59,157 nucleotides of DNA from Nitrospira sp. (GTDB taxonomy: Bacteria; Nitrospirota; Nitrospiria; Nitrospirales; Nitrospiraceae), in NCBI GenBank assembly GCA_016873515.1, contig VGXB01000008.1, positions 1 to 59,157 on the forward strand, given 5' to 3'. Numbering within the stretch: the stretch's first letter is position 1; every line of letters starts with the position of its first letter. The position numbers and the translations under genes were made by a program. Under the pieces are notes generated by a model, which was given only the letters and a program-made list of their open reading frames with translations, made no database searches and had not been told where the DNA came from. Below are positions 1-59,157 of this stretch, one piece after another.

Positions 1-2
1 AT

Positions 3-557
3 TCATCACCGTCGACCGTCACGACACAGAAACAGATTTACCCCCCCAGTAACGCCCTCGAGCGCGGCTTCGAATCTGTGGTGTTCGCCAGCCGATGGAT
101 TCAAGCCCCGCTGTATGGCGGACTCATCGTGGCGGAGCTGCTCTATGCGTACAAATTTTTGGTCGAGCTCTGGGAGATGGTGACCCATATCCATAAGATG
201 GAGGAAAACGTCTTCATGCTGGGCGTGTTGGGTTTGATCGACGTCACGATGGTGGCGAATCTGTTGACCATGGTTGTCATCGGCGGTTATGCGACCTTCG
301 TCAGCAAACTGGAGCTGGACTCACATCCCGACCGGCCGGACTGGCTCACTCATGTCGATCCAGGGACCATCAAGATTAAACTCGCCGCCTCACTGATCGG
401 CATCTCCAGCATTCATTTACTGAAGGCGTTCGTCGACGTGGCAAATGAAAACCCCGAACATATCAAGTGGAAAATATTTATTCACATGACCTTCCTCGCA
501 TCCGCCATTCTACTGGCCTGGACCGACAAGATCATGCACAAGGACAAAAAGCCCTGA
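3..557 (+). CDS. UPF0114 (YqhA-like) membrane protein, 5' partial
   Basis: Small integral membrane protein of the UPF0114/YqhA family; the family has no established function. About four hydrophobic segments are visible (for example LYGGLIVAELLYAY, LTMVVIGGYATF and FLASAILLAW), with the family-like stretch FASRWIQAPLYGG near the N-terminus. The frame stays open to the window edge and has no ATG, GTG or TTG before the GTG codons at 78 and 81. The residues before them (NALERGFESV) match where E. coli YqhA begins, so the true start is probably outside the window; GTG 78 is the fallback. It is convergent with uvrA across a hairpin. Family confident, start uncertain. Confidence 0.75.
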   Translation, partial: SSPSTVTTQKQIYPPSNALERGFESVVFASRWIQAPLYGGLIVAELLYAYKFLVELWEMVTHIHKMEENVFMLGVLGLIDVTMVANLLTMVVIGGYATFVSKLELDSHPDRPDWLTHVDPGTIKIKLAASLIGISSIHLLKAFVDVANENPEHIKWKIFIHMTFLASAILLAWTDKIMHKDKKP

Positions 558-570
558 CGGGGAGACGTAT

Positions 571-654
571 TTCGTCAATCGTCACTCGTTATTCGCGGGA
601 ATCACAGACCGTGACTCCCGCTCCCACGATCGACGAATGACGTTTACCGCATGA
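571..654. repeat. Degenerate GTCAA/GACGA-type intergenic repeat
   Basis: Short words such as CGTCAATCGTCACTCGTTATTCG and ATCGACGAATGACGTTTACCG crowd this spacer. Similar words recur in the spacers near 4840-4935, 6557-6641, 10440-10487 and 12228-12315. They look like one family of simple, degenerate spacer repeats rather than a mobile element with defined ends. Confidence 0.4.
595..621. terminator. Hairpin between convergent genes
   Basis: An 11-bp stem with one mismatch (GCGGGAATCAC at 595-605 against GTGACTCCCGC at 611-621) and a 5-nt loop lies between the ends of the yqhA-like gene and uvrA. There is no strong U-run on either side, so a bidirectional terminator role is only suggested by position. 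Confidence 0.3.
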
Positions 655-730
655 CGACACAGGGTGGTTCGGGCGGGTTCAGAACAGGGGCAGCACCTCG
701 CCGATCTACAGCCCGGCAAAAATCAGCCCC

Positions 731-3238
731 CTACACGCCCGCCTCCTTTAACACGTGTCCCGTATATGACCGCTTCGACTTCGCGATATCCTTCGGTGGC
801 CCTTCCGCCACGATCTCACCGCCGCGGTCTCCGCCTTCCGGCCCCAGGTCAATAATCCAGTCGGCATTCTTGATCACATCGAGATTGTGTTCGATGACCA
901 AGACTGTATTGCCCGCTTCGACCAATCGATCCAACACCTCGAGTAACCGCTGCACATCGGCGAAATGCAGGCCCGTCGTCGGCTCATCAAGGATATACAT
1001 GGTCCGCCCCGTCGCGCGCTTCGAGAGTTCGCGTGACAGCTTCACCCGCTGCGCTTCGCCTCCTGAGAGCGTCGTCGCCGACTGACCCAGTTTCACATAG
1101 TGCAGGCCGACATCGTGGAGTGTCTGCAATTTGGCCCTGATCAGCGGAATGTGCGCGAAAAACTCCAGCGCGTCGTCCACGGTCATATTCAAGACATCCG
1201 CGATGCTCTTGCCCTTGTGCAGAATTTCCAACGTCTCTCGGTTATACCGCTGCCCCTTACAGACTTCGCATGTCACGTAGACATCGGGCAAGAAATGCAT
1301 CTCGATCTTGATGAGGCCGTCACCCTGGCAGGCTTCACAGCGCCCGCCTTTCACATTGAAACTGTACCGGCCAGGCTTGTACCCCCGCACGCGCGACTCC
1401 GGCAAATTGGAATAGAGATCGCGGATATAGCCGAACAGGCCCGTGTAGGTGGCTGGATTGGACCTGGGTGTACGGCCAATCGGAGACTGGTCGATATCAA
1501 TCACCTTGTCGAGCGCCTCGACTCCCTTGAGTTCTTTGCAGCCGTCGATCTTCGACTTCTTGTGATAGAGCAGTTGCGAGACCGAGTGAAAGAGCACCTC
1601 CAACACCAAGGTACTCTTGCCAGACCCTGAAACACCTGTAACACAGGTCAGCAGACCCAGCGGAATCTTGGCCGTCACGTTCTTTAGATTGTGTTTCTCC
1701 GCGTTCACCACGGCGAGAACACCTTTGGGCTTTCGTTGTCGTTTTGGCACCGAGACAGTCTGCACACCGCGCAGGTATTGGCCCGTGACCGATCGCGGAT
1801 CAGCTATTACTTGTTGTGGTGTGCCTTGTGCGATCACATGCCCGCCGTGCGATCCAGCGCCGGGCCCCATGTCCAAAATGTGATCCGCTGCCTGCATCGT
1901 TTCCGCATCATGCTCGACCACAACCACCGTGTTGCCGAGATCCCGCAGATGCAGCAACGTCTGGAGGAGCCGGCGATTGTCTCGCTGATGCAAGCCGATC
2001 GACGGTTCATCAAGAATGTAGAGCACGCCGACCAAGCCGGACCCGATTTGTGTGGCTAGACGAATGCGTTGCCCTTCACCGCCGGATAGCGTCGCGGCGG
2101 CCCGGTCGAGCGTGAGGTAGTCCAATCCAACGTTGACGAGAAATCCCAGCCGCTCCCGGATCTCTTTCAAAATCCGATGTGCGATGACCAGCTCACGGTC
2201 GGTAAGCCTGAGATTGAGGAAGAACTCAGCGGCGGCGCGCACCGACAGTCGTGTGACCTCTGCAATCGACTTCTCGGCCAGCTTGATGGACAAACTTTCC
2301 GGCCGGAGTCTCGTTCCATGACATGCCCCGCACGGCTCCAACAGCGTGAAATCTTCTTCTTCGAGCTCGCCCGGCCTGACGTCATAGCCAATACCGTCAC
2401 AGACGGGGCAGGCTCCGTGCGGGCTATTGAAGGAAAACGCGCGCGGTGTGATCTCCGGATAACTGACCCCGCACTTGATGCAGGCCAGCTTGTCACTATA
2501 GAGCTTGGTCTTGCCGTCATCCGTCAGCACCCCGACAAGTCCACCGGTCAGTTTGATTGATGTCTCGACGGAGTCCGCCAGCCGACGCATGAGTGCGTCA
2601 CCTGATTTCATCACCAGCCGATCGACGACGATCTCAATCGTGTGTTTCTTCTGCTTCTCGAGCACAATCTCGTCGCCCAGATCGACTAACTGACCGTTGA
2701 CCCGGGCCCGCACATAGCCCGCCCGGCGTATCTCTGCTAGTTCCTTTCGATATTCTCCCTTCCGCCCACGGACAATTGGCGCCAGGATTTGGAACTTCAT
2801 CCCCTCCGGCAACGAGGCAATGGCATCGACCATCTGTTGCACTGTCTGCGCAGTGATGGCTTCGCCGCACTGAAAGCAATACGGATGGCCAACCCGCGCA
2901 AACAGCAAGCGCAGATAGTCATAGATCTCCGTCACCGTTCCGACGGTGGAGCGGGGATTGTGGGTAGTGCTCTTTTGTTCGATGGAAATGGCGGGAGACA
3001 AGCCTTCAATTGAATCGACATCCGGCTTGCCCATCTGCTCCAAAAACTGGCGGGCGTAGGCGGACAGGGATTCAACGTACCGCCGCTGCCCTTCGGCATA
3101 GATCGTGTCGAACGCGAGCGAGGACTTGCCGGACCCGCTCAGGCCGGTAATGACGACGAGCTTGTTGCGTGGAATCTCGACGTCGATATTCTTAAGATTG
3201 TGTTCCCGCGCGCCCTTGATAATAATGGAGTTGCCCAT
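731..3238 (-). CDS. uvrA: Excinuclease ABC subunit A, short form
   Basis: Damage-recognition ATPase of nucleotide excision repair, acting in the cytoplasm with UvrB. Visible features are the first P-loop GLSGSGKS (residues 32-39), the UvrB-binding region (about 115-245), ABC signatures LSGGEGQR and LSGGEAQR, the second P-loop GVSGSGKST and the C-terminal zinc motif CEAC...CEVC. At 835 residues it is about 100 shorter than E. coli UvrA (940). The loss lies between CPVCDGIG (277-284) and PCGACHGTR (302-310), where only about 18 residues separate the motifs instead of more than 100. The missing part is in the signature-domain insertion, not in the UvrB-binding domain lost by UvrA2-type proteins. 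SD AGGAAG precedes the ATG. Confidence 0.95.
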
Positions 3239-3322
3239 ACTATTCTTCCTACTTGCTTCTCTCAGCCCTCAGTCCGCAGCACTTCCCTGATGGTGCGGAA
3301 TTATAGCATCCACGGTTGATTC

Positions 3323-3351
3323 TTGACACTGTCTGATCGTACGTCTAATAT
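3323..3351 (+). promoter_or_regulatory. Near-consensus sigma-70 promoter of the vapBC-type operon
   Basis: TTGACA (3323-3328) and TAATAT (3346-3351) are separated by exactly 17 nt, 21 nt before the antitoxin ATG. The -10 overlaps the palindrome ATACGTAT (3350-3357), and the flanks TGAT (3334-3337) and ATCA (3356-3359) are complementary. That is the arrangement expected for an antitoxin-bound operator (autoregulation is inference). Confidence 0.7.
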
Positions 3352-3372
3352 ACGTATCATCACGGAGGCCCT

Positions 3373-3642
3373 ATGCCCAAGTCTGCACTGAAAAAAGAAA
3401 AGTGGACGCTCTCTTTTGATTCAGCCCTGAAGAGTGCGGTCGTCAAAGCAGCCAAACGCAGGGGTCTCTATCCGGTTACGGTGCTCGAAGGACTGGTGAG
3501 GGAAAAGTTCAACCCGTACGGGCACGCAGACGTGGACGACAGCGCAGCCTATATCAGTGCGTTACGGAAGCAGGGGCGCAAACAGTCTGACGAGGCATTT
3601 CTGGACGAGATTGCGGCATGGGAAAAATCCCAATCCTCCTAG
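3373..3642 (+). CDS. Antitoxin of a type II (VapB-like) pair
   Basis: 89-residue protein directly upstream of, and overlapping by 25 nt, a PIN-domain gene; this is the classic antitoxin position. The N-terminal half (TLSFDSALKSAVVKAAKRRG) looks like a basic strand-helix DNA-binding segment. The C-terminal part is more acidic and hydrophilic, ending in DEAFLDEIAAWEKSQSS, and would be the toxin-binding tail. SD GGAGG precedes the ATG. I do not recognise the exact antitoxin family. The assignment rests on gene order, size and the promoter/operator arrangement. Confidence 0.7.
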   Translation: MPKSALKKEKWTLSFDSALKSAVVKAAKRRGLYPVTVLEGLVREKFNPYGHADVDDSAAYISALRKQGRKQSDEAFLDEIAAWEKSQSS

Positions 3643-3992
3643 ACACCGACATTTTCATCGACTATTTCAACACGGGCCGATTCCACGCATTATTCGATCC
3701 TAGCCGATTCACCCTGTATTATTCGATCATCACAAAGAAGGAGCTGCTGGCGAAACCAGGTCTCCGCGACAACGAACGCGTATCTATTTGGGACGAATTA
3801 CGCCGCTGCCACCTCATTCCACTTACGGATACGATTGCGGCGCGTTATTCCGAGCTTCGCCGCAAACATCCCTCACTCGAAAAAGGTAACGTACTCATCG
3901 CCGCGACAGCTCGCCTCAAACAACTACCCTTGATGACCAGAAACAAACGGCATTTCAGGATGATAGCCGGCCTGACCTTATTCGGAGAGTGA
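3618..3992 (+). CDS. vapC: PIN-domain ribonuclease toxin (VapC-like)
   Basis: 124-residue PIN-domain protein. VapC toxins cleave specific RNAs (often tRNA or 23S rRNA) with Mg2+ held by conserved acidic residues. Here LLDTDIFIDYF supplies D9, D11 and D15, and TKKELL supplies E42. In the third conserved block, where most family members read (P/G)DALIAATA, this protein has GNVLIAATA with Asn at position 91. The fourth site region is TRNKRHF. Activity could therefore be reduced, or metal binding rearranged. It is co-transcribed with the overlapping antitoxin gene. Confidence 0.8.
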   Translation: MGKIPILLDTDIFIDYFNTGRFHALFDPSRFTLYYSIITKKELLAKPGLRDNERVSIWDELRRCHLIPLTDTIAARYSELRRKHPSLEKGNVLIAATARLKQLPLMTRNKRHFRMIAGLTLFGE

Positions 3993-4063
3993 GCATCTTC
4001 CCAACCTCTCCATTCGCGCCACTCGCCTTGACAAAGCTTGAAAGCGGGTGCTACCACCGTCGC

Positions 4064-4840
4064 ATGGTGCGAACTGACCATCCCTCTATGGCACAAGAAT
4101 CGCCCACGCCGGCGCAGATTGTATCCACATGGTCCGGGCAGGCCCGCGAAAATGCGGTCCAGCGGATGTTCACAGCCATTGCCGGCGTCTACGATCTGAA
4201 CAACACACTCTTAAGCTTTGGGCTTCACTACCGTTGGAAGAAGATTGCGGCCTCGTTTGTCACGCCGGTCGAACAAGGTACGGCGCTGGATGTCGGAGCC
4301 GGCACGGCAGATCTCGCACTGCTCGTGGAGCCGCGAATGGGCGCTCAGGGACGCGTGGTGGCATCTGATCTGAACTATGCCATGTTGGCTGAAGGGCAGA
4401 AAAAAGTTGCCGCTAAGGGACGGGCGAACGTCATCACCTGCTTGCAAGCAAGCGCGGAACATTTAGGTTTTGCGGACAATACCTTCGACGTGGTGACGAC
4501 CGGGTTCTGCATGCGGAACGTCGGCAATCTGCTTCAAGCCGTGAGCGAGATCCGTCGGGTCATGAAACCGGGCAGCCGGTTTGTCTGTTTGGAGTTCTCT
4601 CGGCCTGTCTTCAGCTGGCTACGGGCGCTCTACGATTGGTACTCGTTCACTCTCTTACCCTGGGTTGGCACCAAAGTCGCGCGCGACCGCACCGGCGTCT
4701 ATGAATACTTGCCTGCGTCGATCCGCACCTTTCCAGATCAAGAGCGGCTTTGCCAAATCCTACGCACCGCCGGCTTTCAACATGTAGAGTATCGCAACCT
4801 GACGGGCGGAATTGTAGCGATCCATGTAGCGACCAAATGA
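4064..4840 (+). CDS. ubiE: UbiE/MenG-family quinone methyltransferase
   Basis: SAM-dependent methyltransferase of the UbiE/MenG family, which C-methylates the quinone ring in ubiquinone or menaquinone synthesis. Motif I is LDVGAGTADLALL. Family signatures FTAIAGVYDLNNTLLSFGLH near the N-terminus and the stretch VTTGFCMRNVGN are clear, as is the late block GVYEYLPASIRTFP. Which quinone is the substrate cannot be read from the sequence. ATG 4064 is used; ATG 4088 (MAQESPTP) is a good alternative, and neither has a clear SD. Confidence 0.85.
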   Translation: MVRTDHPSMAQESPTPAQIVSTWSGQARENAVQRMFTAIAGVYDLNNTLLSFGLHYRWKKIAASFVTPVEQGTALDVGAGTADLALLVEPRMGAQGRVVASDLNYAMLAEGQKKVAAKGRANVITCLQASAEHLGFADNTFDVVTTGFCMRNVGNLLQAVSEIRRVMKPGSRFVCLEFSRPVFSWLRALYDWYSFTLLPWVGTKVARDRTGVYEYLPASIRTFPDQERLCQILRTAGFQHVEYRNLTGGIVAIHVATK

Positions 4841-4843
4841 CGT

Positions 4844-4935
4844 CAATGGGCATTCGGCACACGTCATTCGTAACAGAAAAACAATTATTCTCAAACTACT
4901 CACGATTGACCAATGAGGATTGACGGTTGACGCAC
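4844..4935. repeat. Degenerate GTCAA/TTGACGG-type intergenic repeat
   Basis: The spacer ahead of the B12 radical SAM gene carries ACGTCATTCGTAACAG, ACGATTGACCAATGAG and GATTGACGGTTGACGC, words of the same spacer family seen at 571-654 and 6557-6641. Confidence 0.35.
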
Positions 4936-4936
4936 C

Positions 4937-6559
4937 ATGAACTCCATTCTCTACATCTTCCTCCCCTGCAAGAAGGTCTATCCCATCGGGATTACCTATT
5001 TGGCTGACTTCGTCCATCGGCGGAAGCCAGCGGTCCGCCAACGCATTCTGGACCTCTCGCTCTTTCCCATTGCGCAACGGAGCCAAGCGATCCGAGATGC
5101 CGCGACGGAGTTCAGGCCGGATCTCGTCTGTTTCTCCTGGCGGGACATCCAAATCTTTTCACCGCACGAAGGCGATTCCTCGCTCGAACATGCGTTCAAT
5201 TTCTATTTCGCCAGCAATCCGCTGAAGAAAATTACTGCCTCCATCGAGGGGGTCAAGCAACTCTATCGCTACTACAATCATATCTATACGATCCTGTCCT
5301 ATCCGGCATTGGTTCGAAAAGAATTTCCCAAAGCTCAGATCTTAATCGGGGGTGGGGCCTTCACTGCCTTTGCCGATCAGTTGATTGAAAAACTACCGGA
5401 AGGGACGATCGGAATTCTCGGTGAGGGTGAGGATGCGATCCTCAAACTCCTTGAAGGCCACTCGATCGACGATGAGCGCTATATCATCAGGAACGGCAAG
5501 CAGATCAAGAAGGGTACCCAGGGCTCGCCTCCGCTGTTGGATGCCCCGGCTGTCGACCTACCCTATCTGACCTCGATCTTCCCGCAATGGCGTGAATACG
5601 AAGGGGAATCGATCGGGGTCCAGTCGAAACGCGGCTGTCCCTACGACTGTGCCTTCTGCCTCTATCCCTACATTGAAGGGAAACGGGTGCGCTATCGTCC
5701 CGCGGAGATGGTTGTCAAAGACATCTCGCAGCACTATCACCAGTGGGGTGCCCGGCGGTTTTGGTTTACCGACGCGCAGTTCATTACGGGAAAAGAAGCC
5801 TATCCCCAATGTACGGAGATCATGGAGCGCATCATCAGCGAAAAGCTGGAGATCGAGTGGTCCGGCTATATCCGCACCTCGTTGATTACCCCCGACTTCG
5901 CCAAGCTGATGGTCCGATCCGGAGTGGGCGACTTAGAAGTCGCGATTACCTCCGGCTCACAAGAAGTGCTGAATAATCTTCATATGGGCTTCAAACTCGA
6001 ACGGCTGTACGACGGCTGTCGCTACCTGGCGGAAGCAGGGTTCAAGGGCAAGGTCATCCTCAATTATTCCCTGAACAGCCCCAAAGAGACGGAAGAAACC
6101 CTGCTCCAGAGCGTCGAGTCGTACAAAGTAGTGGCGTCGATCCTGGGCGAGGAACGAGTCTTCCCACTGATGTTTTTCTTGGGTATCCAACCCAATACCG
6201 ATCTGGAACAGCGGCTACTTGAAGAAGGCTACTTATCGGTAGGCTACAATCCGTTGATGTTGACACCGACCAGCATCAGAAAGCTGCTCTATAATCCGGC
6301 CCCATTGAATTCGTTTATCGCCAAAGCTTGCCTGCGTGCCTGGGAACGCAAACAAGGAAGCCACGATCCGCGCAAATGGACCGGCTCGCTGTCCCAGACA
6401 TTAGAGTCATCCACGTACGCTGATAAGAACTTGAGCAAGGGCATTGAAGGCAACTCCGGTCGCGACGCGCTTCTCTCCCTTGAAGAAATCCTCCGGTCGC
6501 GACGGCCCACCCCGACTCCTTCTCAGACAACGGAACCTCGAGTGTCCTCAGTCGGCTGA
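4937..6559 (+). CDS. Cobalamin-binding radical SAM protein
   Basis: 540-residue enzyme with an N-terminal B12-binding-like Rossmann region (about 1-180, including PKAQILIGGGAFTAF and GILGEGEDAILKLL) and a radical SAM barrel with the cluster motif C234-x3-C238-x2-C241 (RGCPYDCAFC). This architecture includes methylases, cyclases and lipid- or cofactor-modifying enzymes; the substrate here is not recognisable. The N-terminus starts directly in the fold (MNSILYIFLPCKKVYPIGIT). The last 80 residues are low-complexity and polar. No neighbour suggests a pathway: ubiE lies upstream and a Usp/PCP_red protein downstream. No SD is obvious. Confidence 0.85.
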   Translation: MNSILYIFLPCKKVYPIGITYLADFVHRRKPAVRQRILDLSLFPIAQRSQAIRDAATEFRPDLVCFSWRDIQIFSPHEGDSSLEHAFNFYFASNPLKKITASIEGVKQLYRYYNHIYTILSYPALVRKEFPKAQILIGGGAFTAFADQLIEKLPEGTIGILGEGEDAILKLLEGHSIDDERYIIRNGKQIKKGTQGSPPLLDAPAVDLPYLTSIFPQWREYEGESIGVQSKRGCPYDCAFCLYPYIEGKRVRYRPAEMVVKDISQHYHQWGARRFWFTDAQFITGKEAYPQCTEIMERIISEKLEIEWSGYIRTSLITPDFAKLMVRSGVGDLEVAITSGSQEVLNNLHMGFKLERLYDGCRYLAEAGFKGKVILNYSLNSPKETEETLLQSVESYKVVASILGEERVFPLMFFLGIQPNTDLEQRLLEEGYLSVGYNPLMLTPTSIRKLLYNPAPLNSFIAKACLRAWERKQGSHDPRKWTGSLSQTLESSTYADKNLSKGIEGNSGRDALLSLEEILRSRRPTPTPSQTTEPRVSSVG

Positions 6560-6641
6560 CCGTCCGTCAACCGTCAGTCGTCATGTGTTAACCGGTTGAG
6601 AGGAAATCTTCACAATTGACGAATGACGCTTGACGAATACC
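6557..6641. repeat. Degenerate GTCAACCGTCAGTC-type intergenic repeat
   Basis: GACCGTCCGTCAACCGTCAG, GTCGTCATGTGTTAACCG and ATTGACGAATGACGCTTGAC follow each other in the spacer after the radical SAM stop. Another member of the spacer family. Confidence 0.4.
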
Positions 6642-6685
6642 CCTTCCCATCTGCCTTGCATTCCAGTTCCAGCCGATGCTATCAT

Positions 6686-6691
6686 TATAAT
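6686..6691 (+). promoter_or_regulatory. Candidate -10 element upstream of the Usp/PCP_red gene
   Basis: A perfect TATAAT lies 92 nt before the ATG at 6784. No good -35 sits at 16-18 nt (TTGCAT at 6656-6661 is 24 nt away), so it may be activator-dependent or not a promoter. Confidence 0.35.
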
Positions 6692-6783
6692 TCTTTGAAT
6701 CTGGTGTATCAGTTTAACCAGTTGGTTTTTCACGAGATTATGTTCGTGTGCCCGTGCGGTTGACCGCGCCCAAGGAAGCGCCC

Positions 6784-8886
6784 ATGTATAAGACCATCTA
6801 TATCCCGGTTGATAACTCCGACCATTCCAACACCGCCGTGGACGTCGGCGTCCATATGGCCAAGATCTTGGGTTCTAAGATCGTGGGCAGCCACGTCTAT
6901 GCCGCCAAGATGCACGACAAGCGCTTCAAGCAAATGGAGGCGGGACTTCCTGAAGAGTACCACGACGAGAAGGAGCTCGACCGCCAGCGGCAGATCCACG
7001 ACTCCCTGATCACCCGCGGGTTGCAGATCATCACCGATTCCTACCTCGACTATGTCGATAAGAAGTGCACCGAGTCTAATCTGCCGCTCGAACGCCGATC
7101 GCTCGAAGGACGCAATTGGAAAGTACTCTCCGAAGACATCAACACGAACGGGTACGATCTCGTCATCATGGGCGCATTGGGTGTGGGCGCCGTGAAGGAC
7201 AGTGTTATCGGCAGCAACACGGAACGGGTGGTGCGACGGGTCCGCAACTCCGACATGCTGATCATCAAGCACACCCAGCCGATGACAAACGGCAAAATTG
7301 TTGTCGCGGTGGACGGCAGCCCTTATTCGTTTGGCGGGTTGATGACAGGCCTGCAATTGGGCAAGGCGTTGAACATGCCCGTTGAAGCCATCTCAGCGTT
7401 CGACCCTTATTTCCACTATGCCGCGTTTCACAGCATCTCCGGCGTCTTGAACGAGGAAGCGGGGAAAGTCTTCCGATTCAAGGAGCAGGAAAAACTGCAC
7501 GAAGAAATTATCGACAGTGGTCTGGCCAAAATCTATCAATCTCACCTCGACATCTCTCGGGAGCTCGCCCAGGCCGAGCAAACCGACGTAAAAACCACCT
7601 TGCTCGACGGCAAAGCGTTCGAGAAGATCATTCAATACGTGCGCAAGGACGTTCCAGCCCTGTTGATCGTTGGCCGCATCGGCGTCCACAGCGACGAGGA
7701 TATGGACATCGGCAGCAATACGGAAAATCTGCTCCGGAGTGCGCCCTGCAATGTCCTGGTCTCGAACCGCAAGTACGTGCCGCCGATCGACACCCAAGCG
7801 GAATACACGATCGCCTGGACAGAAGAAGCCTTGCGCCGGATGGAAAAAATCCCCGTCTTTGCACGCGGCGTCGCCAAGACTGCCATTCACCGGTATGCGA
7901 TTGAAAAGGGACATACGATCATCAGCAATACCGTTGTGGATACGGCGGTTGGCCATATCCTGCCTAAAGGCGCCATGGATGCGATGCGAGCTCTGGGCGG
8001 CAGCCTGGACGCAGCCGGTATCGACCGCGATAAGATGCAGGCGGACGACGCGGTGGCGAAAGAGCTCATGGGTTCGACGCTCAGCAGCATGATGACCCAG
8101 GTGGTGGAAGAAAAACCCGTGGTGTCCGAGGCGACCCAAGCCTACCTAGACCGCATGAACCAAAACTATTTTGTGTGTGACGGTTGCGGGTACATCGGCA
8201 AGGGCGAGCCTCCAGTGAAGTGCCCGGTCTGCGCGGCTGACGGTGTCAAATTCAAACAAGTTGACAAGAGTATCTTCGATGCCGCAGCCAAATCCGAAGG
8301 TGTACTGGAAACTGACCTCGCGTACGACGACGTGCCGATGCAATGGACAAAAGATGCCAAAGAAGCGATCCGGGCTGTACCTGCCGGATTCCAACGCCGC
8401 CGCGCCAAGGCGAAGATCGAAAAGAGCGCGCGCAAGCTCGGCATGACCACGATCACGTTAGAATACGCCGCCCCGATGATCAAAGAGGCGGCAGACGAAG
8501 ACTACCAACCAATCTTCGCCAACAAGGGCACTGGGACTTCCACCGACGCAGAAGCTAAACTGGCTTCCGTAAGCGAATCCATCTCCAATAGGAACATGGG
8601 GCACGAGCAGGCTCCCGTAAATAACGGCAACGGCCATACGGAATCGTCCCCCTGTACCTGGACGGCTGATGCACAGGCCAGATTGGACCGGGCACCGGAA
8701 GGATTTATGCGAGACTGCACCAAAGCGCTGATCATCAAGCACGCCGAGACGATCGGGGTGACACACATTACGCTCGAAGTCGCCAATGAAGGGATCGAAC
8801 AGGCGAAGGGATATATGGCCGATGCCATGAAAACCGGCGACCTCAAGAGCATGATCGCAAACCTGACAGGCAAGGGAAGTTCTTAA
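6784..8886 (+). CDS. Double universal-stress protein fused to PCP_red and rubredoxin-like domains
   Basis: 700-residue soluble fusion. Two UspA-like domains (about 1-165 and 170-330) each keep an ATP-binding-type glycine loop (GALGVGAVKDSVIGSNT; GRIGVHSDEDMDIGSNT). Then come a PCP_red domain (341-395, IAWTEEALRRMEKIPVFARG), a rubredoxin-like knuckle (C465-x2-C468, C480-x2-C483) and two more PCP_red domains (518-570, MQWTKDAKEAIRAVPAGF; 623-680, CTWTADAQARLDRAPEGF). PCP_red is known as the C-terminal domain of the dark protochlorophyllide reductase B subunit; its role here is unknown. ATG 6784 is chosen because it has an AAGGA SD and begins directly in the Usp fold (MYKTIYIPVD). The next gene ends in the same domain, so a shared function is likely. 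The enzymatic or sensory role is not visible. Confidence 0.85.
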   Translation: MYKTIYIPVDNSDHSNTAVDVGVHMAKILGSKIVGSHVYAAKMHDKRFKQMEAGLPEEYHDEKELDRQRQIHDSLITRGLQIITDSYLDYVDKKCTESNLPLERRSLEGRNWKVLSEDINTNGYDLVIMGALGVGAVKDSVIGSNTERVVRRVRNSDMLIIKHTQPMTNGKIVVAVDGSPYSFGGLMTGLQLGKALNMPVEAISAFDPYFHYAAFHSISGVLNEEAGKVFRFKEQEKLHEEIIDSGLAKIYQSHLDISRELAQAEQTDVKTTLLDGKAFEKIIQYVRKDVPALLIVGRIGVHSDEDMDIGSNTENLLRSAPCNVLVSNRKYVPPIDTQAEYTIAWTEEALRRMEKIPVFARGVAKTAIHRYAIEKGHTIISNTVVDTAVGHILPKGAMDAMRALGGSLDAAGIDRDKMQADDAVAKELMGSTLSSMMTQVVEEKPVVSEATQAYLDRMNQNYFVCDGCGYIGKGEPPVKCPVCAADGVKFKQVDKSIFDAAAKSEGVLETDLAYDDVPMQWTKDAKEAIRAVPAGFQRRRAKAKIEKSARKLGMTTITLEYAAPMIKEAADEDYQPIFANKGTGTSTDAEAKLASVSESISNRNMGHEQAPVNNGNGHTESSPCTWTADAQARLDRAPEGFMRDCTKALIIKHAETIGVTHITLEVANEGIEQAKGYMADAMKTGDLKSMIANLTGKGSS

Positions 8887-8924
8887 GTGCTGGGTTTTGA
8901 GTTTGACGAGCACCAGTTGCGCTC

Positions 8925-9060
8925 CGTTCTTTAACTCAGTCCTCAGCACTCAATCCTCAGCACTCAAAGACATGGGCAAATCGCTTCCCATCTTCGACTC
9001 CTCAATGTTGCCTCGGCCTGAGCACCTCTCAGTCCTCAGGACTCAGAACTCAGCACTTGT
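8925..9060 (+). repeat. CTCAGTCCTCAGCACT-type direct repeats running into a CDS
   Basis: Copies of a roughly 9-14 nt word lie on both sides of the ATG at 8972: ACTCAGTCCTCAGCACTCAA, TCCTCAGCACTCAAAGA and, after it, CTCAGTCCTCAGGACTCAGA followed by ACTCAGCACTT. The second cluster is translated as LSVLRTQNSAL in the radical SAM protein if the start is right. A similar word (CTCAGCCCTCAGTCCGCAGC) occurs near 3263. Confidence 0.6.
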
Positions 9061-10336
9061 TCACGACGGCCGAACCGTCGATGATTTCAAGCCATATCTA
9101 GTCGCGTTGAATCTGACCAAGCGCTGCAACCTGAAATGCGACCATTGCTATCTAGATGCTACGACTAAAGCGGCCGGCGGCAATGACGAACTGTCCACGA
9201 ATGAATGTTTCCGGCTCATTGACCAAATCGCTGAAGTCAATAAAGGGTGCCTCCTGGTCATCACCGGCGGCGAGCCGCTAGTCCGCCCGGATATTCTCGA
9301 CATCGCCCGCTATGCCGTGAAGCTCGGCTTCATGGTCGTCTTCGGCACCAACGGCATGCTCATCGACGACCAGATGGCCAAAACCCTGGTCGAAATCGGC
9401 GTGATGGGCGTGGGTATCAGTATCGATTCGCTCGATCCGGCCAAACACAATGCCTTCCGCGGCGTACCCGGCGCGTGGGAAGCGGCAGTCGCTGGAATCG
9501 AGGCCAGCAAACGCAACGGCCTCCAATTCCAAATTCATTTCAGCGCACAGCCGATGAACTACCAGGAACTACCGGCTATCATCGACTGGGCCCATGGGCT
9601 CGGTGCCCGTGTGCTGAATGTCTTCTTCATGGTTTGCACAGGCCGCGGCGAGGAATTAACCGACATCACTCCGGCACAATACGAAGAAGTTCTCGGTTAT
9701 CTGGTGACCTGCCAGGACAACTATCAAGGCATGCTCGTTCGGGCCCGCTGCGCCCCGCACTTCAAACGGTTGGCTTACGAAAAAGATCCCAATTCGCCGA
9801 TCACAAAGGCCACTGGATATATGGGTGGCGGGTGCCTGGCGGGAACGAATTACGCCCGTGTGACGCCCAACGGTGAACTGACCCCCTGCCCCTACATGCC
9901 CCTGTCGGCTGGAAACGTCAGGCAGGATAGCTTTGCCGATCTGTGGACTCGATCCGATATCTTCAACTCATTCCGCTACCCGCAACTCAAAGGCAAATGC
10001 GGCGATTGCGAGTACACCGACATCTGCGGAGGCTGCCGTGCTCGTCCCTATGTGGACCACGGAGACTGGTTGGACGAAGACCAGTGGTGTCTGTATACGC
10101 CTAAAGGCGGTGAGAAAATCAAAGTGGCATTCAACACGCCAGAAGAAACTGAGGTGGCCTGGGATGACGCATCGACGTTGCGCTTGAGCCGCATCCCCTA
10201 CTTCCTCCGCGCGATGGTCAAAAAAGGCGTCGAAAAACACGCCCGCGAAAACAATGTCGCGCTCATTACTGTCGAATTGATGGAAGAGCTGCGCAAGAAA
10301 CGCTTCGGCAACGAGACGCCGGTGTTCAAATTCTAA
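8972..10336 (+). CDS. Radical SAM/SPASM protein with C-terminal PCP_red domain (NirJ/AhbC-like)
   Basis: 454-residue radical SAM enzyme. The [4Fe-4S]-SAM motif is C52-x3-C56-x2-C59 in LTKRCNLKCDHCY, GGEPL follows, and a C-terminal SPASM-type cluster region has CLAG, CPYMP, CGDCEYTDICGGC and WCLY. Overall it resembles NirJ/AhbC/AhbD enzymes, which modify siroheme or coproheme side chains, and peptide-modifying SPASM enzymes; a heme-type substrate is inference. The last 60 residues are a PCP_red domain (VAWDDASTLRLSRIPYFLRA...). The start is uncertain: ATG 8972 or 9005 are possible, there is no SD, and residues 19-29 derive from a spacer repeat. Likely partner of the Usp/PCP_red gene 85 nt upstream. 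Confidence 0.85.
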   Translation: MGKSLPIFDSSMLPRPEHLSVLRTQNSALVHDGRTVDDFKPYLVALNLTKRCNLKCDHCYLDATTKAAGGNDELSTNECFRLIDQIAEVNKGCLLVITGGEPLVRPDILDIARYAVKLGFMVVFGTNGMLIDDQMAKTLVEIGVMGVGISIDSLDPAKHNAFRGVPGAWEAAVAGIEASKRNGLQFQIHFSAQPMNYQELPAIIDWAHGLGARVLNVFFMVCTGRGEELTDITPAQYEEVLGYLVTCQDNYQGMLVRARCAPHFKRLAYEKDPNSPITKATGYMGGGCLAGTNYARVTPNGELTPCPYMPLSAGNVRQDSFADLWTRSDIFNSFRYPQLKGKCGDCEYTDICGGCRARPYVDHGDWLDEDQWCLYTPKGGEKIKVAFNTPEETEVAWDDASTLRLSRIPYFLRAMVKKGVEKHARENNVALITVELMEELRKKRFGNETPVFKF

Positions 10337-10360
10337 AAGAACGTCATTTGTTAATGGTCA

Positions 10361-10398
10361 CTCGTCCGCTCAGTATGGCGTTGCCATTTGCGGACGAG
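10361..10398 (+). terminator. Long hairpin after the radical SAM gene
   Basis: Perfect 9-bp stem CTCGTCCGC (10361-10369) / GCGGACGAG (10390-10398), with an inner 5-bp stem ATGGC (10375-10379) / GCCAT (10383-10387). It starts 24 nt after the stop codon. There is no U-run, so it may stabilise the mRNA end or attenuate rather than act as a classic intrinsic terminator. Confidence 0.45.
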
Positions 10399-10439
10399 AC
10401 CTCGCCGCAGGCGGGTCATTCGACAAGAAAGGAAGTTAG

Positions 10440-10487
10440 CCGAATCCGAGTCGGTTGATGGATAACGGTTGACGATTAACGAACCCT
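10440..10487. repeat. Degenerate GGTTGACGATTAACG-type spacer repeat
   Basis: GTCGGTTGATGGATAACGG and TTGACGATTAACGAACC lie immediately before the 4-TM gene, again of the spacer family seen at 6557-6641. Confidence 0.35.
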
Positions 10488-10997
10488 GTGGATGCCCTTG
10501 ACAGCATTTCCCTCGATCTTCGCATGTTGATCCCGATCCTCAACCACTGGGTTCACCTTGTGTCGGCGGTGATCTGGATCGGCGGATTGGCCTTTCTTGT
10601 GATGGCAGTCACACCAGGACTGCAGAAGGCCGTGGCGAAGGACCAGATTAAGCCCATCACTGACGCATTCTACCAGCATTACAAGAAAGTCGCGGGCATC
10701 CTCCTCGTGGTCCTGCTGTTCACCGGCGGCATCAACGTGCACTACGTCAATCAAGTCATTACGTCACAAACTGGTGCCGGTATGCAGCACCATGCTAAGT
10801 ACCTGATCGTCTTTTGCGTCAAACTACTGCTCGTCCTTGGACTCCTCACGCTGTTTCTCTATACCGTGATCTTCAAATCCGACGACTATGCAGAAGAAGG
10901 CGAGTCGTATGAAGCCATCCCGTTCCAGCATGCCGCACTCTGGATGGGCTTCTTCATCATCCTCTGTGCCGCCGCCATGAAACACCTACACCAGTAA
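10488..10997 (+). CDS. Four-TM membrane protein (CopD/HemJ-like fold)
   Basis: About 169 residues with four hydrophobic helices: NHWVHLVSAVIWIGGLAFL, VAGILLVVLLFTGGINVHY, LIVFCVKLLLVLGLLTLFLY and AALWMGFFIILCAAAMKH. The first helix motif HxxHxxxAxxWIGG and further His and Lys residues near helices 2 and 3 resemble small heme- or copper-linked membrane families (CopD-like, HemJ-like). I cannot assign it to one. It follows the radical SAM/PCP_red gene in the same orientation, so a tetrapyrrole link is plausible but unproven. GTG 10488 is used; ATG 10524 is an alternative, which starts just before the first helix. Confidence 0.75.
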   Translation: MDALDSISLDLRMLIPILNHWVHLVSAVIWIGGLAFLVMAVTPGLQKAVAKDQIKPITDAFYQHYKKVAGILLVVLLFTGGINVHYVNQVITSQTGAGMQHHAKYLIVFCVKLLLVLGLLTLFLYTVIFKSDDYAEEGESYEAIPFQHAALWMGFFIILCAAAMKHLHQ

Positions 10998-11206
10998 ATT
11001 CGCGCCTCTCCCTCGCCTCGACTTCCGTATCGAACAAGATACTGTTCCTGGTACTTTATCCAATACAATCGAACTGCCGTACCTCCTATTCCTTCTCAAA
11101 CAGTGCTGCAATAGCCTTTTTTGTTTACGGCATAACTATGCAGCCGATGGCATAATCGTTGCTCATCTCGTGCTGTATTCGACGGGGACGATACAACCGG
11201 ATCACC

Positions 11207-11361
11207 GTGAGGCAATGTGGTGAGTCGACAACCTCCTCCAGGTGGCAAGCGACTCTGTTCCTTGCCGTCTCGTTGCTCTTCGCTTTGCCATTCAGAGCAA
11301 GGTTGTTGCCTCGCCCCTCTTGCCAACAGCGCCATGCCTCTCAGGAGCCATGGCGCTTTTT
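11207..11361 (+). ncRNA. Candidate structured non-coding RNA ending in an intrinsic terminator
   Basis: The 437-nt spacer between the 4-TM gene and the oxygenase holds three nested helices: GTGAGGCA (11207-11214) with TGCCTCGC (11307-11314, one G-U); ACAACCT (11228-11234) with AGGTTGT (11300-11306); TGGCAAGCGA (11243-11252) with TCGCTTTGCCA (11280-11290, one bulge). An intrinsic terminator follows at 11328-11361. A single rod with an asymmetric bulge followed by a terminator is what a small stable RNA looks like; 6S-like architecture is one possibility. No convincing ORF explains it. The 5' end and promoter are not defined. Confidence 0.45.
11328..11361 (+). terminator. Rho-independent terminator
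   Basis: AGCGCCATG (11328-11336) pairs perfectly with CATGGCGCT (11349-11357), followed by TTTTT. The orientation is plus strand, so it ends either the candidate ncRNA or a long 3' UTR of the 4-TM gene 330 nt upstream. Confidence 0.8.
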
Positions 11362-11434
11362 CCGTTATTGTCCTAGAGTGAGAAACCGGACTTGGATGGC
11401 CAAACAGTGGCAGAGTCCCTACGCCACCGATCGA

Positions 11435-12202
11435 CTAGCGAGACGGTCTTGACCCGAGGAAAGCCCTCTTGAAGACAGTCTTAAGACCGAAGTAGCCGAT
11501 GGAGTCTTTTAAATTGGAATAGAGGCGCTTGACGAGATTCATGTGCGGGTCGGTAACATATTCCATCGTCAAGACGATCCGCTCTTCCCCTTTTCCCAGA
11601 GGCGTAACAGCATGCCACAGCTTGTCGCCATTGAAAATTACCAGGTCGCCTGGCTTAGTTACCAGTTCAAGATGGCGCGGTGGTTTGGTTGAGTGGTCCT
11701 TAAAGAGCTCACCGACCAGCTTACAGTGCGTAGACCGGTCGACTAATCCCATCAGAATCGTATAGCGGGCCCCCTTGTAGTAGGACGTATCGTAATGAAA
11801 CCCGATGTGGTCGCCCGGCTCCGTGTAGTAATAGAGCGCGCAGGAATGGGGGTCATTGTCCGGACAAAATCTCAGGTCGGCGTTTGTGAGTCGACTGAGG
11901 AATGCCTTAAACGCATCCGACCGATACAGATCGAGAAACAACGGAGCTTTTTCCTGCACCGTATAGTAACTGACACTGCCCCCTTTCTTATGGCCTGGAA
12001 TATAATTGCGATTCAGGTCCCCTTTCAGGACCTGAACCTCTGGCACAAATGTCTGTTCCACGAATACCATCGGCAGGAAGTGCGGGATGACTAGAAACTC
12101 ATTCTGCTCCCAATAATCCTTGTGCAGCTGTTCGAAATCTAATTGACGAATGGCCTGCTCAACGGCCTCCGCTACCTTGCTAGAACTAACTGCTGTCACC
12201 AT
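11435..12202 (-). CDS. 2-oxoglutarate/Fe(II)-dependent dioxygenase
   Basis: 255-residue protein of the 2OG-Fe(II) oxygenase (prolyl-4-hydroxylase-like) superfamily. The metal triad is H136-x-D138 (GDHIGFHYDT) with H197 (DKLWHAVTP), and the 2OG-binding Arg is R208 (GEERIVLTMEY). The double-stranded beta-helix core covers about 115-215. The substrate is unknown; related enzymes hydroxylate proteins or small molecules. The ATG at 12202 (MVTAVSSS) follows GGAAGGGG and is preferred over an upstream in-frame ATG. It is convergent with the ncRNA terminator and stands alone. Confidence 0.8.
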   Translation of the reverse strand: MVTAVSSSKVAEAVEQAIRQLDFEQLHKDYWEQNEFLVIPHFLPMVFVEQTFVPEVQVLKGDLNRNYIPGHKKGGSVSYYTVQEKAPLFLDLYRSDAFKAFLSRLTNADLRFCPDNDPHSCALYYYTEPGDHIGFHYDTSYYKGARYTILMGLVDRSTHCKLVGELFKDHSTKPPRHLELVTKPGDLVIFNGDKLWHAVTPLGKGEERIVLTMEYVTDPHMNLVKRLYSNLKDSIGYFGLKTVFKRAFLGSRPSR

Positions 12203-12227
12203 AACCAGCCCCTTCCACCATACTTGC

Positions 12228-12315
12228 CAAGCGTCAATCGTCACCCGTTAACCGCAGAACATTGCCCTCTTTCCTCACCGCATGATGCTTAGCATATGGT
12301 GCTTGACGTTTCACG
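12228..12315. repeat. Degenerate GCGTCAATCGTCACCCG-type spacer repeat
   Basis: AAGCGTCAATCGTCACCCG with TTAACCGC, and GCTTGACGTTTCACG, fill the short spacer between the oxygenase start and the lolA stop. Same family as the other spacer repeats. Confidence 0.35.
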
Positions 12316-12323
12316 TTGTACCA

Positions 12324-13031
12324 TTACGGCCCATTCAGCACCGGCACCTTAACTACCTCGACATCCGATGGCACCTTAAAGTCGAATACCTCGTTCCCCA
12401 ACTCTTGATTCGACTTCAAGGCGGAGAATTCAAATGTCGCCACGTTGCCGCTGATTTCATGGAGCGACACCGTGCGCAGAAAATATGTCTTGGGGAACAC
12501 TTCGACCACAATCTGCTGAATATTACTGGTCGACTTATGCTCCTTGTCTTTTGGAATAAGTGTGACCAGGCGAATACCCCCGGTTCCCCGTTCTTTTCCC
12601 GTTGCCGGCTGAATCTTGAACGATTCATCCAACTTACCCGCCTCCTGTAAGAGTTCGAGTGGCGCGGTGGACGCCGCCATCTGCGTCAACTTTCCAACCA
12701 GCACCTGCTTATGTTCCGGAACATAGACTTTCACGTCGTCCTGCATGACGTAGATCTGTTCCGTCGCGGGATTGAGATAGTCCCACCGCAACCGCCCCGG
12801 CTTCTTGATGTAGACTCGGCCGAAAGAGATGACCGGCCGTTCGAATCCTTCGATCCTGGTGGTCTGGACGAACTCAGCTTGAAGATCCTTGGTCTTCTCG
12901 TACCGTGCTTGAATCTGCTTCACCACATCGCGGGCCTCTTGCCACGCCTTGTCGCCATCAGCGGATTCTGCTCCCCAGGTAACTGTGGCACACAATAGAG
13001 TGACAAAGGCACCCACCCACCTGATCCTCAT
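12324..13031 (-). CDS. lolA: Outer-membrane lipoprotein carrier LolA
   Basis: Periplasmic chaperone that carries lipoproteins from the LolCDE exporter to the outer membrane. 235 residues with an N-terminal Sec signal (MRIRWVGAFVTLLCATVTWG, cleavage near AES). The LolA hallmarks follow: LQAEFVQT, a GRVYIKKPGRLRWDY stretch and ATFEFSALKSN near the end. The ATG shares an ATGA overlap with the ftsK stop, which fixes the start and indicates translational coupling. The ftsK-lolA order is common in proteobacteria and kin. A longer frame upstream lies inside ftsK and is not used. Confidence 0.9.
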   Translation of the reverse strand: MRIRWVGAFVTLLCATVTWGAESADGDKAWQEARDVVKQIQARYEKTKDLQAEFVQTTRIEGFERPVISFGRVYIKKPGRLRWDYLNPATEQIYVMQDDVKVYVPEHKQVLVGKLTQMAASTAPLELLQEAGKLDESFKIQPATGKERGTGGIRLVTLIPKDKEHKSTSNIQQIVVEVFPKTYFLRTVSLHEISGNVATFEFSALKSNQELGNEVFDFKVPSDVEVVKVPVLNGP

Positions 13032-15448
13032 GGTTCCATCGCACCTACAGGGCCCCGTCGCCCCAAGACCTCCCGACGCCCATCCCGGCCTGCTGCACCA
13101 ACGATACCTTCCGTCTCCATCTGCTCGATCATGCGGGCAGCGCGCGGATAGCCGACCCGCAACCGGCGCTGAATCAGCGAAGCTGAGGCTTGTCCGGTCG
13201 TGAGCACTAACTCTTTGGCCTGTTCGTAGACCTCGTCCTTTGCTTCCTCTTCCGCCGCTTCGTCGGCCTTGAGCGATTGCAACTCTTGATTGTAGGCCGG
13301 CATGGCCTGTTGCTTCACACATTCGACGACCGAGCGCACGTCGTCGTCAGACACATAGGACCCGTGCAAGCGAATGAGGCGTCCTGTTCCCGAGGCCAAA
13401 TACAGCATGTCGCCTTGACCAAGCAAAGCCTCGGCACCGTTGGCATCCAGGATTGTTCGTGAATCCGTCTTGGAAGATACCTGGAAGGCAATGCGGGCCG
13501 GAAAATTTGCCTTGATCAGCCCGGTCAAGACATCGACCGACGGCCGCTGCGTGGCCAGCACGAGATGAATGCCCGATGCTCGCGCCATTTGCGCAAGGCG
13601 TGCGATTTTATCTTCCACGTCTTTGGGTGCGACCATCATCAAGTCCGCCAGCTCATCGATCATGACGACGATGAACGGCAGCGGCTCCGGCGGTGTCGAC
13701 TTGGGCTGCATACATCCGGTTTCACCCTCAGCGATCGCGGTTTCCCCGGCAGACAGTCGCTCCTCCTCGGACAAAAACTGCATCGGCAGTTCGGTTTGCT
13801 CGACCGTCGGAGACGGACGCTCGGCGAAGACTTCATGTAGACCAGCCACTTTGCGGTTGTACGCCTCGATACTCCGCACACCGGCTTCAGCCAGCAGCTT
13901 ATATCGCCGTTCCATTTCAGCCACCACCCAACCCAGTCCCTTGGCCGCCGCCTTGGCATCTGTGATGACAGGGCGGAGCAGATGCGGGATCCCTTCGTAC
14001 GATTGAAATTCCAGCATCTTCGGATCGATGAGCAGCAGCTTGACCTCGTTGGGCTTGGCAGAAAACAAGATGCTCAGCAGCATCGTATTCAAACTGACGC
14101 TCTTGCCAGCGCCCGTTGCACCGGCGACCAGCAAATGTGGCATTGTTTTGAGATCCGCCGTCACCGGTGCGCCGAAGATGTCCTTGCCCAATGCCATTGT
14201 GAGTTTCGATCGTGCTCTGCTGAACGCGATGCTCATAACCACTTCTTTAATCGACACCGTTTCACGTAATCGATTGGGCACTTCAATCCCGACCACCGAT
14301 TTTCCGGGGAGCGGCGCCACGATGCGAAGGCTCACGGCCTTGAGCGCGAGCGCCAGGTCATCGGCAAGGCTCACAATGCGGGCCACCTTGGTCCCGGGCG
14401 CCGGCTCAAACTCGTACATCGTCACCACCGGGCCGGGCCGGACTTCCGTCACTCGTCCATTGATCCCGAAACTTACCAGCGATTTGGATAGAACATCGGA
14501 CTGGGCCTTCAACTCGTCATCCGACATGCGGCTCAACGGATTGGAAGGGTCGCTCAAAATTTTTTCAGGATCGGGAAGACTGTATTCGCCGGCTTCGACC
14601 GACGCAGTCACCACTTCAGAATCATTTTCATCCTCATCTGGCTTCACCACGGCTGCCGGTGGAATGGCGACGGGTTGAATGACCGGATCCGCTGGAACAG
14701 CCACTTCTTCCAACGGCTCGGCGATGATCTGCACCTCCTCCGCTACACGATTGGCCTTCGGCGTTTTTGTTTTGTGATTCTTGACTGGCTCTTCAGGAAG
14801 GGTCGCTGAACGTTCCAGCCTCATGGCGGCTATCCATTCGCGAAGCCCCGTCACCCGTTCCGGGATACGGCGGACCGCCTCGCCGAGCGACAACGGCGTC
14901 GTCAACAACAGTGATACCAGAAATCCTGCAATGATGAGAATATGCGCCCCGGTGCCGGCAAACACGGCACGCAGCCCGTCTCCGACCATCTGGCCGACCA
15001 CGCCCCCTGCCATTCCCCGCGAGATCATGCCGCTCATTAAGGTGGGAACAGCCGTCATCTCGAGATGGAGAAATGCGCTCAGAAAGAAGACCGCCGCCAG
15101 GGAACTGCCTGCCGTCCTCAATCGAATGCTGACAGGGGTTTGAGAGAAACAGCGAAATCCTAGCCGCCCTAGTAACAGTGGAAACAGATAAGCCGCCCCG
15201 CCGATCACATAGAACAATCCTCCACCTAAGAGGGCGCCAAACGATCCGATCATGTTGCGCGGAGGATTCGCTGCTGACGCTCCACCCGCCACCGTTTGAA
15301 CTTCCCCTGGCACAAAGGACAGGAGGCTCAGCAGCATCAAGAGGCTCAGCGCGATCAGAATCACGCCGACGACTTCTCGCTGCATATGGGATGGGGGAGA
15401 AGGGGCGCGGCGGGCTTCGCCCCGCTTGGCCGAAGTGGTAGCACCCAT
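13028..15448 (-). CDS. ftsK: DNA translocase FtsK
   Basis: Septum-anchored DNA pump that clears chromosome termini and activates XerCD recombination. 806 residues: N-terminal membrane region (about 20-200) with several hydrophobic helices such as VVGVILIALSLLMLLSLLSF, a proline/acid-rich linker (about 215-300), the alpha/beta motor with Walker A GATGAGKS and Walker B-like PFIVVMIDELADL, and a winged-helix gamma domain at the end (ASLIQRRLRVGYPRAARMIE) that reads KOPS-type sites. The linker is short compared with E. coli. It overlaps lolA by ATGA. Confidence 0.93.
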   Translation of the reverse strand: MGATTSAKRGEARRAPSPPSHMQREVVGVILIALSLLMLLSLLSFVPGEVQTVAGGASAANPPRNMIGSFGALLGGGLFYVIGGAAYLFPLLLGRLGFRCFSQTPVSIRLRTAGSSLAAVFFLSAFLHLEMTAVPTLMSGMISRGMAGGVVGQMVGDGLRAVFAGTGAHILIIAGFLVSLLLTTPLSLGEAVRRIPERVTGLREWIAAMRLERSATLPEEPVKNHKTKTPKANRVAEEVQIIAEPLEEVAVPADPVIQPVAIPPAAVVKPDEDENDSEVVTASVEAGEYSLPDPEKILSDPSNPLSRMSDDELKAQSDVLSKSLVSFGINGRVTEVRPGPVVTMYEFEPAPGTKVARIVSLADDLALALKAVSLRIVAPLPGKSVVGIEVPNRLRETVSIKEVVMSIAFSRARSKLTMALGKDIFGAPVTADLKTMPHLLVAGATGAGKSVSLNTMLLSILFSAKPNEVKLLLIDPKMLEFQSYEGIPHLLRPVITDAKAAAKGLGWVVAEMERRYKLLAEAGVRSIEAYNRKVAGLHEVFAERPSPTVEQTELPMQFLSEEERLSAGETAIAEGETGCMQPKSTPPEPLPFIVVMIDELADLMMVAPKDVEDKIARLAQMARASGIHLVLATQRPSVDVLTGLIKANFPARIAFQVSSKTDSRTILDANGAEALLGQGDMLYLASGTGRLIRLHGSYVSDDDVRSVVECVKQQAMPAYNQELQSLKADEAAEEEAKDEVYEQAKELVLTTGQASASLIQRRLRVGYPRAARMIEQMETEGIVGAAGRDGRREVLGRRGPVGAMEP

Positions 15449-15519
15449 GGCGCGGATGCTAACACAGAGGGCAGGTCATTTCAAACAACGAGAGAGAAGC
15501 ACAATGACAGGACTTGCCT

Positions 15520-16191
15520 TTAGGTGGACTGTGTCGGCGTGGTATGCCGGATGATCTTGCCTTCGACAAGATAGACCACTAACTCGGCGATGTTGGTGGC
15601 ATGATCGGCCATGCGCTCGAGGTATTTCGCCACGAAACTCAGCCGAGTGGCACGCGTGATCATGCGCGAATCCTCGCTCATGAACGACAGGAGTTCGCGG
15701 AAGATCTGCTCCATCAGGTTATCTACCAGATCATCACTTGCGAGGACTTTCCTCGCTAGCACAGAATCATCTTTCACAAATGCATCAATGCTTTCCTTGA
15801 CCATCATCCTGACGATATTGCCCATCCGAGGAATATCGATGTAAGGCTTCAATTGAGGTTCTTCGTTCAGCTCGATGGTCCGTTCGCAGACATTTTCAGC
15901 CAGATCACTGATACGCTCGAGTTCCGTGGAAATCTTCATGGCGGTCGTCACCAAGCGCAGATCCCGGGCGGCTGGCTGATGGAGGGCCAGCAATCGGAGA
16001 CATTCTTCGTCGATCTCCACATCAAGGGCGTTGATCAGGTGATCCCGCGAGATCACCTGGCGGGCCTGGCCAGAATCTCGATTGATGAGGGCTGAGAGCG
16101 CTCGGTCGATCTGGTCTTCGGCCAAGCTAGCCATGCGTACTAGTGTGACCTTTAATGCATCGAGTTCTTCGTCAAAATGGCGCAATCGCAT
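15520..16191 (-). CDS. phoU: Phosphate transport system regulator PhoU
   Basis: Cytoplasmic negative regulator of the Pho response that links PstB to the PhoR kinase. 223 residues with two PhoU helical repeats; the E/DxxxD-type metal-binding patches fall around RISDLAENVCE and RMADHATNIAE. It begins 2 nt after pstB ends. It is the last gene of the phosphate operon, so it is under the same Pho box control as pstS. Confidence 0.93.
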   Translation of the reverse strand: MRLRHFDEELDALKVTLVRMASLAEDQIDRALSALINRDSGQARQVISRDHLINALDVEIDEECLRLLALHQPAARDLRLVTTAMKISTELERISDLAENVCERTIELNEEPQLKPYIDIPRMGNIVRMMVKESIDAFVKDDSVLARKVLASDDLVDNLMEQIFRELLSFMSEDSRMITRATRLSFVAKYLERMADHATNIAELVVYLVEGKIIRHTTPTQST

Positions 16192-16193
16192 CG

Positions 16194-17069
16194 TCAGCCG
16201 AATCGTCCTGTAATGTAGTCTTCAGTTTGTTTTTGAGCCGGCGCGGTAAAAAGGTTCTTCGTGAGGCTGAATTCCACCAGTTGGCCCATATATAAAAACG
16301 CCGTCCAATCGGACACCCGCGCCGCTTGTTGCATGTTATGGGTAACAATGACGATGGTTAATTCTTTTTTCAATGCAAACAACAGCTCTTCGATTCTCCC
16401 CGTCGCGATCGGGTCCAGCGCGGAACAGGGTTCGTCCATCAAGAGTACGTCCGGTTTGACGGCTAACGCCCGCGCGATACACAGCCGCTGCTGTTGCCCC
16501 CCAGACAGGCCCAAGGCACTCTTGTGCAGCCGATCCTTGACTTCCTCCCACAAACCGGCCCCCTGCAAACTGTGTTCGATAACACTGTCCAATACCGTTC
16601 GTTGGTTGAGCCCTTGCAAACGAGGGCCATAGGCAACATTTTCATAGATGGATTTGGGGAAGGGATTGGATTTCTGAAACACCATCCCAACTCGTTTGCG
16701 AAGATGGGTAATATCGATTGCGGGACTGAAGATATCTTCGTTGTCGAGCAGAATATCCCCCTCATGCCGAGCGCCTTCGATGAGGTCGTTGAGGCGATTC
16801 ATGCACCGAAGCAGCGTGGATTTCCCGCAGCCGGACGGCCCGATGAAGGCGGTCACCTGATATTCGGGAATGTCGACGTTGATCTTGAACAGCGCTTGCG
16901 TCAGCCCATAGAAAAAGCTGAAGTCTCGGACAAGCAGTTTCGATTTCGCCGGCGCATGGTCGTGCTGTGGCGCCGTGGAATACCCCTGATCCCCACCTTG
17001 CATCGTCATAAGGGACGGTACGGCAAGCGGCAGACTGCCGGTTATAGTTCTATACTGCTGATCCAGCAT
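16194..17069 (-). CDS. pstB: Phosphate ABC transporter ATPase PstB
   Basis: ATPase of the high-affinity PstSCAB importer. Walker A is GPSGCGKST, the ABC signature [15 protein letters not shown], Walker [13 protein letters not shown] and the switch His VTHNMQQA. 291 residues, about 35 longer than E. coli PstB at the N-terminus. The chosen ATG overlaps pstA by 20 nt and has GAGG 8 nt upstream; inner ATGs at 17009 or 17003 are possible alternatives. Confidence 0.93.
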
Positions 17070-18465
17070 ACTTTTTCCTCACGCGATTGCGCAGCACGAT
17101 GCCCGCCAGATTAAGCGCGACCACGACAAGAATCAAGACCAGCGTCGTTACATACACCATGGGTTTGGCGGCCTCCACGTTTGGCGACTGAAAGCCCACG
17201 TCGTAAATATGAAAGCCCAGATGCATGAACTTCCGGTCCAAGTGAAGGAACGGCCAGACCCCATCGATCGGCAACGCTGGCGCCAACTTGACCACACCGG
17301 TCAGCATCAACGGTGCCACCTCTCCGGCGGCGCGCGCCATGGCGAGGATCAGCCCGGTGAGAATACCGGGGAGCGCCGCCGGCAGGACCACCTGCCATAT
17401 CGTTTCCCATTTCGTCGCGCCCAAGCCGATCGACCCTTCGCAATATTCCCTCGGCACAGCGGCCAATCCTTCTTCCGTCGACACAATGACGACAGGAACT
17501 GTCAGGAGCGCCAACGTCAATGAGGCCCAGAGAATACCTCCGGTGCCGAACGTTGGATTCGGCAGCCGATCAGAAAACCACAGCGCATCGATCGTTCCGC
17601 CGATCCCATAGACGAAAAAACCCAGACCAAATACCCCAAACACAATGGACGGCACACCCGCCAGATTATTGACTGCGATTCGGACCAGCCTCACGATAAC
17701 ACCCTGACGGGCATATTCCCGCAGGTACAGCGCGCCGATCACACCAAACGGCATGACGATGACGGTCATGATCAGCACCATCATGACGGTCCCAAAAATC
17801 GCCGGGAAGATCCCTCCCTCCGTATTGGCTTCGCGCGGCTCCGTCGTCAGCACCGCCCACACATTGCCGATATACACCCAGGTTTTCCCCAGCACTGACA
17901 GATCGTTGGGCGTGAGGAGGCGGAGGACCTGCTCCAGTGGGATAGATTTTTCCTTTCCATTCGCATCGGCGACAAGCAGGCTGTAGGCATCGGCAGAATC
18001 AGGCACCGCCGCTTGGCGAAGCAGCGGTGGCAGGGCCTGTTGAATCGACACCGTCCCTTCGGCGACAACCTCGTCCCCTTTGTGGAGGGCCAACACCCGG
18101 CCATAAAAATTCCCCCATTCTCGCCGTTCCAAGATAATGAGATTGGCCAGCCGGCTTCGTTCGACAATCTGGTCCGTATTGATCCAGCGGTAGTCCAATC
18201 CATAGAGGTCGCGATTCCCGACCTTGACCCGGATGCGAGGCACGCCCTTTGGACTGACCTCTTCCCCGGCCAGCTGACCAATGACATGTTTGCCGTCCTT
18301 CAAGGTCAGATCAATGAGATCAGATGGCCAGAAATAGCCGAAGCCGTTGATGAGGATGAGGAACAGGAGGCTGCCGATCATCAACAATGACAGCGCGAGC
18401 CCTGCCCCGCACCCCCAGACGAAAAGATCGCCGGTGGCCCAGAATTGCTTGAGCCAAACCCTCAC
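17050..18465 (-). CDS. pstA: Phosphate ABC transporter permease PstA, long form
   Basis: Inner-membrane permease of the phosphate importer. 471 residues against about 296 in E. coli. After a first TM helix ([19 protein letters not shown]) there is a roughly 170-residue extracytoplasmic insert (about 55-215, the DUF3333-type region known from pseudomonads), then the normal permease core with the coupling EAA loop [20 protein letters not shown]. It starts at GTG, 54 nt after the pstC stop. Confidence 0.92.
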
Positions 18466-18519
18466 AACTCACACTCGATGGACTTTCGCACGGTCACCTA
18501 TCCTCTTTTTGACATCCGG

Positions 18520-20805
18520 CTAAAATTGACTGTATTTCGCTCTCAGACGCTGCCGGATCAGCTCTGCTCCGGTATTAATCACAAACGTAACAAGAAACAG
18601 CAGCAGCCCTGCTAAGAACAGCGTCCGATACAGCGTCCCTCCATGAGGCGCTTCAGGAATTTCCACGGCGATGTTGGCCGACAAGGTTCGAAAGCCATTG
18701 AACGCGCTCCAGTCCATGATCGGGGTATTGCCAGTTGCCATCAGGACGATCATAGTCTCTCCGACTGCCCGGCCTAATCCAATCATCAACGCTGAAAAGA
18801 TGCCTGGGCTGGCGGAAATGAGCACGAGATGCGCGAAAGTTTGCCACCTGGTCGCCCCAAGCGCCAGAGAGCCGGCGATGAGATTCTTGGGCACATTGGA
18901 TAAGGCCTCTTCCGAGATACTGTAGATGATGGGAATGATCGCAAACCCCATGGCGGCACCAACGACAAGCGCGTTGCGCTGGTCGTATCGAAAACCGAGG
19001 TGCGCTTCGAGCCAGGCCTTATACGGTGTGCCGAACAGGATCGACTCCCACCAACTGTTGGCTTCAATGCACCCCCAGATGACTCCGATAATGACCGGCA
19101 CCATGAGCAGCGCTTCGGCGCCAGGACGAATTCGTCGACGTACGGAGTTCGAAAGCGCCAGAAACAACATGGTGAATACGACAATCGCCAGGGGAAGCAC
19201 GATCGCCATCGCGGCGATCGCAGGAAAGTTGCGTTCCAGCACCGGAGCAAACCAAAGACCAGCGAGAAATCCAAGAACCACGGTGGGGAGAGCGGCCATG
19301 ATTTCGATTGTGGGTTTGAGCTTGGCCCGCAGGCTTGGATGCATGAACATCGCGGTGTAGATCGCCGCCAACAAGGCAAACGGAACCGCTAAGAGCAAGG
19401 CGAAGACGGTGCCTTTCAAGGTGCCGAAAATGAGCGGGGTCAGGCTCAACTTCGGTTCGAAGTCATCTGAGCCGCTCGATGACTGCCACACAAGGTCCGG
19501 CTGACTGTAGCCTTCATACCAGACTGGGGAAAATAGGGTACGCCACGTGATTTCTGGATGAGGATTCTGAATGTGGTAATGGACCACCCGATTGGTGTCT
19601 GTCACACCAATGATTCCGTCGGCCTTCGAGGCAAAATAGACGTGACGCATTGACCCTTGTTGTGGATGGAGCTGCAATAAGGTTTGCTCGGATGTGGAAT
19701 GGTGCAGCCGAATCTCCCCTGTAATATCGGCAGTGATAAATCCCTTGTCTCGCTGGGAAATTGTGATCCCGGTGATCGCCCCAGCATGGGGTGTGAACCG
19801 ATGGACCACCTTCATCCTGATGACATTGCTGTCTGAAGACTCACGCATAGGCATCCAGACGGCAACCTGCCCGGTGGCACTGCCGACCACGAGGGCCCGG
19901 TCTCCAATCAACGGCGCCAGTGCCGTCACGGCCTCGCCCTTCTCAAACGCGAGAGACGTCCCTGCCAGAACCGGCTGGGCTGGGTCCCGCAAATCGAACT
20001 GACGCACGGTTCCTTCATCCGTTCCGACAAAGAACGTGTCTCCTCGGCTATCAAAGGTCAATGCCGTAATCTGGCCCGTGATGTGAGATGTCAGTTCTGT
20101 TCGTACGATCGATCTGTCAGTAGTCCCATCAGGATGCGAGACCGTCCGGCTCCCCACCAACCAGAGGTGCCGATCCTCCGACACAGCGGCAATTCGAACA
20201 CCAGACTCTGTCGTTTGATAGGCTAGGCTCCTTATCGGACGGCGGGCCGGATCGACCACGACCGGTTCTCCCGTAGTGACTGATGACGTGATCGACCGGG
20301 TCTCCCCGCTGAACTCCTGGACGAACTCGATTGAGACAGGGACTATCTGTCCGCTGTCCGTCCCCAGCGCCAACCGATGGTCTTTGCCGAGGGCACGCGC
20401 GATTGCCGTCACCGAGCCGGCGGCAGTCAATGCTTGCCGTGCAGAATTCGGCTGGGAGAGAGACTTGTTACTGATGGAGATGAACTCGAGCGATTCGCCT
20501 CTCACGACATACGCGAGCTCTTGATGTTCATCGAGACCGACCATCACAGGTGACGAGGTGGCCCCGCTTGCCGGGAGGAGTGTGATCGGTTGAGTTTGGA
20601 CCGCGTCAGGAGATTGAAAGAGGGGGAGGACTTCCTTTACCAAAAAGGCACACATCCCCAGGATCGCGAGGATGATGGCGATTCCCCCGCCGATGATAAT
20701 CGCGCGGGTGAAGCGATCTGTGAATGTTCTGAGTCGATGCCGATTGAACAAACCATCTGCAGCTGTTGACAAAGCGCTACTCAAGTTTTGCCAGTTCCTT
20801 TGCAA
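18520..20805 (-). CDS. pstC: Phosphate ABC transporter permease PstC with large extracytoplasmic domain
   Basis: 761 residues, more than twice E. coli PstC (319). One TM helix (about 33-58) is followed by about 370 residues with propeller-like repeats (ALTFDSRGDTFFVGTDEGTV, GAITGITISQRDKGFITADI, DRALVVGSATGQVAVW). The permease core (about 455-761) has the EAA loop EALSNVPKNLIAGSLALGAT. Long PstC/PstA pairs are known in Pseudomonas-type bacteria; here the extra domain has a WD40-like rhythm. All candidate start codons are TTG. The longest overlaps pstS by 29 nt; TTG 20784 or 20772 are alternatives. Confidence 0.9.
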   Translation of the reverse strand: MQRNWQNLSSALSTAADGLFNRHRLRTFTDRFTRAIIIGGGIAIILAILGMCAFLVKEVLPLFQSPDAVQTQPITLLPASGATSSPVMVGLDEHQELAYVVRGESLEFISISNKSLSQPNSARQALTAAGSVTAIARALGKDHRLALGTDSGQIVPVSIEFVQEFSGETRSITSSVTTGEPVVVDPARRPIRSLAYQTTESGVRIAAVSEDRHLWLVGSRTVSHPDGTTDRSIVRTELTSHITGQITALTFDSRGDTFFVGTDEGTVRQFDLRDPAQPVLAGTSLAFEKGEAVTALAPLIGDRALVVGSATGQVAVWMPMRESSDSNVIRMKVVHRFTPHAGAITGITISQRDKGFITADITGEIRLHHSTSEQTLLQLHPQQGSMRHVYFASKADGIIGVTDTNRVVHYHIQNPHPEITWRTLFSPVWYEGYSQPDLVWQSSSGSDDFEPKLSLTPLIFGTLKGTVFALLLAVPFALLAAIYTAMFMHPSLRAKLKPTIEIMAALPTVVLGFLAGLWFAPVLERNFPAIAAMAIVLPLAIVVFTMLFLALSNSVRRRIRPGAEALLMVPVIIGVIWGCIEANSWWESILFGTPYKAWLEAHLGFRYDQRNALVVGAAMGFAIIPIIYSISEEALSNVPKNLIAGSLALGATRWQTFAHLVLISASPGIFSALMIGLGRAVGETMIVLMATGNTPIMDWSAFNGFRTLSANIAVEIPEAPHGGTLYRTLFLAGLLLFLVTFVINTGAELIRQRLRAKYSQF

Positions 20806-21769
20806 TCACGGCCTGAGACAAGGGGAAAAATCCGTCCTTGATGACGATCATTTGCCCCTCTTTGCTGTAGATGAACTTGAGGAACTCTTTGATCAGGGGG
20901 TCGAGCGGCTTGTTCGGCGCCTTGTTCACATAAATGAGCAGGTGGCGCCAGAGAGGATAAGACCCATTCATCGTGTTTTCTTGAGTCACGGCCACGAACG
21001 GAGCACCGTCTTTTTCCGCCAGAGGAACCAAGCGCACCCCGGAAGTCAGATAGCCGATCCCACTGTAGCCGATCCCTGCGATATCCTCCGTGACACCTTG
21101 CACAACCGACGCAGATCCCGGCTGCTCCTTCACCTCGTCCTTAAAGTCGCCGTTCTTCAGGGCATACTCCTTGAAAAACCCATAGGTGCCGGAGGCCGAG
21201 TTACGGCCATACATACTGATGGGAGACTCCCCCACTTCCCCTGTCAACCCCAACTGCTTCCAGCGATCGAGATTTGCAGATGCCCCACCCCGGCGAGTCT
21301 TCGAGAAGATCGCATCGAGCTGGGCCATCGTCAGTCCCCGGATCGAGTTGTCCTTGTTCACATAGAGGGCGAGTGCGTCAATGGCGACAGAGAATGCAGT
21401 AGGCTTGTAGCCAAACTTTCGTTCGAAGGAGTCAGCCTCGGTACTTTTCATCGGGCGGGACATCGGCCCCAGTTGGGCAGTCCCTTCGATCAGAGCCGGA
21501 GGGGCCGTGCTCGACCCTTTGCCTTCGATTTGAATCTTGACGCTCGGATATTGTTTGCGAAACCCCTCAGCCCAGAGGGTTATCAAATTATTCAGCGTAT
21601 CTGATCCGATACTGTTCACATTGCCAGACATCCCTGTGACTTTCACATACCCTTTTACGGCGGGATCCAGCACGATCACGTTATCGGCATAAGCCGTGGG
21701 GACAGTCGAAACAAGAGCCCCCAAGAGAGCACCACCGCAGAGACTGGATGTAGTTATTGAGAATTTCAC
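20777..21769 (-). CDS. pstS: Phosphate-binding periplasmic protein PstS
   Basis: Periplasmic phosphate receptor of the Pst importer. 330 residues with a signal peptide (MKFSITTSSLCGGALLGALV, cleavage near AYADN) and phosphate-site motifs (GSDTLNNLI, MYGRNSASGTYGFFKEYAL, GYSGIGYL). The GTG at 21769 is chosen because AAGGAG lies 5 nt upstream and translation then begins exactly at the signal peptide; an ATG at 21787 would add six residues. Four 11-nt-spaced Pho-box repeats lie just upstream. Confidence 0.93.
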   Translation of the reverse strand: MKFSITTSSLCGGALLGALVSTVPTAYADNVIVLDPAVKGYVKVTGMSGNVNSIGSDTLNNLITLWAEGFRKQYPSVKIQIEGKGSSTAPPALIEGTAQLGPMSRPMKSTEADSFERKFGYKPTAFSVAIDALALYVNKDNSIRGLTMAQLDAIFSKTRRGGASANLDRWKQLGLTGEVGESPISMYGRNSASGTYGFFKEYALKNGDFKDEVKEQPGSASVVQGVTEDIAGIGYSGIGYLTSGVRLVPLAEKDGAPFVAVTQENTMNGSYPLWRHLLIYVNKAPNKPLDPLIKEFLKFIYSKEGQMIVIKDGFFPLSQAVIAKELAKLE

Positions 21770-21810
21770 AGGCACTCCTTTCATCATCGTGCAGAAGCAT
21801 GCTCGTCCAT

Positions 21811-21850
21811 TGTTACAAAGCTGTTACAAAACTGTTATGCCGATGTTATT
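21811..21850 (-). promoter_or_regulatory. Pho box (four 11-nt repeats) of pstSCAB-phoU
   Basis: On the plus strand TGTTACA (21811), TGTTACA (21822), TGTTATG (21833) and TGTTATT (21844) recur at exactly 11 nt, the spacing of PhoB-type direct repeats. The array lies 41 nt upstream of the pstS GTG on its coding strand. PhoB-type control is established knowledge for this operon; binding here is inferred. Confidence 0.8.
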
Positions 21851-21875
21851 TCCACCCTAATCCCTGTCTCCTTCA

Positions 21876-23222
21876 TTAGAAGTTCCATTGCAGCTGTGTC
21901 CGGACAACATCTCCTTCATGGATATTATAAGGAGCCGTCTGCGTATCGGTGCGTCGGCTTCTGGCATAGGCAATCGTCAACTCCAGCACTTTACCAAATT
22001 CCCACTCAGCCCCGACTTCCCATTCCCGGACCACGTTGAACGGGGCATTGGTCCGATGTTTCTTCCCGCCGCTGTATTCTTGATACCGGACATAGGGAAT
22101 CACGCTGGTCAACCACGGCTGCTTCACGTCCCACTTATACATGCCCTGAACGTACCCACCCTGGACATTCCCCTCTTCTACGCGTGTTTGGGAACCATTC
22201 AACTGAGGACCATTGCCCCAGTTCCACTCTGCTTGAAAGCCGATTGGCTGAGGGTACAACACAAAATGAACGCCGACTCGTTCGTCAAGAATGTTCCCGT
22301 TATTTTCCCGGATAATAGCTGGACCACCATTAGTTAGTGGAGCCGTCGTGCCGACATTGAACGTCCCACGGTACGCATCAACGCCAAACTGGATTATCTG
22401 CCCATACGGTAATTCCATGGGATAGGTCGCGTGCAGAACGATATGTTTGTTGTCATTGCGTTCCGTGACATTGAGAGTCTGGCCGGTATAGACACCGACG
22501 CCTAGGAGGCCGTAGTCACCAGACCCCTTGAGACCCAAATCGATCAGCCGGCGAAATAGTTTTCTGGTCTCATTCGGTGTGTAATAGATGAAGATTCCGA
22601 GGTCGCGCTCGCCATTTGCCGCGCTGTTGATCCCATCGCTTCGGTCGAAGGCAAGCCGCTGTTGGCTGGACTGGAGATTTTCGAATCCAAACGGAACTTT
22701 CGATTGCCCCACTCGAATCCGCAGATCCTTTTCATCGAAGAACAAAAATGGCACGGGTATGAAAATATCTGCATACGCATCACGCAGTTGAACGAAGTTA
22801 TTGCTCTGATCTCCCGTTGTGCCCGGAACCAAGCCGGCAAATTCCGGCTGAATATAAAACGACAGCCAATCCGTCACATCGCCTGAAAAGATGAGGCGGA
22901 CGCGGCGGAAGGCGAAGCCCGTATTATCCCTGATGGTGTTATCGTATTCACTCCGTATCGATTTATCTCCGGGAAGGTAGGTATAGCGGGTTTGCACATA
23001 GCCACGGATACTGATCTTATCAAACCATCTTTTGATTGCCGATCGTTCTTGAACGATCGCTTCTTCCTTTTCATGCTCGGCCTTGAGCTTGACCCATTCC
23101 TCTTTCGTGATCTGGCCCTTTTCGTACAAGAGATCTTCCACGCTGGCATAAGCTAGATCTCCCTGGGAAATACATCCGAGACTGATCACCAACAGGCTGA
23201 TTACCAACCACCATCCCTTCAT
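21876..23222 (-). CDS. Phosphate-selective outer-membrane porin (OprP/OprO family)
   Basis: 448-residue porin: signal peptide (MKGWWLVISLLVISLGCISQ), a periplasmic coiled segment (YEKGQITKEEWVKLKAEHEK) typical of OprP/O, then alternating beta-strand sequence ending in aromatic TQLQWNF, the usual outer-membrane insertion signal. Basic loop residues such as R and K agree with anion selectivity. It stands first in the phosphate cluster, with its own array of 11-nt repeats upstream. Confidence 0.85.
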   Translation of the reverse strand: MKGWWLVISLLVISLGCISQGDLAYASVEDLLYEKGQITKEEWVKLKAEHEKEEAIVQERSAIKRWFDKISIRGYVQTRYTYLPGDKSIRSEYDNTIRDNTGFAFRRVRLIFSGDVTDWLSFYIQPEFAGLVPGTTGDQSNNFVQLRDAYADIFIPVPFLFFDEKDLRIRVGQSKVPFGFENLQSSQQRLAFDRSDGINSAANGERDLGIFIYYTPNETRKLFRRLIDLGLKGSGDYGLLGVGVYTGQTLNVTERNDNKHIVLHATYPMELPYGQIIQFGVDAYRGTFNVGTTAPLTNGGPAIIRENNGNILDERVGVHFVLYPQPIGFQAEWNWGNGPQLNGSQTRVEEGNVQGGYVQGMYKWDVKQPWLTSVIPYVRYQEYSGGKKHRTNAPFNVVREWEVGAEWEFGKVLELTIAYARSRRTDTQTAPYNIHEGDVVRTQLQWNF

Positions 23223-23280
23223 CCAAGCACCTCCCTCTCATTGTTTCTGTTTTTGAACTGAGGCAAGTGTATGGGATGGA

Positions 23281-23320
23281 AGTTAAGATGGTGCTACAAC
23301 AACATTACGGGCGTGTTAAT
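23281..23320 (-). promoter_or_regulatory. Second, degenerate Pho box upstream of the porin
   Basis: AGTTAAG (23281), TGCTACA (23292), CATTACG (23303) and TGTTAAT (23314) occur at exact 11-nt spacing, 58 nt before the porin start. Individual repeats diverge from TGTTACA, but the phase and location match the array at pstS. Confidence 0.55.
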
Positions 23321-23355
23321 TTATACGATTGACGTTATCGCGTGAGTAAGAAAGC

Positions 23356-23793
23356 ATGAACCCACAGCCCCCAACTGAAGACACCCGCCCTTCCGAGCCG
23401 CCGCTATGGTCGATCGGACTCGCGATGGCCGTCATTCTCGGCGCGCCGCTCGTCTTGTATTCCCTCGCACCACCCGGCCCTATTCGCGAGGGCGATACGG
23501 TTTTTTCCGAGGGAGAACAGCGTGTACAACTCAGCACCTCTATCGATGGAGTGCCGCTGAAACCGAATGACACCTGCCTACTCGACCCCAACAATCCCTT
23601 GATCGTCACCCAGATCGCCTCCGACCAGTCGGACGAGACGATAACGGCCGAGGTGCAAGGCAATCCGTCCGGCGAGTGGCCCTTCTGCCCTCTACACGCC
23701 GAAGTGCAGGTCAGAGTCCACCAGGTATTTCAAAAATCCGCAACGCTGAGTGCCGTCTGGGAGGTACTGGCGCGATGGTTTGAGCGCGAATGA
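23356..23793 (+). CDS. Membrane-anchored protein of unknown function
   Basis: 145 residues. A proline-rich N-terminus is followed by one TM helix (about 19-38, IGLAMAVILGAPLVLYSLAP), then a soluble, probably extracytoplasmic domain with two cysteines (NDTCLLD and WPFCPLH). I do not recognise the family. It is divergent from the porin and shares its upstream region, including the degenerate 11-nt repeats, so phosphate-linked control is possible but not shown. No SD is obvious. Confidence 0.6.
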   Translation: MNPQPPTEDTRPSEPPLWSIGLAMAVILGAPLVLYSLAPPGPIREGDTVFSEGEQRVQLSTSIDGVPLKPNDTCLLDPNNPLIVTQIASDQSDETITAEVQGNPSGEWPFCPLHAEVQVRVHQVFQKSATLSAVWEVLARWFERE

Positions 23794-23824
23794 CTCGTGC
23801 GCAGATAAGACAATTGGCGGGTGA

Positions 23825-24388
23825 TTAACTTTTCAAGCGAGTCGCGAACTGCTTCCGAAACTTTGCAACCTTCGGCCCCACCACGAATTGGCAGTAGCCT
23901 TGAAACGGATTTCTTGCAAAATATTCTTGATGGTAGGCTTCGGCCTCATACCATGGCGCAGCCGGCCCCACCTCGGTGACAATTGGCCTCTCATATAATT
24001 GTTGCTCAGTAATGCTGGCCATGACAGCTTCAGCAGTGTGCCGTTGCTCAGGGCTGTGATAAAAAATCGCCGACCGATACTGTGTTCCGACGTCGTTCCC
24101 CTGCCGATTCAGCGTGGTAGGATCGTGGATGACGAAAAAGATCTCGAGCAGGTTCTTATAAGAAATGGCCTTGGGATCGAACGTGATACGCACCGCCTCC
24201 GTATGGCCGGTTTGCCCGCTGCAGACGGCTTCATACGTCGGATCTTCTATGGTTCCACCCAGATAGCCGGACTCGACAGACTCGACCCCTTGCACCTGGT
24301 CATACACCGCCTCCAGACACCAAAAGCAGCCACCTGCAAGAGTTGCCACTTCACGCTCGGATCGGACTGGTTGGAATTGGACTTCCAT
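23825..24388 (-). CDS. msrA: Peptide methionine sulfoxide reductase A
   Basis: Repairs methionine-S-sulfoxide in proteins. 187 residues with the catalytic motif GGCFWCLEAVY (C21), the stretches GYLGGTIEDPTYEAVCSGQTGHTEAV and WYEAEAYHQEYFARNP... visible in order, here each cited only in part, all classic MsrA landmarks. It follows a 53-residue acidic gene by 17 nt, suggesting co-transcription. No msrB domain is fused. Confidence 0.95.
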   Translation of the reverse strand: MEVQFQPVRSEREVATLAGGCFWCLEAVYDQVQGVESVESGYLGGTIEDPTYEAVCSGQTGHTEAVRITFDPKAISYKNLLEIFFVIHDPTTLNRQGNDVGTQYRSAIFYHSPEQRHTAEAVMASITEQQLYERPIVTEVGPAAPWYEAEAYHQEYFARNPFQGYCQFVVGPKVAKFRKQFATRLKS

Positions 24389-24405
24389 ATCGCGCGATCA
24401 GCCGA

Positions 24406-24567
24406 CTACTCCTCTTCTTCCTCTTCGATATCTTCAATGCCTTCATAACTCATTTCAGGAAATCCTGCCGCTGCCTTCTCACAGGCTGTTTCGACCATTT
24501 CTTCGGCGTCTTCCGCCGAATCCGCATCCACCAAAAATTTCACCGTGATCGCAAACCGTTGCTCCAC
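24406..24567 (-). CDS. Small acidic protein upstream of msrA
   Basis: 53 residues starting at GTG with a strong SD (AAAGGAG, 6 nt upstream). The sequence starts MEQRFAITVKFLVDADSAED and ends in a run of glutamates (GIEDIEEEEEE). The beta-strand/helix pattern VKFLVDADSAEDAEEMVETA suggests a small alpha/beta fold. Function unknown. The 17-nt gap to msrA indicates one transcript. Confidence 0.7.
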   Translation of the reverse strand: MEQRFAITVKFLVDADSAEDAEEMVETACEKAAAGFPEMSYEGIEDIEEEEEE

Positions 24568-24795
24568 TGCTAACTCCTTTCTGTATCTCGCCGGACTACG
24601 ATGGCATCATCTAACACTGACCTGCACTCGTGTGGTTCTACCAGGTGCGTCGTACTTTGTGATAGATGCCGTCGTCGTGTCAACCGCGCGCCTGAGGAAG
24701 CCGAAAAGAAAAGAGTGGCTGCGGAAAGAGTTCCGCTACGGAAGTGTCAACACGAGAGAGGATGAGGCAGGCTATTCGAGGGAAAGAACGGATGA

Positions 24796-25070
24796 TCAGC
24801 CCTCGTCTTCAAGCTTCTTGAGCACAGTTTCAAGTTTGTGTACCTCTTCAGGGAAAATTCGTGTGAAGCCGATCCCAAATGTATTTTGCTGTCAACCCAG
24901 CAAACCGTCGCTTTGTCGATCCGTAGCGGCCAATCCAGGACGGGCACATGGAGCCGACATTCGAATGTCGCCCTGCGCTCCACTTTCAACTCACTTTCAA
25001 TCTTGCACCCGTCTGCGGAAATATTCAGTGTCCGCCCGCGAGGCGATACTCCCAGACTTTGATCACCGGA
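24796..25070 (-). pseudogene. Decayed PilZ-domain gene
   Basis: The minus strand encodes the core of a PilZ (c-di-GMP binding) domain: GRTLNISADGCKIES with the (D/N)xSxxG motif, then VPVLDWPLRIDKATVCWVDS. After SK the frame must shift to read TFGIGFTRIFPEEVHKLE...LKKLEDEG and stop at 24796. Adding one base at an A-run (TTTT on plus, 24884-24887) restores the frame. The N-terminal RxxxR part is absent, with a stop at 25071. This is a degraded gene or a sequencing indel. It explains most of the 577-nt gap between the acidic gene and umuC. Confidence 0.7.
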
Positions 25071-25144
25071 TCAAACTTGTTTCGGATAGCACCCCGCGCC
25101 ACGGTGGGCTCGCCGAGCACTCGCAGTCCCCTAGCAAGGGCATC

Positions 25145-26413
25145 TTATGCCCGCGCAACAGGCAATGCGTCCCAATCGGTCGTGTACGCCGGTGAGCGTC
25201 GGTGAAACTGTGTCCTCCATGTTTTTGCCATGCCACTTGAGGCATATTGCAGCGTACCTGACCCAAACCGAGTATTGACTGCATCCAGTGCTGTCATCAA
25301 CTTCTTGGATCGTGCTCGATTCTGATCGTCAAAGAGGTCAACTTGCACCTGGCTGGCTGGTATCAATCCGGTGAACATGACCCCCGCCTTCTTGTAGAGA
25401 TAGCCGTCTCGGTAGATCTGCCGTATCCCCTGCAAGGCCGCTCGAATCAGTTCGTGTGTGCTGTCCGTAGCCACAGGAAGCTTGAGCGTGACGGCATTGC
25501 TGTATTGAGGGGTGTCCTTGAACTCGTTGGTCGTGAGGAACACGGTCATGGTGGTGACGGCCAGCTCCTCAGCTCGCAGCTTTTCCGCTGCTCTCGCCGT
25601 GTAACTGGACACCGCTTCATCCATGTCCGTGAGCGTTGTGACAGAGTTTCCGAAGGCGCGTGAACAGGTAATGCTTTGCTTGGGGGCTGGGCATTGCTCC
25701 AAGTCCAGGCAGGATACTCCGCGAAGTTCCATCACGAGGCGTAGTCCCACAATGCCCATATGCATACGGATGAATTGGTCACCAGCCTGGCATAACTGAA
25801 GGGCCGTGGTGATGCCGTGCTGGATTAGGAATCGGGCATGATTCGGTCCAATGCCCCATACATCTTCAACGGCAATCCGACCTAGCAAGTCATCTCGGTC
25901 TGGACAGGCGAACAGATCAAAGACTCCGCCCATGTCCGGCGTGCGTTTGGCAACTCGGTTCGCAATCTTGGCTAGCACTTTCGTCTCGGCAATCCCCACT
26001 GATACCGGAATGCCGGTCCACCGTTTCACCGTCGCTCGAATGGTGTGCCCGTACTCCATGAGGTTCCGAGACGTGAAACCGGACAGACTCAAGAAGGCTT
26101 CGTCGATCGAGTACGGTTCCAGATCGGGGCAAAACTGTTCCAAGGTCTCCATGACCCGCTGGGACATATCGCCATAGAGGGCGTAGTTACTAGACAGTAC
26201 CTGCACGTCATGAGCTTTAAGCAAGGGACGAATTTGAAACTCAGGCACCCCCATCCTGATGCCCAGGGCCTTGGCTTCGTTCGAGCGCGCCACGACACAG
26301 CCGTCATTGTTGGAAAGAACGACAACCGGCTTGTGCTCTAGCTTAGGGTTAAAAACTCGTTCGCAGGAGGCGTAAAAGTTGTTGCAATCGACGAGAGCAA
26401 AGACGGGCGACAT
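25145..26413 (-). CDS. umuC: Y-family DNA polymerase V catalytic subunit (UmuC-like)
   Basis: Translesion polymerase. 422 residues with the Y-family catalytic blocks [31 protein letters not shown] and [10 protein letters not shown], HhH motif [15 protein letters not shown] and a little-finger domain. Activity normally needs processed UmuD'. It starts at ATG 26413, 4 nt after the umuD-like stop, forming one operon. The C-terminus ([10 protein letters not shown]) is conserved-looking, so the gene appears intact. Confidence 0.93.
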
Positions 26414-26417
26414 GGAC

Positions 26418-26843
26418 TCACAGCGCGTGAATGACGTTGGTGACGACTCCCCAAATCTCAAAACTTTGTTGTGCTTGAATCTCTATCGGTTGGTAGTTGG
26501 TGTTGGCTGGTACCAGACGGATGGTCTTGCCTCGCTTGGATAGACGCTTCACGGTGAGTTCGCCATCCAGCGCCGCCACGATTACGTTCCCGTCTACGGC
26601 TTCAAGAGCGCGATCCACAACTAACAAGTCCCCCGTATGAATGCCTGCCTCAATCATCGAATCCCCAGATACCCGAACGAAGAAGGTTGCGGCTGGGTGC
26701 TTGATGAGATGCCGGTTCAGATCCAGCTTGCCTTCCAGGTAATCATCGGCCGGCGACGGGAAACCTGCGGGGAGTCGCCCAAGGAAGACCGGAAGCTTGT
26801 AGCGGGTGGACAGATCGGGGGCGTAGACAGCTTCAACGTGCAT
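26418..26843 (-). CDS. umuD: UmuD-like S24 self-cleaving peptidase
   Basis: LexA/UmuD-fold protein of 141 residues that self-cleaves upon RecA* contact to form the UmuC partner. The cleavage site is A26-G27 in [13 protein letters not shown], the catalytic Ser S62 in GDSMIEAGI and the Lys K99 in GELTVKRL. It has no DNA-binding domain, so it is not LexA. Its operon partner umuC follows by 4 nt; yedK lies 38 nt upstream in the same direction. Confidence 0.92.
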
Positions 26844-26881
26844 CGTGAGACCTCATCACCAGGCAGGTGGTAGTCTACTCC

Positions 26882-27553
26882 TTAGACCGGGACCGGCTCA
26901 AGGCACTGAGGCACGTTGTGGCGGGGGTTGTTGACCAGAGTACTGACTGGATAGGCCCGTAATTCCTCGCTTGGATATGGTCGGAGCAATGTCTTCAGCG
27001 GTTCGGCTTGTGCGTTGAGGTCGAGCCATTGGTCATAGGAGGCAGGGACAAGAATCACCGGCATCCGGTTATGGATCGGCGCCATCAGGCCATTGGGTTC
27101 GGTGGTGATGATGGTACAGGTTTCGAGCGGCTCTCCATCGGCTGGTTGCCAGTGCTCCCAGAGTCCCGCAAGGGCAAACGGCCGCTTGTCCGTTCGACCA
27201 ATCCACATGGGCTGTTTTCGCTCACCCAGCCGTTGCCACTCATAGAACCCGTCGGCAATGACCAGGCATCGCCGCTTCTTGAACGCCGATCGAAAGGCGG
27301 GTTTCTCGGCCACGGTCTCACCCTTGGCGTTGATACACTGGTTGCCGATCTTGGCATCCTTGGCCCAAGAAGGAATCAGGCCCCATCGAACCAAGACACA
27401 TTCACGTTTCACAGACTCAAGATTGAGACGAACGATTGCCACATGTTGCGTTGGGGAGATGTTGTAGTTGGGCTTGAACAGCGGGGGATCGTCAATCTGA
27501 AACTGGTCCGCAATGACTTCCGGGGGAGCCGTCTGGGTGAAGCGTCCACACAT
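26882..27553 (-). CDS. yedK: SRAP-domain protein (YedK/HMCES)
   Basis: Shields abasic sites in single-stranded DNA by a thiazolidine crosslink through its N-terminal Cys. 223 residues. C2 (MCGRFTQ) follows the initiator Met directly, as required after Met removal, so the start is firm. The active-site Glu lies in DGFYEWQR and the conserved His in PIHNRMPVIL. Together with umuDC it forms a DNA-damage cassette next to a tRNA and an integrase remnant, consistent with horizontal transfer. Confidence 0.95.
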   Translation of the reverse strand: MCGRFTQTAPPEVIADQFQIDDPPLFKPNYNISPTQHVAIVRLNLESVKRECVLVRWGLIPSWAKDAKIGNQCINAKGETVAEKPAFRSAFKKRRCLVIADGFYEWQRLGERKQPMWIGRTDKRPFALAGLWEHWQPADGEPLETCTIITTEPNGLMAPIHNRMPVILVPASYDQWLDLNAQAEPLKTLLRPYPSEELRAYPVSTLVNNPRHNVPQCLEPVPV

Positions 27554-27780
27554 CAGTAGCCTCGCAGGGAGACTATTCTATATATGAAAAAACCCAATGC
27601 TCCCGTACGAAATCACGTATTCGTTTAAGAACAGTCATGGGTTCCATTTTGACCACCGATTTGCATTTCAGGCTAGGCTGACTGCGGGAGGGAGTCAAGC
27701 AGCCTTAAAGAGACAAGTCAGGCGGCTTATGATGGCAGCATGCTGATTTGAACTGAACTGGGAGGCAACGGGCTGGCTGA

Positions 27781-27847
27781 TCCCCTGTCCGGCGGGCGTT
27801 CCTGGCGCCCGTGCCTCTCCTCCTTACCAGGAACCCGACAGGAGGGA
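27781..27847. repeat. Long imperfect inverted repeat
   Basis: GTTCCTGG and CCAGGAAC (8 bp, centred near 27815) are enclosed by a second arm, TCCCCTGTC (27781-27789) and GACAGGAGGGA (27837-27847). The hairpin sits in the gene-poor stretch 27554-28106, near the integrase remnant. It could be a recombination-related palindrome or a structured transcript. Confidence 0.4.
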
Positions 27848-27889
27848 CATGGAAAGCGAGTTACCATACCCTTACAGCATTCCCGCAGT

Positions 27890-28093
27890 AGATCGGACCC
27901 GGTCTATGTGAAGGGACAGATGGGGCACAGCTCCATCGCCATCACGGTTGATCTCTATGGGCACCTCATTCCAGGAGGGAATCGGCAGGCGGTCGATCGG
28001 CTTGATGAACCCATGACCCCACGCTGGGATGGGGTCGGATCTGCAACCCCCGCGCAACCAGGACGGCACATCGGGGGGAGACAATTCTGCTAA
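27890..28093 (+). pseudogene. C-terminal remnant of a tyrosine recombinase (integrase)
   Basis: Only the end of a phage-type integrase is left: VYVKGQMGHSSIAITVDLYG followed by HLIPGGNRQAVDRLD. This includes the GHSS box and the TxxxYxH tail with the catalytic Tyr. The upstream catalytic Arg and core are missing and no frame continues the domain. It lies next to tRNA-Arg, where such elements insert, so it marks an old integration event. The rest of 27554-27890 shows no gene beyond the inverted repeat. Confidence 0.75.
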
Positions 28094-28106
28094 CTCTTTG
28101 AATCTA

Positions 28107-28183
<77 letters not shown>

Positions 28184-28235
28184 ACATAGCTACATGAATC
28201 ATGGACTGTGGAAGCTTGTCAAGAATACGAGACCG

Positions 28236-28736
28236 CTAGAGACGGGAAATAATCTCGTCCGTGATCTGCACGACCGACCGACCATCGGTCGAGATGACAT
28301 GATCTGCCGCGGCCTCATACTTCGGCGTCCGGTCGCGCAGAACGTCTTGCACTTCGTCGATAAACGACTTGGTTCCCGTAAGCGACGGACGTTGAGTGTC
28401 CCGGCCGATGCGTTTCATAATCGTGTCAACCGATGCGGTCAGCCAAAATACGCTGCCGTGACGTTTCAATCGCTCGACGTTCTCCGCCCGCAGGATCGCC
28501 CCGCCGCCCGTGTCAATCACCAACTCATCGCCGTCTGAGAGATCCCGGCACACTTGCGACTCTAGATCACGAAAGTAATCCCATCCGTGCTGAGCCACGA
28601 TCTCCGGAATACCATGCCCAGCCCGTTTCACGATCTCCGCGTCCGTGGATACCAGAGCCCGGCCGAGACGCGCCGCGACGATTTTTCCGACGGTACTCTT
28701 CCCGGTCCCACGATACCCGATGAGCACGACATTCAT
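28236..28736 (-). CDS. aroK: Shikimate kinase
   Basis: Phosphorylates shikimate at the 3-OH in the pre-chorismate pathway. 166 residues; P-loop GYRGTGKSTVG, shikimate-binding D and R in ALVSTDAEIVKR and WDYFRDLES, and the GGG of IDTGGGAILRAENVE. The ATG overlaps the aroE stop by ATGA, so the two are co-translated. Confidence 0.95.
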   Translation of the reverse strand: MNVVLIGYRGTGKSTVGKIVAARLGRALVSTDAEIVKRAGHGIPEIVAQHGWDYFRDLESQVCRDLSDGDELVIDTGGGAILRAENVERLKRHGSVFWLTASVDTIMKRIGRDTQRPSLTGTKSFIDEVQDVLRDRTPKYEAAADHVISTDGRSVVQITDEIISRL

Positions 28737-29587
28737 TGAAAGCGGGACTCCAGTACCGCGCGCATCACATCAACCGGAGCGGGTTGGTTTGTCCAGAGTT
28801 CGAACTGCGTGACCGCCTGATTGAGAAACATCTCAAGGCCAGAAATCGTCTTGCACCCGGCGCGCTTGGCCTCCGTGAGTAATCGGGTCTCCCTGGGATT
28901 GTAGACAATGTCCATGACGGTAAGGCCTGGATGGAGCAGCGAGGCCGGCACGCAGGAGACATCGGCCTTTGGAGACATGCCGACAGGCGTACAGTGAATC
29001 AGGATCTGCGCGTCAGGGACTGTCCGACCAAGAGTCCTGTCGTCGAGATACGCATCCTCAATGGCCACGTTCGTCTTGGACCGGAGATCGCTGGCCAATG
29101 CCGTACGCTCCTTGTCGTCAACACCGAGCAAGGTCAGCTTGTCCGCTCCGGACTCCGCAGCCAGGGCGAAGGCGATGGCGCGCGCGGCACCGCCGGACCC
29201 CAGCAGAACGATGCGCCGGCCTTCGAGAACGACCCCCCCCTCCTTCAGCGCGCGCAAGGAGCCGGTCGCGTCCGTGTTGTAGCCGATCAGCCGACCGTTC
29301 TCGGCCACGATGGTATTGATCGCGCCAATGTGCCGCGCCGTCGGCTCCAAATCATCCAGAAACGGGACGGCGGACACCTTGTAGGGAATGGTGACACTGG
29401 CGCCGCGAAAGTTCCCGAGTGCACGGAGTCCCTTGATTGCGTCACCGATCACGTCTACCTTCCAGGCCAGATAGACATAGTTAAGGCCGAGTTTCCGGAA
29501 CGCGGCGTTATGAATCGCCGGAGACAACGAATGTTCAACGGGATTGCCGATGACGCCGCAAAACTGAGTCTGAACGTTGAGTTCCAT
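28733..29587 (-). CDS. aroE: Shikimate dehydrogenase
   Basis: NADP-dependent reduction of 3-dehydroshikimate. 284 residues; substrate motif NPVEHSLSPAIHNAAF, catalytic Lys in VTIPYKVSAVPF, GAINTIV and NTDATGSLRAL, and the nucleotide loop GSGGAARAIAF. The ATG at 29587 (MELNVQTQFCGVIGNP) fits the family; an upstream ATG would add ten residues. It lies between an SDR and aroK. Confidence 0.95.
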   Translation of the reverse strand: MELNVQTQFCGVIGNPVEHSLSPAIHNAAFRKLGLNYVYLAWKVDVIGDAIKGLRALGNFRGASVTIPYKVSAVPFLDDLEPTARHIGAINTIVAENGRLIGYNTDATGSLRALKEGGVVLEGRRIVLLGSGGAARAIAFALAAESGADKLTLLGVDDKERTALASDLRSKTNVAIEDAYLDDRTLGRTVPDAQILIHCTPVGMSPKADVSCVPASLLHPGLTVMDIVYNPRETRLLTEAKRAGCKTISGLEMFLNQAVTQFELWTNQPAPVDVMRAVLESRFQ

Positions 29588-29626
29588 GATATCGATTGAA
29601 CGGTTAGGCGTTGCCACCAGAGGGAC

Positions 29627-30382
29627 TTACCACACCGTCATGCCGCCATCGATCGTGAACGTGCCCCCCGTCACCCACGCAGCCTCATCGGAAGCTAAGT
29701 ACAGCACCATGTCAGCCACTTCCTCAGGCTTGCCCAGCCGGCGAATTGGGTAATGGGCAAGAATCGGATCGAGTTGCTCCGGATTGGCCATCAGCGGGGC
29801 GGCCATCGGTGTGGCAATCAGCCCGGGATTGACCACGTTACACCGGATACCGTCTTTCGCGTAGTCGATGGCGATGGTACGAGTCAGTGCGTCCAGCGCG
29901 CCTTTCGAGGCCGCATATACAGACAAGCATGGAATACCGACCAGGCTCGCGATCGACGAAATATTGACGATCGCGCCACGCCCTCGCTTCAGCATCTCTG
30001 GAACCGCCGCCCGGGTCATGCGAAATACACCGGTCAGATTGATATCCAACACGCGGGCCCAGGTTGCATCATCCAGCTCATGAAGCCGGCGGCCGAACTC
30101 ACCAATCCCCGCATTGTTGATGAGGATATCCAACACACCGAATTGCTGAATTACCCTGGCCACTGCCGCCCGCGCATGGCCGTCGTCCGTCACGGAACCA
30201 GCAATCGCAATGACTCGACCAATGTGTGGCCCAATCTCACGAACGACGCGGTCCAGCTCTTCAGGGCGCCGGCCGGTAATCGCCACAGCCGCCCCTTCGC
30301 GAACAAAGGTCTTGGCGATCGCCTCGCCGATTCCCGCGTTGCCTCCGGTCACGAGTGCAACTTTTCCCGCCAACCGGCTCAT
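29627..30382 (-). CDS. Short-chain dehydrogenase/reductase
   Basis: Classical 251-residue SDR. Cofactor loop TGGNAGIGEAIA, NNAG motif, catalytic Ser in NISSIASLVG and YAASK with the Tyr-Lys pair, then the IDGGMTVW end. An Arg after the cofactor loop (TGRRPEEL) suggests NADP(H). The substrate is unknown; FabG-like reductases are the closest general type. The ATG overlaps the trmI stop by ATGA. Confidence 0.9.
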   Translation of the reverse strand: MSRLAGKVALVTGGNAGIGEAIAKTFVREGAAVAITGRRPEELDRVVREIGPHIGRVIAIAGSVTDDGHARAAVARVIQQFGVLDILINNAGIGEFGRRLHELDDATWARVLDINLTGVFRMTRAAVPEMLKRGRGAIVNISSIASLVGIPCLSVYAASKGALDALTRTIAIDYAKDGIRCNVVNPGLIATPMAAPLMANPEQLDPILAHYPIRRLGKPEEVADMVLYLASDEAAWVTGGTFTIDGGMTVW

Positions 30383-31266
30383 CGCGCTTGTGCCTCCGTC
30401 TCATCAACCAGCGGCACTTCGTTCAACTCTTCGGTCGCACGTCCCTGCCCACTCGTCTCGCTGACAAAGTTGGGGTCAACTTTTCTCGCCACCGTGATGA
30501 ATCCCGAATGGGCAACCATTCGGTGGTCAGGCCTCACGCTCCGGCCTTGAACCGACCACGTGCGCAACAACGTTTCAAATGTCTCCACCATAGCGAACAC
30601 CGCTGTTCGCTCCAGTGCCTCGACCGTTTGGGTGATTTGGGGAACCGTGGGAACGAAACTCAAATAGATCCCGCCAGACCGCAGGGCCGTGGCCGCATGA
30701 GGAATCACCTGCCACGGTTCGGGAAGATCAAGCACCACTCGGTCAAACAGGATTCCATCGTCCAGCAGTGCAATACCCTCGTAGGCATTCTGGCGCAATG
30801 GCATCAAGTTGGGCATTGATCCCATGTACCGATCGATATTCAGCAAGGCGGTACGGGCAAACTCGTCTCGCATTTCATACGTCACCACCAAGCCTTTCGG
30901 CCCCACTGCCCGCAAAAGCGCCATTGTCAATGCGCCTGACCCAGTACCAGCTTCGAATACCCTCGCGCCAGGATAGACGTCCGCCCACATGGGAATGAGC
31001 GCCAGATCTTTCGGATAGAGTACTTGCGCGCCGCGCGGCATCTTGAGTACATAGTCGCCAAATGTGGGGCGGAGGGCCAGCATCTTCTTGCCGCCGGACA
31101 ATGTCACCAGCGTTCCGTCAGACCGCCCAATGAGTGTATCGTGCGCGATGGTCTGGCCGCTAAATTGATAGGTTTCTCCGGCCTTCAGTGTCAGGGCGTA
31201 CTGGCGCCCCTTCTTATCGACAAGATGAATCCGTTCGCCGGTGGAGAGCTTCGACATGACGGGCAT
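30379..31266 (-). CDS. trmI: tRNA (adenine-58-N1)-methyltransferase TrmI
   Basis: Methylates A58 in the tRNA T-loop. 295 residues: N-terminal beta-domain (about 1-75), then a Rossmann methyltransferase with motif I VFEAGTGSGALTMALLRAVG and the motif DRVVLDLPEPW (D/N-PP-like active site). The C-terminus has a polar tail (ATEELNEVPLVDETEAQAR) beyond the usual fold. An inner ATG three codons in (MSKLSTGERI) may be the real start. It is the first gene of a unit running into the SDR. Confidence 0.9.
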   Translation of the reverse strand: MPVMSKLSTGERIHLVDKKGRQYALTLKAGETYQFSGQTIAHDTLIGRSDGTLVTLSGGKKMLALRPTFGDYVLKMPRGAQVLYPKDLALIPMWADVYPGARVFEAGTGSGALTMALLRAVGPKGLVVTYEMRDEFARTALLNIDRYMGSMPNLMPLRQNAYEGIALLDDGILFDRVVLDLPEPWQVIPHAATALRSGGIYLSFVPTVPQITQTVEALERTAVFAMVETFETLLRTWSVQGRSVRPDHRMVAHSGFITVARKVDPNFVSETSGQGRATEELNEVPLVDETEAQAR

Positions 31267-31686
31267 TCTAGGGGGTTCGTTCGATTGTTTGCAACCAACA
31301 GGCGTGCCTCACTTCACAGGGGGATGGATAATCCCTTGTGTTCCCATGATTCAGTGCGCTTCCCCTGCACGGAGCCTCTGATGCGTGAACCACTTCTGAT
31401 AAATGGCGCAGGGGATCATCAGAGGAATGCAACAGATCCGACGCAAGAAAAAGGTGGGGCAATTCGGCATCGAAGTGTAGGTAATCCTACATAGTTACCG
31501 CACATCTGCAACAGCATCTCCTTACCTTCCTCATTAAGCATCTCTAATAGTTCTGTATTTTCCATGGGATTTTACGGGTACATTCTCATCTTCAATCCAG
31601 CATCCCTTTTGCTTCGCAGTATCACTGAGAACGGTGCGAGTCAGTTGAATCTTCGTCGCTTGATATGACTCTAACGAGGTGAATCG
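31267..31686. other. Spacer without a convincing gene
   Basis: This 420-nt stretch separates trmI and the divergent sigma factor gene. I see a 6-bp hairpin TGTAGG-TAAT-CCTACA (31476-31491) and a 48-codon minus-strand frame (31419-31565) beginning MENTELLEMLNEEGKEMLLQ, without a clear SD. Nothing else is supported; both promoters must lie here. Confidence 0.4.
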
Positions 31687-32958
31687 ATGCGTAACCAAGA
31701 ACTGAGAGGTGCTGCCATGCATGACGAAGAACTGCAAACAGTGGACAGCGGACAGGGTCATGAGCCCGCCGCGACTGACAGAGACGCCGACCATCCGCAA
31801 GCGAGCGTCCTTATGGAAGCGATCGGCCGCGGAGAAACAGACACGGCCGCGCCAGCCCTGCGAACAAGTCGCGGCGCCAGCCCATTTCTCTTGGAATCAT
31901 TGTACTTCCAGTCATTCGGCGAACGGGCACTCTTGACCCGCGAAGAAGAAATCGCGACCGCTAAGCGTGTCGATCAGGGCACTAGACGCATCCGCGTCGC
32001 CTTGCACCAGGCCGTCAAAGCGCTGGGCCGCACGAAACGCACCCCGACTACGCTGGACACGATCAAAACACTTCAGGTAGTAACGCGCCTAAGCGGACTG
32101 TCTGCCACAGTGCTGAATGGCGCGGAGCAGGCGTTGCTTGGGGTCCTGAATTCGGCAGTTCGTGACATGAAACCAGCTGCTGCGATAGAAAAGCGGCTCA
32201 AGGTGTTGATCGAAGAGCTCCGGGCTGCACGGGCTCTTCTGGAGCACGGCAAAGATGAACTCGTACGCTGCAACCTGCGCCTGGTCGTCGATGTCGCCAA
32301 ACACTACACCGGGCGAGGATTGACTCTGCTGGACCTGGTTCAAGAAGGTAACATCGGCCTGATGAAGGCCGCCGAGCGCTATCAATATCGAAAGGGGTTC
32401 AAATTCAGCACCTATGCCACATGGTGGATCAGGCAGGGCATCACGCGAGCGCTCGCGGATCAATCCAGGACCATCCGCATCCCAGTTCATCAAACCGAAG
32501 GGTCACATCGGATTCTACGGGTCACACGAAGATTGGGGCAGCAGTTCGGTCGACCGGCCAAATTGGACGAAATTGCGCACGTACTCCGTATGAGGCCTGA
32601 GCGAGTTCATGAGACAGTGCAGGCGTTTCAGGATCCGGTGGCACTGGAAACACCGATCGGGGACGGAACGACTCATTTCGGAGATATGATTCCCGATCAC
32701 TTGGCCGTTCCTCCCGACACCCACGTGCACCGGACCGAGATGACCAAACAATTGGACCGAATCCTCAACAGCCTCACACCGAGAGAGCAAACCGTGATTC
32801 GCCTTCGGTTCGGGATCGGCTACGAGGAAGGTCGCACATTGGAGCAAGTCGGCCAGAGCCTCTCCGTGACACGTGAACGCATCCGCCAGATCGAAGCAAA
32901 AGCGCTCAAGAAACTCAAGACTCCAGAGATACGAGAGCTCTTCGCCGCCATCAGGTAA
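31687..32958 (+). CDS. Group 2 sigma-70 family RNA polymerase sigma factor
   Basis: 423-residue primary-like sigma factor. Region 1.2 (ESLYFQSFGERALLTREEEI), a non-conserved spacer (about 100-180), region 2 (DLVQEGNIGLMKAAERY, FSTYATWWIRQGITRAL for -10 recognition), region 3, and region 4 with helix-turn-helix TLEQVGQSLSVTRERIRQIE for -35 binding. Size and domain content resemble RpoS/RpoD-like alternative factors rather than ECF types; it lacks a long region 1.1. SD GAGGTG lies before ATG 31687; ATG 31717 is an alternative. Regulon unknown. Confidence 0.9.
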   Translation: MRNQELRGAAMHDEELQTVDSGQGHEPAATDRDADHPQASVLMEAIGRGETDTAAPALRTSRGASPFLLESLYFQSFGERALLTREEEIATAKRVDQGTRRIRVALHQAVKALGRTKRTPTTLDTIKTLQVVTRLSGLSATVLNGAEQALLGVLNSAVRDMKPAAAIEKRLKVLIEELRAARALLEHGKDELVRCNLRLVVDVAKHYTGRGLTLLDLVQEGNIGLMKAAERYQYRKGFKFSTYATWWIRQGITRALADQSRTIRIPVHQTEGSHRILRVTRRLGQQFGRPAKLDEIAHVLRMRPERVHETVQAFQDPVALETPIGDGTTHFGDMIPDHLAVPPDTHVHRTEMTKQLDRILNSLTPREQTVIRLRFGIGYEEGRTLEQVGQSLSVTRERIRQIEAKALKKLKTPEIRELFAAIR

Positions 32959-32972
32959 ATTCTTCTCATCAG

Positions 32973-32999
32973 GGAGGGGGCAGGACGCACGCCCCCTCC
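32973..32999 (+). terminator. GC-rich hairpin after the sigma factor gene
   Basis: Perfect 9-bp stem GGAGGGGGC (32973-32981) / GCCCCCTCC (32991-32999), 15 nt after the stop. It is followed by TGTTCATGTCTTTCC, not a clean U-run, so termination is likely but imperfect. Confidence 0.5.
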
Positions 33000-33070
33000 T
33001 GTTCATGTCTTTCCCCCACACGATCGGTTATGCGACAATGTGCGCCTGTACGGATGCAGAAGGTGAGTGC

Positions 33071-33859
33071 GTGAATTGCTCCGAAACATTGAAATTCCTC
33101 GTAGAAGTATCAGCCCCTGTTGTTCACCATTCCTCGGATGGTGTGTTACTCACATTCTCCAAACCGATGCCCTACTCCACTATCTGGGAGTTACAATCCC
33201 GGTTCCATCGCGAACGGCAACTGGGTCTGAGGCCGGACACGATCCTGCTCCTGGAGCATCAACCGGTCTATACGCTGGGACGCACCACCAAGCTCACGGA
33301 TTGGGGTGGCAACGAGGCTGCTCTGCGCGCGAACGGCGCAGACCTGTGTCGCGTGAATCGAGGAGGGTCCGTCACCTACCATGGTCCAGGACAGATTGTG
33401 GCGTATCCGATCATCAGACTGAACCAGTATGCAACCGGTCCCAGACAATTGGTCTGGCGGCTGGAAGAAGTTATCCTGCGGCTCCTCGCACAATGGAACA
33501 TCGCCGGGCACCGGATCGATAAAAAGCCGGGAGTTTGGGTAATGACACCCACACCGGCAAAAATCGCCTCCATCGGTCTCCGAATTCAACAAGGCATCAC
33601 GTTGCATGGATTTGCCCTCAACGTCGATATGGACCTTGAGCCCTTTCAACGGATTCATCCCTGTGGATTACCCCACTGTCCAGTGACCTCGATGGCAACC
33701 CTACTCCACACAAAAATCTCAATGGATACGATCAAGGGCGATCTTGCCAACATCTTAAACGGGATGTTTGCCATTGAGTGGACACTCGCAGCCGGCACAT
33801 TAGATGGAGGCGTGACCAATACCGGGGACACGACACCGAGGGGCTCATTCATCTTGTAA
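33071..33859 (+). CDS. lipB: Lipoyl(octanoyl) transferase LipB
   Basis: Transfers octanoyl groups from ACP to lipoyl domains, the first step of lipoate synthesis. Motifs: RGGSVTYHGPGQIVAYP, catalytic Lys in PAKIASIG and catalytic Cys in IHPCGLPHCPVTSM. The start is uncertain. GTG 33071 follows AGGTG and leaves about 20 residues before the fold; ATG 33038 or 33005 would add residues. The last 30 residues are a polar extension. GDH starts 14 nt downstream, so they may share a transcript. Confidence 0.9.
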   Translation: MNCSETLKFLVEVSAPVVHHSSDGVLLTFSKPMPYSTIWELQSRFHRERQLGLRPDTILLLEHQPVYTLGRTTKLTDWGGNEAALRANGADLCRVNRGGSVTYHGPGQIVAYPIIRLNQYATGPRQLVWRLEEVILRLLAQWNIAGHRIDKKPGVWVMTPTPAKIASIGLRIQQGITLHGFALNVDMDLEPFQRIHPCGLPHCPVTSMATLLHTKISMDTIKGDLANILNGMFAIEWTLAAGTLDGGVTNTGDTTPRGSFIL

Positions 33860-33873
33860 CGTTACGAGGGACT

Positions 33874-35130
33874 ATGCAGGAACTCGACACTCACACTTTT
33901 CGCCTGGCGGTTGCCCAATTCGATCAAGCTGCAGAATTCATGAAGTTGGACCCCAATCTGCGGGAACGGTTGAAGTTGCCCCAACGTTCGATGATGGTCA
34001 GCCTGCCGGTGCTCATGGACAACGGACGAGTCGAAGTCTTTACCGGCTATCGTGTGCAGCATGACTCGGCGCGCGGTCCCTGCAAAGGCGGGATCCGATA
34101 CCATCACGATGTGAGCCTCGGCGAAGTCGCGGCACTGGCAATGTGGATGACATGGAAATGTGCCCTAGCCGGCTTGCCCTATGGAGGAGCCAAAGGGGGC
34201 ATCCAGGTCGCCCCCAAGAAACTCTCCCACGCCGAACTGCAACGACTCACAAGACGGTACGCCGCAGAAATTTACCCGCTCATCGGGCCGGACAAGGATG
34301 TCCCGGCGCCGGACGTGGGAACGGACGCGCAGGTCATGTCATGGATCATGGACACCTACAGTCAGCAGGTGGGCTATGCCGTCCCCGGCGTGGTGACCGG
34401 CAAACCCCTGTCGCTCGGAGGCAGCTTGGGCCGTGAAGAAGCGACGGGACGCGGAGTTGTCTATGTGACACTGGAAGCCCTCCGCCATCTGCATCTCTCT
34501 ATTGCACAAGCCACTGTGGCCATCCAAGGATTTGGAAACGTTGGCTCGCACACTGCGCTTCTCATGCAACAACAGGGTGCTCGCGTGATCGCCGTCAGCG
34601 ATGTCAGTGGAGGCATTTATAACGTCAACGGACTGGACGTACCGGAACTCATCCGGCGATACCGCAACAAGGGTCAGGCGCTGCGCGACACGAAGTTGGG
34701 GGACGCGATCACGAACGACGAGCTGCTGCAGCTGGAGTGTACGGTACTCGTCCCAGCCGCGCTGTCCGAGCAGATCACCGAGAAGAACGCAGCACGGCTG
34801 CGCTGTCGGATCCTCACCGAAGGGGCCAACGGCCCCACGACACTCGATGCCGATCGTATCCTCGAAGAGAAAGGCGTCTTTATTATTCCAGACATTCTGG
34901 CGAATTCCGGGGGCGTCATCGTGTCGTATTTCGAGTGGGTCCAGGACCTTCAACGGTTCTTCTGGAGTGCCACAGACATCCAACGCCGGCTCCAAGACAT
35001 CATTACCTCCGCGTTCCAACGCACCTTGCACGTGTCAACGGAACGTCGAACGTCGATGCGCATGGCCGCCCTCATGAACGGGATCGATCAAGTGGCCCAA
35101 GCCCATCGCCAGCGCGGACTGTATCCCTAA
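33874..35130 (+). CDS. gdhA: Glutamate dehydrogenase (Glu/Leu/Phe/Val family)
   Basis: Reversible oxidative deamination of glutamate with NAD(P). 418 residues; substrate site PCKGGIRYHHDVSLGEV, catalytic Lys region WKCALAGLPYGGAKGGI, and the Rossmann loop IQGFGNVGSHTALL. LSEQITEKNAARLRCRILTEG and ANGPTTLDAD are family landmarks. ATG 33874 with GAGGG just upstream gives the typical length. It could link nitrogen and carbon balance. Confidence 0.93.
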   Translation: MQELDTHTFRLAVAQFDQAAEFMKLDPNLRERLKLPQRSMMVSLPVLMDNGRVEVFTGYRVQHDSARGPCKGGIRYHHDVSLGEVAALAMWMTWKCALAGLPYGGAKGGIQVAPKKLSHAELQRLTRRYAAEIYPLIGPDKDVPAPDVGTDAQVMSWIMDTYSQQVGYAVPGVVTGKPLSLGGSLGREEATGRGVVYVTLEALRHLHLSIAQATVAIQGFGNVGSHTALLMQQQGARVIAVSDVSGGIYNVNGLDVPELIRRYRNKGQALRDTKLGDAITNDELLQLECTVLVPAALSEQITEKNAARLRCRILTEGANGPTTLDADRILEEKGVFIIPDILANSGGVIVSYFEWVQDLQRFFWSATDIQRRLQDIITSAFQRTLHVSTERRTSMRMAALMNGIDQVAQAHRQRGLYP

Positions 35131-35175
35131 TCGTGCGCAACATCGATCGGCGCGGAACGGGCCCCGGAGCAGCTA

Positions 35176-35469
35176 ATGACCCGACAATCAATCGAAACGG
35201 TATGGGACCAGCATCGCGGAAACGACTGGCCTCAATTTACCAGCTCGCACCAAGGTCATTTGATGACCCTCGATACGGTCATTAGCGGCTGTGTCGTCTA
35301 TTATCTCGATACTCCCGAGGGCCTTGATCGACAACGCGTCTCGATTGTGGAAGATTGTTTGAAAGACCTGGATGACTTGACCAGAGAATTGGATGCCGAT
35401 TCGCAGGCCTATTTTCTCCGCCTCCGCCGGCTCGGTGAGATGCTGCTCACCATGGCGTCTCAAGAATAA
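35176..35469 (+). CDS. Small protein of unknown function
   Basis: 97 residues, GGAG SD 6 nt before the ATG, 45 nt after GDH in the same direction. No TM helix or signal. Helical C-terminal half (DDLTRELDADSQAYFLRLRR) and a single Cys region (ISGCVVYYLDT). No family recognised. Confidence 0.65.
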   Translation: MTRQSIETVWDQHRGNDWPQFTSSHQGHLMTLDTVISGCVVYYLDTPEGLDRQRVSIVEDCLKDLDDLTRELDADSQAYFLRLRRLGEMLLTMASQE

Positions 35470-35552
35470 CCACGGATCCAGTCTGCAAGCCATTCCCCAT
35501 TTACACACCAGAGACAAAACGGTTGATGCAACGGAATAGAGGAGTCACACAC

Positions 35553-36092
35553 ATGGAACTGAAGAATCATTGCGTGATGTGGGCAGTGGTATGGGGCCTC
35601 GCAGGGGCGCTCACTGGACCTCTTTCTGCCCTCTACGCCGAGCCGTATGATCTCAGCAAGAGCGACGTAATGGAACCGAAAGCGATTGCAAGCGTCGAGG
35701 TATCGCTCTTCGGCATCAAACTGGGCGACTCGGAAGCCCATGCCGTTGAGATATTGGTGAATGAAAAGATCGCCGGCGTCAAAGCTGAACAAGAATCAAC
35801 CTTCATCTTTTTACTCGATCAGCGAAAGCCGACCGGCCCCATGGCCGGCGTGCGAATCCAAGACGGCAAGGTCGATCTGATTTTCATCAACAATCGGTTT
35901 GCGTACAAGGCCAGAGGTATCTTCCGCAACGTACTCAACAGCGAAAGTCCCGACGAGATCCGCAAGTTGTTGGGCAAAGAAGAGTACGGGGATGAAAACG
36001 TCATGGGTGCCGTGCTGGCCTATGACAAACAGGGGTTTCAGGTGAACTATTTGGGTAAGGACGTCAACATCGAGTTCACTCCGCCGCGGTAA
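35553..36092 (+). CDS. Secreted protein of unknown function
   Basis: 179 residues with a Sec signal (MELKNHCVMWAVVWGLAGAL, cleavage near LYAEP). The mature part looks like a small alpha/beta fold with a repeated beta pattern (ASVEVSLFGIKLGDSEAHAV, GVRIQDGKVDLIFINNRFAY and DEIRKLLGKEEYGDEN), somewhat like periplasmic SMP-type domains. I do not recognise it. GAGGAG lies 8 nt before ATG 35553, preferred over ATG 35523. Confidence 0.7.
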   Translation: MELKNHCVMWAVVWGLAGALTGPLSALYAEPYDLSKSDVMEPKAIASVEVSLFGIKLGDSEAHAVEILVNEKIAGVKAEQESTFIFLLDQRKPTGPMAGVRIQDGKVDLIFINNRFAYKARGIFRNVLNSESPDEIRKLLGKEEYGDENVMGAVLAYDKQGFQVNYLGKDVNIEFTPPR

Positions 36093-36098
36093 TTCACC

Positions 36099-36314
36099 TC
36101 ACCCCTCGTGTTCGATGACTCCATCCTCTTGGATGGAGTCGCTCAAACGTACAAAGTCCCGTGGTGATGGCATTGCCCCCACGTCGGTGACCGCCATCGG
36201 CACGCTGGTCGTATCATTGTGATAGCAGAAGACGGCGTCGCCCGCCCACAGGACGGCCGGGGAGAGGAAGAAATGCACGGCGAGCGGCACACTGATCCAG
36301 CACCCGATCCTCAT
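36099..36314 (-). CDS. Possible small exported protein
   Basis: 71 residues with a good signal peptide (MRIGCWISVPLAVHFFLSPA, cleavage near LWAGD), followed by a short soluble part with one Cys. It is convergent with the secreted protein gene. No family recognised and no strong SD. The remaining 280 nt up to the D,D-carboxypeptidase show nothing else I can support. Confidence 0.4.
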   Translation of the reverse strand: MRIGCWISVPLAVHFFLSPAVLWAGDAVFCYHNDTTSVPMAVTDVGAMPSPRDFVRLSDSIQEDGVIEHEG

Positions 36315-36593
36315 TAAGCGCCCAGATCCGCGCCACGTGGTCACGATGATGTCCTTCCCTTGTCGCCGCCTGATTCAGTGCCGCCTCTCCACGAACACCA
36401 CTTTATGAAACCTACACTGTTCGCGGTGCAGTCGTGAAACCCATTGACCACTTCCGTATCCTTCACGCAGCGACGGTATACGCCATCGGGAACTGTCCTG
36501 CTAATAGAACGCGAGGACCAGGAGCTGGCAGATTGCCACTCCTGAATCAAACCCGTCATGCGAAAGATCGAATTCAGGGAAAAATAGAACCGA

Positions 36594-37529
36594 TTACTGC
36601 GCTGACTCGCTGACCCGCAAGCCATAGCTGATGAGGCTCTTGGCCATGTTCCAGCGGCGATTGGAATTGAGGATGACCAGTAGGAGATCGCTGCCGTTTT
36701 GGGAAACCTTGGCGATGAGACAGCGACCGGCTTTCGATGTGAATCCGGTTTTGATCCCCTCAACGCCGGGAATGCGGCCTAGCAGGCGATTGGTGGTATG
36801 CAGAAGGTAGGGACGGTGACCGCTTACTGGCATAATAAAGTCCTGCTCTTCCCGCACAAGCTCACGGAAAACCGGATTCTGCATCGCGATTTCGCTGAGC
36901 TTGGCAAGATCCTCCGCCGTGGAATAGTGTTCCGGGCCATCGAATCCACACCCGTTGCTGAAGTGCGTATCTGTCAGCCCCAGCTGTGCCACCTTGGCAT
37001 TCATCATCTCCACGAATTGTTCTTCTGTACCTCCGACATGTTCGACTGCAGCCAAACACGCGTCATTGGCAGAAACGATCAACATGGCCTTCAAGAGGTC
37101 ATCCAGCCTGAACACCTCGCCCGTTCGCAACCGGAGGTGCGTCTTTGGCGCACGCGCGGCATTTTTGCTGACCGTCGCATACTCATCCAGCCGTCCATGC
37201 TCGAGAATGATCAACGCCGACATGATCTTGGTTAAACTGGCCGGAGACAGTCTCTTTTCGGACTCATGTTGATAGAGCACGCGTCCAGACTTGAGCTCTT
37301 TTAATAGCACGCTGTTCGCCGGAACTTTTTTCCAGGGAAGTTCCTGTTGAGCCGAGCTACCCGAATGAATCGCCGCTCTGTGGTGGTGGTAATCCTTGGC
37401 GGATCCCAAAGCCGGAAGCAACGTAACCAGGCACACGGACAACACCGCTCCGAAGCCTACGATGCCGATGGGCCACCAGCGCTTCCGAGAGTCTTGACTG
37501 TATTGGACCCTCTCTTGTTGCCTAGCCAC
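36594..37529 (-). CDS. dacA: D-alanyl-D-alanine carboxypeptidase (S11 family)
   Basis: Trims peptidoglycan pentapeptides in the periplasm. 311 residues; N-terminal signal/anchor (about 20-42), S98-L-T-K101, S153-A-N155 and K260-T-G, the three S11 active-site motifs. Compared with E. coli PBP5 (403 residues) the C-terminal beta domain and membrane-binding helix are missing; the N-terminal helix may anchor the protein instead. Two tiny genes lie upstream in the same direction. Confidence 0.9.
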   Translation of the reverse strand: MARQQERVQYSQDSRKRWWPIGIVGFGAVLSVCLVTLLPALGSAKDYHHHRAAIHSGSSAQQELPWKKVPANSVLLKELKSGRVLYQHESEKRLSPASLTKIMSALIILEHGRLDEYATVSKNAARAPKTHLRLRTGEVFRLDDLLKAMLIVSANDACLAAVEHVGGTEEQFVEMMNAKVAQLGLTDTHFSNGCGFDGPEHYSTAEDLAKLSEIAMQNPVFRELVREEQDFIMPVSGHRPYLLHTTNRLLGRIPGVEGIKTGFTSKAGRCLIAKVSQNGSDLLLVILNSNRRWNMAKSLISYGLRVSESAQ

Positions 37530-37540
37530 TATGCTGTCCT

Positions 37541-37729
37541 TCAGAGCGAGTAGGTCTCCCGAACCTTTCCGCCCTTCAATCCGCTATCAATAACCTTGTG
37601 AAAAAATCGAAGGAGATCGGCCAGATCGATCCAGAACCCACAGTTAAGACAGCGGGCATGAATCCTCCGGTTGAGAAGGGTATAGTGCCGCTCGACCAGC
37701 ATGAATCCCTTGCATCTGAGACATTGCAT
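37541..37729 (-). CDS. Small zinc-ribbon protein
   Basis: 62 residues with two CxxC pairs (C3-C6 in QCLRCKG and C27-C30 in RCLNCGFW), enough for one structural zinc. Function unknown; such ribbons bind nucleic acids or proteins. Ends 11 nt before dacA begins. Confidence 0.7.
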   Translation of the reverse strand: MQCLRCKGFMLVERHYTLLNRRIHARCLNCGFWIDLADLLRFFHKVIDSGLKGGKVRETYSL

Positions 37730-37753
37730 ACATATCCTGCTTCCACAGCCGAG

Positions 37754-37960
37754 TCAGCGAATGCGATTCATCACCAACGCCACACATCCAGCAAACAACC
37801 CTCCGCCGAATAGGGTCGTGCCGAAGTACATGAAAACGTTCATGTTTCTATCCTGATGAGTCCCGTCCCACAAGTCACGCACTCCACCCTGGACCATCAA
37901 GATTGCGAGGGTCAGCAGTGAGCCTATGACAAACCACCATGCAAAAGATCGCAACGCCAT
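37754..37960 (-). CDS. Small two-helix membrane protein
   Basis: 68 residues with two predicted TM helices (FAWWFVIGSLLTLAILMVQG and FMYFGTTLFGGGLFAGCVAL). No family recognised. It lies 24 nt upstream of the zinc-ribbon gene, probably on one transcript with it and dacA. Confidence 0.6.
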   Translation of the reverse strand: MALRSFAWWFVIGSLLTLAILMVQGGVRDLWDGTHQDRNMNVFMYFGTTLFGGGLFAGCVALVMNRIR

Positions 37961-38095
37961 GACTGGCTCTACAAACCAGCTCGGACCGCCATGTTGGCTA
38001 CTCTAGCGAAGGGTCGACAGGCTGTCAAGAATGAGGCAATTATATCACCTACCTGGCTCCGACTCTCATGATTCGACGGCCCGTCACGAGCCTGG

Positions 38096-39268
38096 CTATT
38101 CCACCCCAAGTTTCTGGCCCTGTTTCAATCCGCGATGCAGGAAGATCGAGACGCTGCCGCTTCCATTATCAGCAACCGCCAAACCTGGCTCTTCCGTCCC
38201 AGTTGTGGTGGCCCGAAAAAATGAGAGCGCAAACGGCCCCGCCTTGGTCCGGTAATTCCTGGGCGGATAATGAAACGTGCCGTCGCCCTTGCCGAACAAG
38301 ATCGATAGGTCATTGGATTGAAGATTCACAATGGCGACGTCTATGAGACGGTCGCCATTGAAGTCCCGCGCGAGGCCGAAATTGGGGCCAGCATTGGCAC
38401 CGGAGTCTTTGCCAACATTGAATGTTGCATCGCCGTTGCCGAGCAGCGTCGTGAAACTGTCCCGCTCGCCGTTGATCACCAGTAAATCGCTATGCCGATC
38501 GCTGTTGAAATCCGAGAAACTGACGCCCAGCGGCCGCTTTCCCGCCGAATAGTCCTTGGGGCGGTGAAATGTGCCGTCGCCGTTGCCCTGCCAAATCGAC
38601 ACCTTGTTCGACATCGGCCCCCCGTTGGTAACCACCAGATCCAATTTACCGTCTCCGTTTAAGTCAGACAGGGCCACGCACGTCGGTGTATCGCCGTATT
38701 CGTACTGCACCCCATTCCGGAACTCCCCGGTGCCGGTGCCGAGAAAGACTTTAATTTTGTCGTTCCTGAGTGCCACGACAAGATCCGGATGCCGATCGCC
38801 ATTCACGTCATCGCTAGTCAGCGACACCGGTGTGCGAAAGACTGGATAGTGCGGGCCCTCTTCAAACTTTCCATTGCCGCGGCCAAACAACACGGCGATC
38901 TCGTCCCCTCCGGAACAGGCCAAAGCGACATCGGCATGCTCATCATGATTGAAGTCGGCCAGCGCCAGCGCGCGTGGCTCTTGACATACTTGGAATTGCA
39001 CGTGATCTTGAAACGTTCCATCACCGTTGCCCAGCAGAATCGACAGCGTGTTGCTCGAAATGTTGGTCGTGACCAGGTCGGTCAAGGAATCGTGGTTGAG
39101 ATCGACTGCGGTGATGGTCGTCGGATTCTTGCCGACCTTGAAACTGGCAAAATAGTAAAAGAGGTCAGGGGGGTTGTATGGCTCCGTTTTTGCGCATGCA
39201 GCGGTCCCCCCACATACAGAGCAGACGGCAAGCGCTGTGAAGAACGATCCAATAGTGGGCCTCATTCT
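38096..39268 (-). CDS. FG-GAP/VCBS-repeat exported protein
   Basis: 390 residues, exported: signal MRPTIGSFFTALAVCSVCGG with a possible lipobox TAAC (C24). Six Ca2+-loop repeats of type DxNxDxxxD are visible (DLNHDSLTD, DFNHDEHAD, DVNGDRHPD, DLNGDGKLD, DFNSDRHSD, DFNGDRLID), each followed by a GNGDGTF-type turn. The likely fold is a beta-propeller of integrin-like blades. Such proteins act in surface binding or as unknown envelope factors. It stands alone. Confidence 0.85.
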   Translation of the reverse strand, partial: RMRPTIGSFFTALAVCSVCGGTAACAKTEPYNPPDLFYYFASFKVGKNPTTITAVDLNHDSLTDLVTTNISSNTLSILLGNGDGTFQDHVQFQVCQEPRALALADFNHDEHADVALACSGGDEIAVLFGRGNGKFEEGPHYPVFRTPVSLTSDDVNGDRHPDLVVALRNDKIKVFLGTGTGEFRNGVQYEYGDTPTCVALSDLNGDGKLDLVVTNGGPMSNKVSIWQGNGDGTFHRPKDYSAGKRPLGVSFSDFNSDRHSDLLVINGERDSFTTLLGNGDATFNVGKDSGANAGPNFGLARDFNGDRLIDVAIVNLQSNDLSILFGKGDGTFHYPPRNYRTKAGPFALSFFRATTTGTEEPGLAVADNGSGSVSIFLHRGLKQGQKLGVE

Positions 39269-39407
39269 CCAATCTGTGACGTTCACAATGCCTGTTGCGC
39301 TTCTGTGCTCTGAGATACGGAGACCATGTCATATCATAGGGAACCGGATGGTGCAGTATAAGGGCCTTCTTTCACCCTGGCAATGGAAGAATCTTGCGAT
39401 CAGACCT

Positions 39408-39437
39408 TTGAATTTCACGCACGGTCTGCGCTACAAT
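39408..39437 (+). promoter_or_regulatory. Candidate sigma-70 promoter
   Basis: TTGAAT (39408-39413) and TACAAT (39432-39437) with 18 nt between, 26 nt before the ATG of the 106-residue gene and ahead of its SD AGGAGG. Confidence 0.5.
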
Positions 39438-39463
39438 GTTACGTCTTTCAGGAGGATGCTACA

Positions 39464-39784
39464 ATGAGCAAAATCGTGAGCGTCGACATTACCATGTACG
39501 GAATCGCCGAGGTGCTCCACTGGTGCCATGATCGTAACAAGGGACGCGTCGGAGGTGTCGATACGGCAGGTTTTGAGAACATGAAGGCACTACTGGCTGA
39601 GAAACCTCAGTCGGGAGATTACTTCACGCTGGATCAATTCTGGAAAAAGAAAGTCACGCTCGGGCTGACTCAAGAAGAAGTCGAGACCATCGACCGGTGT
39701 CTGTACGACATCCCGAACTTTGACAACGAGCCATTGCCGCAAATCCGCCACAAATTCTGGCCCAAGGAAACAGCAACCCACTGA
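39464..39784 (+). CDS. Small protein of unknown function
   Basis: 106 residues; SD AGGAGG 9 nt upstream. Soluble, no signal. Motif-like parts: VDITMYGIAEVLHWCHDRNK and EEVETIDRCLYDIPNFDN. No family recognised. It is a monocistronic plus-strand gene between leftward genes. Confidence 0.7.
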   Translation: MSKIVSVDITMYGIAEVLHWCHDRNKGRVGGVDTAGFENMKALLAEKPQSGDYFTLDQFWKKKVTLGLTQEEVETIDRCLYDIPNFDNEPLPQIRHKFWPKETATH

Positions 39785-39964
39785 TGCCCGCACGGCGTTT
39801 TCCTTCGCTACTCATCAGAACAAAAAGCGCATAGCTAATGCGCGTATAGCACGTGATTGGAGACAGATGGACCCTTTGGTCTCGTGCCATAAGCCATACA
39901 CTATAAGCTCCTCTCTTCGGACGAAATACGCATGCGTGGGTAGCTAGGGATGTACTCTGGTGAG

Positions 39965-40966
39965 TTAGAGTGCCCCTTCGCCTTTGAGGTATCTGCGGAA
40001 GCGATCCATCAGCTCGGCCCCCAGCGTTCCCCCCTCCGGCTTCTTGGTCGAGGGATCAGCAAAGTGGCCGCGGATTTCCTGGAGCCTTTTTTCGGCCTGG
40101 TCGTTCCCTTGCAGACGTTTGGTTTTCTGTAGCGCGGCTTCAAACGCATCGAAGGTCAGTTCGCTGTATCCAAACGCCCGAATGCGTTTCACGGCCTTCA
40201 TCATTGCCTGATTGCGAAACGTCGTCAGATGGTCCGAGTCGATCTCGGCTAATCCCAATTTCCTCGCCCGCCGCTCCGCCGCCTTTCGAATACCGCTTCG
40301 CACGAAATCCGGAGCCGTTTGCAGCCGTTTCCATGCCTCGTCGGTCCAAATCATACGGTCTTGCGGGACATCCCACAGCTGAGACAATCTCTGGGCATCG
40401 ATCACGGCGAAGGCTCGCTCGTGCGCCAAATCCTCGGCGTCCCGCTTGAGCATATCCGTCACAAATTCTGCGGCGATCGGAGGTGATTCTTTGACTTTCT
40501 CGTGCAACTGCACCAGCGCGTCTTCGGTCCATTCGATGGCGGGTCCTGCAGCGTCTTGCAAGTCACCGAGGGCTTCCACCTTTTCATATAATTCTACGTT
40601 CACTTCAAGATGCCCACGCTCTCTGGCAATCTCTTCGGCAATTTGCTGAATCATGTGACGCATGAACTCAGGTACACCGGCCAATTTCTCCCTGGCGGCA
40701 GCCGTCCAGGGGAGACGGCCCTGCGCCATCACTTCGGCAGCCGCCGCCAGCCCGGATTCTTCCCCCATACTGCCCATCATCTGGCCCTTGAATCGATCCA
40801 GCACATCTTCGGTAATTTCCGCAATCCCCAGCTCGCGAGCTTTTTTCTCAGCCACACGACGGACCATCCCGCGCAGGAAGATTGGCGCGCGGTCCATGCG
40901 TGTCAATGCGCCGGGTGTCCAGCGAACTTCCGTGGCATTCGATTCGGATGAATTGGGGATGGACAC
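39965..40966 (-). CDS. Tandem PCP_red-domain protein (four copies)
   Basis: 333-residue soluble protein made almost wholly of PCP_red-type units: 14-60 (VRWTPGALTRMDRAPIFLRG), 84-132 (LPWTAAAREKLAGVPEFMRH), 144-195 (IEWTEDALVQLHEKV) and 205-255 (MIWTDEAWKRLQTAPDFVRS). A possible fifth, partial unit follows at 255-285. Each keeps the W-T...A...P-F-x-R core and a helix with (V/A)E..AR..G. In photosynthetic bacteria the domain belongs to the dark protochlorophyllide reductase subunit B; its function here is unknown. It sits 19 nt after the HU/IHF gene, last in the aromatic/rpsA run. Confidence 0.8.
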   Translation of the reverse strand: MSIPNSSESNATEVRWTPGALTRMDRAPIFLRGMVRRVAEKKARELGIAEITEDVLDRFKGQMMGSMGEESGLAAAAEVMAQGRLPWTAAAREKLAGVPEFMRHMIQQIAEEIARERGHLEVNVELYEKVEALGDLQDAAGPAIEWTEDALVQLHEKVKESPPIAAEFVTDMLKRDAEDLAHERAFAVIDAQRLSQLWDVPQDRMIWTDEAWKRLQTAPDFVRSGIRKAAERRARKLGLAEIDSDHLTTFRNQAMMKAVKRIRAFGYSELTFDAFEAALQKTKRLQGNDQAEKRLQEIRGHFADPSTKKPEGGTLGAELMDRFRRYLKGEGAL

Positions 40967-40985
40967 GTCTGTTCCTCTCGTCAGC

Positions 40986-41264
40986 CTATTGGTTCAACAG
41001 CCCTTTCAGTTCCTTGCCGGCCTTAAAGAATGGGACCTGCTTGGCCGGCACAGCCACGGTAGCGCCGGTCTTCGGATTACGCCCTTCCTTCATGCGGCGC
41101 GCCCGCAGACGAAAACTGCCGAAGCCGCGAATCTCAGTCTTGTCCCCGTTTTTCAGCGAATCCCTAACACAGTCGAATATGGTGTTGACGACAACCTCCG
41201 CCTGTCGCTTTGTCAAGGTCGTGACTTGTTCGGATACTCGTTCGATGATCTGCGCTTTCGTCAT
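40986..41264 (-). CDS. HU/IHF-family DNA-binding protein
   Basis: 92-residue histone-like DNA-bending protein: MTKAQIIERVSEQVTTLTKR, dimerisation helices, GFGSFRLRARRMKEGRNPKT and the beta arm GATVAVPAKQVPFFKAGKEL. The position after rpsA and sppA is similar to ihfB in proteobacteria, so an IHF-beta-like protein is likely. ATG 41264 fits the family start; an upstream in-frame ATG adds eight residues. Confidence 0.9.
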   Translation of the reverse strand: MTKAQIIERVSEQVTTLTKRQAEVVVNTIFDCVRDSLKNGDKTEIRGFGSFRLRARRMKEGRNPKTGATVAVPAKQVPFFKAGKELKGLLNQ

Positions 41265-41315
41265 GTGCCTCTCCCTTCGCTTGGCCAATTAAGCGGATCT
41301 GTTCCTTGCAGACAG

Positions 41316-42218
41316 CTAAAACGCCATCAAGTATTTCATGCTGATGCCTGGGTGAAAATCCAATTTGGGGAACACCGCCGTAAACTTGGATTCGAGGAAT
41401 CCACGGATGGAAAACCGTCGCTTGGGCTCGACCACTTTCGGCTCACCCTCAATACCAGCGGTGTCCGCGGCCAATTTAATGGCATCCTCGAGATCGCCCA
41501 ACTCATCGACCAGCTTGGATTCTTTCGCCTGACGGCCGGTAAAGATCCGTCCGTCCGCCAATACCTGAGCCGCAGGCAATTCCAGCTTGCGTCCCTCTGC
41601 CACCGCTTCAATGAATTGTTTATGCACATCGTCCATTACCGACTGCAAGAGTCCCTGTTCTTCCTCGCTCATCTTCCGAAGGGGAGAGCCGACATCCTTA
41701 TACTTACCACTCTTGATAACCACCCCTTCCACTCCGATCTTTTCCAGCAATCCCTCAACATTCGCCGTTTCCATAATGACACCAATGCTACCGGTCAATG
41801 TGCCGGGGTTCGCCACAATTCGTTCGGTGGCCGCTGCGATATAATAGCCGCCGGATGCTGCGACGCTGCCCATCGATGCGATCACTGTCTTGTTATATTT
41901 GGCGCGAACCCGTTTGACCTCGTTGTAGATTTCTTGGGATGGGACGACACCTCCACCAGGACTGTCGATACGCAGGACGATCGCTTTGACAGACGGGGTT
42001 TCGCCGAAGCCCCTCAAGTCCATGATTGTCTGTTGCGAGTCCATGATGATCCCTTCGACGCGAACCAACGCAATCCGATCTCCGCTCGACATGTCGAGAT
42101 CGGGAAAGATGACGTTCAGAAGAACCAGTAACCAAAAACCCGCCGCCAACACCCAGAACAAGGTGCGCAGCAGTCGGCGCTTCGGAGGTCGGCCCACCTG
42201 TACCGCATCCTCAATCAT
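41316..42218 (-). CDS. sppA: Signal peptide peptidase SppA (S49 family)
   Basis: Membrane protease that degrades cleaved signal peptides. 300 residues, short-form SppA; one TM helix (about 18-38), catalytic Ser S122 in GSVAASGGYYIA and the general-base Lys in the SGKYKDVGSP block (K172/K174). It lies between rpsA and the HU/IHF gene. Confidence 0.92.
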   Translation of the reverse strand: MIEDAVQVGRPPKRRLLRTLFWVLAAGFWLLVLLNVIFPDLDMSSGDRIALVRVEGIIMDSQQTIMDLRGFGETPSVKAIVLRIDSPGGGVVPSQEIYNEVKRVRAKYNKTVIASMGSVAASGGYYIAAATERIVANPGTLTGSIGVIMETANVEGLLEKIGVEGVVIKSGKYKDVGSPLRKMSEEEQGLLQSVMDDVHKQFIEAVAEGRKLELPAAQVLADGRIFTGRQAKESKLVDELGDLEDAIKLAADTAGIEGEPKVVEPKRRFSIRGFLESKFTAVFPKLDFHPGISMKYLMAF

Positions 42219-42258
42219 CGCTCACCACCCATGTCCCAAACATCCGCGATCACTCCAA

Positions 42259-43968
42259 CTAGTCGTTCGACTGCTGGCGCTTCCGGCTCTGCTTAGCCGC
42301 TCGGCCGAGACTCTGATCCGGCCCCCCCTGCGTAGAATGATACTCATCGGCCTGTCGGCGCTCTAAATCCAGCTGATGATCGCGCAAGCTCAGTGCAATC
42401 TTGCGCTCTTCCCGATCGACCTTGATGATCTTGCCGACGATCGCATCTTGCAGCTTGAACTTCTCCTCAAGCTTCGTCTGTGGTTCGACACCAGTTTCGC
42501 TGATATGAATTAACCCCTCGACATCACCGTCCAGCTCAACGAAGATCCCGAAATCAGCCACCTTGCTGACTGTGCCGGTTACCGAGTCACCCACGTGATA
42601 CCGGGACGGAATCGCGTCATCCCATGGATCGCGCGACAACTGTTTGAACCCCAGCGACAGCCGCTCTTTCTCCTTATCGATGCGCAGGACGATCGCTTCC
42701 ACTTTCTGCGCTTTCTTGAAGAGCTCCGAGGGATGCTTGATGTGCTTCGTCCAGGACATATCGGAGATGTGGATAAGCCCATCGATCCCTTCTTCAAGGC
42801 CAATGAAAGCACCAAAATCAGTCAGGCTTTTCACCTTCCCTTCGATGCGAGTCCCAACTGAATACTTGTTCTCAATCATATCCCAAGGATTCGGCGCTGT
42901 TTGCTTCATCCCCAGCGAAATCTTTCGGCTCGCCGGATCGACGTTCAAGACTGCAGCCTCCACCTGATCGCCAACCGCCACCACGCGTGACGGATGCCGA
43001 ACTTCATGAGTCCAGGACATTTCCGAGACATGCACGAGCCCTTCGACCCCAGGCTCCAACTCGATGAACGCGCCATAGTCCGTGAGGCTCACGACCCGCC
43101 CACGCACACGGGTGCCGACAGGGTACTTGCCAGCTACATTGGTCCAAGGATCCGCCGACTTCTGCTTGAGTCCCAGGGAGATGCGGCCCGTCTCACGATC
43201 GTATTTCAACACCGTCACTTCGACCTTGTCGCCTATGGTAAACATCTCGGACGGATGATTCACGCGGCCCCACGACATGTCGGTGATGTGCAACAACCCG
43301 TCGATCCCGCCGAGATCGATGAAGGACCCGTAATCGGTGATGTTTTTGACCGTCCCTTGGATCAGCTGTCCTTCCTTGAGCATGGCCATGGTCGTTTGCC
43401 GCTTCTTGTCTCTGGTTTCTTCCAATAGCACGCGGCGGGACACCACCACGTTGCCACGGCGGTGATTGATCTTGATGATCTTGAGCGGGAAGGTCTTCCC
43501 CACCAGGCCGTCGAGGTCACGCACGGGATGGAGATCAATCTGCGACCCGGGCAAAAACGCCTTGACGCCGATATCCACCATCATGCCACCTTTGATACGC
43601 GAGACAATCTTGCCCTCGATGCTCTTCTCGTCTTTATAGAGCTTTTCCAGCTCCTCCCAAATCTTCATTTTGTCGGCTTTCTCTTTGGACAACACGAGAT
43701 TGCCGTCTGCGTCTTCGCATTCTTCGATGTAGACCTGGAGTCGGTCGCCGACCTTCACATTTTGCAGTTCCTCGGACGAGAACTGGTCGATGGGGATCAT
43801 CCCCTCCGATTTGTAGCCGATATCGACAATGACCTTGTCCTTAGTGAGCGCCACCACGTGGCCTTCGGTGATCGTGCCCTCTTCCAAATTGCGGAAGGTT
43901 TCTTCGTACAACGCGGCCAGCGCGTCGCGGTCTAACTGTGCCTCACTGCTGTTGAATACCGTACCCAT
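42259..43968 (-). CDS. rpsA: 30S ribosomal protein S1
   Basis: mRNA-binding ribosomal protein needed for translation initiation. 569 residues with about six S1/OB repeats (for example GHVVALTKDKVIVDIGYKSE, KNITDYGSFIDLGGIDGLLH, VSLTDYGAFIELEPGVEGLV, KSLTDFGAFIGLEEGIDGLI, SKVADFGIFVELDGDVEGLI) and a basic tail rich in R, K and Q. In many bacteria rpsA follows cmk; here plsC is inserted between. Confidence 0.95.
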   Translation of the reverse strand: MGTVFNSSEAQLDRDALAALYEETFRNLEEGTITEGHVVALTKDKVIVDIGYKSEGMIPIDQFSSEELQNVKVGDRLQVYIEECEDADGNLVLSKEKADKMKIWEELEKLYKDEKSIEGKIVSRIKGGMMVDIGVKAFLPGSQIDLHPVRDLDGLVGKTFPLKIIKINHRRGNVVVSRRVLLEETRDKKRQTTMAMLKEGQLIQGTVKNITDYGSFIDLGGIDGLLHITDMSWGRVNHPSEMFTIGDKVEVTVLKYDRETGRISLGLKQKSADPWTNVAGKYPVGTRVRGRVVSLTDYGAFIELEPGVEGLVHVSEMSWTHEVRHPSRVVAVGDQVEAAVLNVDPASRKISLGMKQTAPNPWDMIENKYSVGTRIEGKVKSLTDFGAFIGLEEGIDGLIHISDMSWTKHIKHPSELFKKAQKVEAIVLRIDKEKERLSLGFKQLSRDPWDDAIPSRYHVGDSVTGTVSKVADFGIFVELDGDVEGLIHISETGVEPQTKLEEKFKLQDAIVGKIIKVDREERKIALSLRDHQLDLERRQADEYHSTQGGPDQSLGRAAKQSRKRQQSND

Positions 43969-44025
43969 GTGGACGTCCTACTCTTCCGACTGTTGTCGGG
44001 TGCTGATGGTGAAATTACACCGAGC

Positions 44026-44718
44026 TCACTCAGCGTTGCGAGCCTCGGCAATCGGCCCATCCGGTGATCCGGGTGTCTGGCCGTCCTTCTCAAAGGGAGA
44101 AGGGACGTGGCCCAGCCCCGCGATCCGTTCAATCACCGTTCGGCTGACCTGTTCATAAAACCGTTTCGTCTCTGCTCTTTCTTGCCGCTCTCCTGTCTCA
44201 AACGTGATTGGCTTCCCGAAATGCACTGTCACTTGCCGCCATCGAGGCCACCGGGCGCCGGTCGGCAGGACATCGAAGGTCCCTTTCAGGTAAGCGGGGA
44301 CCACGGGGCAACCAGTCTGGGAGACGATGACGCCAATGCCTGCCTTTGGCGTTCGCAACTGTCCATCACGGCTCCGTCCGCCTTCCGGAAAGATGACGAC
44401 CACCTCCCCGGCTCGAATCAAACTGATAGCTCTGCCAAAAGCTTCCCGGTCCAACCGGCCCATTCGCACGGGAATCCATCCCAGCGATTGAAGCACGTCG
44501 TTCAAAACCGGAACGGGAAACAGATCGCTGCGACCGAGATACCAGGCCCTCCGTTTCATTCCGCAGCCAAGCATCGGGATGTCGAGATAGCTCGCATGAT
44601 TCGCGGCAACCAGGATTCCTCCCGTCGGAGGAACCTGCCCCTCGACCCGATAGCGGAAACAGAGCGCGCCGACCGCCCTCGCTAGCACCCACAGAATGCC
44701 GTACGCGACCTTCGTCAC
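44026..44718 (-). CDS. plsC: 1-acyl-sn-glycerol-3-phosphate acyltransferase
   Basis: Adds the second acyl chain to lysophosphatidate in phospholipid synthesis. 230 residues; HX4D motif NHASYLD, FPEGGRSRDG and GCPVVPAYLKG are the acyltransferase blocks; the N-terminal hydrophobic helix anchors it at the membrane. It starts with GTG in a GTGA overlap with the cmk stop, so it is translationally coupled. Confidence 0.9.
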   Translation of the reverse strand: MTKVAYGILWVLARAVGALCFRYRVEGQVPPTGGILVAANHASYLDIPMLGCGMKRRAWYLGRSDLFPVPVLNDVLQSLGWIPVRMGRLDREAFGRAISLIRAGEVVVIFPEGGRSRDGQLRTPKAGIGVIVSQTGCPVVPAYLKGTFDVLPTGARWPRWRQVTVHFGKPITFETGERQERAETKRFYEQVSRTVIERIAGLGHVPSPFEKDGQTPGSPDGPIAEARNAE

Positions 44719-45395
44719 AACGCGGCCGATACCACCGCCATCATTTGCGCGACCACTTGCTCCACATCGAGGGTCGAGGTATCGATGGGCCGCGCATCGA
44801 CGGCGGGAACCAGCGGTGCCACGGAACGGTTTCGATCCCGCAGATCTCGACCCAACAGATTCTGATAGGTCGTCTCGACCGTCTCTCGATGGCCGGCGGC
44901 CACCAACTCACGGTGCCGCCGCTCCGCCCGCACCGTCGCGTCTGCGTTCAGAAAAAACTTGAGCGGCGCAAAGGGAAAGACCGTGGTGCCGATATCGCGT
45001 CCTTCCGCAACAACCGATCCCTGCTGCCCGATCTGGCGCTGGATGGGAAGCAGCCACGCTCGGACCATCGGGATAGCGGACACGATGGAGGCGGCACTCG
45101 TCACCTCAGGCTTGCGGAGTTCACCGGTGATGTCGTGCCCGTCGACCGACACTTGCATAGAGCCATTCTGAAACTGCATGTTGACCGACATGGCTTCCAA
45201 GAGATTGGCGACCCGCGCATGATCTGCTAGCTCCACCCCTTCATGTAACACTTTCCAGGCAATAGCCCGATAGAGCGCTCCTGTATCCAGATACAGATAC
45301 CCCAGGCGAGCCGCCAACAATTTCGCCACGGTGCTTTTGCCGACTCCGGCCGGTCCATCAATCGCGATAATCACGTTCGATCGGTTCCTCTCCAT
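44715..45395 (-). CDS. cmk: Cytidylate kinase
   Basis: Phosphorylates CMP/dCMP. 226 residues; P-loop IDGPAGVGKSTVAKLLA, NMP-binding SAIPMVRAWLLPIQRQIG and VAEGRDIGTTVFP. The order aroA-cmk-(plsC)-rpsA is a widely conserved arrangement. Confidence 0.95.
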   Translation of the reverse strand: MERNRSNVIIAIDGPAGVGKSTVAKLLAARLGYLYLDTGALYRAIAWKVLHEGVELADHARVANLLEAMSVNMQFQNGSMQVSVDGHDITGELRKPEVTSAASIVSAIPMVRAWLLPIQRQIGQQGSVVAEGRDIGTTVFPFAPLKFFLNADATVRAERRHRELVAAGHRETVETTYQNLLGRDLRDRNRSVAPLVPAVDARPIDTSTLDVEQVVAQMMAVVSAAL

Positions 45396-45435
45396 CCCCT
45401 CAGAAGCTACGCCACGTGTATTATAGTCCTCTCGC

Positions 45436-46755
45436 CTAGTGCGTCAACAATTGGGAGAGCGTCGGCTCAAAATTCGGGAATGATGTATCGATGCACCCAC
45501 TGTCGGCAATCGTCATGCGCCGATCCGCCGTAAGCCCGCCGATCGCCAACGCCATGGCCACTCGATGGTCGCCATGGCTCTTGGCCCCGGACATCGCGCG
45601 CAGGCGGCCGTTCCCTCCCACTCGCCCTAACCCTTGAATCACCATGCCGTCCGGCCGCTCGGTGATCTGGGCTCCCATCGCCTGCAACTCTTGGCTCATG
45701 GTGGCAATGCGGTCACTTTCCTTGACCCGGAGCTCCTCGGCGCCGGAAATCACAGTAGCGCCATCCGCCACTGCCGCGGCTACACAGAGGATGGGAAATT
45801 CATCGATCGTCTGCGGAATGAGATCAGGACCAATCGTCACGCCCTTGAGTGACGCAGACTTTACCCGGAGATCAGCCACCGGCTCGCCCGCCTCTTCACG
45901 TTGGGTCAGGATCTGAATGTCGGCCCCCATCTTCTTCATCACCTCGATCAACCCGGTCCTGGTCGGATTGAGTCCGACATTCCGGATCGTCACATCCGAA
46001 CCGGGAATAATGGTCGCGCCCACAAGAAAAAACGCGGCGGCGGAAAAATCACCGGGGATGACGACGCGACGGCCCGCCCATCCGGCCGACATCCGCCCTT
46101 GCAAGACCAAGTCGCTGCCGTCTTTGGCCAGCGGAATGCCGAAAAATCGAAACATCCGCTCGGTATGATCCCGCGAAAGGCGTGGCTCCCCGAACCTGGT
46201 GACACCCTCGGCAAACAAGCCGGCAAGCAGCAGCGAGGATTTCACCTGCGCGCTGGCGACCGGCGAACGATATTCCATCCCCTGGAGCCGTTTGCCGGTG
46301 ATGGCCAACGGAGCCAGCTCCCCCCCTTTCCGTCCCGCGATCACGGCGCCCATCTCGCGCAACGGCTTGACCACGCGCCCCATGGGACGCCGGCGAATTG
46401 ATTCGTCTCCGGTGAGCACGGTAAAGAAATTCTGGCCTGCCAGCACTCCTACCAGCAAGCGAATGCCCGTCCCGGAATTCCCGCAATCGATCGGGCCATT
46501 GGGTTCGCTCAACCCCCAAAATCCTTTGCCGTGAACAGTCAACCGCTCAGGCATCTCGTCGATCTTGATGCCAAGCGCTTGAAAGGCGCGCATCGTGTTT
46601 AGGCAATCTTCCCCGCGGCAATAATCCGACACCGTGCTCGTGCCTTCCGCCAGAGCCGTGAGGATGAGTGCGCGATGGGTGACGGACTTGTCGCCTGGAA
46701 CCGTCATCGTTCCCTTGAGCGACCGGCCCGGCATGGTAGTGAATGACGTCTTCAT
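45436..46755 (-). CDS. aroA: 3-phosphoshikimate 1-carboxyvinyltransferase (EPSP synthase)
   Basis: Sixth step of the shikimate pathway, the target of glyphosate. 439 residues; PGDKSVTHRALILTALAEG, NSGTGIRLLVGVLAG (helix and active-site loop), RPMGRVVKPLREMGA and GDFSAAAFFLVGA. The LVGVLAGQ region with GNSGTGIRL suggests a class II-like EPSP synthase rather than E. coli type (GNAGTAMRPL); sensitivity not inferred. tyrA ends 4 nt upstream. Confidence 0.94.
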   Translation of the reverse strand: MKTSFTTMPGRSLKGTMTVPGDKSVTHRALILTALAEGTSTVSDYCRGEDCLNTMRAFQALGIKIDEMPERLTVHGKGFWGLSEPNGPIDCGNSGTGIRLLVGVLAGQNFFTVLTGDESIRRRPMGRVVKPLREMGAVIAGRKGGELAPLAITGKRLQGMEYRSPVASAQVKSSLLLAGLFAEGVTRFGEPRLSRDHTERMFRFFGIPLAKDGSDLVLQGRMSAGWAGRRVVIPGDFSAAAFFLVGATIIPGSDVTIRNVGLNPTRTGLIEVMKKMGADIQILTQREEAGEPVADLRVKSASLKGVTIGPDLIPQTIDEFPILCVAAAVADGATVISGAEELRVKESDRIATMSQELQAMGAQITERPDGMVIQGLGRVGGNGRLRAMSGAKSHGDHRVAMALAIGGLTADRRMTIADSGCIDTSFPNFEPTLSQLLTH

Positions 46756-46759
46756 GGGG

Positions 46760-47656
46760 TCACAGGGGCATCGAGGGACGCGTGTTCAATTTCTCTCGTT
46801 CGGCTTTTGCCTGCTCCAGCGCGCGTTCGATTCCCGCCGCGTCTCCTGCCTTGATCAGCCGTTTCAATTCTTCTAAGGCCCGTTCGTATTGCTCGATAAA
46901 CAAGACCACGTTGTCCCGATTCCATAAGAAAATGTCGCGCCACATTTCCGGTGAGCTGGCGGCGATGCGTGTCATATCCCGCAACCCGCCGCCGGAATGG
47001 CCGGCCAAATCCAGCGCATGGAGCTGGTGGTCGCGCAGCTCGGCCAGCGCATTTATGAGCGCAAATGCCGCCACATGAGGCAAGTGGCTGACAGCGCCAA
47101 GAATTTGATCGTGGAGATGGGGGTCCATGGTCAACAGGATTGATTCGGTGGCCTCCCACAGTTGCTTAATACGTTCCAACGCACAAGGGTCGGTCCGCTT
47201 CGTTGGCGTGAGAATGCACCGCGCGCCCTTGAACAACTGATCAGATCCAGCCGCGACACCAGTTTTCTCTTTCCCGGCGATCGGATGGGCGCCAACAAAG
47301 TGCACACCGGCCGGCATAGCCGCCTCTGACCTCTCGACCAATGTCCCCTTCACGCTGCCCACATCGCTCACGATGGTGCCCGGCGTCAAGCAATGAGCCC
47401 AATGCTTGAGATGGCGTTCGTACGTATCAACCGGCGTCGCCAGAATTATCAGATCCGATCCTTGCACCCCGTCTGTGGGATCGTCCACATACCGGTCTAT
47501 CGCGCCAACGCTCACGGCCGTTTTGAGATTCTCCAGGCTCCGGCCGACACCCACAACATGATCAGCCAGCCTTTTGCGCCGGAGGATCATCCCCAGCGAT
47601 CCGCCAATCAGCCCAACCCCGATAATCGCCGCCTGTTTGAAATGAACCGCCATCAA
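46760..47656 (-). CDS. tyrA: Prephenate dehydrogenase
   Basis: Oxidative decarboxylation of prephenate to 4-hydroxyphenylpyruvate in tyrosine synthesis. 298 residues; Rossmann loop IIGVGLIGGSLGMILRR, VSDVGSVKG, HFVGAHPIAGKEKTGV with the catalytic His, and SHLPHVAAFALINAL. No chorismate mutase or ACT domain is fused, so allosteric control must act elsewhere (pheA and aroF have regulatory domains). Confidence 0.94.
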   Translation of the reverse strand: MMAVHFKQAAIIGVGLIGGSLGMILRRKRLADHVVGVGRSLENLKTAVSVGAIDRYVDDPTDGVQGSDLIILATPVDTYERHLKHWAHCLTPGTIVSDVGSVKGTLVERSEAAMPAGVHFVGAHPIAGKEKTGVAAGSDQLFKGARCILTPTKRTDPCALERIKQLWEATESILLTMDPHLHDQILGAVSHLPHVAAFALINALAELRDHQLHALDLAGHSGGGLRDMTRIAASSPEMWRDIFLWNRDNVVLFIEQYERALEELKRLIKAGDAAGIERALEQAKAEREKLNTRPSMPL

Positions 47657-47662
47657 CGAAAT

Positions 47663-48676
47663 CTACACCTCTCTCCCGACGGCTTTGGCAATCGCGGCCA
47701 GGTCGTGCATCAACGCTTTGAATTTCTCCGGCGTGATCGACTCCTCGCCGTCGCACAAAGCGCATTCAGGATTGGAATGCACCTCGATCAACAGGCCATC
47801 GGCGCCAGCAGCGACCGCCGCCTTCGACATGGGTCCCACCAAGTCCCACTTGCCCGTGGCATGGCTGGGATCCACGATGACGGGGAGGTGCGACAGCTTT
47901 TTCAGCGTCGGAATGGCTGCCAGATCGAGTGTATTTCGATATTGGGTTTCAAACGTCCGGATGCCCCGTTCACAGAGTATCACGTTCCGATTGCCCCGCG
48001 ACATAATGTACTCCGCGGATAAGAGAAACTCTTTGATGGTCGCGGAGAGGCCCCGTTTCAGCAGCACTGGCTTGTCATAGGCGCCGACTTCCTTCAGCAA
48101 CTCAAAGTTCTGCATGTTCCTGGTGCCGACCTGGATGATGTCCGCTTTTTCCAGGAACAGTTCGATGTCGCGGGTATCCAAGATTTCGCTGACGACCGGC
48201 AGCCCGGTCTGTTTCCTCGCCTCAACCAAATAATCCAGCCCTTCCCGGCCCAACCCTTGGAAGGAATAGGGTGACGTTCTGGGCTTATAGGCGCCACCTC
48301 GGAGCACTGACGCTCCGGCGGCTTTGACTTCATGTGCGATGCCCAACGTCAATTCGAGCCGCTCGACCGCGCAAGGGCCCGCCATGACAGCCAGTTTCTT
48401 ATCGCCGATCCTTACCCCGTTCACATCGATGACCGTTCCTTCTTTTTGAAACTCCCGGCTCACGAGTTTCCACGGCGCCAGGATCGGCAAGACGCTCTCG
48501 ACCCCAGGAAGAGCGTTCAACGGCTGGCTGTGTAAAATCCGGTCGTCGCCGATCACCCCAATGATCGTACGTTCCTGTCCAGTAGAAATCTGCGATTTCA
48601 ATCCCAGATCCCGCAGGCGATCGATGATATGATCCACTTGGCTTTGGGACACGTCCGGTTTCAACACAATAATCAT
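47663..48676 (-). CDS. aroF: 3-deoxy-7-phosphoheptulonate synthase (type I-beta, DAHP synthase)
   Basis: Entry reaction of the shikimate pathway. 337 residues; an N-terminal ferredoxin-like domain (about 1-70, MIIVLKPDVSQSQVDHIID) as in Thermotoga-type enzymes that allows feedback inhibition, then the barrel with MAGPCAVE (metal Cys), LRGGAYKPRTSPYSFQG, LLKRGLSATIKEFLLSAEYI and VDPSHATGKW. It stands in one run with pheA, hisC, tyrA and aroA. Confidence 0.95.
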   Translation of the reverse strand: MIIVLKPDVSQSQVDHIIDRLRDLGLKSQISTGQERTIIGVIGDDRILHSQPLNALPGVESVLPILAPWKLVSREFQKEGTVIDVNGVRIGDKKLAVMAGPCAVERLELTLGIAHEVKAAGASVLRGGAYKPRTSPYSFQGLGREGLDYLVEARKQTGLPVVSEILDTRDIELFLEKADIIQVGTRNMQNFELLKEVGAYDKPVLLKRGLSATIKEFLLSAEYIMSRGNRNVILCERGIRTFETQYRNTLDLAAIPTLKKLSHLPVIVDPSHATGKWDLVGPMSKAAVAAGADGLLIEVHSNPECALCDGEESITPEKFKALMHDLAAIAKAVGREV

Positions 48677-48699
48677 GATTTCCTCACAGTTCTGCTCTT

Positions 48700-49776
48700 C
48701 TACTTCAACACGGCCTTGAGCGCATGGAGGAAGACGGCGTTCTCCTCCGCCTGTCCGATGGTGACCCGAAGCATAGTTCCTTCGATGTGGCGCACGATGA
48801 TCCCTTCGCGCAACAACGATTCGAACACTCGGCGCCCGTCCCGCTTAACGTCAAAGTAGAGAAAATTTGCCTCGCTTGGGATCGGCGTGAATCCCAGCGT
48901 TCTCAGGCCTTGCCCCATTTGCTCCATTCCCGCGGCATTGACGGCCCGGCTCTTCGTGACATGCTCATCATCGTCCAGCGCGGCCAGCGCCACCCGCTGG
49001 GCAAGGCTGTTGGCGTTGAAGGGCGGCCGCACCCGATTCAGCAGATCGTTGATGGCTGGCGTGCTGATCCCGTACCCGATCCGCAACCCCGCCAGTCCAT
49101 AGATTTTCGAAAATGTCCTGAGGACGATGGCGTTGCGTCCTGCTTTGACATACGCGAGCGTATCGGGAAATCGCGGGTCGCGGACATATTCATAATAGGC
49201 CTCGTCGAACACCACGATGACATCCTCTGGCACGACAGCCATAAGCCGAGTGACCGCCTCACTCGGCACGATCGTCCCCGTCGGATTATTGGGATTGCAG
49301 AGGAAGAGCAGTCTTGTTCGGGGAGTCACAGCTCGGACCATCGACTCGAGATCATGCGTCCAATTGGCCAGCGGGACGATGACCGGCTTGCCGTGCGCAG
49401 CTGTCACTTCCATCTTGTAGATGACAAAGGTGTGATCGGCCATCACGGCTTCATCGCCGGGGGCCAAGAACGTTCGGGCCAGCAACCCTAAAATCTCATC
49501 CGACCCATTGCCCAGAATGACCTGCTCGCGTGTCACTTTCCAGTGATCGGCAATGGCCTGACGAAGCTGATAGGCACCCCCATCAGGATACCGATGCAAC
49601 TGACCGGCTGCACCCTCCAACGCAGCCACGGCCTTAGGAGAAGGGCCGAGAGGATTTTCATTGGAGGCGAGTTTGATTACACGGCTCAAGCCAAGCTCGC
49701 GCTGCAGTTCGTCGATCGGTTTGCCCGGCACATACGGGCTCAGCGATTGAATATCTGGATGGACGTGGAGTGCCAT
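48700..49776 (-). CDS. hisC: Histidinol-phosphate/aromatic aminotransferase
   Basis: PLP enzyme of the HisC family. 358 residues; NENPLGPSPKAVAALEG, GNGSDEILGLLARTF, NPNNPTGTIV, FDEAYYEY and the PLP Lys in RTFSKIYGLAGLRIGY. Between pheA and aroF it most likely serves as the aromatic aminotransferase as well as, or instead of, the histidine step; the sequence alone does not decide. Confidence 0.93.
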   Translation of the reverse strand: MALHVHPDIQSLSPYVPGKPIDELQRELGLSRVIKLASNENPLGPSPKAVAALEGAAGQLHRYPDGGAYQLRQAIADHWKVTREQVILGNGSDEILGLLARTFLAPGDEAVMADHTFVIYKMEVTAAHGKPVIVPLANWTHDLESMVRAVTPRTRLLFLCNPNNPTGTIVPSEAVTRLMAVVPEDVIVVFDEAYYEYVRDPRFPDTLAYVKAGRNAIVLRTFSKIYGLAGLRIGYGISTPAINDLLNRVRPPFNANSLAQRVALAALDDDEHVTKSRAVNAAGMEQMGQGLRTLGFTPIPSEANFLYFDVKRDGRRVFESLLREGIIVRHIEGTMLRVTIGQAEENAVFLHALKAVLK

Positions 49777-49780
49777 GAGC

Positions 49781-50860
49781 CTAGTAATGCGCGGGGTAGG
49801 AACCGAGAATCTTCATAAACAGACACCGCCCCTTCACTTCTTCGATGGCCTTGCTGAGCCGGTCTTCCGCAATGTGGCCTTCGACGTCGACGAAGAAAAT
49901 ATATTCCCAGGCTTTCCGCTGCGAGGGCCTGGATTCAATTTTCGTCATGCTGATCCCGTGCGAGGCGAACGGGCGAAGCAGATCGTAAAGTGCACCCACC
50001 TTGTCCTTGATGGACAACATCAGGGACGTCTTGTCCCTTCCCGTCCGCTCCGACGGCTTCTGCGACAACACGAGAAACCTGGTCATGTTATTCACATTGT
50101 CTTCGATGCGGGCCTTGATGACTTTGAGCCCGTATAACTGGCTGGCCAATTCGGACGCAATTGCCGCCGACGACGGTTCGTCGATGCAGAGCTCGGCCGC
50201 GCGCGCGGTGCTGGCGACCTCGACGGCCGGGACGTGCGGAAGGTTGGTCTCCAACCAGTTTCGGCATTGAGCGATCGCGTGCGGATGCGAGTGGATCTTC
50301 TTCACCTCTTCAATCAAACCAGACTTCGACAGGAGATGGTGGGAGACTTCCTGCAGAACTTCCCCGTAGATCAGCAGATTGGAATCGATGAACATGTCCA
50401 GGGTGTGATTGACGACCCCTTCGGTGGTATTTTCGATCGGCACAACTCCGAAATTAGCTCGCCCCCGTTCCACCTCGTTGAACACCTCTGTGATGCTATG
50501 GGCCGGCACATACTGAACCGATGAGCCGAACTTCTGCATACAGGCCATGTGAGTGAAGGTCGCGCGCGGCCCGAGATAGGCGACTTTCTGGGGTCCCTCC
50601 AGCGACAGCGACGCCGACATGATTTCCCGATAGACTGAACGGATGGCGTCGGTGGGAAACGGGCCGGTATTGAGCTTCGTCAGCCGTTCGATAATCGCGG
50701 CCTCCCGTCCCGGTGTATGGAGATTGGCCCCCGCATCCTTGGCCTTCTTGATTTTGCCGATCTCGATGACGCTCATGGAACGCTCATTCAGCAGACGGAT
50801 GATCTCGTCGTCGATCCGGTCGATCTCTTGCCGATATTCGAACATGTCTTTAGGCATCAT
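49781..50860 (-). CDS. pheA: Bifunctional chorismate mutase/prephenate dehydratase (P-protein)
   Basis: Two steps to phenylpyruvate. 359 residues: AroQ mutase (about 1-90, MFEYRQEIDRIDDEIIRLLN), dehydratase (about 95-275, with GVVPIENTTEGVVNHTLD and the NMTRFLVL motif) and a C-terminal ACT domain (about 285-358) with KIESRPSQRKAWEY, the phenylalanine-binding site. ATG 50860 or 50857 both precede MPKDMFEYR; a longer frame upstream is not needed. It is the first gene of the aromatic run. Confidence 0.93.
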   Translation of the reverse strand: MMPKDMFEYRQEIDRIDDEIIRLLNERSMSVIEIGKIKKAKDAGANLHTPGREAAIIERLTKLNTGPFPTDAIRSVYREIMSASLSLEGPQKVAYLGPRATFTHMACMQKFGSSVQYVPAHSITEVFNEVERGRANFGVVPIENTTEGVVNHTLDMFIDSNLLIYGEVLQEVSHHLLSKSGLIEEVKKIHSHPHAIAQCRNWLETNLPHVPAVEVASTARAAELCIDEPSSAAIASELASQLYGLKVIKARIEDNVNNMTRFLVLSQKPSERTGRDKTSLMLSIKDKVGALYDLLRPFASHGISMTKIESRPSQRKAWEYIFFVDVEGHIAEDRLSKAIEEVKGRCLFMKILGSYPAHY

Positions 50861-51036
50861 GCGCTCGCTCGGCCATCCGACCAGTTGAATGGCTCGACTT
50901 GGGCCCACCAATCCCACTGTGGATGAAGAAGTCTAGGATTGTACAGGATCGGTCAAAACTCTTGCAAGGAAGACGCTGAGGACTCAAGAGAACCGGCCGT
51001 GAGCGCACCGGATTCTGGGCCTCTCCCCACTGGCGC

Positions 51037-52041
51037 CTACAGGAGCCTGGCTGGCGGCTTCTTGAAATGCTCGAACGCCAGTTTGGTCACTTGCCGGCCA
51101 CGGCCGGTTCGATCCAAAAACCCAGCTTGAATCAGATAGGGCTCGTAGACATCCTCGATGGTGCCTCTGTCTTCCTGAACCGCCGCGGCAAGCGAGTCTA
51201 CGCCGACCGGTCCACCGTTGAACTTGTCGATGATCGTGAGCAGAATCTTCCGGTCCATGTCGTCGAACCCGGCTTCGTCGATACCCACCCACGCCAGGCC
51301 TTCCTGCGCCACTCCCTTAGAAATACGGCCGTCGGCCTTGACCTGAGCATAGTCCCGGATCCGTTTGATCAGCCGGTTGACGATCCGTGGCGTGCCACGA
51401 GCACGGCTCGCGATTTCCGCGGCCCCTTCCTGATCAATCTCCACGCCCAGGACCCCGGCTGACCTCGTCACAATGGCTTGAAGTTCTGGCGGCGAATAGA
51501 ATTCCAACCGATATACCAGCCCAAACCGGTCTCGCAGGGGCGACGTCAGCGCACCGGCCCTGGTCGTCGCCCCCACGAGGGTAAACCGAGGCAGGTCGAG
51601 TTTGACTGTCTTGGTCGCAGGACCTTGGCCAATCACTAAATCCAGTTGATAGTCCTCCATTGCCGGATAGAGGGCTTCTTCGACCGCGGCGGGCAGCCGA
51701 TGAATCTCATCGATGAAAAGCACATCATATTCCTGCAAATTGGTCAGGATTGCCGCCAGATCACCAGCATGGGTAAGCACCAGCCCGGAGGTAGACCGCA
51801 GAGTGGCCCCCATTTCCTTGGCGATGATATGGGCGATCGTGGTCTTCCCCAGACCAGGCGGGCCGTAGAAAATGGCGTGATCCAGCGAATCGCCTCGTTG
51901 CTTCGCTGCTTCAATGCAGATGCGCAGCGACTCTTTCATTTTCTCTTGCCCGACATAGTCGTCGAGCGTCTGCGGACGCAGCACGTTCTCGAGCCCCCGC
52001 TCGTCGTCCATCACACGGTTCGTCAGAACTCGCTCAGTCAT
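51037..52041 (-). CDS. ruvB: Holliday junction branch-migration helicase RuvB
   Basis: Hexameric AAA+ motor of RuvAB. 334 residues; Walker [17 protein letters not shown], Walker [10 protein letters not shown], sensor [18 protein letters not shown] and the winged-helix end ([20 protein letters not shown]). It is separated from ruvA by a decayed gene. Confidence 0.95.
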
Positions 52042-52053
52042 CTTGGCATAGAA

Positions 52054-52545
52054 CTACTTGTTGTCAGGTATCTGTTGATACTTGGGCGGAATAGGCAGCA
52101 CCCCCTGCCCTGGCGTGGCCGTACTGCCGCAATCCGGAGGGCAAATCTTGTCCCCTTGCCTGAGATCCAGCAGATTCGCGTCCATTTTCCTCAATTGGTA
52201 CTAGGAGACCCACCCACCGTCTTTCCTGCCACAACGGGCCGGGACAGATGAGCCACCCGATTTCCGCATGCCCTTCCAGATAAGAATCGCAAATTGCCCG
52301 CATGGTGGCTTCGAGCGGCACACATGCGACGAGTGTCGGAGCCCCCCCCTTGCAACTCTCTGCCGACTGCGTGACGCCGGTGGTTGCATACCCGTCAGGA
52401 CAGCTCCCGCAAGTCATCCGAATACTTTTGAGTTCGGTAGACTCGTCCGCCATTCCCAAAGCCGGAAAGTCCCCGCAACCAGTGAACCTCCTAGGCCGAC
52501 GATGATCACCAGCCTTCCGATATGAGCCGACGCCTGTGTGAACAT
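52054..52545 (-). pseudogene. Decayed exported cysteine-motif protein between ruvA and ruvB
   Basis: An ATG 2 nt after the ruvA stop opens MFTQASAHIGRLVIIVGLGG (signal or TM). A frame change near 52465-52475 is needed to continue into MTCGSCPDGYATTGVTQSAE...CKGGAPTLVACVP. A second change near 52250-52262 leads to SSVPARCGRKDGGWVS; a TAG at 52201-52203 interrupts, then QLRKMDANLLDLRQGDK and ICPPDCGSTATPGQG follow to the stop at 52054. Repeated C-xx-C-P-(D/E)-G-(Y/H) units imply a disulfide-rich envelope protein. Three lesions suggest real decay, though indel errors could account for two. Confidence 0.65.
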
Positions 52546-52547
52546 GG

Positions 52548-53156
52548 TTACCCCCTCGCGAGTTCCTTGAGTCCTTCGCGAACCAACTGTTTGAGCGCAA
52601 CCGGGCCTGCAGCAGCCTTGGTGACTCGCTTCAACGCCTCTTTCGCGTCTTGTGGACGATAGCCTAAGTTTACCAGAGCTGAGAGCGCATCTTCGAACGG
52701 CCCGTCGATGCCGTCCGGTTCAAGGACGGGAATCTGGGCGGAAACCGGCTGAATTTTCCCGACCTTGTCTTTCAACTCGAGGGCGATCCGGCTTGCGGAC
52801 TTCGTCCCAATTCCAGGCACCGTCGACAATTTGTCTACGTCTTCGGTCTGAATCGCGTGGACCAGCTCAGTCACGGGCAAGTTGGACAGCACACTGAGAG
52901 CGAGTTTAGGACCAATACCCGACACGGTCGTCAGGAGAAGAAACGAATCTTTCTCGCTCTTTGAGAGAAAGCCGAACAGCTGGATCGCATCTTCTCGAAG
53001 ATGAGTGTGAATATTCAGCGCGGTGATGTCGTCGAGATTGGGCAGGGCGTAATAGGTGCTAAGTGGGATATGCACTTCATAGCCGACCCCTTGGACATCC
53101 AGCGTGAGGTGCGTCGGAGCTTTGAACGCCAACCGCCCCGTCAAAAAGGCGATCAT
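52548..53156 (-). CDS. ruvA: Holliday junction DNA-binding protein RuvA
   Basis: Tetrameric junction-binding partner of RuvB. 202 residues: OB-fold (MIAFLTGRLAFKAPTHLTLD), two HhH motifs (LLTTVSGIGPKLALSVLSNL and LSTVPGIGTKSASRIALELK) and the C-terminal RuvB-contacting domain (ALVNLGYRPQDAKEALKRV). yebC lies 41 nt upstream; no ruvC between them. Confidence 0.95.
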   Translation of the reverse strand: MIAFLTGRLAFKAPTHLTLDVQGVGYEVHIPLSTYYALPNLDDITALNIHTHLREDAIQLFGFLSKSEKDSFLLLTTVSGIGPKLALSVLSNLPVTELVHAIQTEDVDKLSTVPGIGTKSASRIALELKDKVGKIQPVSAQIPVLEPDGIDGPFEDALSALVNLGYRPQDAKEALKRVTKAAAGPVALKQLVREGLKELARG

Positions 53157-53197
53157 CTCATCTCATGATCCCGGTAACAGCGGTGGACCCAACCGGC

Positions 53198-53953
53198 CTA
53201 TCCAGCGGTGATGGCTACCTTTTCCATCACTTCATCGGAGATATCAAAATTCGCGTGAGCCTTCTGCACATCGTCGTGCTCGTCCATGATTTCCATCAGC
53301 TTGAGCATCTGCTCAGCGGGTTTTTCATCAAGACGAACGGTATTTTGCGGGATGTAGGTAATCTCGGCGAGCACGGTCTCAATCTTGGCATCGGCCAACG
53401 CCTTTTTGATCGCTTCAAAGTCGTGGGAATCCGTGATGACCTCGAAGGATTTGTCGCCGACTTTGACATCTTCCGCTCCAGCGTCAAGCGCCAACGAGAG
53501 CAGTCGGTCTTCGTCTACCTTGGCCTTATCGACGGTCAGGAGCCCCTTCTTGTGAAACTGCCACGCCACGGCCCCCGCCTCCGCCATATTCCCGTGGTTT
53601 TTGGTAAACAGACTGCGAATTTCCGCTACCGTGCGGTTGCGATTGTCGCTGGTGATTTCGAGCAGCAGCGCAGTGCCTCCTGGCCCATACCCTTCCAGTG
53701 TAAACTCTTCGTATGTCACTCCAGGCAACTCACCTGTGCCGCGCTGGATAGCCTTCTTCAGCGTCTCCCCTGGCATATTGGCTTCCTTGGCCTTGGCAAT
53801 GGCCAAGCGCAGACGGGGATTGCCGTCCGGGTCCCCACCCGAGCGAGCGGCGATCGTCACCTCACGAATAATTCGGGTAAAGATTTTCCCGCGTTTGGCG
53901 TCCTGAGCCCCTTTGTGTCGTTTGATGGTCGCCCAGTGGCTATGTCCACCCAT
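53198..53953 (-). CDS. yebC: YebC/PmpR-family protein
   Basis: Cytoplasmic protein of the YebC/TACO1 family, described both as a transcriptional regulator and as a translation factor for difficult proline stretches. 251 residues; GGHSHWATIKRHKGAQDAKR, IAKAKEANMPGETLKKAIQR and GYGPGGTALLLEITSDNRNR are diagnostic. SD GGAGGG before the ATG. Confidence 0.94.
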   Translation of the reverse strand: MGGHSHWATIKRHKGAQDAKRGKIFTRIIREVTIAARSGGDPDGNPRLRLAIAKAKEANMPGETLKKAIQRGTGELPGVTYEEFTLEGYGPGGTALLLEITSDNRNRTVAEIRSLFTKNHGNMAEAGAVAWQFHKKGLLTVDKAKVDEDRLLSLALDAGAEDVKVGDKSFEVITDSHDFEAIKKALADAKIETVLAEITYIPQNTVRLDEKPAEQMLKLMEIMDEHDDVQKAHANFDISDEVMEKVAITAG

Positions 53954-54051
53954 ATCTACCCTCCTCTACCCAACCTTGCACACGTGGTCGGCTAGAGATG
54001 CGTGAGAACCACCAATGATTGTGACCGATAAAACTGCTATTGCCGGATCCG

Positions 54052-54774
54052 CTACATGAATTTCATGAACTTGTCCTTGGCATCATCCATCACTTGCGCC
54101 GTGATGGTGGCTAGCCCTCGCTCCTTGGCCATCCGCTCCACTTCTTTCCGGGCCATCGGACGGATGAAATCAGGAATGTTCTCCAACCGCTGCTCGGCTT
54201 CGCGTGACCAGGTCATGCCCTCCGGGGAATAATTCTTGGCATCATCCATCACTTGCAGAGTGATGCTCTTGAACCCCTGCTTGCGCGCATAGCCCTCCAC
54301 ACTCGCCTGCACCATCGGCTTCACGAACGCCGGCAGCCGATCCAGTTTCTCTTTTGCATCCGCCGTCCATGTAAATTCCGCAGGCCCGCCGTTCATTGGC
54401 TTCCCGGAGTTCGTCAATCCCATCTCAGCGACCATAGCGGAGAAGGGACAGCCACTCGCTTTTTCAGGGGCCTTCGCAGGCGATGTCGCCGTGGCCGCGA
54501 TCGCTGGTGCGGCCGGATTGGGCATTGGAGCAGAGGCAGTCTGACCATTTCCTCCGAGGGCGCGTAACCCGTCCAGAGAGGCGGCCGGCTCAGCCTTCGG
54601 ACTGAGCTTCAAACCGAGAGAATTCATCATGTTCGTTTCGCCGGCGTTGGTGACCATCGAAAACTTGGCATTGCAGGACGGACAGCCGAAGAACACCCCA
54701 AGAGAACTTTCACCAGGCTTTTCAACCTTTTCCAGATTCATGTAAGTTTCACAATTGAGACACACGAACTTCAT
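54052..54774 (-). CDS. Zinc-ribbon protein with two PCP_red domains
   Basis: 240 residues: an N-terminal zinc ribbon (C5-x2-C8, C31-x2-C34), a low-complexity Ala/Pro linker (about 60-130), then two PCP_red domains, 133-180 (FTWTADAKEKLDRLPAFVKP) and 186-235 (MTWSREAEQRLENIPDFIRP), each ending in the same ITxQVMDDAK phrase. The two copies are more like each other than most, suggesting local duplication. Function unknown; the domain is related to the end of the dark protochlorophyllide reductase B subunit. SD GAGGAG. It stands alone between yebC and the sulfate operon. Confidence 0.8.
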   Translation of the reverse strand: MKFVCLNCETYMNLEKVEKPGESSLGVFFGCPSCNAKFSMVTNAGETNMMNSLGLKLSPKAEPAASLDGLRALGGNGQTASAPMPNPAAPAIAATATSPAKAPEKASGCPFSAMVAEMGLTNSGKPMNGGPAEFTWTADAKEKLDRLPAFVKPMVQASVEGYARKQGFKSITLQVMDDAKNYSPEGMTWSREAEQRLENIPDFIRPMARKEVERMAKERGLATITAQVMDDAKDKFMKFM

Positions 54775-54955
54775 ATTCGCTCCTCTCGCAACAGCTGACG
54801 CGCACTCCTCAGTCCATCTACTCGTGCAGCAGTTTCACAAGTTCGAACTGGTGAGAATCGTGAGCGGGAGTACCGTAACACGGGACTTTTAGGCGAGTCA
54901 AACCACTCGAATGAGGGGGACCTGTGGCAGGGAACCATCCGGCTAACCTCGGTCC

Positions 54956-56827
54956 CTAAATTGAGTACTGGAACACCGGCTTGGTGCCGATGGCCTGAGC
55001 CAGCACACCCCGTTTCTTCAGCTCGCCCATGATCCGTTTGGTCGCGGCATCCAAATCGGTCAAGCCGACCAAAACTACATCGATGTTGGGCGGGGGTTCT
55101 TCCGCCGTCTTGCTCATGTGCACGGCAATGAGGGGTGCAGGATTCACGAGCGTACGAATCGCCTGTGCCGCTTCGTGGTAGGCTAAGCCGAACGGATTGG
55201 TTGTGGAGACGACGATCAACCCGGTATCGGTCAGCAACCGCGCGACTTCGCCGTACCGTCGCGCCATCTCAGCTGTCTGCCCCCGCTCTTCCTCGCTGAG
55301 ATCAGCATCGAGCCCGCGCCGTAAATTTTCGCCATCCAATAAGTAGGCGTGCCGGCCGTCGGCTACCAGCTGCTCTTCCAGCTTGCGCGCCAGCAGCGAT
55401 TTGCCTGTATGTCGGCCACCCGTGAAGAGAACCACGGCCGCCCGGTGGCCATACTGCTTGGCACGATCTTCGACCCCCACCTCGCCCTTGACCCACGCAA
55501 AGTCCCGTCGGCGCGCTTCCTCACGCAAAAATTCCTGATCGTCGTGCACCAATTCCGTGATAATACCGCCCCCGGCGATGTCGTATTCATCGACGAGGAC
55601 GAAGCGGCCGGTCGACTCGAATGAAGACGAAAGGTCAAACGCCAACGGGGCTTTCGTGCGAAACATCAGTTCCGCCACTTGATTTTTGCCGACTGAGTGA
55701 CTGCCCTGTTGCTGGGCTAAATCCATCGTATCAATGATGCGATGGATGGAGGCTACTTCACAGTTCACTTCTTTGGTTGCGACACGCAGCAGATATTTGC
55801 GCCCCTTTTCGAGCGGCTTTTTCCCCAGCCAAAACACGTTGGCACGAAACGCGGTCGAGACGGAGGGCAGCTGCTTCTGGTGTGATGCGATCTCACCACG
55901 TTCTACGAAAATCTGTTCGTCCAGCGTGATGCCGATCGATTGCCCAGCCTCGGCCGCCATCGGTTGTGGTTCGACGTTGAACGCCTCAACTGATTGAATA
56001 TTGGCTCGCTTGTTCGAGGGGGAAAACACGAGATGATCGCCGACCTTCAACCGGCCCGCCGTAATGCGGCCCGTGATGATCCGGCGCGCATCGAATTTGT
56101 ACACGTCCTGCACGGGCAATCTGAGCGGCTGCTCCGACCGGGCCGCTTCTTTCTTGAAGAGGCTCAGCGTGTCGAGCACCGTAGGGCCGGTATACCAGGA
56201 CATCTGTTCGCTGCGACTGACGATATTGTCCCCCAGCTTGGCGCTGACCGGAATGAACTGCGTCGGCACCGCTTTGAACTGCGCCAGAAACTCCCGGTAC
56301 TCCTTTTCAATCCCATCGAAGACATCTTGCCGGTAGCCAACGAGATCCATCTTGTTGACGACCACAGCGAACTGACGGACTCCGAGCAGCGACAGCAGGT
56401 AACCATGTTTCTTGGACTGTTCCCTGACACCCTCGAGGGCATCGATTAGGAGCAGGGCCGCCTCAGCACGGGCCGCACCGGAGATCATGTTTTTCAGGAA
56501 TTCTTTGTGGCCCGGTGCATCAATAATGATGTACTGACGCCCCTTCCAGATAAAAAAGGTCCGGGCCGTATCGATCGTAATGCCCTGTTCTTGTTCCTCT
56601 AGAAATGCATCGAACAGGAACGCGTACTCGAATTCTTTCCCTTGCTGGCGACAGATAGCCTGAACCTTTTCGAGTTTGCCCTCCGGCAACGAGCCCGTAT
56701 CGGCATAGAGCCGTCCGACCAAGGTGGACTTCCCGTGATCCACGTGTCCCACGATCACGATATTGAGGTTCTCTTCCGGTTTCGAGATGCTGCGCGTCAA
56801 CGCAGCCGGCATGGCCGTATTCTTCAT
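54956..56827 (-). CDS. cysN: Sulfate adenylyltransferase large subunit fused to a CysC-like domain
   Basis: GTPase subunit (CysN) that drives APS formation with CysD, fused to a C-terminal APS-kinase-like domain (CysC). 623 residues. GTPase motifs: IVGHVDHGKSTLVGRL, DAPGHKEFLKNMISG and NKMDLVGY; EF-Tu-like beta domains follow. The CysC part (about 445-623) keeps a P-loop-like GGRHTGKSLLARKLE and DGENLRRGLDADL, but the usual kinase segment with KARAGxIxxFTGIxxPYExP is not seen. The kinase may be inactive. The ATG shares one base with the cysD stop (TGATG). Confidence 0.92.
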   Translation of the reverse strand: MKNTAMPAALTRSISKPEENLNIVIVGHVDHGKSTLVGRLYADTGSLPEGKLEKVQAICRQQGKEFEYAFLFDAFLEEQEQGITIDTARTFFIWKGRQYIIIDAPGHKEFLKNMISGAARAEAALLLIDALEGVREQSKKHGYLLSLLGVRQFAVVVNKMDLVGYRQDVFDGIEKEYREFLAQFKAVPTQFIPVSAKLGDNIVSRSEQMSWYTGPTVLDTLSLFKKEAARSEQPLRLPVQDVYKFDARRIITGRITAGRLKVGDHLVFSPSNKRANIQSVEAFNVEPQPMAAEAGQSIGITLDEQIFVERGEIASHQKQLPSVSTAFRANVFWLGKKPLEKGRKYLLRVATKEVNCEVASIHRIIDTMDLAQQQGSHSVGKNQVAELMFRTKAPLAFDLSSSFESTGRFVLVDEYDIAGGGIITELVHDDQEFLREEARRRDFAWVKGEVGVEDRAKQYGHRAAVVLFTGGRHTGKSLLARKLEEQLVADGRHAYLLDGENLRRGLDADLSEEERGQTAEMARRYGEVARLLTDTGLIVVSTTNPFGLAYHEAAQAIRTLVNPAPLIAVHMSKTAEEPPPNIDVVLVGLTDLDAATKRIMGELKKRGVLAQAIGTKPVFQYSI

Positions 56828-57624
56828 CACATGTACCCCTTCTTCCGCAGCATCTCCATCCCGCGTCCTGCATCCTGTGCTCGACCGGCCCGCTCGGCGA
56901 TATTCGTACCTCGCAGCTCCTCGATGATTTCGTCCACCGTCTTGGCGGTAGACTTGATCGGTGTGGTGCAGGGAGCACAACCCAGACTCCGATAGCGGGT
57001 ACCGTCTCCTCTGTCCAGGTAGAGATCCATGAAGGGAATGTTTTCAGCCTTGATGTATTCCCAAATATTGATCTCGGTCCAATCCAAGAGGGGATGAACC
57101 CGGATGTGCGTCCCCGGCGGAAAGGTCGTCTTAAATTGGTTCCAGAGTTCCGGCGGCTGATCGCGAAAGTCCCAATCGCCGTGCTTGTCGCGCGGAGAAA
57201 AATACCGCTCCTTTGCCCTGGTCGCGTCTTCATCGGCTCGGACGCCCAAAATGATGCCGGTGTAGCCCTTTGACTCAATCAGATTCTTCATCGCATTGGT
57301 CTTGAGCGCCGTGCAGCACACATCCCGGCCGAGCGTATGGTTCATGCCGGCGGCAAGGGCCTCCTTGTTTTGTCCGACGACCAAGTTCAACCCCCATTCG
57401 CGGGCTAGCCGATCGCGGTACTCGATCATCGCGGGAATCTTGTAGCTGGTGTCTACATGCAGCAGCGGAAACGGCACATGGCCAAAGAACGCTTTACGGG
57501 CCAGCCATAACAACACGGTCGAATCTTTGCCCATCGACCAGAGCATGCCCAGATTGTCGAAATGCTTATACGCTTCTCGGAAAATATAGATGCTTTGATC
57601 TTCTAATTGACGAAGGTGGTTCAT
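56827..57624 (-). CDS. cysD: Sulfate adenylyltransferase subunit CysD
   Basis: Catalytic subunit of ATP sulfurylase, forming APS from ATP and sulfate. 265 residues, PP-loop ATPase; [39 protein letters not shown] and [20 protein letters not shown] are family blocks. Its end overlaps the cysN start. Confidence 0.95.
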
Positions 57625-57648
57625 GTTCTGATCTTTCTGTTATCCGTA

Positions 57649-58695
57649 TTATGACGACGCGGCTACCGATGCTCGCGCCAACTCTTCCAGCTTGCGCGCC
57701 GCCGCGCCTCCATCGACTGCCACCCTCGCGACGGACAAACAGGCTGCGAGCGAGTTCCCTTTCCCAGCAACGTAAAGCAGTATCGCGGCATTCATCAACA
57801 CCCAATCTTTTGGCCCACCCTGGACCTGGTTCTGCAAAATGCGGCGCAGCAGTTCTGCCTCTTTGTCCCGCTGATCGGGAGGGAATCCGGCCATTTCCCG
57901 TGATGGGACGAACCCGAGTCCAAAATCTTTCGGCGCCACCGACAACGGCGTAATTCGTTCATCGCGCAGTTCCAGCACTCTCGTCGACATCGAGGCGGAC
58001 AACTCCGGATCACCCTCGACACCCCGAATGATCAGCGCTCTAGCCGTACCGAGCATGCGCAGCGCCTCAGCTGTCTTCTCGAAATACGGCGGATGCGATA
58101 ATCCGACGATCTGTACCGACGCCCGAGCGGGATTGAGCAGCCTGGCAATCGGATGAAAGACGTTCCGCACACCCAATTCCTGCCGCATATCGAGAAACCG
58201 ATACACCGGCGGATGGTAGAGGCCGATGTCCAGATACGCGAAGCCCTTCCGGTTCACCTCGTCGGCCACCTGCTTGGGGTCGTCGTCCACCGAAATGCCA
58301 AGGGCTTTCAACACCCCGGCGGCCCCGGGCCGTCCAGAAACGCCATCGTAGCCGTGCATCAGCACGACGGCACCGGCTGCTGATGCGACGATAGCTGCAG
58401 CGACAATGGCGTGAAAGGTGTCCTGCTTGCCGGCATAGGTCGGAACATCCACCAGCGCCAAATCCCGCGATATTGCCAGTGGCGGTACGTACTGCCGGGC
58501 CGCGGCCGTTAGCGCGGCCAATTCAGTGACCGATTCGGTCTTGAACCGCATGGCGATTAGAAAGGCGCCGACCTGCGCCGGAGTCGCCTCTCCTTCGACC
58601 AAGGCCTTCATCACCTGCCGGCACTCATCCCAGGTGAGGTCCTTGGACGCTTTGGGACCTTTGGCCACTTTGGCAAGAAGTTCGTGAAAAGCCAT
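57649..58695 (-). CDS. TrpD2/anthranilate phosphoribosyltransferase-like protein
   Basis: 348 residues related to the glycosyltransferase family of anthranilate phosphoribosyltransferases (TrpD, YbiB). The N-terminal helical part has DLTWDECRQVMKALVEGEAT and QVGAFLIAMRFKTESVTELA. The PRPP loop normally GTGGD is VPTYAGKQDTF here, so it resembles YbiB/TrpD2-type proteins rather than a true TrpD. Its place between cysH and cysD suggests a role linked to sulfate assimilation, but none is known. ATG 58695 lies directly after the cysH stop. Confidence 0.8.
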   Translation of the reverse strand: MAFHELLAKVAKGPKASKDLTWDECRQVMKALVEGEATPAQVGAFLIAMRFKTESVTELAALTAAARQYVPPLAISRDLALVDVPTYAGKQDTFHAIVAAAIVASAAGAVVLMHGYDGVSGRPGAAGVLKALGISVDDDPKQVADEVNRKGFAYLDIGLYHPPVYRFLDMRQELGVRNVFHPIARLLNPARASVQIVGLSHPPYFEKTAEALRMLGTARALIIRGVEGDPELSASMSTRVLELRDERITPLSVAPKDFGLGFVPSREMAGFPPDQRDKEAELLRRILQNQVQGGPKDWVLMNAAILLYVAGKGNSLAACLSVARVAVDGGAAARKLEELARASVAASS

Positions 58696-58696
58696 G

Positions 58697-59157
58697 TTAC
58701 GCCTTGTGCAGACCGCACTCGGTCTTCCCACTACCCTGCCAGCGACCGGACCGGAGATCTTGCCCCGGCATCACGTGGTTTGTGCAATGCGTACAGCCGA
58801 TGCTCGGATAGTGGCGATCGTGGAGCGGATTGTACGGAACTTCGTAGACTTTGATGTAGGTCCACACGTCAGCCCAGGTCCAGCGGGCCAAGGGGTTGAC
58901 CTTGACGAGCCCGAACTTGGCGTCCCATTCAATAAGCCCCGCGTTGGCCCTGGATGGGGCCTGATCCCTCCTGATCCCGGTGATCCAAGCGTCATATCCT
59001 TGCAACACGCGAGTCAACGGTTCGACCTTCCGCAGTTGGCAACACTGATCCGGGTCCTTCGACCACAAGGCCTCGCCATAGCGTTGCGCCTGGCGATCCG
59101 GAGACAGCAATGGCTTGATCTGAATCACCTGGTCCGACTTCAAATCATATCGTTCAA
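58697..59157 (-). CDS. cysH: Adenylylsulfate (APS) reductase, 5' partial
   Basis: Reduces APS (or PAPS) to sulfite. The window holds the C-terminal 152 residues; the frame stays open to the right edge (ERYDLKSDQVIQIK), so the gene is cut. DQCCQLRKVEPL (CC) and GCTHCT (CxxC) form the four-Cys motif that binds [4Fe-4S] in APS-type enzymes, and the catalytic tail ECGLH is present. ITGIRRDQ, WTWADVWTYI and VPYNPLHDRHYPSIGC are family landmarks. It heads the cys operon. Confidence 0.95.
   Translation of the reverse strand, partial: ERYDLKSDQVIQIKPLLSPDRQAQRYGEALWSKDPDQCCQLRKVEPLTRVLQGYDAWITGIRRDQAPSRANAGLIEWDAKFGLVKVNPLARWTWADVWTYIKVYEVPYNPLHDRHYPSIGCTHCTNHVMPGQDLRSGRWQGSGKTECGLHKA

Follow-up and report, generated by a model that had tools for sequence, protein, structure and literature searches.

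What does a protein that joins two universal stress protein (Usp) domains to three PCP_red units and a rubredoxin-like knuckle do in Nitrospira, and is such a protein more than an accident of one genome? The protein, P0001, is encoded on the forward strand at positions 6784..8886 of the window (the whole stretch of 59,157 nucleotides that was analysed) by one open frame of 700 aa, which starts with ATG at 6784 behind AAGGAAG and stops at 8886, and its order Usp-Usp-PCP_red-rubredoxin-like-PCP_red-PCP_red was assigned from the ORF, Pfam and orthologues. Pfam gave 109.2 bits for Usp over two stretches (cut-off 24) and 107.8 bits for PCP_red over three stretches (cut-off 32.5). Homologues were found in 39/39 genomes of the nearest set (own genome included; nearly all complete or near-complete) and were mostly 73-93% identical to P0001, which excludes chance. 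A one-off fusion in this genome was ruled out by the orthologues in these 39/39 close genomes and in 57/148 genomes of the phylum, and the domain make-up as first described was confirmed as real.

Usp domain 1 (residues 1-165, 6784..7278) and Usp domain 2 (residues 166-331, 7279..7776), both on the forward strand like all features of P0001 given below, were recognised by Pfam, AlphaFold2 and VIA-align alignment to tandem Usps. In the AlphaFold2 model built from 35 sequences (mean pLDDT 78.6, pTM 0.55), in which the linkers 415-446 and 575-621 were unordered, the protein formed a tandem Usp, with Z 28.4 to Rv2623 and Z 28.2 to ATP-bound TTHA0350 in a fold search that was hardly informative past residue 330 when run with the 700-aa model. 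The nucleotide motif G-2x-G-9x-G-S was read from the sequence at residues 130-144 (7171..7215) and 297-311 (7672..7716); its three Gly were kept in 34-35/35 sequences in Usp 1 and were invariant in Usp 2 (35/35 sequences), and both Usp folds with their glycine loops, as claimed in the preliminary description, were therefore retained. Judging from these motifs, the Usp core is a putative binding site for ATP or a similar nucleotide. Both the fold and the nucleotide motifs are common to P0001 and the tandem Usps Rv2623, TTHA0350 and UspE.

In comparison with the paralogous tandem Usps of its taxonomic order that were checked, P0001 additionally has the PCP_red units, the knuckle and, in each Usp domain, a helical hairpin with His residues; none of the checked paralogues had these His hairpins. 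By model and alignment, the hairpin of Usp 1 covers residues 41-97 (6904..7074; helices 41-54 and 62-97 in the AlphaFold2 model) with H44, F48, Q68 and H72, and that of Usp 2 covers residues 210-264 (7411..7575; helices 210-221, 224-230 and 232-264) with H211, F215, Q235 and H239, each residue of the first set being spaced exactly 167 residues from its counterpart (H44/H211, F48/F215, Q68/Q235, H72/H239). All eight were invariant in 35/35 sequences, and since the loci of the named-genome scan were selected by patterns over H44-E52 and H239-L247, only F215, H211, H72, Q68 and Q235 are free of selection bias there. The four His were also invariant in alignment A1, which was assembled separately from 14 Nitrospirota sequences of genomes found by BLAST. 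In each hairpin the two His, H44 and H72 or H211 and H239, are placed about 14 residues before and after the turn, and are therefore predicted to face one another. These His are a candidate metal or heme site.

The three PCP_red units lie at 7816..7947 (53.1 bits), 8344..8463 (41.7 bits) and 8659..8784 (35.0 bits), and each of them individually exceeded the PF08369 cut-off of 32.5 in the genome-wide search, as the preliminary description had anticipated. Unit 1, modelled separately, has a true PCP_red fold, with Z 8.0 and 7.0 to 2kru and 2l09, and superposes on the C-terminal part of ChlB (2ynm_D) at 1.0 A over 50 residues. Thus HMM and fold of the unit are as in the C-terminus of DPOR subunit B (2kru, 2ynm chain D) and in the stand-alone protein Asr4154 (2l09). 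PCP_red also resembles the small helical domain found in AAA+ proteins, RuvB among them (Z about 6), a likeness that may reflect only a common arrangement. P0001 differs from DPOR subunit B in that Pfam recognised no Oxidored_nitro (nitrogenase-like) domain and the best full-length equivalog score to BchB/ChlB was 67.6 against a cut-off of 509; with no BchB-like or BchB-sized PCP_red frame in the genome, a DPOR remnant was ruled out. Separately, a BchB-like nitrogenase-type protein with PCP_red was observed in a Rubrobacter genome (L193:1163-2977; 442 bits, cut-off 509).

The rubredoxin-like knuckle, CxxCGY...CPVC at residues 463-491 (8170..8256), held up in its four Cys (CxxC and CPxC), which were kept in every aligned relative having the segment, whereas its RUBY_RBDX score of 25.6 bits fell just short of the Pfam cut-off of 26.5; a relative with three knuckles scored 55.2. 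A CxxCGY...CPxC knuckle is common to P0001 and the rubredoxin-like domain of rubrerythrin and nigerythrin, but no ferritin-like diiron domain was recognised in P0001.

The family of P0001 is old and widespread and, where annotation was found, is annotated only as universal stress protein. A member was present in every Nitrospirales genome searched, and at least 543 relatives turned up in the scan of named genomes; the 80 best of these relatives came from Nitrospirota, Poribacteria, Aquificaceae, Marinimicrobia, anammox Planctomycetes, Chloroflexi, Calditrichia, Rhodothermales, Rubrobacter, Nitrospinota and others. The order Usp-Usp-PCP-knuckle-PCP-PCP was common to Poribacteria, Marinimicrobia, Calditrichia, Rhodothermales and Rubrobacter, while simpler forms were present in anammox bacteria, Nitrospinota and Aquificaceae: tandem Usp with one PCP_red and no rubredoxin knuckle in the anammox loci, and tandem Usp alone in Aquificaceae and some Nitrospirota. 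At the other extreme, one class-level relative (L079:4459-7152, 883-898 aa) is an orthologue with module duplication that counts five PCP_red units and three rubredoxin-like knuckles.

In previous work the Kuenenia stuttgartiensis protein kustd1706 of the nxr cluster had no description beyond 'similar to UspA' and its expression data (PMC6423088). Three anammox loci (L124, L129 and L131), in which the Usp-PCP gene lies within the nxr cluster, fit the position of kustd1706 by gene order, and through this gene order it can be likened to their tandem Usp with PCP_red, which differs from P0001 in having one PCP_red and no knuckle instead of three PCP_red and a knuckle. No functional study of PCP_red, PF08369 or Nitrospira Usp proteins was found in the literature searched. 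Accordingly, the early remark that the combination had no known description stands as far as characterised orthologues are concerned, none having been found, but the architecture belongs to a broad family and is not unique. Each single domain is known; the hairpin motif appears to be undescribed, as do the fixed multi-domain architecture and the three-way co-inheritance presented below.

Downstream of P0001, a radical SAM (rSAM)/SPASM protein of the NirJ2/AhbD class with a C-terminal PCP_red was identified at 8972..10336 (forward strand; longest frame opening at 8897) from Pfam, NCBIfam, synteny and co-occurrence, with its own PCP_red unit at 10160..10294 (53.2 bits). A CopD-like membrane protein (10488..10997, forward strand; weak Pfam CopD, synteny) is the third gene of the cluster and recurs in other phyla (8/28 representative loci). 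Short repeated CTCAGCACTCA / CTCAGTCCTCA motifs were observed at 8925-9060, a stretch that spans the rSAM start. Radical_SAM and SPASM both exceeded the Pfam cut-off, and the CxxxCxxC and SPASM cysteines were conserved in alignment A3, which was used only for this cysteine pattern and includes one Usp protein, L141. The best curated families were NirJ2 (TIGR04055, 324.9 bits) and AhbD (TIGR04545, 311.2 bits), both short of the cut-off of 500, and a TIGR04545 score above 500 was found in 0/16 genomes. By its sequence the partner thus belongs to the NirJ/AhbD class in the wide sense, the same enzyme class as NirJ, NirJ2, AhbC and AhbD; the substrates of NirJ, AhbC and AhbD are all iron tetrapyrroles (PMC7242693). 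It differs from NirJ2 and AhbD in scoring below their cut-offs, in carrying PCP_red and in being a paralogue distinct from the better AhbD match that some genomes have, as in G100, G145 and the anammox genome G179 (444-496 bits). A plain AhbD or NirJ2 was ruled out by these scores and by the better AhbD matches elsewhere in the same genomes.

The rSAM gene directly adjoins the Usp gene in 68/72 Nitrospirota-derived loci and in 33/80 loci of the genome_contigs set. This adjacency extends to deep branches whose Usp protein is without PCP_red, and there an overlap of about 10 bases between the two genes is common. In Poribacteria and anammox bacteria the two genes lie apart, and Rubrobacter has the full architecture, yet no rSAM of the AhbD class was detected there at the cut-off used.

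PCP_red itself is more widely used, and the genome encodes four further PCP_red proteins. Two of them lie on the reverse strand of the window: a 333-aa protein with three to four units (39965..40966; Pfam 141.5 bits, and the fusion in L196) and a 240-aa protein with a CxxC/CPxC ribbon, a CPF motif and two units (54052..54774; Pfam 115.5 bits, alignment A4), whose orthologues are in the Usp/ApbC cluster of Poribacteria, Rhodothermales and Marinimicrobia. The rSAMs of family f15 and of anammox bacteria carry three to four units in a block resembling the 39965-40966 protein, which indicates that units move between these proteins; two such rSAMs (L196:1267-3414 and L194:4302-6188) bridge the rSAM and the PCP_red repeat protein of the window. 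In an anammox genome (L195:1964-3889), PCP_red is fused to a NIR_SIR/4Fe-4S protein that is encoded with the siroheme decarboxylase AhbA + AhbB, and a HemY-type porphyrinogen oxidase adjoins the rSAM-PCP gene in three genomes of family f15. Together these proteins suggest that PCP_red is linked to tetrapyrroles in general and is not specific to chlorophyll, and the units of P0001 may, from this gene context, have a role with tetrapyrroles. Mo and cytochrome c enzymes are also within the gene context, so that the target could be another cofactor.

Previous studies regarded the bd-like oxidase as the likely terminal oxidase of Nitrospira, and reported that a canonical heme-copper oxidase is missing from the Nitrospira genomes analysed so far (PMC6606698), with the exception of Nitrospira marina, which has a cbb3 oxidase; elsewhere the function of the bd-like oxidase was called enigmatic (PMC3578206). 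Among 148 Nitrospirota genomes, we found the Usp family in 57, the rSAM-PCP protein in 55 and the bd-like oxidase in 55, and no genome had the rSAM-PCP protein or the bd-like oxidase without the Usp family (co-occurrence Fisher p 9e-39, a value that ignores phylogeny). Outside the class of the window the counts were 15/17 versus 0/91 (p 1.6e-16, again ignoring phylogeny). The exceptions were few and came from draft assemblies, one of which was 70% complete. Within each of the families f15, f23 and f24, some genomes have the full set and others have no part of it, and therefore the link is not the result of one inheritance event. In 22/25 carrier genomes, mostly of other phyla, a bd-like oxidase was matched; the bd-type matches of Rubrobacter were weak and of canonical length only.

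Gene order pointed in the same direction. The deep branches have the order Usp-rSAM-bd-like oxidase-cytochromes, and about 20 kb of Poribacteria DNA holds the Usp-PCP gene together with a bd-like oxidase, cytochromes, cox1, ctaA, ctaB, cox3, cox4 and Sco1. On contig C7 of the window's own genome, a ribbon-PCP_red protein lies closely upstream of bd-like oxidases. A formylglycine-generating-enzyme-like protein (FGE-sulfatase, L184:8825-9739) was also observed in the bd-like oxidase cluster of this genome.

Starting from these domains, conserved motifs, partnership, co-inheritance and tetrapyrrole gene contexts, we tentatively propose, with a little less than even confidence, that P0001 is a cytoplasmic biogenesis factor for the iron-tetrapyrrole cofactors of bd-like-oxidase respiratory complexes and works with the neighbouring rSAM. 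We infer that each binding, catalytic and delivery step would proceed as follows: the tandem Usp core would bind ATP or a similar nucleotide; the hairpins, with two invariant His each, would bind iron, a metal-porphyrin or heme; the PCP_red units would be small porphyrin-handling or docking modules of a kind that the rSAM and the stand-alone PCP_red proteins also carry, and a porphyrin intermediate would thereby be handed on among these proteins without ever being free; the rubredoxin-like iron site would act as a redox gate or an electron source; and the finished or remodelled heme would pass to the bd-like oxidases and associated cytochromes. The preliminary description suggested a protein that senses or delivers a tetrapyrrole or responds to redox state, with the Usp domains as nucleotide switches; tetrapyrrole handling with such switches fits the ATP motifs, the rSAM partner with PCP_red and the ahbAB, HemY and ctaA-ctaB-cox contexts, but the view of a stand-alone sensor has given way to a rSAM partner and a tie to the bd-like oxidase. 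A gene pair that tracks the bd-like oxidase, with a rSAM of heme class, a porphyrin-associated domain and a place in the anammox nxr cluster, is a concrete entry to the assembly of this machinery.

Alternatively, P0001 would be a signalling protein of the Usp type: it would sense nucleotide and redox state (or heme) and regulate how far the high-potential respiratory chain is expressed or active, taking no part in cofactor synthesis. The canonical ATP motifs and the redox-type Cys4 knuckle are consistent with such a regulator, as are two expression studies: at low oxygen, UspA-family proteins of Nitrospira marina, which may or may not include the P0001 family, were strongly up beside co-induced operons (PMC8115632), and in Kuenenia fed NO the nxr-cluster member was down about 2.4-fold with its cluster (PMC6423088). 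However, no DNA-binding or output domain was recognised in P0001, PCP_red occurs with enzymes and not with regulators in all contexts examined, P0001 is tightly paired with one rSAM, and one to three PCP_red copies together with two His hairpins suggest substrate handling, so we consider a regulator rather unlikely.

P0001 and the rSAM might also carry out late heme b synthesis, either an AhbD-like coproheme conversion or even iron insertion, and so back up or replace ferrochelatase, and the distribution of ferrochelatase bears directly on this. Indeed, its loss was concentrated in carriers, since it was missing from 11/50 carrier genomes of good quality versus 1/60 others (p 0.001). In the window's order, five f3 genomes (G024, G027, G030, G033 and G036; 97-100% complete) had no detectable ferrochelatase (PF00762, 5/5), with hemY kept in 5/5 and HemE in the 2/2 tested; in G024 and G027, hemE and hemY lie side by side with no hemH. 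The HemY-type oxidase of the f15 operon and the 311 bits of the partner to AhbD agree with a heme b route. Against this, the window's genome and most carriers encode a ferrochelatase, which means that ordinary heme b synthesis proceeds without need of the module and that the module is not a simple replacement; moreover, the partner is far under the AhbD cut-off of 500, several genomes own a separate and better AhbD-like gene, and the distribution tracks the bd-like oxidase far better than the absence of ferrochelatase. We therefore regard a heme b route as unlikely. A broader form of the biogenesis proposal, to which we give a still smaller chance, holds that the Usp-PCP_red and rSAM-PCP_red proteins are an undescribed system for making or remodelling heme that would provide the bd-like oxidases of nitrite oxidisers and their relatives with a special iron-tetrapyrrole, with the four hairpin His holding iron or porphyrin, and that would also cover an iron-insertion or heme b step where ferrochelatase is missing.

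Modification of a bd-like complex subunit by the SPASM rSAM, with the Usp protein as scaffold and PCP_red as docking module only, would suit the peptide targets of many SPASM enzymes, the occurrence of PCP_red as repeats and stand-alone proteins and its resemblance to the AAA+ small helical domain, but it is very unlikely given that the best curated matches of the partner are NirJ2 and AhbD and that the gene context is rich in tetrapyrrole genes.

Upstream of P0001, the window encodes at 4937-6559 a B12-binding radical SAM protein like the photosystem II high-light-acclimation slr0320 family (447 bits, cut-off 775) and, beside it at 3989-4840, a methyl-plastoquinone-type MpqE methyltransferase (402.6 bits, cut-off 335).

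Follow-up and report, generated by a model that had tools for sequence, protein, structure and literature searches.

Several bacterial small RNAs depend on sigma54, among them GlmY/GlmZ, Qrr, CrcZ, NrsZ and Pxr. They are encoded by small, freestanding RNA genes with a -24/-12 promoter, upstream activator boxes and a terminator. Structured 5' leaders and riboswitches lie between the promoter and the first gene. A large share of global nitrite oxidation is due to Nitrospira, which also carry out complete nitrification. A literature search whose coverage left out most subscription papers and preprints returned no such regulatory RNA of Nitrospira. One published transcriptome protocol removed small RNAs (PMC6606698).

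Here we analyse a spacer within a 59,157-nucleotide stretch of Nitrospira sp. DNA (contig VGXB01000008.1, assembly GCA_016873515.1), which we refer to as the window. The spacer is likely to encode a small structured RNA of ~188 nt that stands alone and represents a new family of sigma54-dependent regulatory RNAs. Like the known sigma54-dependent small RNAs, it combines a -24/-12 promoter, activator boxes, a freestanding gene and a terminator; it appears to resemble them in its working, and by model match it belongs to none of them. It differs from them in lacking an Rfam match, in having its own Y-shaped fold with a UGCCC loop, and in being found in one bacterial family only. Family members elsewhere, in contrast to those systems, form the leader of RHH/REC genes or lie behind a small membrane-protein gene. 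The likeness to structured leaders and riboswitches holds for clades A and B, where the RNA sits between the promoter and the first gene (the letters W for window type, A, B and R for REC type were coined in this analysis). In the window, by contrast, no same-strand gene follows the RNA, and a terminator and a convergent gene are found instead. The parts of the unit and its two neighbours are as follows.

10488-10997, plus strand: CopD-like gene (cop), the upstream neighbour; weak Pfam match under the cut-off
11027-11042, no strand assigned: UAS1, enhancer-like palindrome GTATC-N6-GATAC, centred at about -140 relative to the predicted start; identity 94-100% in the three relatives
11051-11066, no strand assigned: UAS2, enhancer-like site GTACT-N6-AATAC, its centre 24 bp from that of UAS1, at about -116; 69-81% identical in three relatives
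11148-11163, plus strand: putative sigma54 -24/-12 promoter TGGCATAATCGTTGCT (GG-N10-GC), 88% identical in three relatives; predicted start at ~11174
11174-11361, plus strand: predicted transcript of ~188 nt, its ends placed from promoter geometry and terminator
11204-11359, plus strand: conserved RNA core with closing stem P1, arms P2 and P3 and terminal hairpin; match to model R2 at 32.3 bits, covariation
11244-11266, plus strand: arm P2, GGCAAG/CUUGCC, from the consensus with relative G005
11273-11300, plus strand: arm P3, UUGCUCU/AGAGCAA, with UUGCC in its loop, from alignments and a loop survey
11328-11361, plus strand: terminal hairpin followed by UUUUU, predicted intrinsic terminator, from the fold; 86-91% identical in relatives
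11435-12244, minus strand: 2OG-Fe(II) oxygenase-like gene, the convergent downstream neighbour

Further upstream lie genes for a universal-stress/PCP_red protein with a rubredoxin-like domain (6748-8886) and, next to it, for a radical SAM/SPASM protein that also has a PCP_red domain (8897-10336).

An earlier sequence-only reading had proposed an undescribed structured RNA at 11207-11361, built from nested helices and a strong terminator. These elements are present on the plus strand: the segment folds at -69.3 kcal/mol, compared with -47.8 +/- 3.8 for shuffled sequences (z -5.61), and a GC hairpin followed by UUUUU closes its 3' end. None of 200 shuffles folded as well, in keeping with the expectation that such helices would rarely arise by chance. 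The minus strand folds more weakly (z -4.2), and the longer segment 11174-11362 gives z -4.07. Three helices are indeed nested, and their lengths do not exactly reproduce the 8, 7 and 10 bp first given; we find GGCAA/UUGCC, GGUGAG/CUCGCC and CGACAACCU/AGGUUGUUG. The consensus with relatives is a Y comprising the closing stem, two arms and then the terminator, rather than a single rod. The interval itself captures the core of the unit; its start falls inside the probable transcript, which would begin at ~11174. A simple terminator scan missed the intrinsic terminator, whose hairpin has an internal mismatch.

A DNA search of 58 other genomes found one relative, G005, at 81% identity, and a two-sequence model then added G063 and G071 at the same genomic place. 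Across this clade of four, the core is 81-82% identical to that of the window in all three relatives, while identity in the two spacers that flank it drops to 42-45% for G005 and G063. G071 is the nearest relative; its spacers are 85-86% and its core 81% identical, so that this pair shows no footprint. Boxes, promoter, core and U-rich terminator are all retained in the window clade. Between the window and G005, 56/56 consensus pairs are kept, eight of them with a one-sided change. The window copy is the most diverged of the clade: it scores 32.3 bits with R2, a model of 19 sequences with none from the window clade, compared with 56-60 bits for the three relatives, and its loop reads UUGCCA. 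With the clade A model (R3) it reaches 12.3 bits (E 0.24), compared with E values of 6.6e-6 to 4e-4 for the relatives. Because it is diverged and resides in a small genome (1.98 Mb), the window copy may be on its way to loss.

The cop spacer of other species contains a sigma54 site 144-221 nt past the cop stop codon and a structured RNA with a UGCCC hairpin loop. When 20 sequences of three clades are aligned, two-sided changes affect 17 of the 32 consensus pairs; 94.0% of cells pair, as against 83.0% after shuffling (0/500) and 39-52% after sliding. Two-sided changes occur in 74 cells, compared with 23 in shuffled and 5-32 in slid controls. A second clade, with 19 sequences, has 45 pairs, 13 of them with two-sided changes. 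The compensatory changes whose absence among homologues had been named as grounds for abandoning the RNA are thus present and do not refute it, and the fold is confirmed as real and better than chance. An ordinary terminator between convergent genes combined with chance folding would fit the convergent setting and the terminator-like hairpin at the end of the spacer. The covariation already refutes this explanation, and the conserved promoter and enhancer and the copies elsewhere in genomes oppose it as well; we give it practically no weight. The loop pattern was matched in 107 of 114 distinct copies. The seven exceptions comprise four window-type copies (UUGCC) and three weak paralogues, and UUGCC in the P3 loop of the window appears, from the alignments, to be a diverged form of the family loop UGCCC.

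Could a small protein be the conserved entity, with the palindromes as coding sequence? One frame of the segment (...G-x-CPS...) stays open in clades B and R, and in clade R this frame is fused to the REC reading frame. Against this, the clade A frame is broken by single-base indels, and two-sided pair changes exceed all controls. Across the window clade, no reading frame keeps its start, stop and sequence, and we reject the coding reading there; overall it is highly improbable.

A search with all 4227 models of Rfam 15 gave no match at E<=10 in the window and none at E<=1 in 10 relatives. The sequence-only reading had raised a 6S-like RNA, and the window RNA does resemble 6S RNA in its length, near 188 nt, and its long closing stem. 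The scan for 6S that had been suggested, however, produced no RF00013 match at E<=10 in the window or in the window genome, the fold is a Y without the large central bubble, and the window RNA has a predicted sigma54 promoter. Separate 6S-like loci also occur in relatives. A 6S RNA or a 6S-like polymerase decoy can consequently be set aside with near certainty. Elsewhere, RF00013 matches at E<=10 were found in 31 of 59 genomes searched, one of them above the cut-off. Relatives L003-L012 each have a partial match at ~1501-1575 (41.8-46.8 bits, one over the cut-off), and most of the six such loci looked at share the closing stem GUGGGAGGAG/CUCCUCCCAC. These loci probably encode the genuine 6S RNA of Nitrospira, which the Rfam model barely detects; no locus of this type was found in the window genome. 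An undescribed structured RNA, as originally proposed, is what covariation, phylogenetic footprint, promoter, distribution and the lack of an Rfam match together point to.

Besides the promoter TGGCATAATCGTTGCT, the 59 kb window has no TGGC-N7-TTGCW; 1.18 such matches are expected over the whole length and both strands. A promoter scan found no sigma70-type promoter. As in sigma54-dependent small RNAs, the -24/-12 element contains GG-N10-GC, and the boxes at -140 and -116 lie within the ~-80 to -150 characteristic of activator boxes. Among 11 GTATC-N6-GATAC sites in the genome, only UAS1 is followed by a good sigma54 site (11/13) at a distance of 30-260 nt; the other UAS-type sites include one weak case (9/13, at L171). 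Further GTATC...GATAC palindromes at 21597-21612 and 52068-52081 have no sigma54 site at the right distance.

The window genome (G000) encodes four sigma54 activators; two further proteins with weak PF00158 matches appear to be AAA proteins of other kinds. An attempt to link the boxes to a single activator left all four as candidates, and the box search gave no second unit of box and sigma54 site in the window genome. Of 79 genomes of the genus, 76 have the sigma54 core-binding domain, among them the window genome, where it lies at the very end of a contig (G000 C62:6-575). A search of the window genome for the sigma54 DNA-binding domain was negative, for which the truncation of the gene at the contig end is the most likely reason. 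Hfq, which an Hfq-dependent small RNA would call for, was not found in the draft genome: PF17209 has no match there at E<=1. One contig (C60) carries two sigma54 activators and, at L177, a gene that we take to encode ammonia monooxygenase subunit C; the window genome, only 1.98 Mb in size, therefore probably belongs to a comammox Nitrospira.

Model R2 has a single match at E<=0.1 in the window genome (11204-11359, E 1.5e-4). Within the order, this threshold yields matches in 96 of 235 genomes (7 of 37 genera); across the phylum, E<=0.01 yields 65 of 395 genomes (6 of 169 genera). Every matching genome belongs to family f1. The RNA thus appears, as far as searched, to be restricted to a single family of nitrifiers, Nitrospira and its neighbouring genera. 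N. moscoviensis (L080) is among the named members and has two copies (G060 C1:459062-459223 and 2725648-2725806), one of them away from the first site. The promoter association was evaluated in the 65 copies that the order-wide R2 search added to the first set: in 62, a sigma54 site scoring >=10/13 lies no more than 300 nt upstream, compared with 4 of 65 in the control, the reverse complement of the downstream stretch, and 3.65 in shuffles. At least one box occurs in 87 of 115 distinct upstream regions (21.8 when shuffled) and at least two in 69 (2.0 when shuffled), a count that leaves out L093, L131, L124 and duplicate or short upstream regions; the window UAS2, at 7/10, is below the threshold for the two-box count. 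All 67 distinct cop-locus regions have a UAS upstream, as do almost no copies of genus g24.

Gene order was compared at 99 cop loci. Promoter, RNA and an RHH-like gene occur in that order in 34, ten of which also have REC, and promoter, RNA and REC occur in 17. The RNA is missing from 15 loci with promoter and REC and from two with promoter, RHH and REC. The four loci of the window clade have promoter and RNA only, with no RHH/REC gene. One locus has the promoter alone, one has RNA and RHH with the promoter not found, and 25 have neither promoter nor RNA (one with REC), including some that are merely cut contigs (L019, L020, L037, L079). In a protein tree rooted at the midpoint only, from which the partial protein L097 was excluded, the window clade stands beside loci that lost everything. 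What is common to the three large branches is promoter plus RNA rather than one gene set. The RHH-like label of ORF-A is a reading of its sequence; it had no Pfam match at E<=0.01. One genome has two cop loci 12 kb apart, both with a sigma54 site (L102 and L103, G069 contig C124).

The RNA heads an RHH/REC operon in most relatives and stands alone in the window and in genus g24. It might then be a cis-acting leader, a 5' untranslated region controlling the operon, with the window copy as a remnant after operon loss. The gene order of the 34 loci, the closeness with which ORF-A follows the RNA and the divergence of the window copy within its clade are consistent with this. However, four window-type species keep promoter, boxes, structure and U-rich terminator without an RHH/REC gene, and the g24 RNA has its own sigma54 promoter, with a second box pair, and mostly a second sigma54 site too, after the RNA. 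We consider this explanation unlikely for the window copy, and a cis role in the RHH/REC operons of other relatives is likely in addition. That leader arrangement and the 15 loci that keep promoter and REC gene without the RNA weigh against the freestanding reading, as do the divergence of the window copy, the lack of a footprint in the pair with G071, the missing upstream UAS of most g24 copies and the negative searches for Hfq and the sigma54 DNA-binding domain.

For the freestanding RNA, comparison among genomes shows promoter, boxes, structure, terminator and distribution, as well as independence from any one neighbouring gene. Expression, activator identity and mode of action we infer as follows. 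One of the four sigma54 activators of the genome would bind the two GTATC...GATAC-like boxes and drive sigma54 polymerase at the -24/-12 promoter. The transcript would fold into the Y with its terminator hairpin and act through base pairing of the conserved UGCCC loop or through protein binding. Action in trans is the most likely mode, favoured because the window clade keeps the RNA by itself, without the genes that it leads in other relatives, and g24 has it as a separate unit. Such an on-switch, if correctly predicted, would offer a direct handle: one promoter, one activator box set and two copies in the cultivable N. moscoviensis.

In g24, the RNA copies follow a gene that reads as porin-like. 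A box pair lies just downstream of the RNA in seven of eight g24 loci looked at; five of these seven have a second sigma54 site after the pair, and six have a small hydrophobic ORF listed. The eighth locus (L148) ends 25 nt past the RNA. Promoter and RNA are separated by a small membrane-protein-like ORF in L143, L144, L149, L154, L155 and L156. We tentatively suggest that the Y-shaped RNA is a portable module of nitrifiers, used as a freestanding small RNA, as an RHH/REC leader and behind small membrane-protein genes, which, under one activator with GTATC...GATAC boxes, would form the post-transcriptional arm of one sigma54 regulon. A wider sigma54 regulon that includes small single-membrane-span ORFs is possible. 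Such single-span ORFs are located 3' of the RNA in L151, L189, L160, L150, L162 and L149, and 5' of it in L143, L144, L154, L155 and L156; several are under their own sigma54 site and GTATC...GATAC boxes.

Follow-up and report, generated by a model that had tools for sequence, protein, structure and literature searches.

The known home of the PCP_red domain (Pfam PF08369) is BchB (ChlB), a component of the dark-operative protochlorophyllide reductase (DPOR; 2ynm, 2xdq, 3aek and 2kru). A free-standing form has been described as well, the Asr4154-type protein of Nostoc (2l09), which consists of a single PCP_red unit in 62 aa and has no enzyme domain. No statement on the role of this domain, even for DPOR, was found in the literature that we searched.

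In this study, we analyzed a stretch of 59,157 nucleotides from Nitrospira sp. (hereafter the window), which encodes a protein with four PCP_red units (PCP4). PCP4 belongs to the same family as the BchB domain and has the same predicted fold, but it lacks the nitrogenase-like catalytic domain and carries four units plus a new tail, and its units lie on branches separate from BchB in a low-resolution tree. It is not a DPOR subunit B: only the C-terminal ~55 positions of that model were matched, with 79 bits against a cut-off of 490. Like the Asr4154-type protein it is a free-standing PCP_red protein, with four units and a tail in place of one unit. Descriptions of PCP4-like proteins were not found in the literature searched, the coverage of which was incomplete.

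Repeat units and tail of PCP4

The PCP4 gene is an intact open reading frame on the minus strand, with a GTG start at 40966 and a stop at 39965. Its parts are as follows, with the kinds of evidence used for each.

39965..40966, minus strand: PCP4, four-unit PCP_red protein of 333 aa (Pfam search, unit alignments, family profile, orthologues)
40799..40927, minus strand: PCP_red unit 1, residues 14-56 (profile matches, unit alignment, fold match to 2kru)
40589..40714, minus strand: PCP_red unit 2, residues 85-126, with the near-invariant His119 (profiles, unit alignment)
40391..40537, minus strand: PCP_red unit 3, residues 144-192, a degenerate copy containing a short insertion (weak match to the BchB profile, clear match to the family profile)
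40226..40354, minus strand: PCP_red unit 4, residues 205-247, the most conserved unit (profiles, fold match to 2ynm_D)
39968..40180, minus strand: conserved non-PCP_red helical tail, residues 263-333, which accompanies unit 4 in fusions

A sequence-only reading of the window had placed four PCP_red copies in this frame, without a catalytic partner domain. Coordinates and strand were exact, and PCP_red was the sole Pfam family found in the protein, in four stretches (E=7.7e-42; 141.5 bits against a curated cut-off of 32.5), with units 1, 2 and 4 individually above the cut-off. The same reading held that PCP_red units make up almost the entire protein; the four units stand, whereas the extent was somewhat overstated because residues ~263-333 form the conserved helical tail. 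The possibility that this tail represents a fifth half-unit was considered and found unsupported, the weak scores coming partly from overlap with unit 4.

A profile built only from five BchB sequences recognized residues 13-56 (35 bits), 85-126 (24 bits) and 206-247 (26 bits), corresponding to units 1, 2 and 4, and matched unit 3 (residues 144-191) weakly, at 1.9 bits. Alignments of unit 3 with the other units scored 45-48, equal to or above all but one of 2000 shuffles, and a family-trained profile detected this unit at 33-50 bits in every orthologue examined, as it did all four units. On these alignments and profile matches, unit 3, though degenerate, is best regarded as a true repeat. In the low-resolution unit tree, branching was mostly by position (1 with 1, 2 with 2, etc.), which suggests that the four-unit array probably predates the class of Nitrospira.

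An AlphaFold2 model was calculated from 34 orthologues. Its confidence was moderate (mean pLDDT 73, pTM 0.47), so that the fold of a unit can be read and the packing of the units cannot. Each of the four units was predicted as strand-helix-helix-strand-helix and had the fold of solved PCP_red domains: unit 1 superposed on 2kru with Z 8.6-8.8 in two models, unit 4 on the PCP_red domain of BchB (2ynm_D) with Z 7.3 (1.3 Å over 50 residues, 34% identity), and the model matched 2l09 with Z 7.8. Together with the BchB profile, these superpositions confirm the identity of the units and exclude that they are ordinary helical repeats unrelated to PCP_red. The small (lid) domains of AAA+ proteins, such as RuvB, have a similar three-helix/two-strand arrangement and scored about as high on the PCP4 model (Z ~7.4); however, no sequence relation was detected and such Z values are common for helical domains. 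Membership of PCP4 in AAA+ was therefore rejected as a likeness of fold only, there being neither an AAA family match nor a P-loop ATPase domain.

Distribution and selection

Of 98 genomes sampled from the class, 93 had a full-length, single-copy orthologue of PCP4, at 41-79% identity, and about 34 of 38 close relatives had it when only long matches were counted. Named records with PCP4 are from Nitrospira and Nitrospiraceae, including N. moscoviensis. The dN/dS values to near relatives (~0.08-0.10) indicate purifying selection; they are close to those of the neighbor SppA and above those of IHF. PCP4 is thus not a recent gene, and its single copy in most genomes and low dN/dS make it look essential. 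None of the 58 class genomes tested for BchB had it.

Genomic neighborhood

PCP4 is the last gene of a same-strand run, rpsA - sppA - ihf - PCP4.

40986..41288, minus strand: HU/IHF-family gene, a conserved neighbor only within the order
41316..42218, minus strand: sppA (peptidase S49)
42259..43968, minus strand: rpsA (ribosomal protein S1)

The gap of 19 nt to the HU/IHF gene upstream was given correctly by the sequence-only reading (HU/IHF stop at 40986), which had also supposed that PCP4 would be made with housekeeping genes and had asked about the conservation of the sppA-ihf-PCP_red order. This order was kept in all 30 loci from the order Nitrospirales, and IHF lay upstream of PCP4 in 80 of 80 named loci. 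On the other hand, neither sppA nor IHF stood beside the PCP4 orthologue in any of 20 loci from other orders. This implies that the link to IHF is positional and not functional, and the housekeeping neighbors proved no guide to function; IHF and SppA were ruled out as functional partners, since the synteny exists at the order level only. It is also unlikely that PCP4 binds DNA. A role in the nucleoid, or in binding DNA or RNA, for a protein produced alongside HU/IHF and ribosomal protein S1 would agree with the invariant place after IHF within the order and with the RuvB lid-like fold, yet it is very improbable given the loss of that place outside the order, a pI of 6.0 for the PCP4 encoded in the window (albeit 8.5-8.8 in some orthologues) and gene fusions (see below) that point to enzymes and not to chromatin.

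On the downstream side, most same-genus loci retain a gene for an FG-GAP/VCBS-like repeat protein (read from the sequence; 38096-39286, minus strand) and one for a 133-aa protein with no significant family match (39383-39784, plus strand).

Outside the order, PCP4 often adjoins radical SAM/Usp or Mrp/zinc-ribbon PCP_red genes. The gene order Usp-PCP_red-rubredoxin, radical SAM-PCP_red, PCP4, CopD-like was seen in six of the seven loci L051-L057, with the CopD-like gene present in five, and several other-order loci had PCP4 near genes for Mrp/NUBPL, a zinc-ribbon protein with two PCP_red units and a TenA/heme-oxygenase-like protein. Within Nitrospirales, PCP4 and the radical SAM gene lie far apart.

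Other PCP_red genes of the genome

PCP4 is one of five PCP_red genes in the genome and not a lone oddity; 11 units were detected in total, or 12 with a weak one. Three of the other genes are in the window.

6748..8886, plus strand: Usp-Usp-PCP_red-rubredoxin-PCP_red-PCP_red protein, 712 aa, a candidate partner of PCP4
8897..10336, plus strand: radical SAM/SPASM protein (NirJ2/AhbD-like) with a C-terminal PCP_red unit, a candidate partner of PCP4 and, in another family, joined to PCP4 units in one frame
54052..54774, minus strand: CxxC zinc-ribbon-like protein of 240 aa that carries two PCP_red units, a paralogue

The fifth gene, on contig 7 (L011:6216-6716), encodes 166 aa with a Cys-rich N-terminus and two PCP_red units; it directly follows a DUF420 gene and lies one gene upstream of a gene for a bd-type oxidase subunit. 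The radical SAM/SPASM and Usp/rubredoxin proteins share PCP_red with PCP4 but carry enzyme or redox domains, of which PCP4 has none. In class relatives, the Usp/rubredoxin protein can have as many as two rubredoxin-like domains and five PCP_red units (L051:586-3417). A short distance upstream of the Usp-PCP_red gene in the window, the gene at 4937-6559 (plus strand) encodes a B12-binding radical SAM protein, for which the slr0320 high-light model was the nearest, at 447 bits against a cut-off of 775. Elsewhere in the window, two PAPS reductase-family genes (56827-57624 and 58697-59143, both minus strand) lie on either side of a gene of glycosyl transferase family 3 (57649-58731).

The radical SAM-PCP_red protein was closest to the NirJ2 (325 bits) and AhbD (311 bits) models, well below the curated cut-offs of 500 for membership; no other protein of the genome matched the AhbD model at E 1e-20. 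In two genomes a separate, closer AhbD homologue (430-444 bits, also below the cut-off) exists besides it, which argues that the radical SAM-PCP_red proteins form a distinct subfamily. We had considered that this protein could supply a missing last step of heme synthesis, and dropped the idea: HemY was found in six of six genomes and ferrochelatase in five of six, and closer AhbD homologues occur elsewhere. A separate observation is that the single-contig genome G027 (family f3) has HemY and a ChdC/chlorite-dismutase family gene and no ferrochelatase family match. The chlorite-dismutase/ChdC-family gene was intact in five relatives, while the window genome had only broken or contig-end fragments, namely a family match with two stop codons (G000:C23:13293-13733; L159) and another fragment, lying at the end of a contig (G000:C76:2902-3033; L160).

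Gene fusions of PCP4

To find PCP4 relatives inside larger open reading frames, we ran the profile of PCP4 orthologues over the phylum. In three genomes of one outside family (L145, L146 and L147), a radical SAM/SPASM domain with its own PCP_red unit is followed by PCP4 units 2-4 and the tail, in frames of 706-730 aa; the profile matched residues 370-705 of 706 with ~340 bits. In the unit tree, the first unit of these fusions clustered with units of radical SAM proteins, and the remaining three fell mostly among PCP4 units 2-4, the degenerate unit 3 being placed poorly. In each of the three genomes, the gene immediately after the fusion is HemY (290-305 bits against a cut-off of 98), an adjacency confined to this one family. 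In six further genomes from two other families (L148, L149, L150, L154, L155 and L156), a Usp-Usp-PCP_red protein has PCP4 unit 4 and the tail at its C-terminal end, and a radical SAM-PCP_red gene adjoins this fusion at least in L149, L150, L154 and L155, the four stretches that extend far enough to include that gene complete. Genes similar to cytochrome c or the heme-b subunit of type II DMSO reductase lie nearby in L146, L157 and L158.

Possible function of PCP4

Gene fusion and operon order provide good evidence that PCP4 acts together with the radical SAM and Usp/rubredoxin proteins. We propose, with a probability of roughly one half, that PCP4 is a soluble, non-catalytic adaptor or scaffold subunit, whose four PCP_red units and tail would dock the radical SAM/SPASM enzyme and the Usp/rubredoxin protein and hold both together, in a complex that probably performs a late step of tetrapyrrole (heme-type) or heme-protein maturation. 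Both putative partners carry PCP_red units themselves. Such a role appears the simplest, as the partners would bring the chemistry and PCP4 only units and a tail. A binding or scaffold function had already been suggested from the repeat-only composition; the fusions make it likelier, while physical docking by PCP_red units is what we infer from them. The occurrence of PCP_red in BchB, the likeness of the radical SAM protein to NirJ2/AhbD, the neighboring HemY gene and the nearby cytochrome c or DMSO reductase-like genes suggest a tetrapyrrole link, and the radical SAM system is probably tetrapyrrole-related, with a tetrapyrrole as its putative substrate; with the radical SAM protein below both curated cut-offs and a closer AhbD homologue present besides it in two genomes, the link is suggested and not proven. 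Other observations count against the proposal: HemY adjoins the fusion gene in a single family, PCP4 keeps company with Mrp, zinc-ribbon PCP_red and TenA/heme-oxygenase-like genes in some orders, and in Nitrospirales it is remote from the gene of the radical SAM protein.

The same heme-related observations could be read in another way, with PCP_red units binding the tetrapyrrole directly and PCP4 serving as a multi-site porphyrin/heme carrier or buffer instead of a docking scaffold. BchB belongs to an enzyme that handles protochlorophyllide, PCP_red proteins adjoin heme-type genes, and a motif, W..A..P.F.R, recurs in the PCP4 units. However, the shared residues of this motif look structural, and PCP4 has no Cys residue and just one near-invariant His, so that repeated axial heme ligation is unlikely and we consider a carrier function doubtful. 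A different use of the units, modeled on BchB working with BchL, would be to dock P-loop Fe-S ATPases of the NifH/Mrp type, PCP4 then aiding Fe-S delivery to radical SAM or rubredoxin-type proteins. In several orders, the gene for the Mrp/NUBPL iron-transfer NTPase indeed adjoins the zinc-ribbon PCP_red gene near PCP4, and iron proteins, of the radical SAM and rubredoxin-like kinds, are among the proposed partners. That docking of ATPases is nevertheless improbable, as Mrp is not adjacent to PCP4 in Nitrospirales and no fusion of PCP_red with Mrp was seen.

Turning back to PCP4 as an adaptor between the radical SAM/SPASM and Usp/rubredoxin proteins, a wider proposal can be made tentatively. 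The class of Nitrospira might possess a conserved, hitherto undescribed five-gene PCP_red system, in which an accessory domain of a chlorophyll enzyme is reused as a general module for docking, in a maturation of heme or heme proteins that supports the respiratory chain of nitrite oxidizers. Its parts would possibly be the radical SAM/SPASM protein, the Usp/rubredoxin protein, the zinc-ribbon adaptors and the four-unit scaffold.

PCP4 is a known domain type in a new arrangement, with a testable set of partners. A domain of a chlorophyll enzyme has been amplified, in fixed architectures and under strong purifying selection, in non-photosynthetic nitrifiers and their relatives: ~11-12 units were detected per genome in most genomes of the class, and 0-3 in most of the remaining phylum. 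The fusions supply concrete partners, and the role of the PCP_red domain thereby becomes testable. Should the maturation of heme or heme proteins prove to be the task of this system, the system would be relevant to the assembly of the respiratory chain in Nitrospira.
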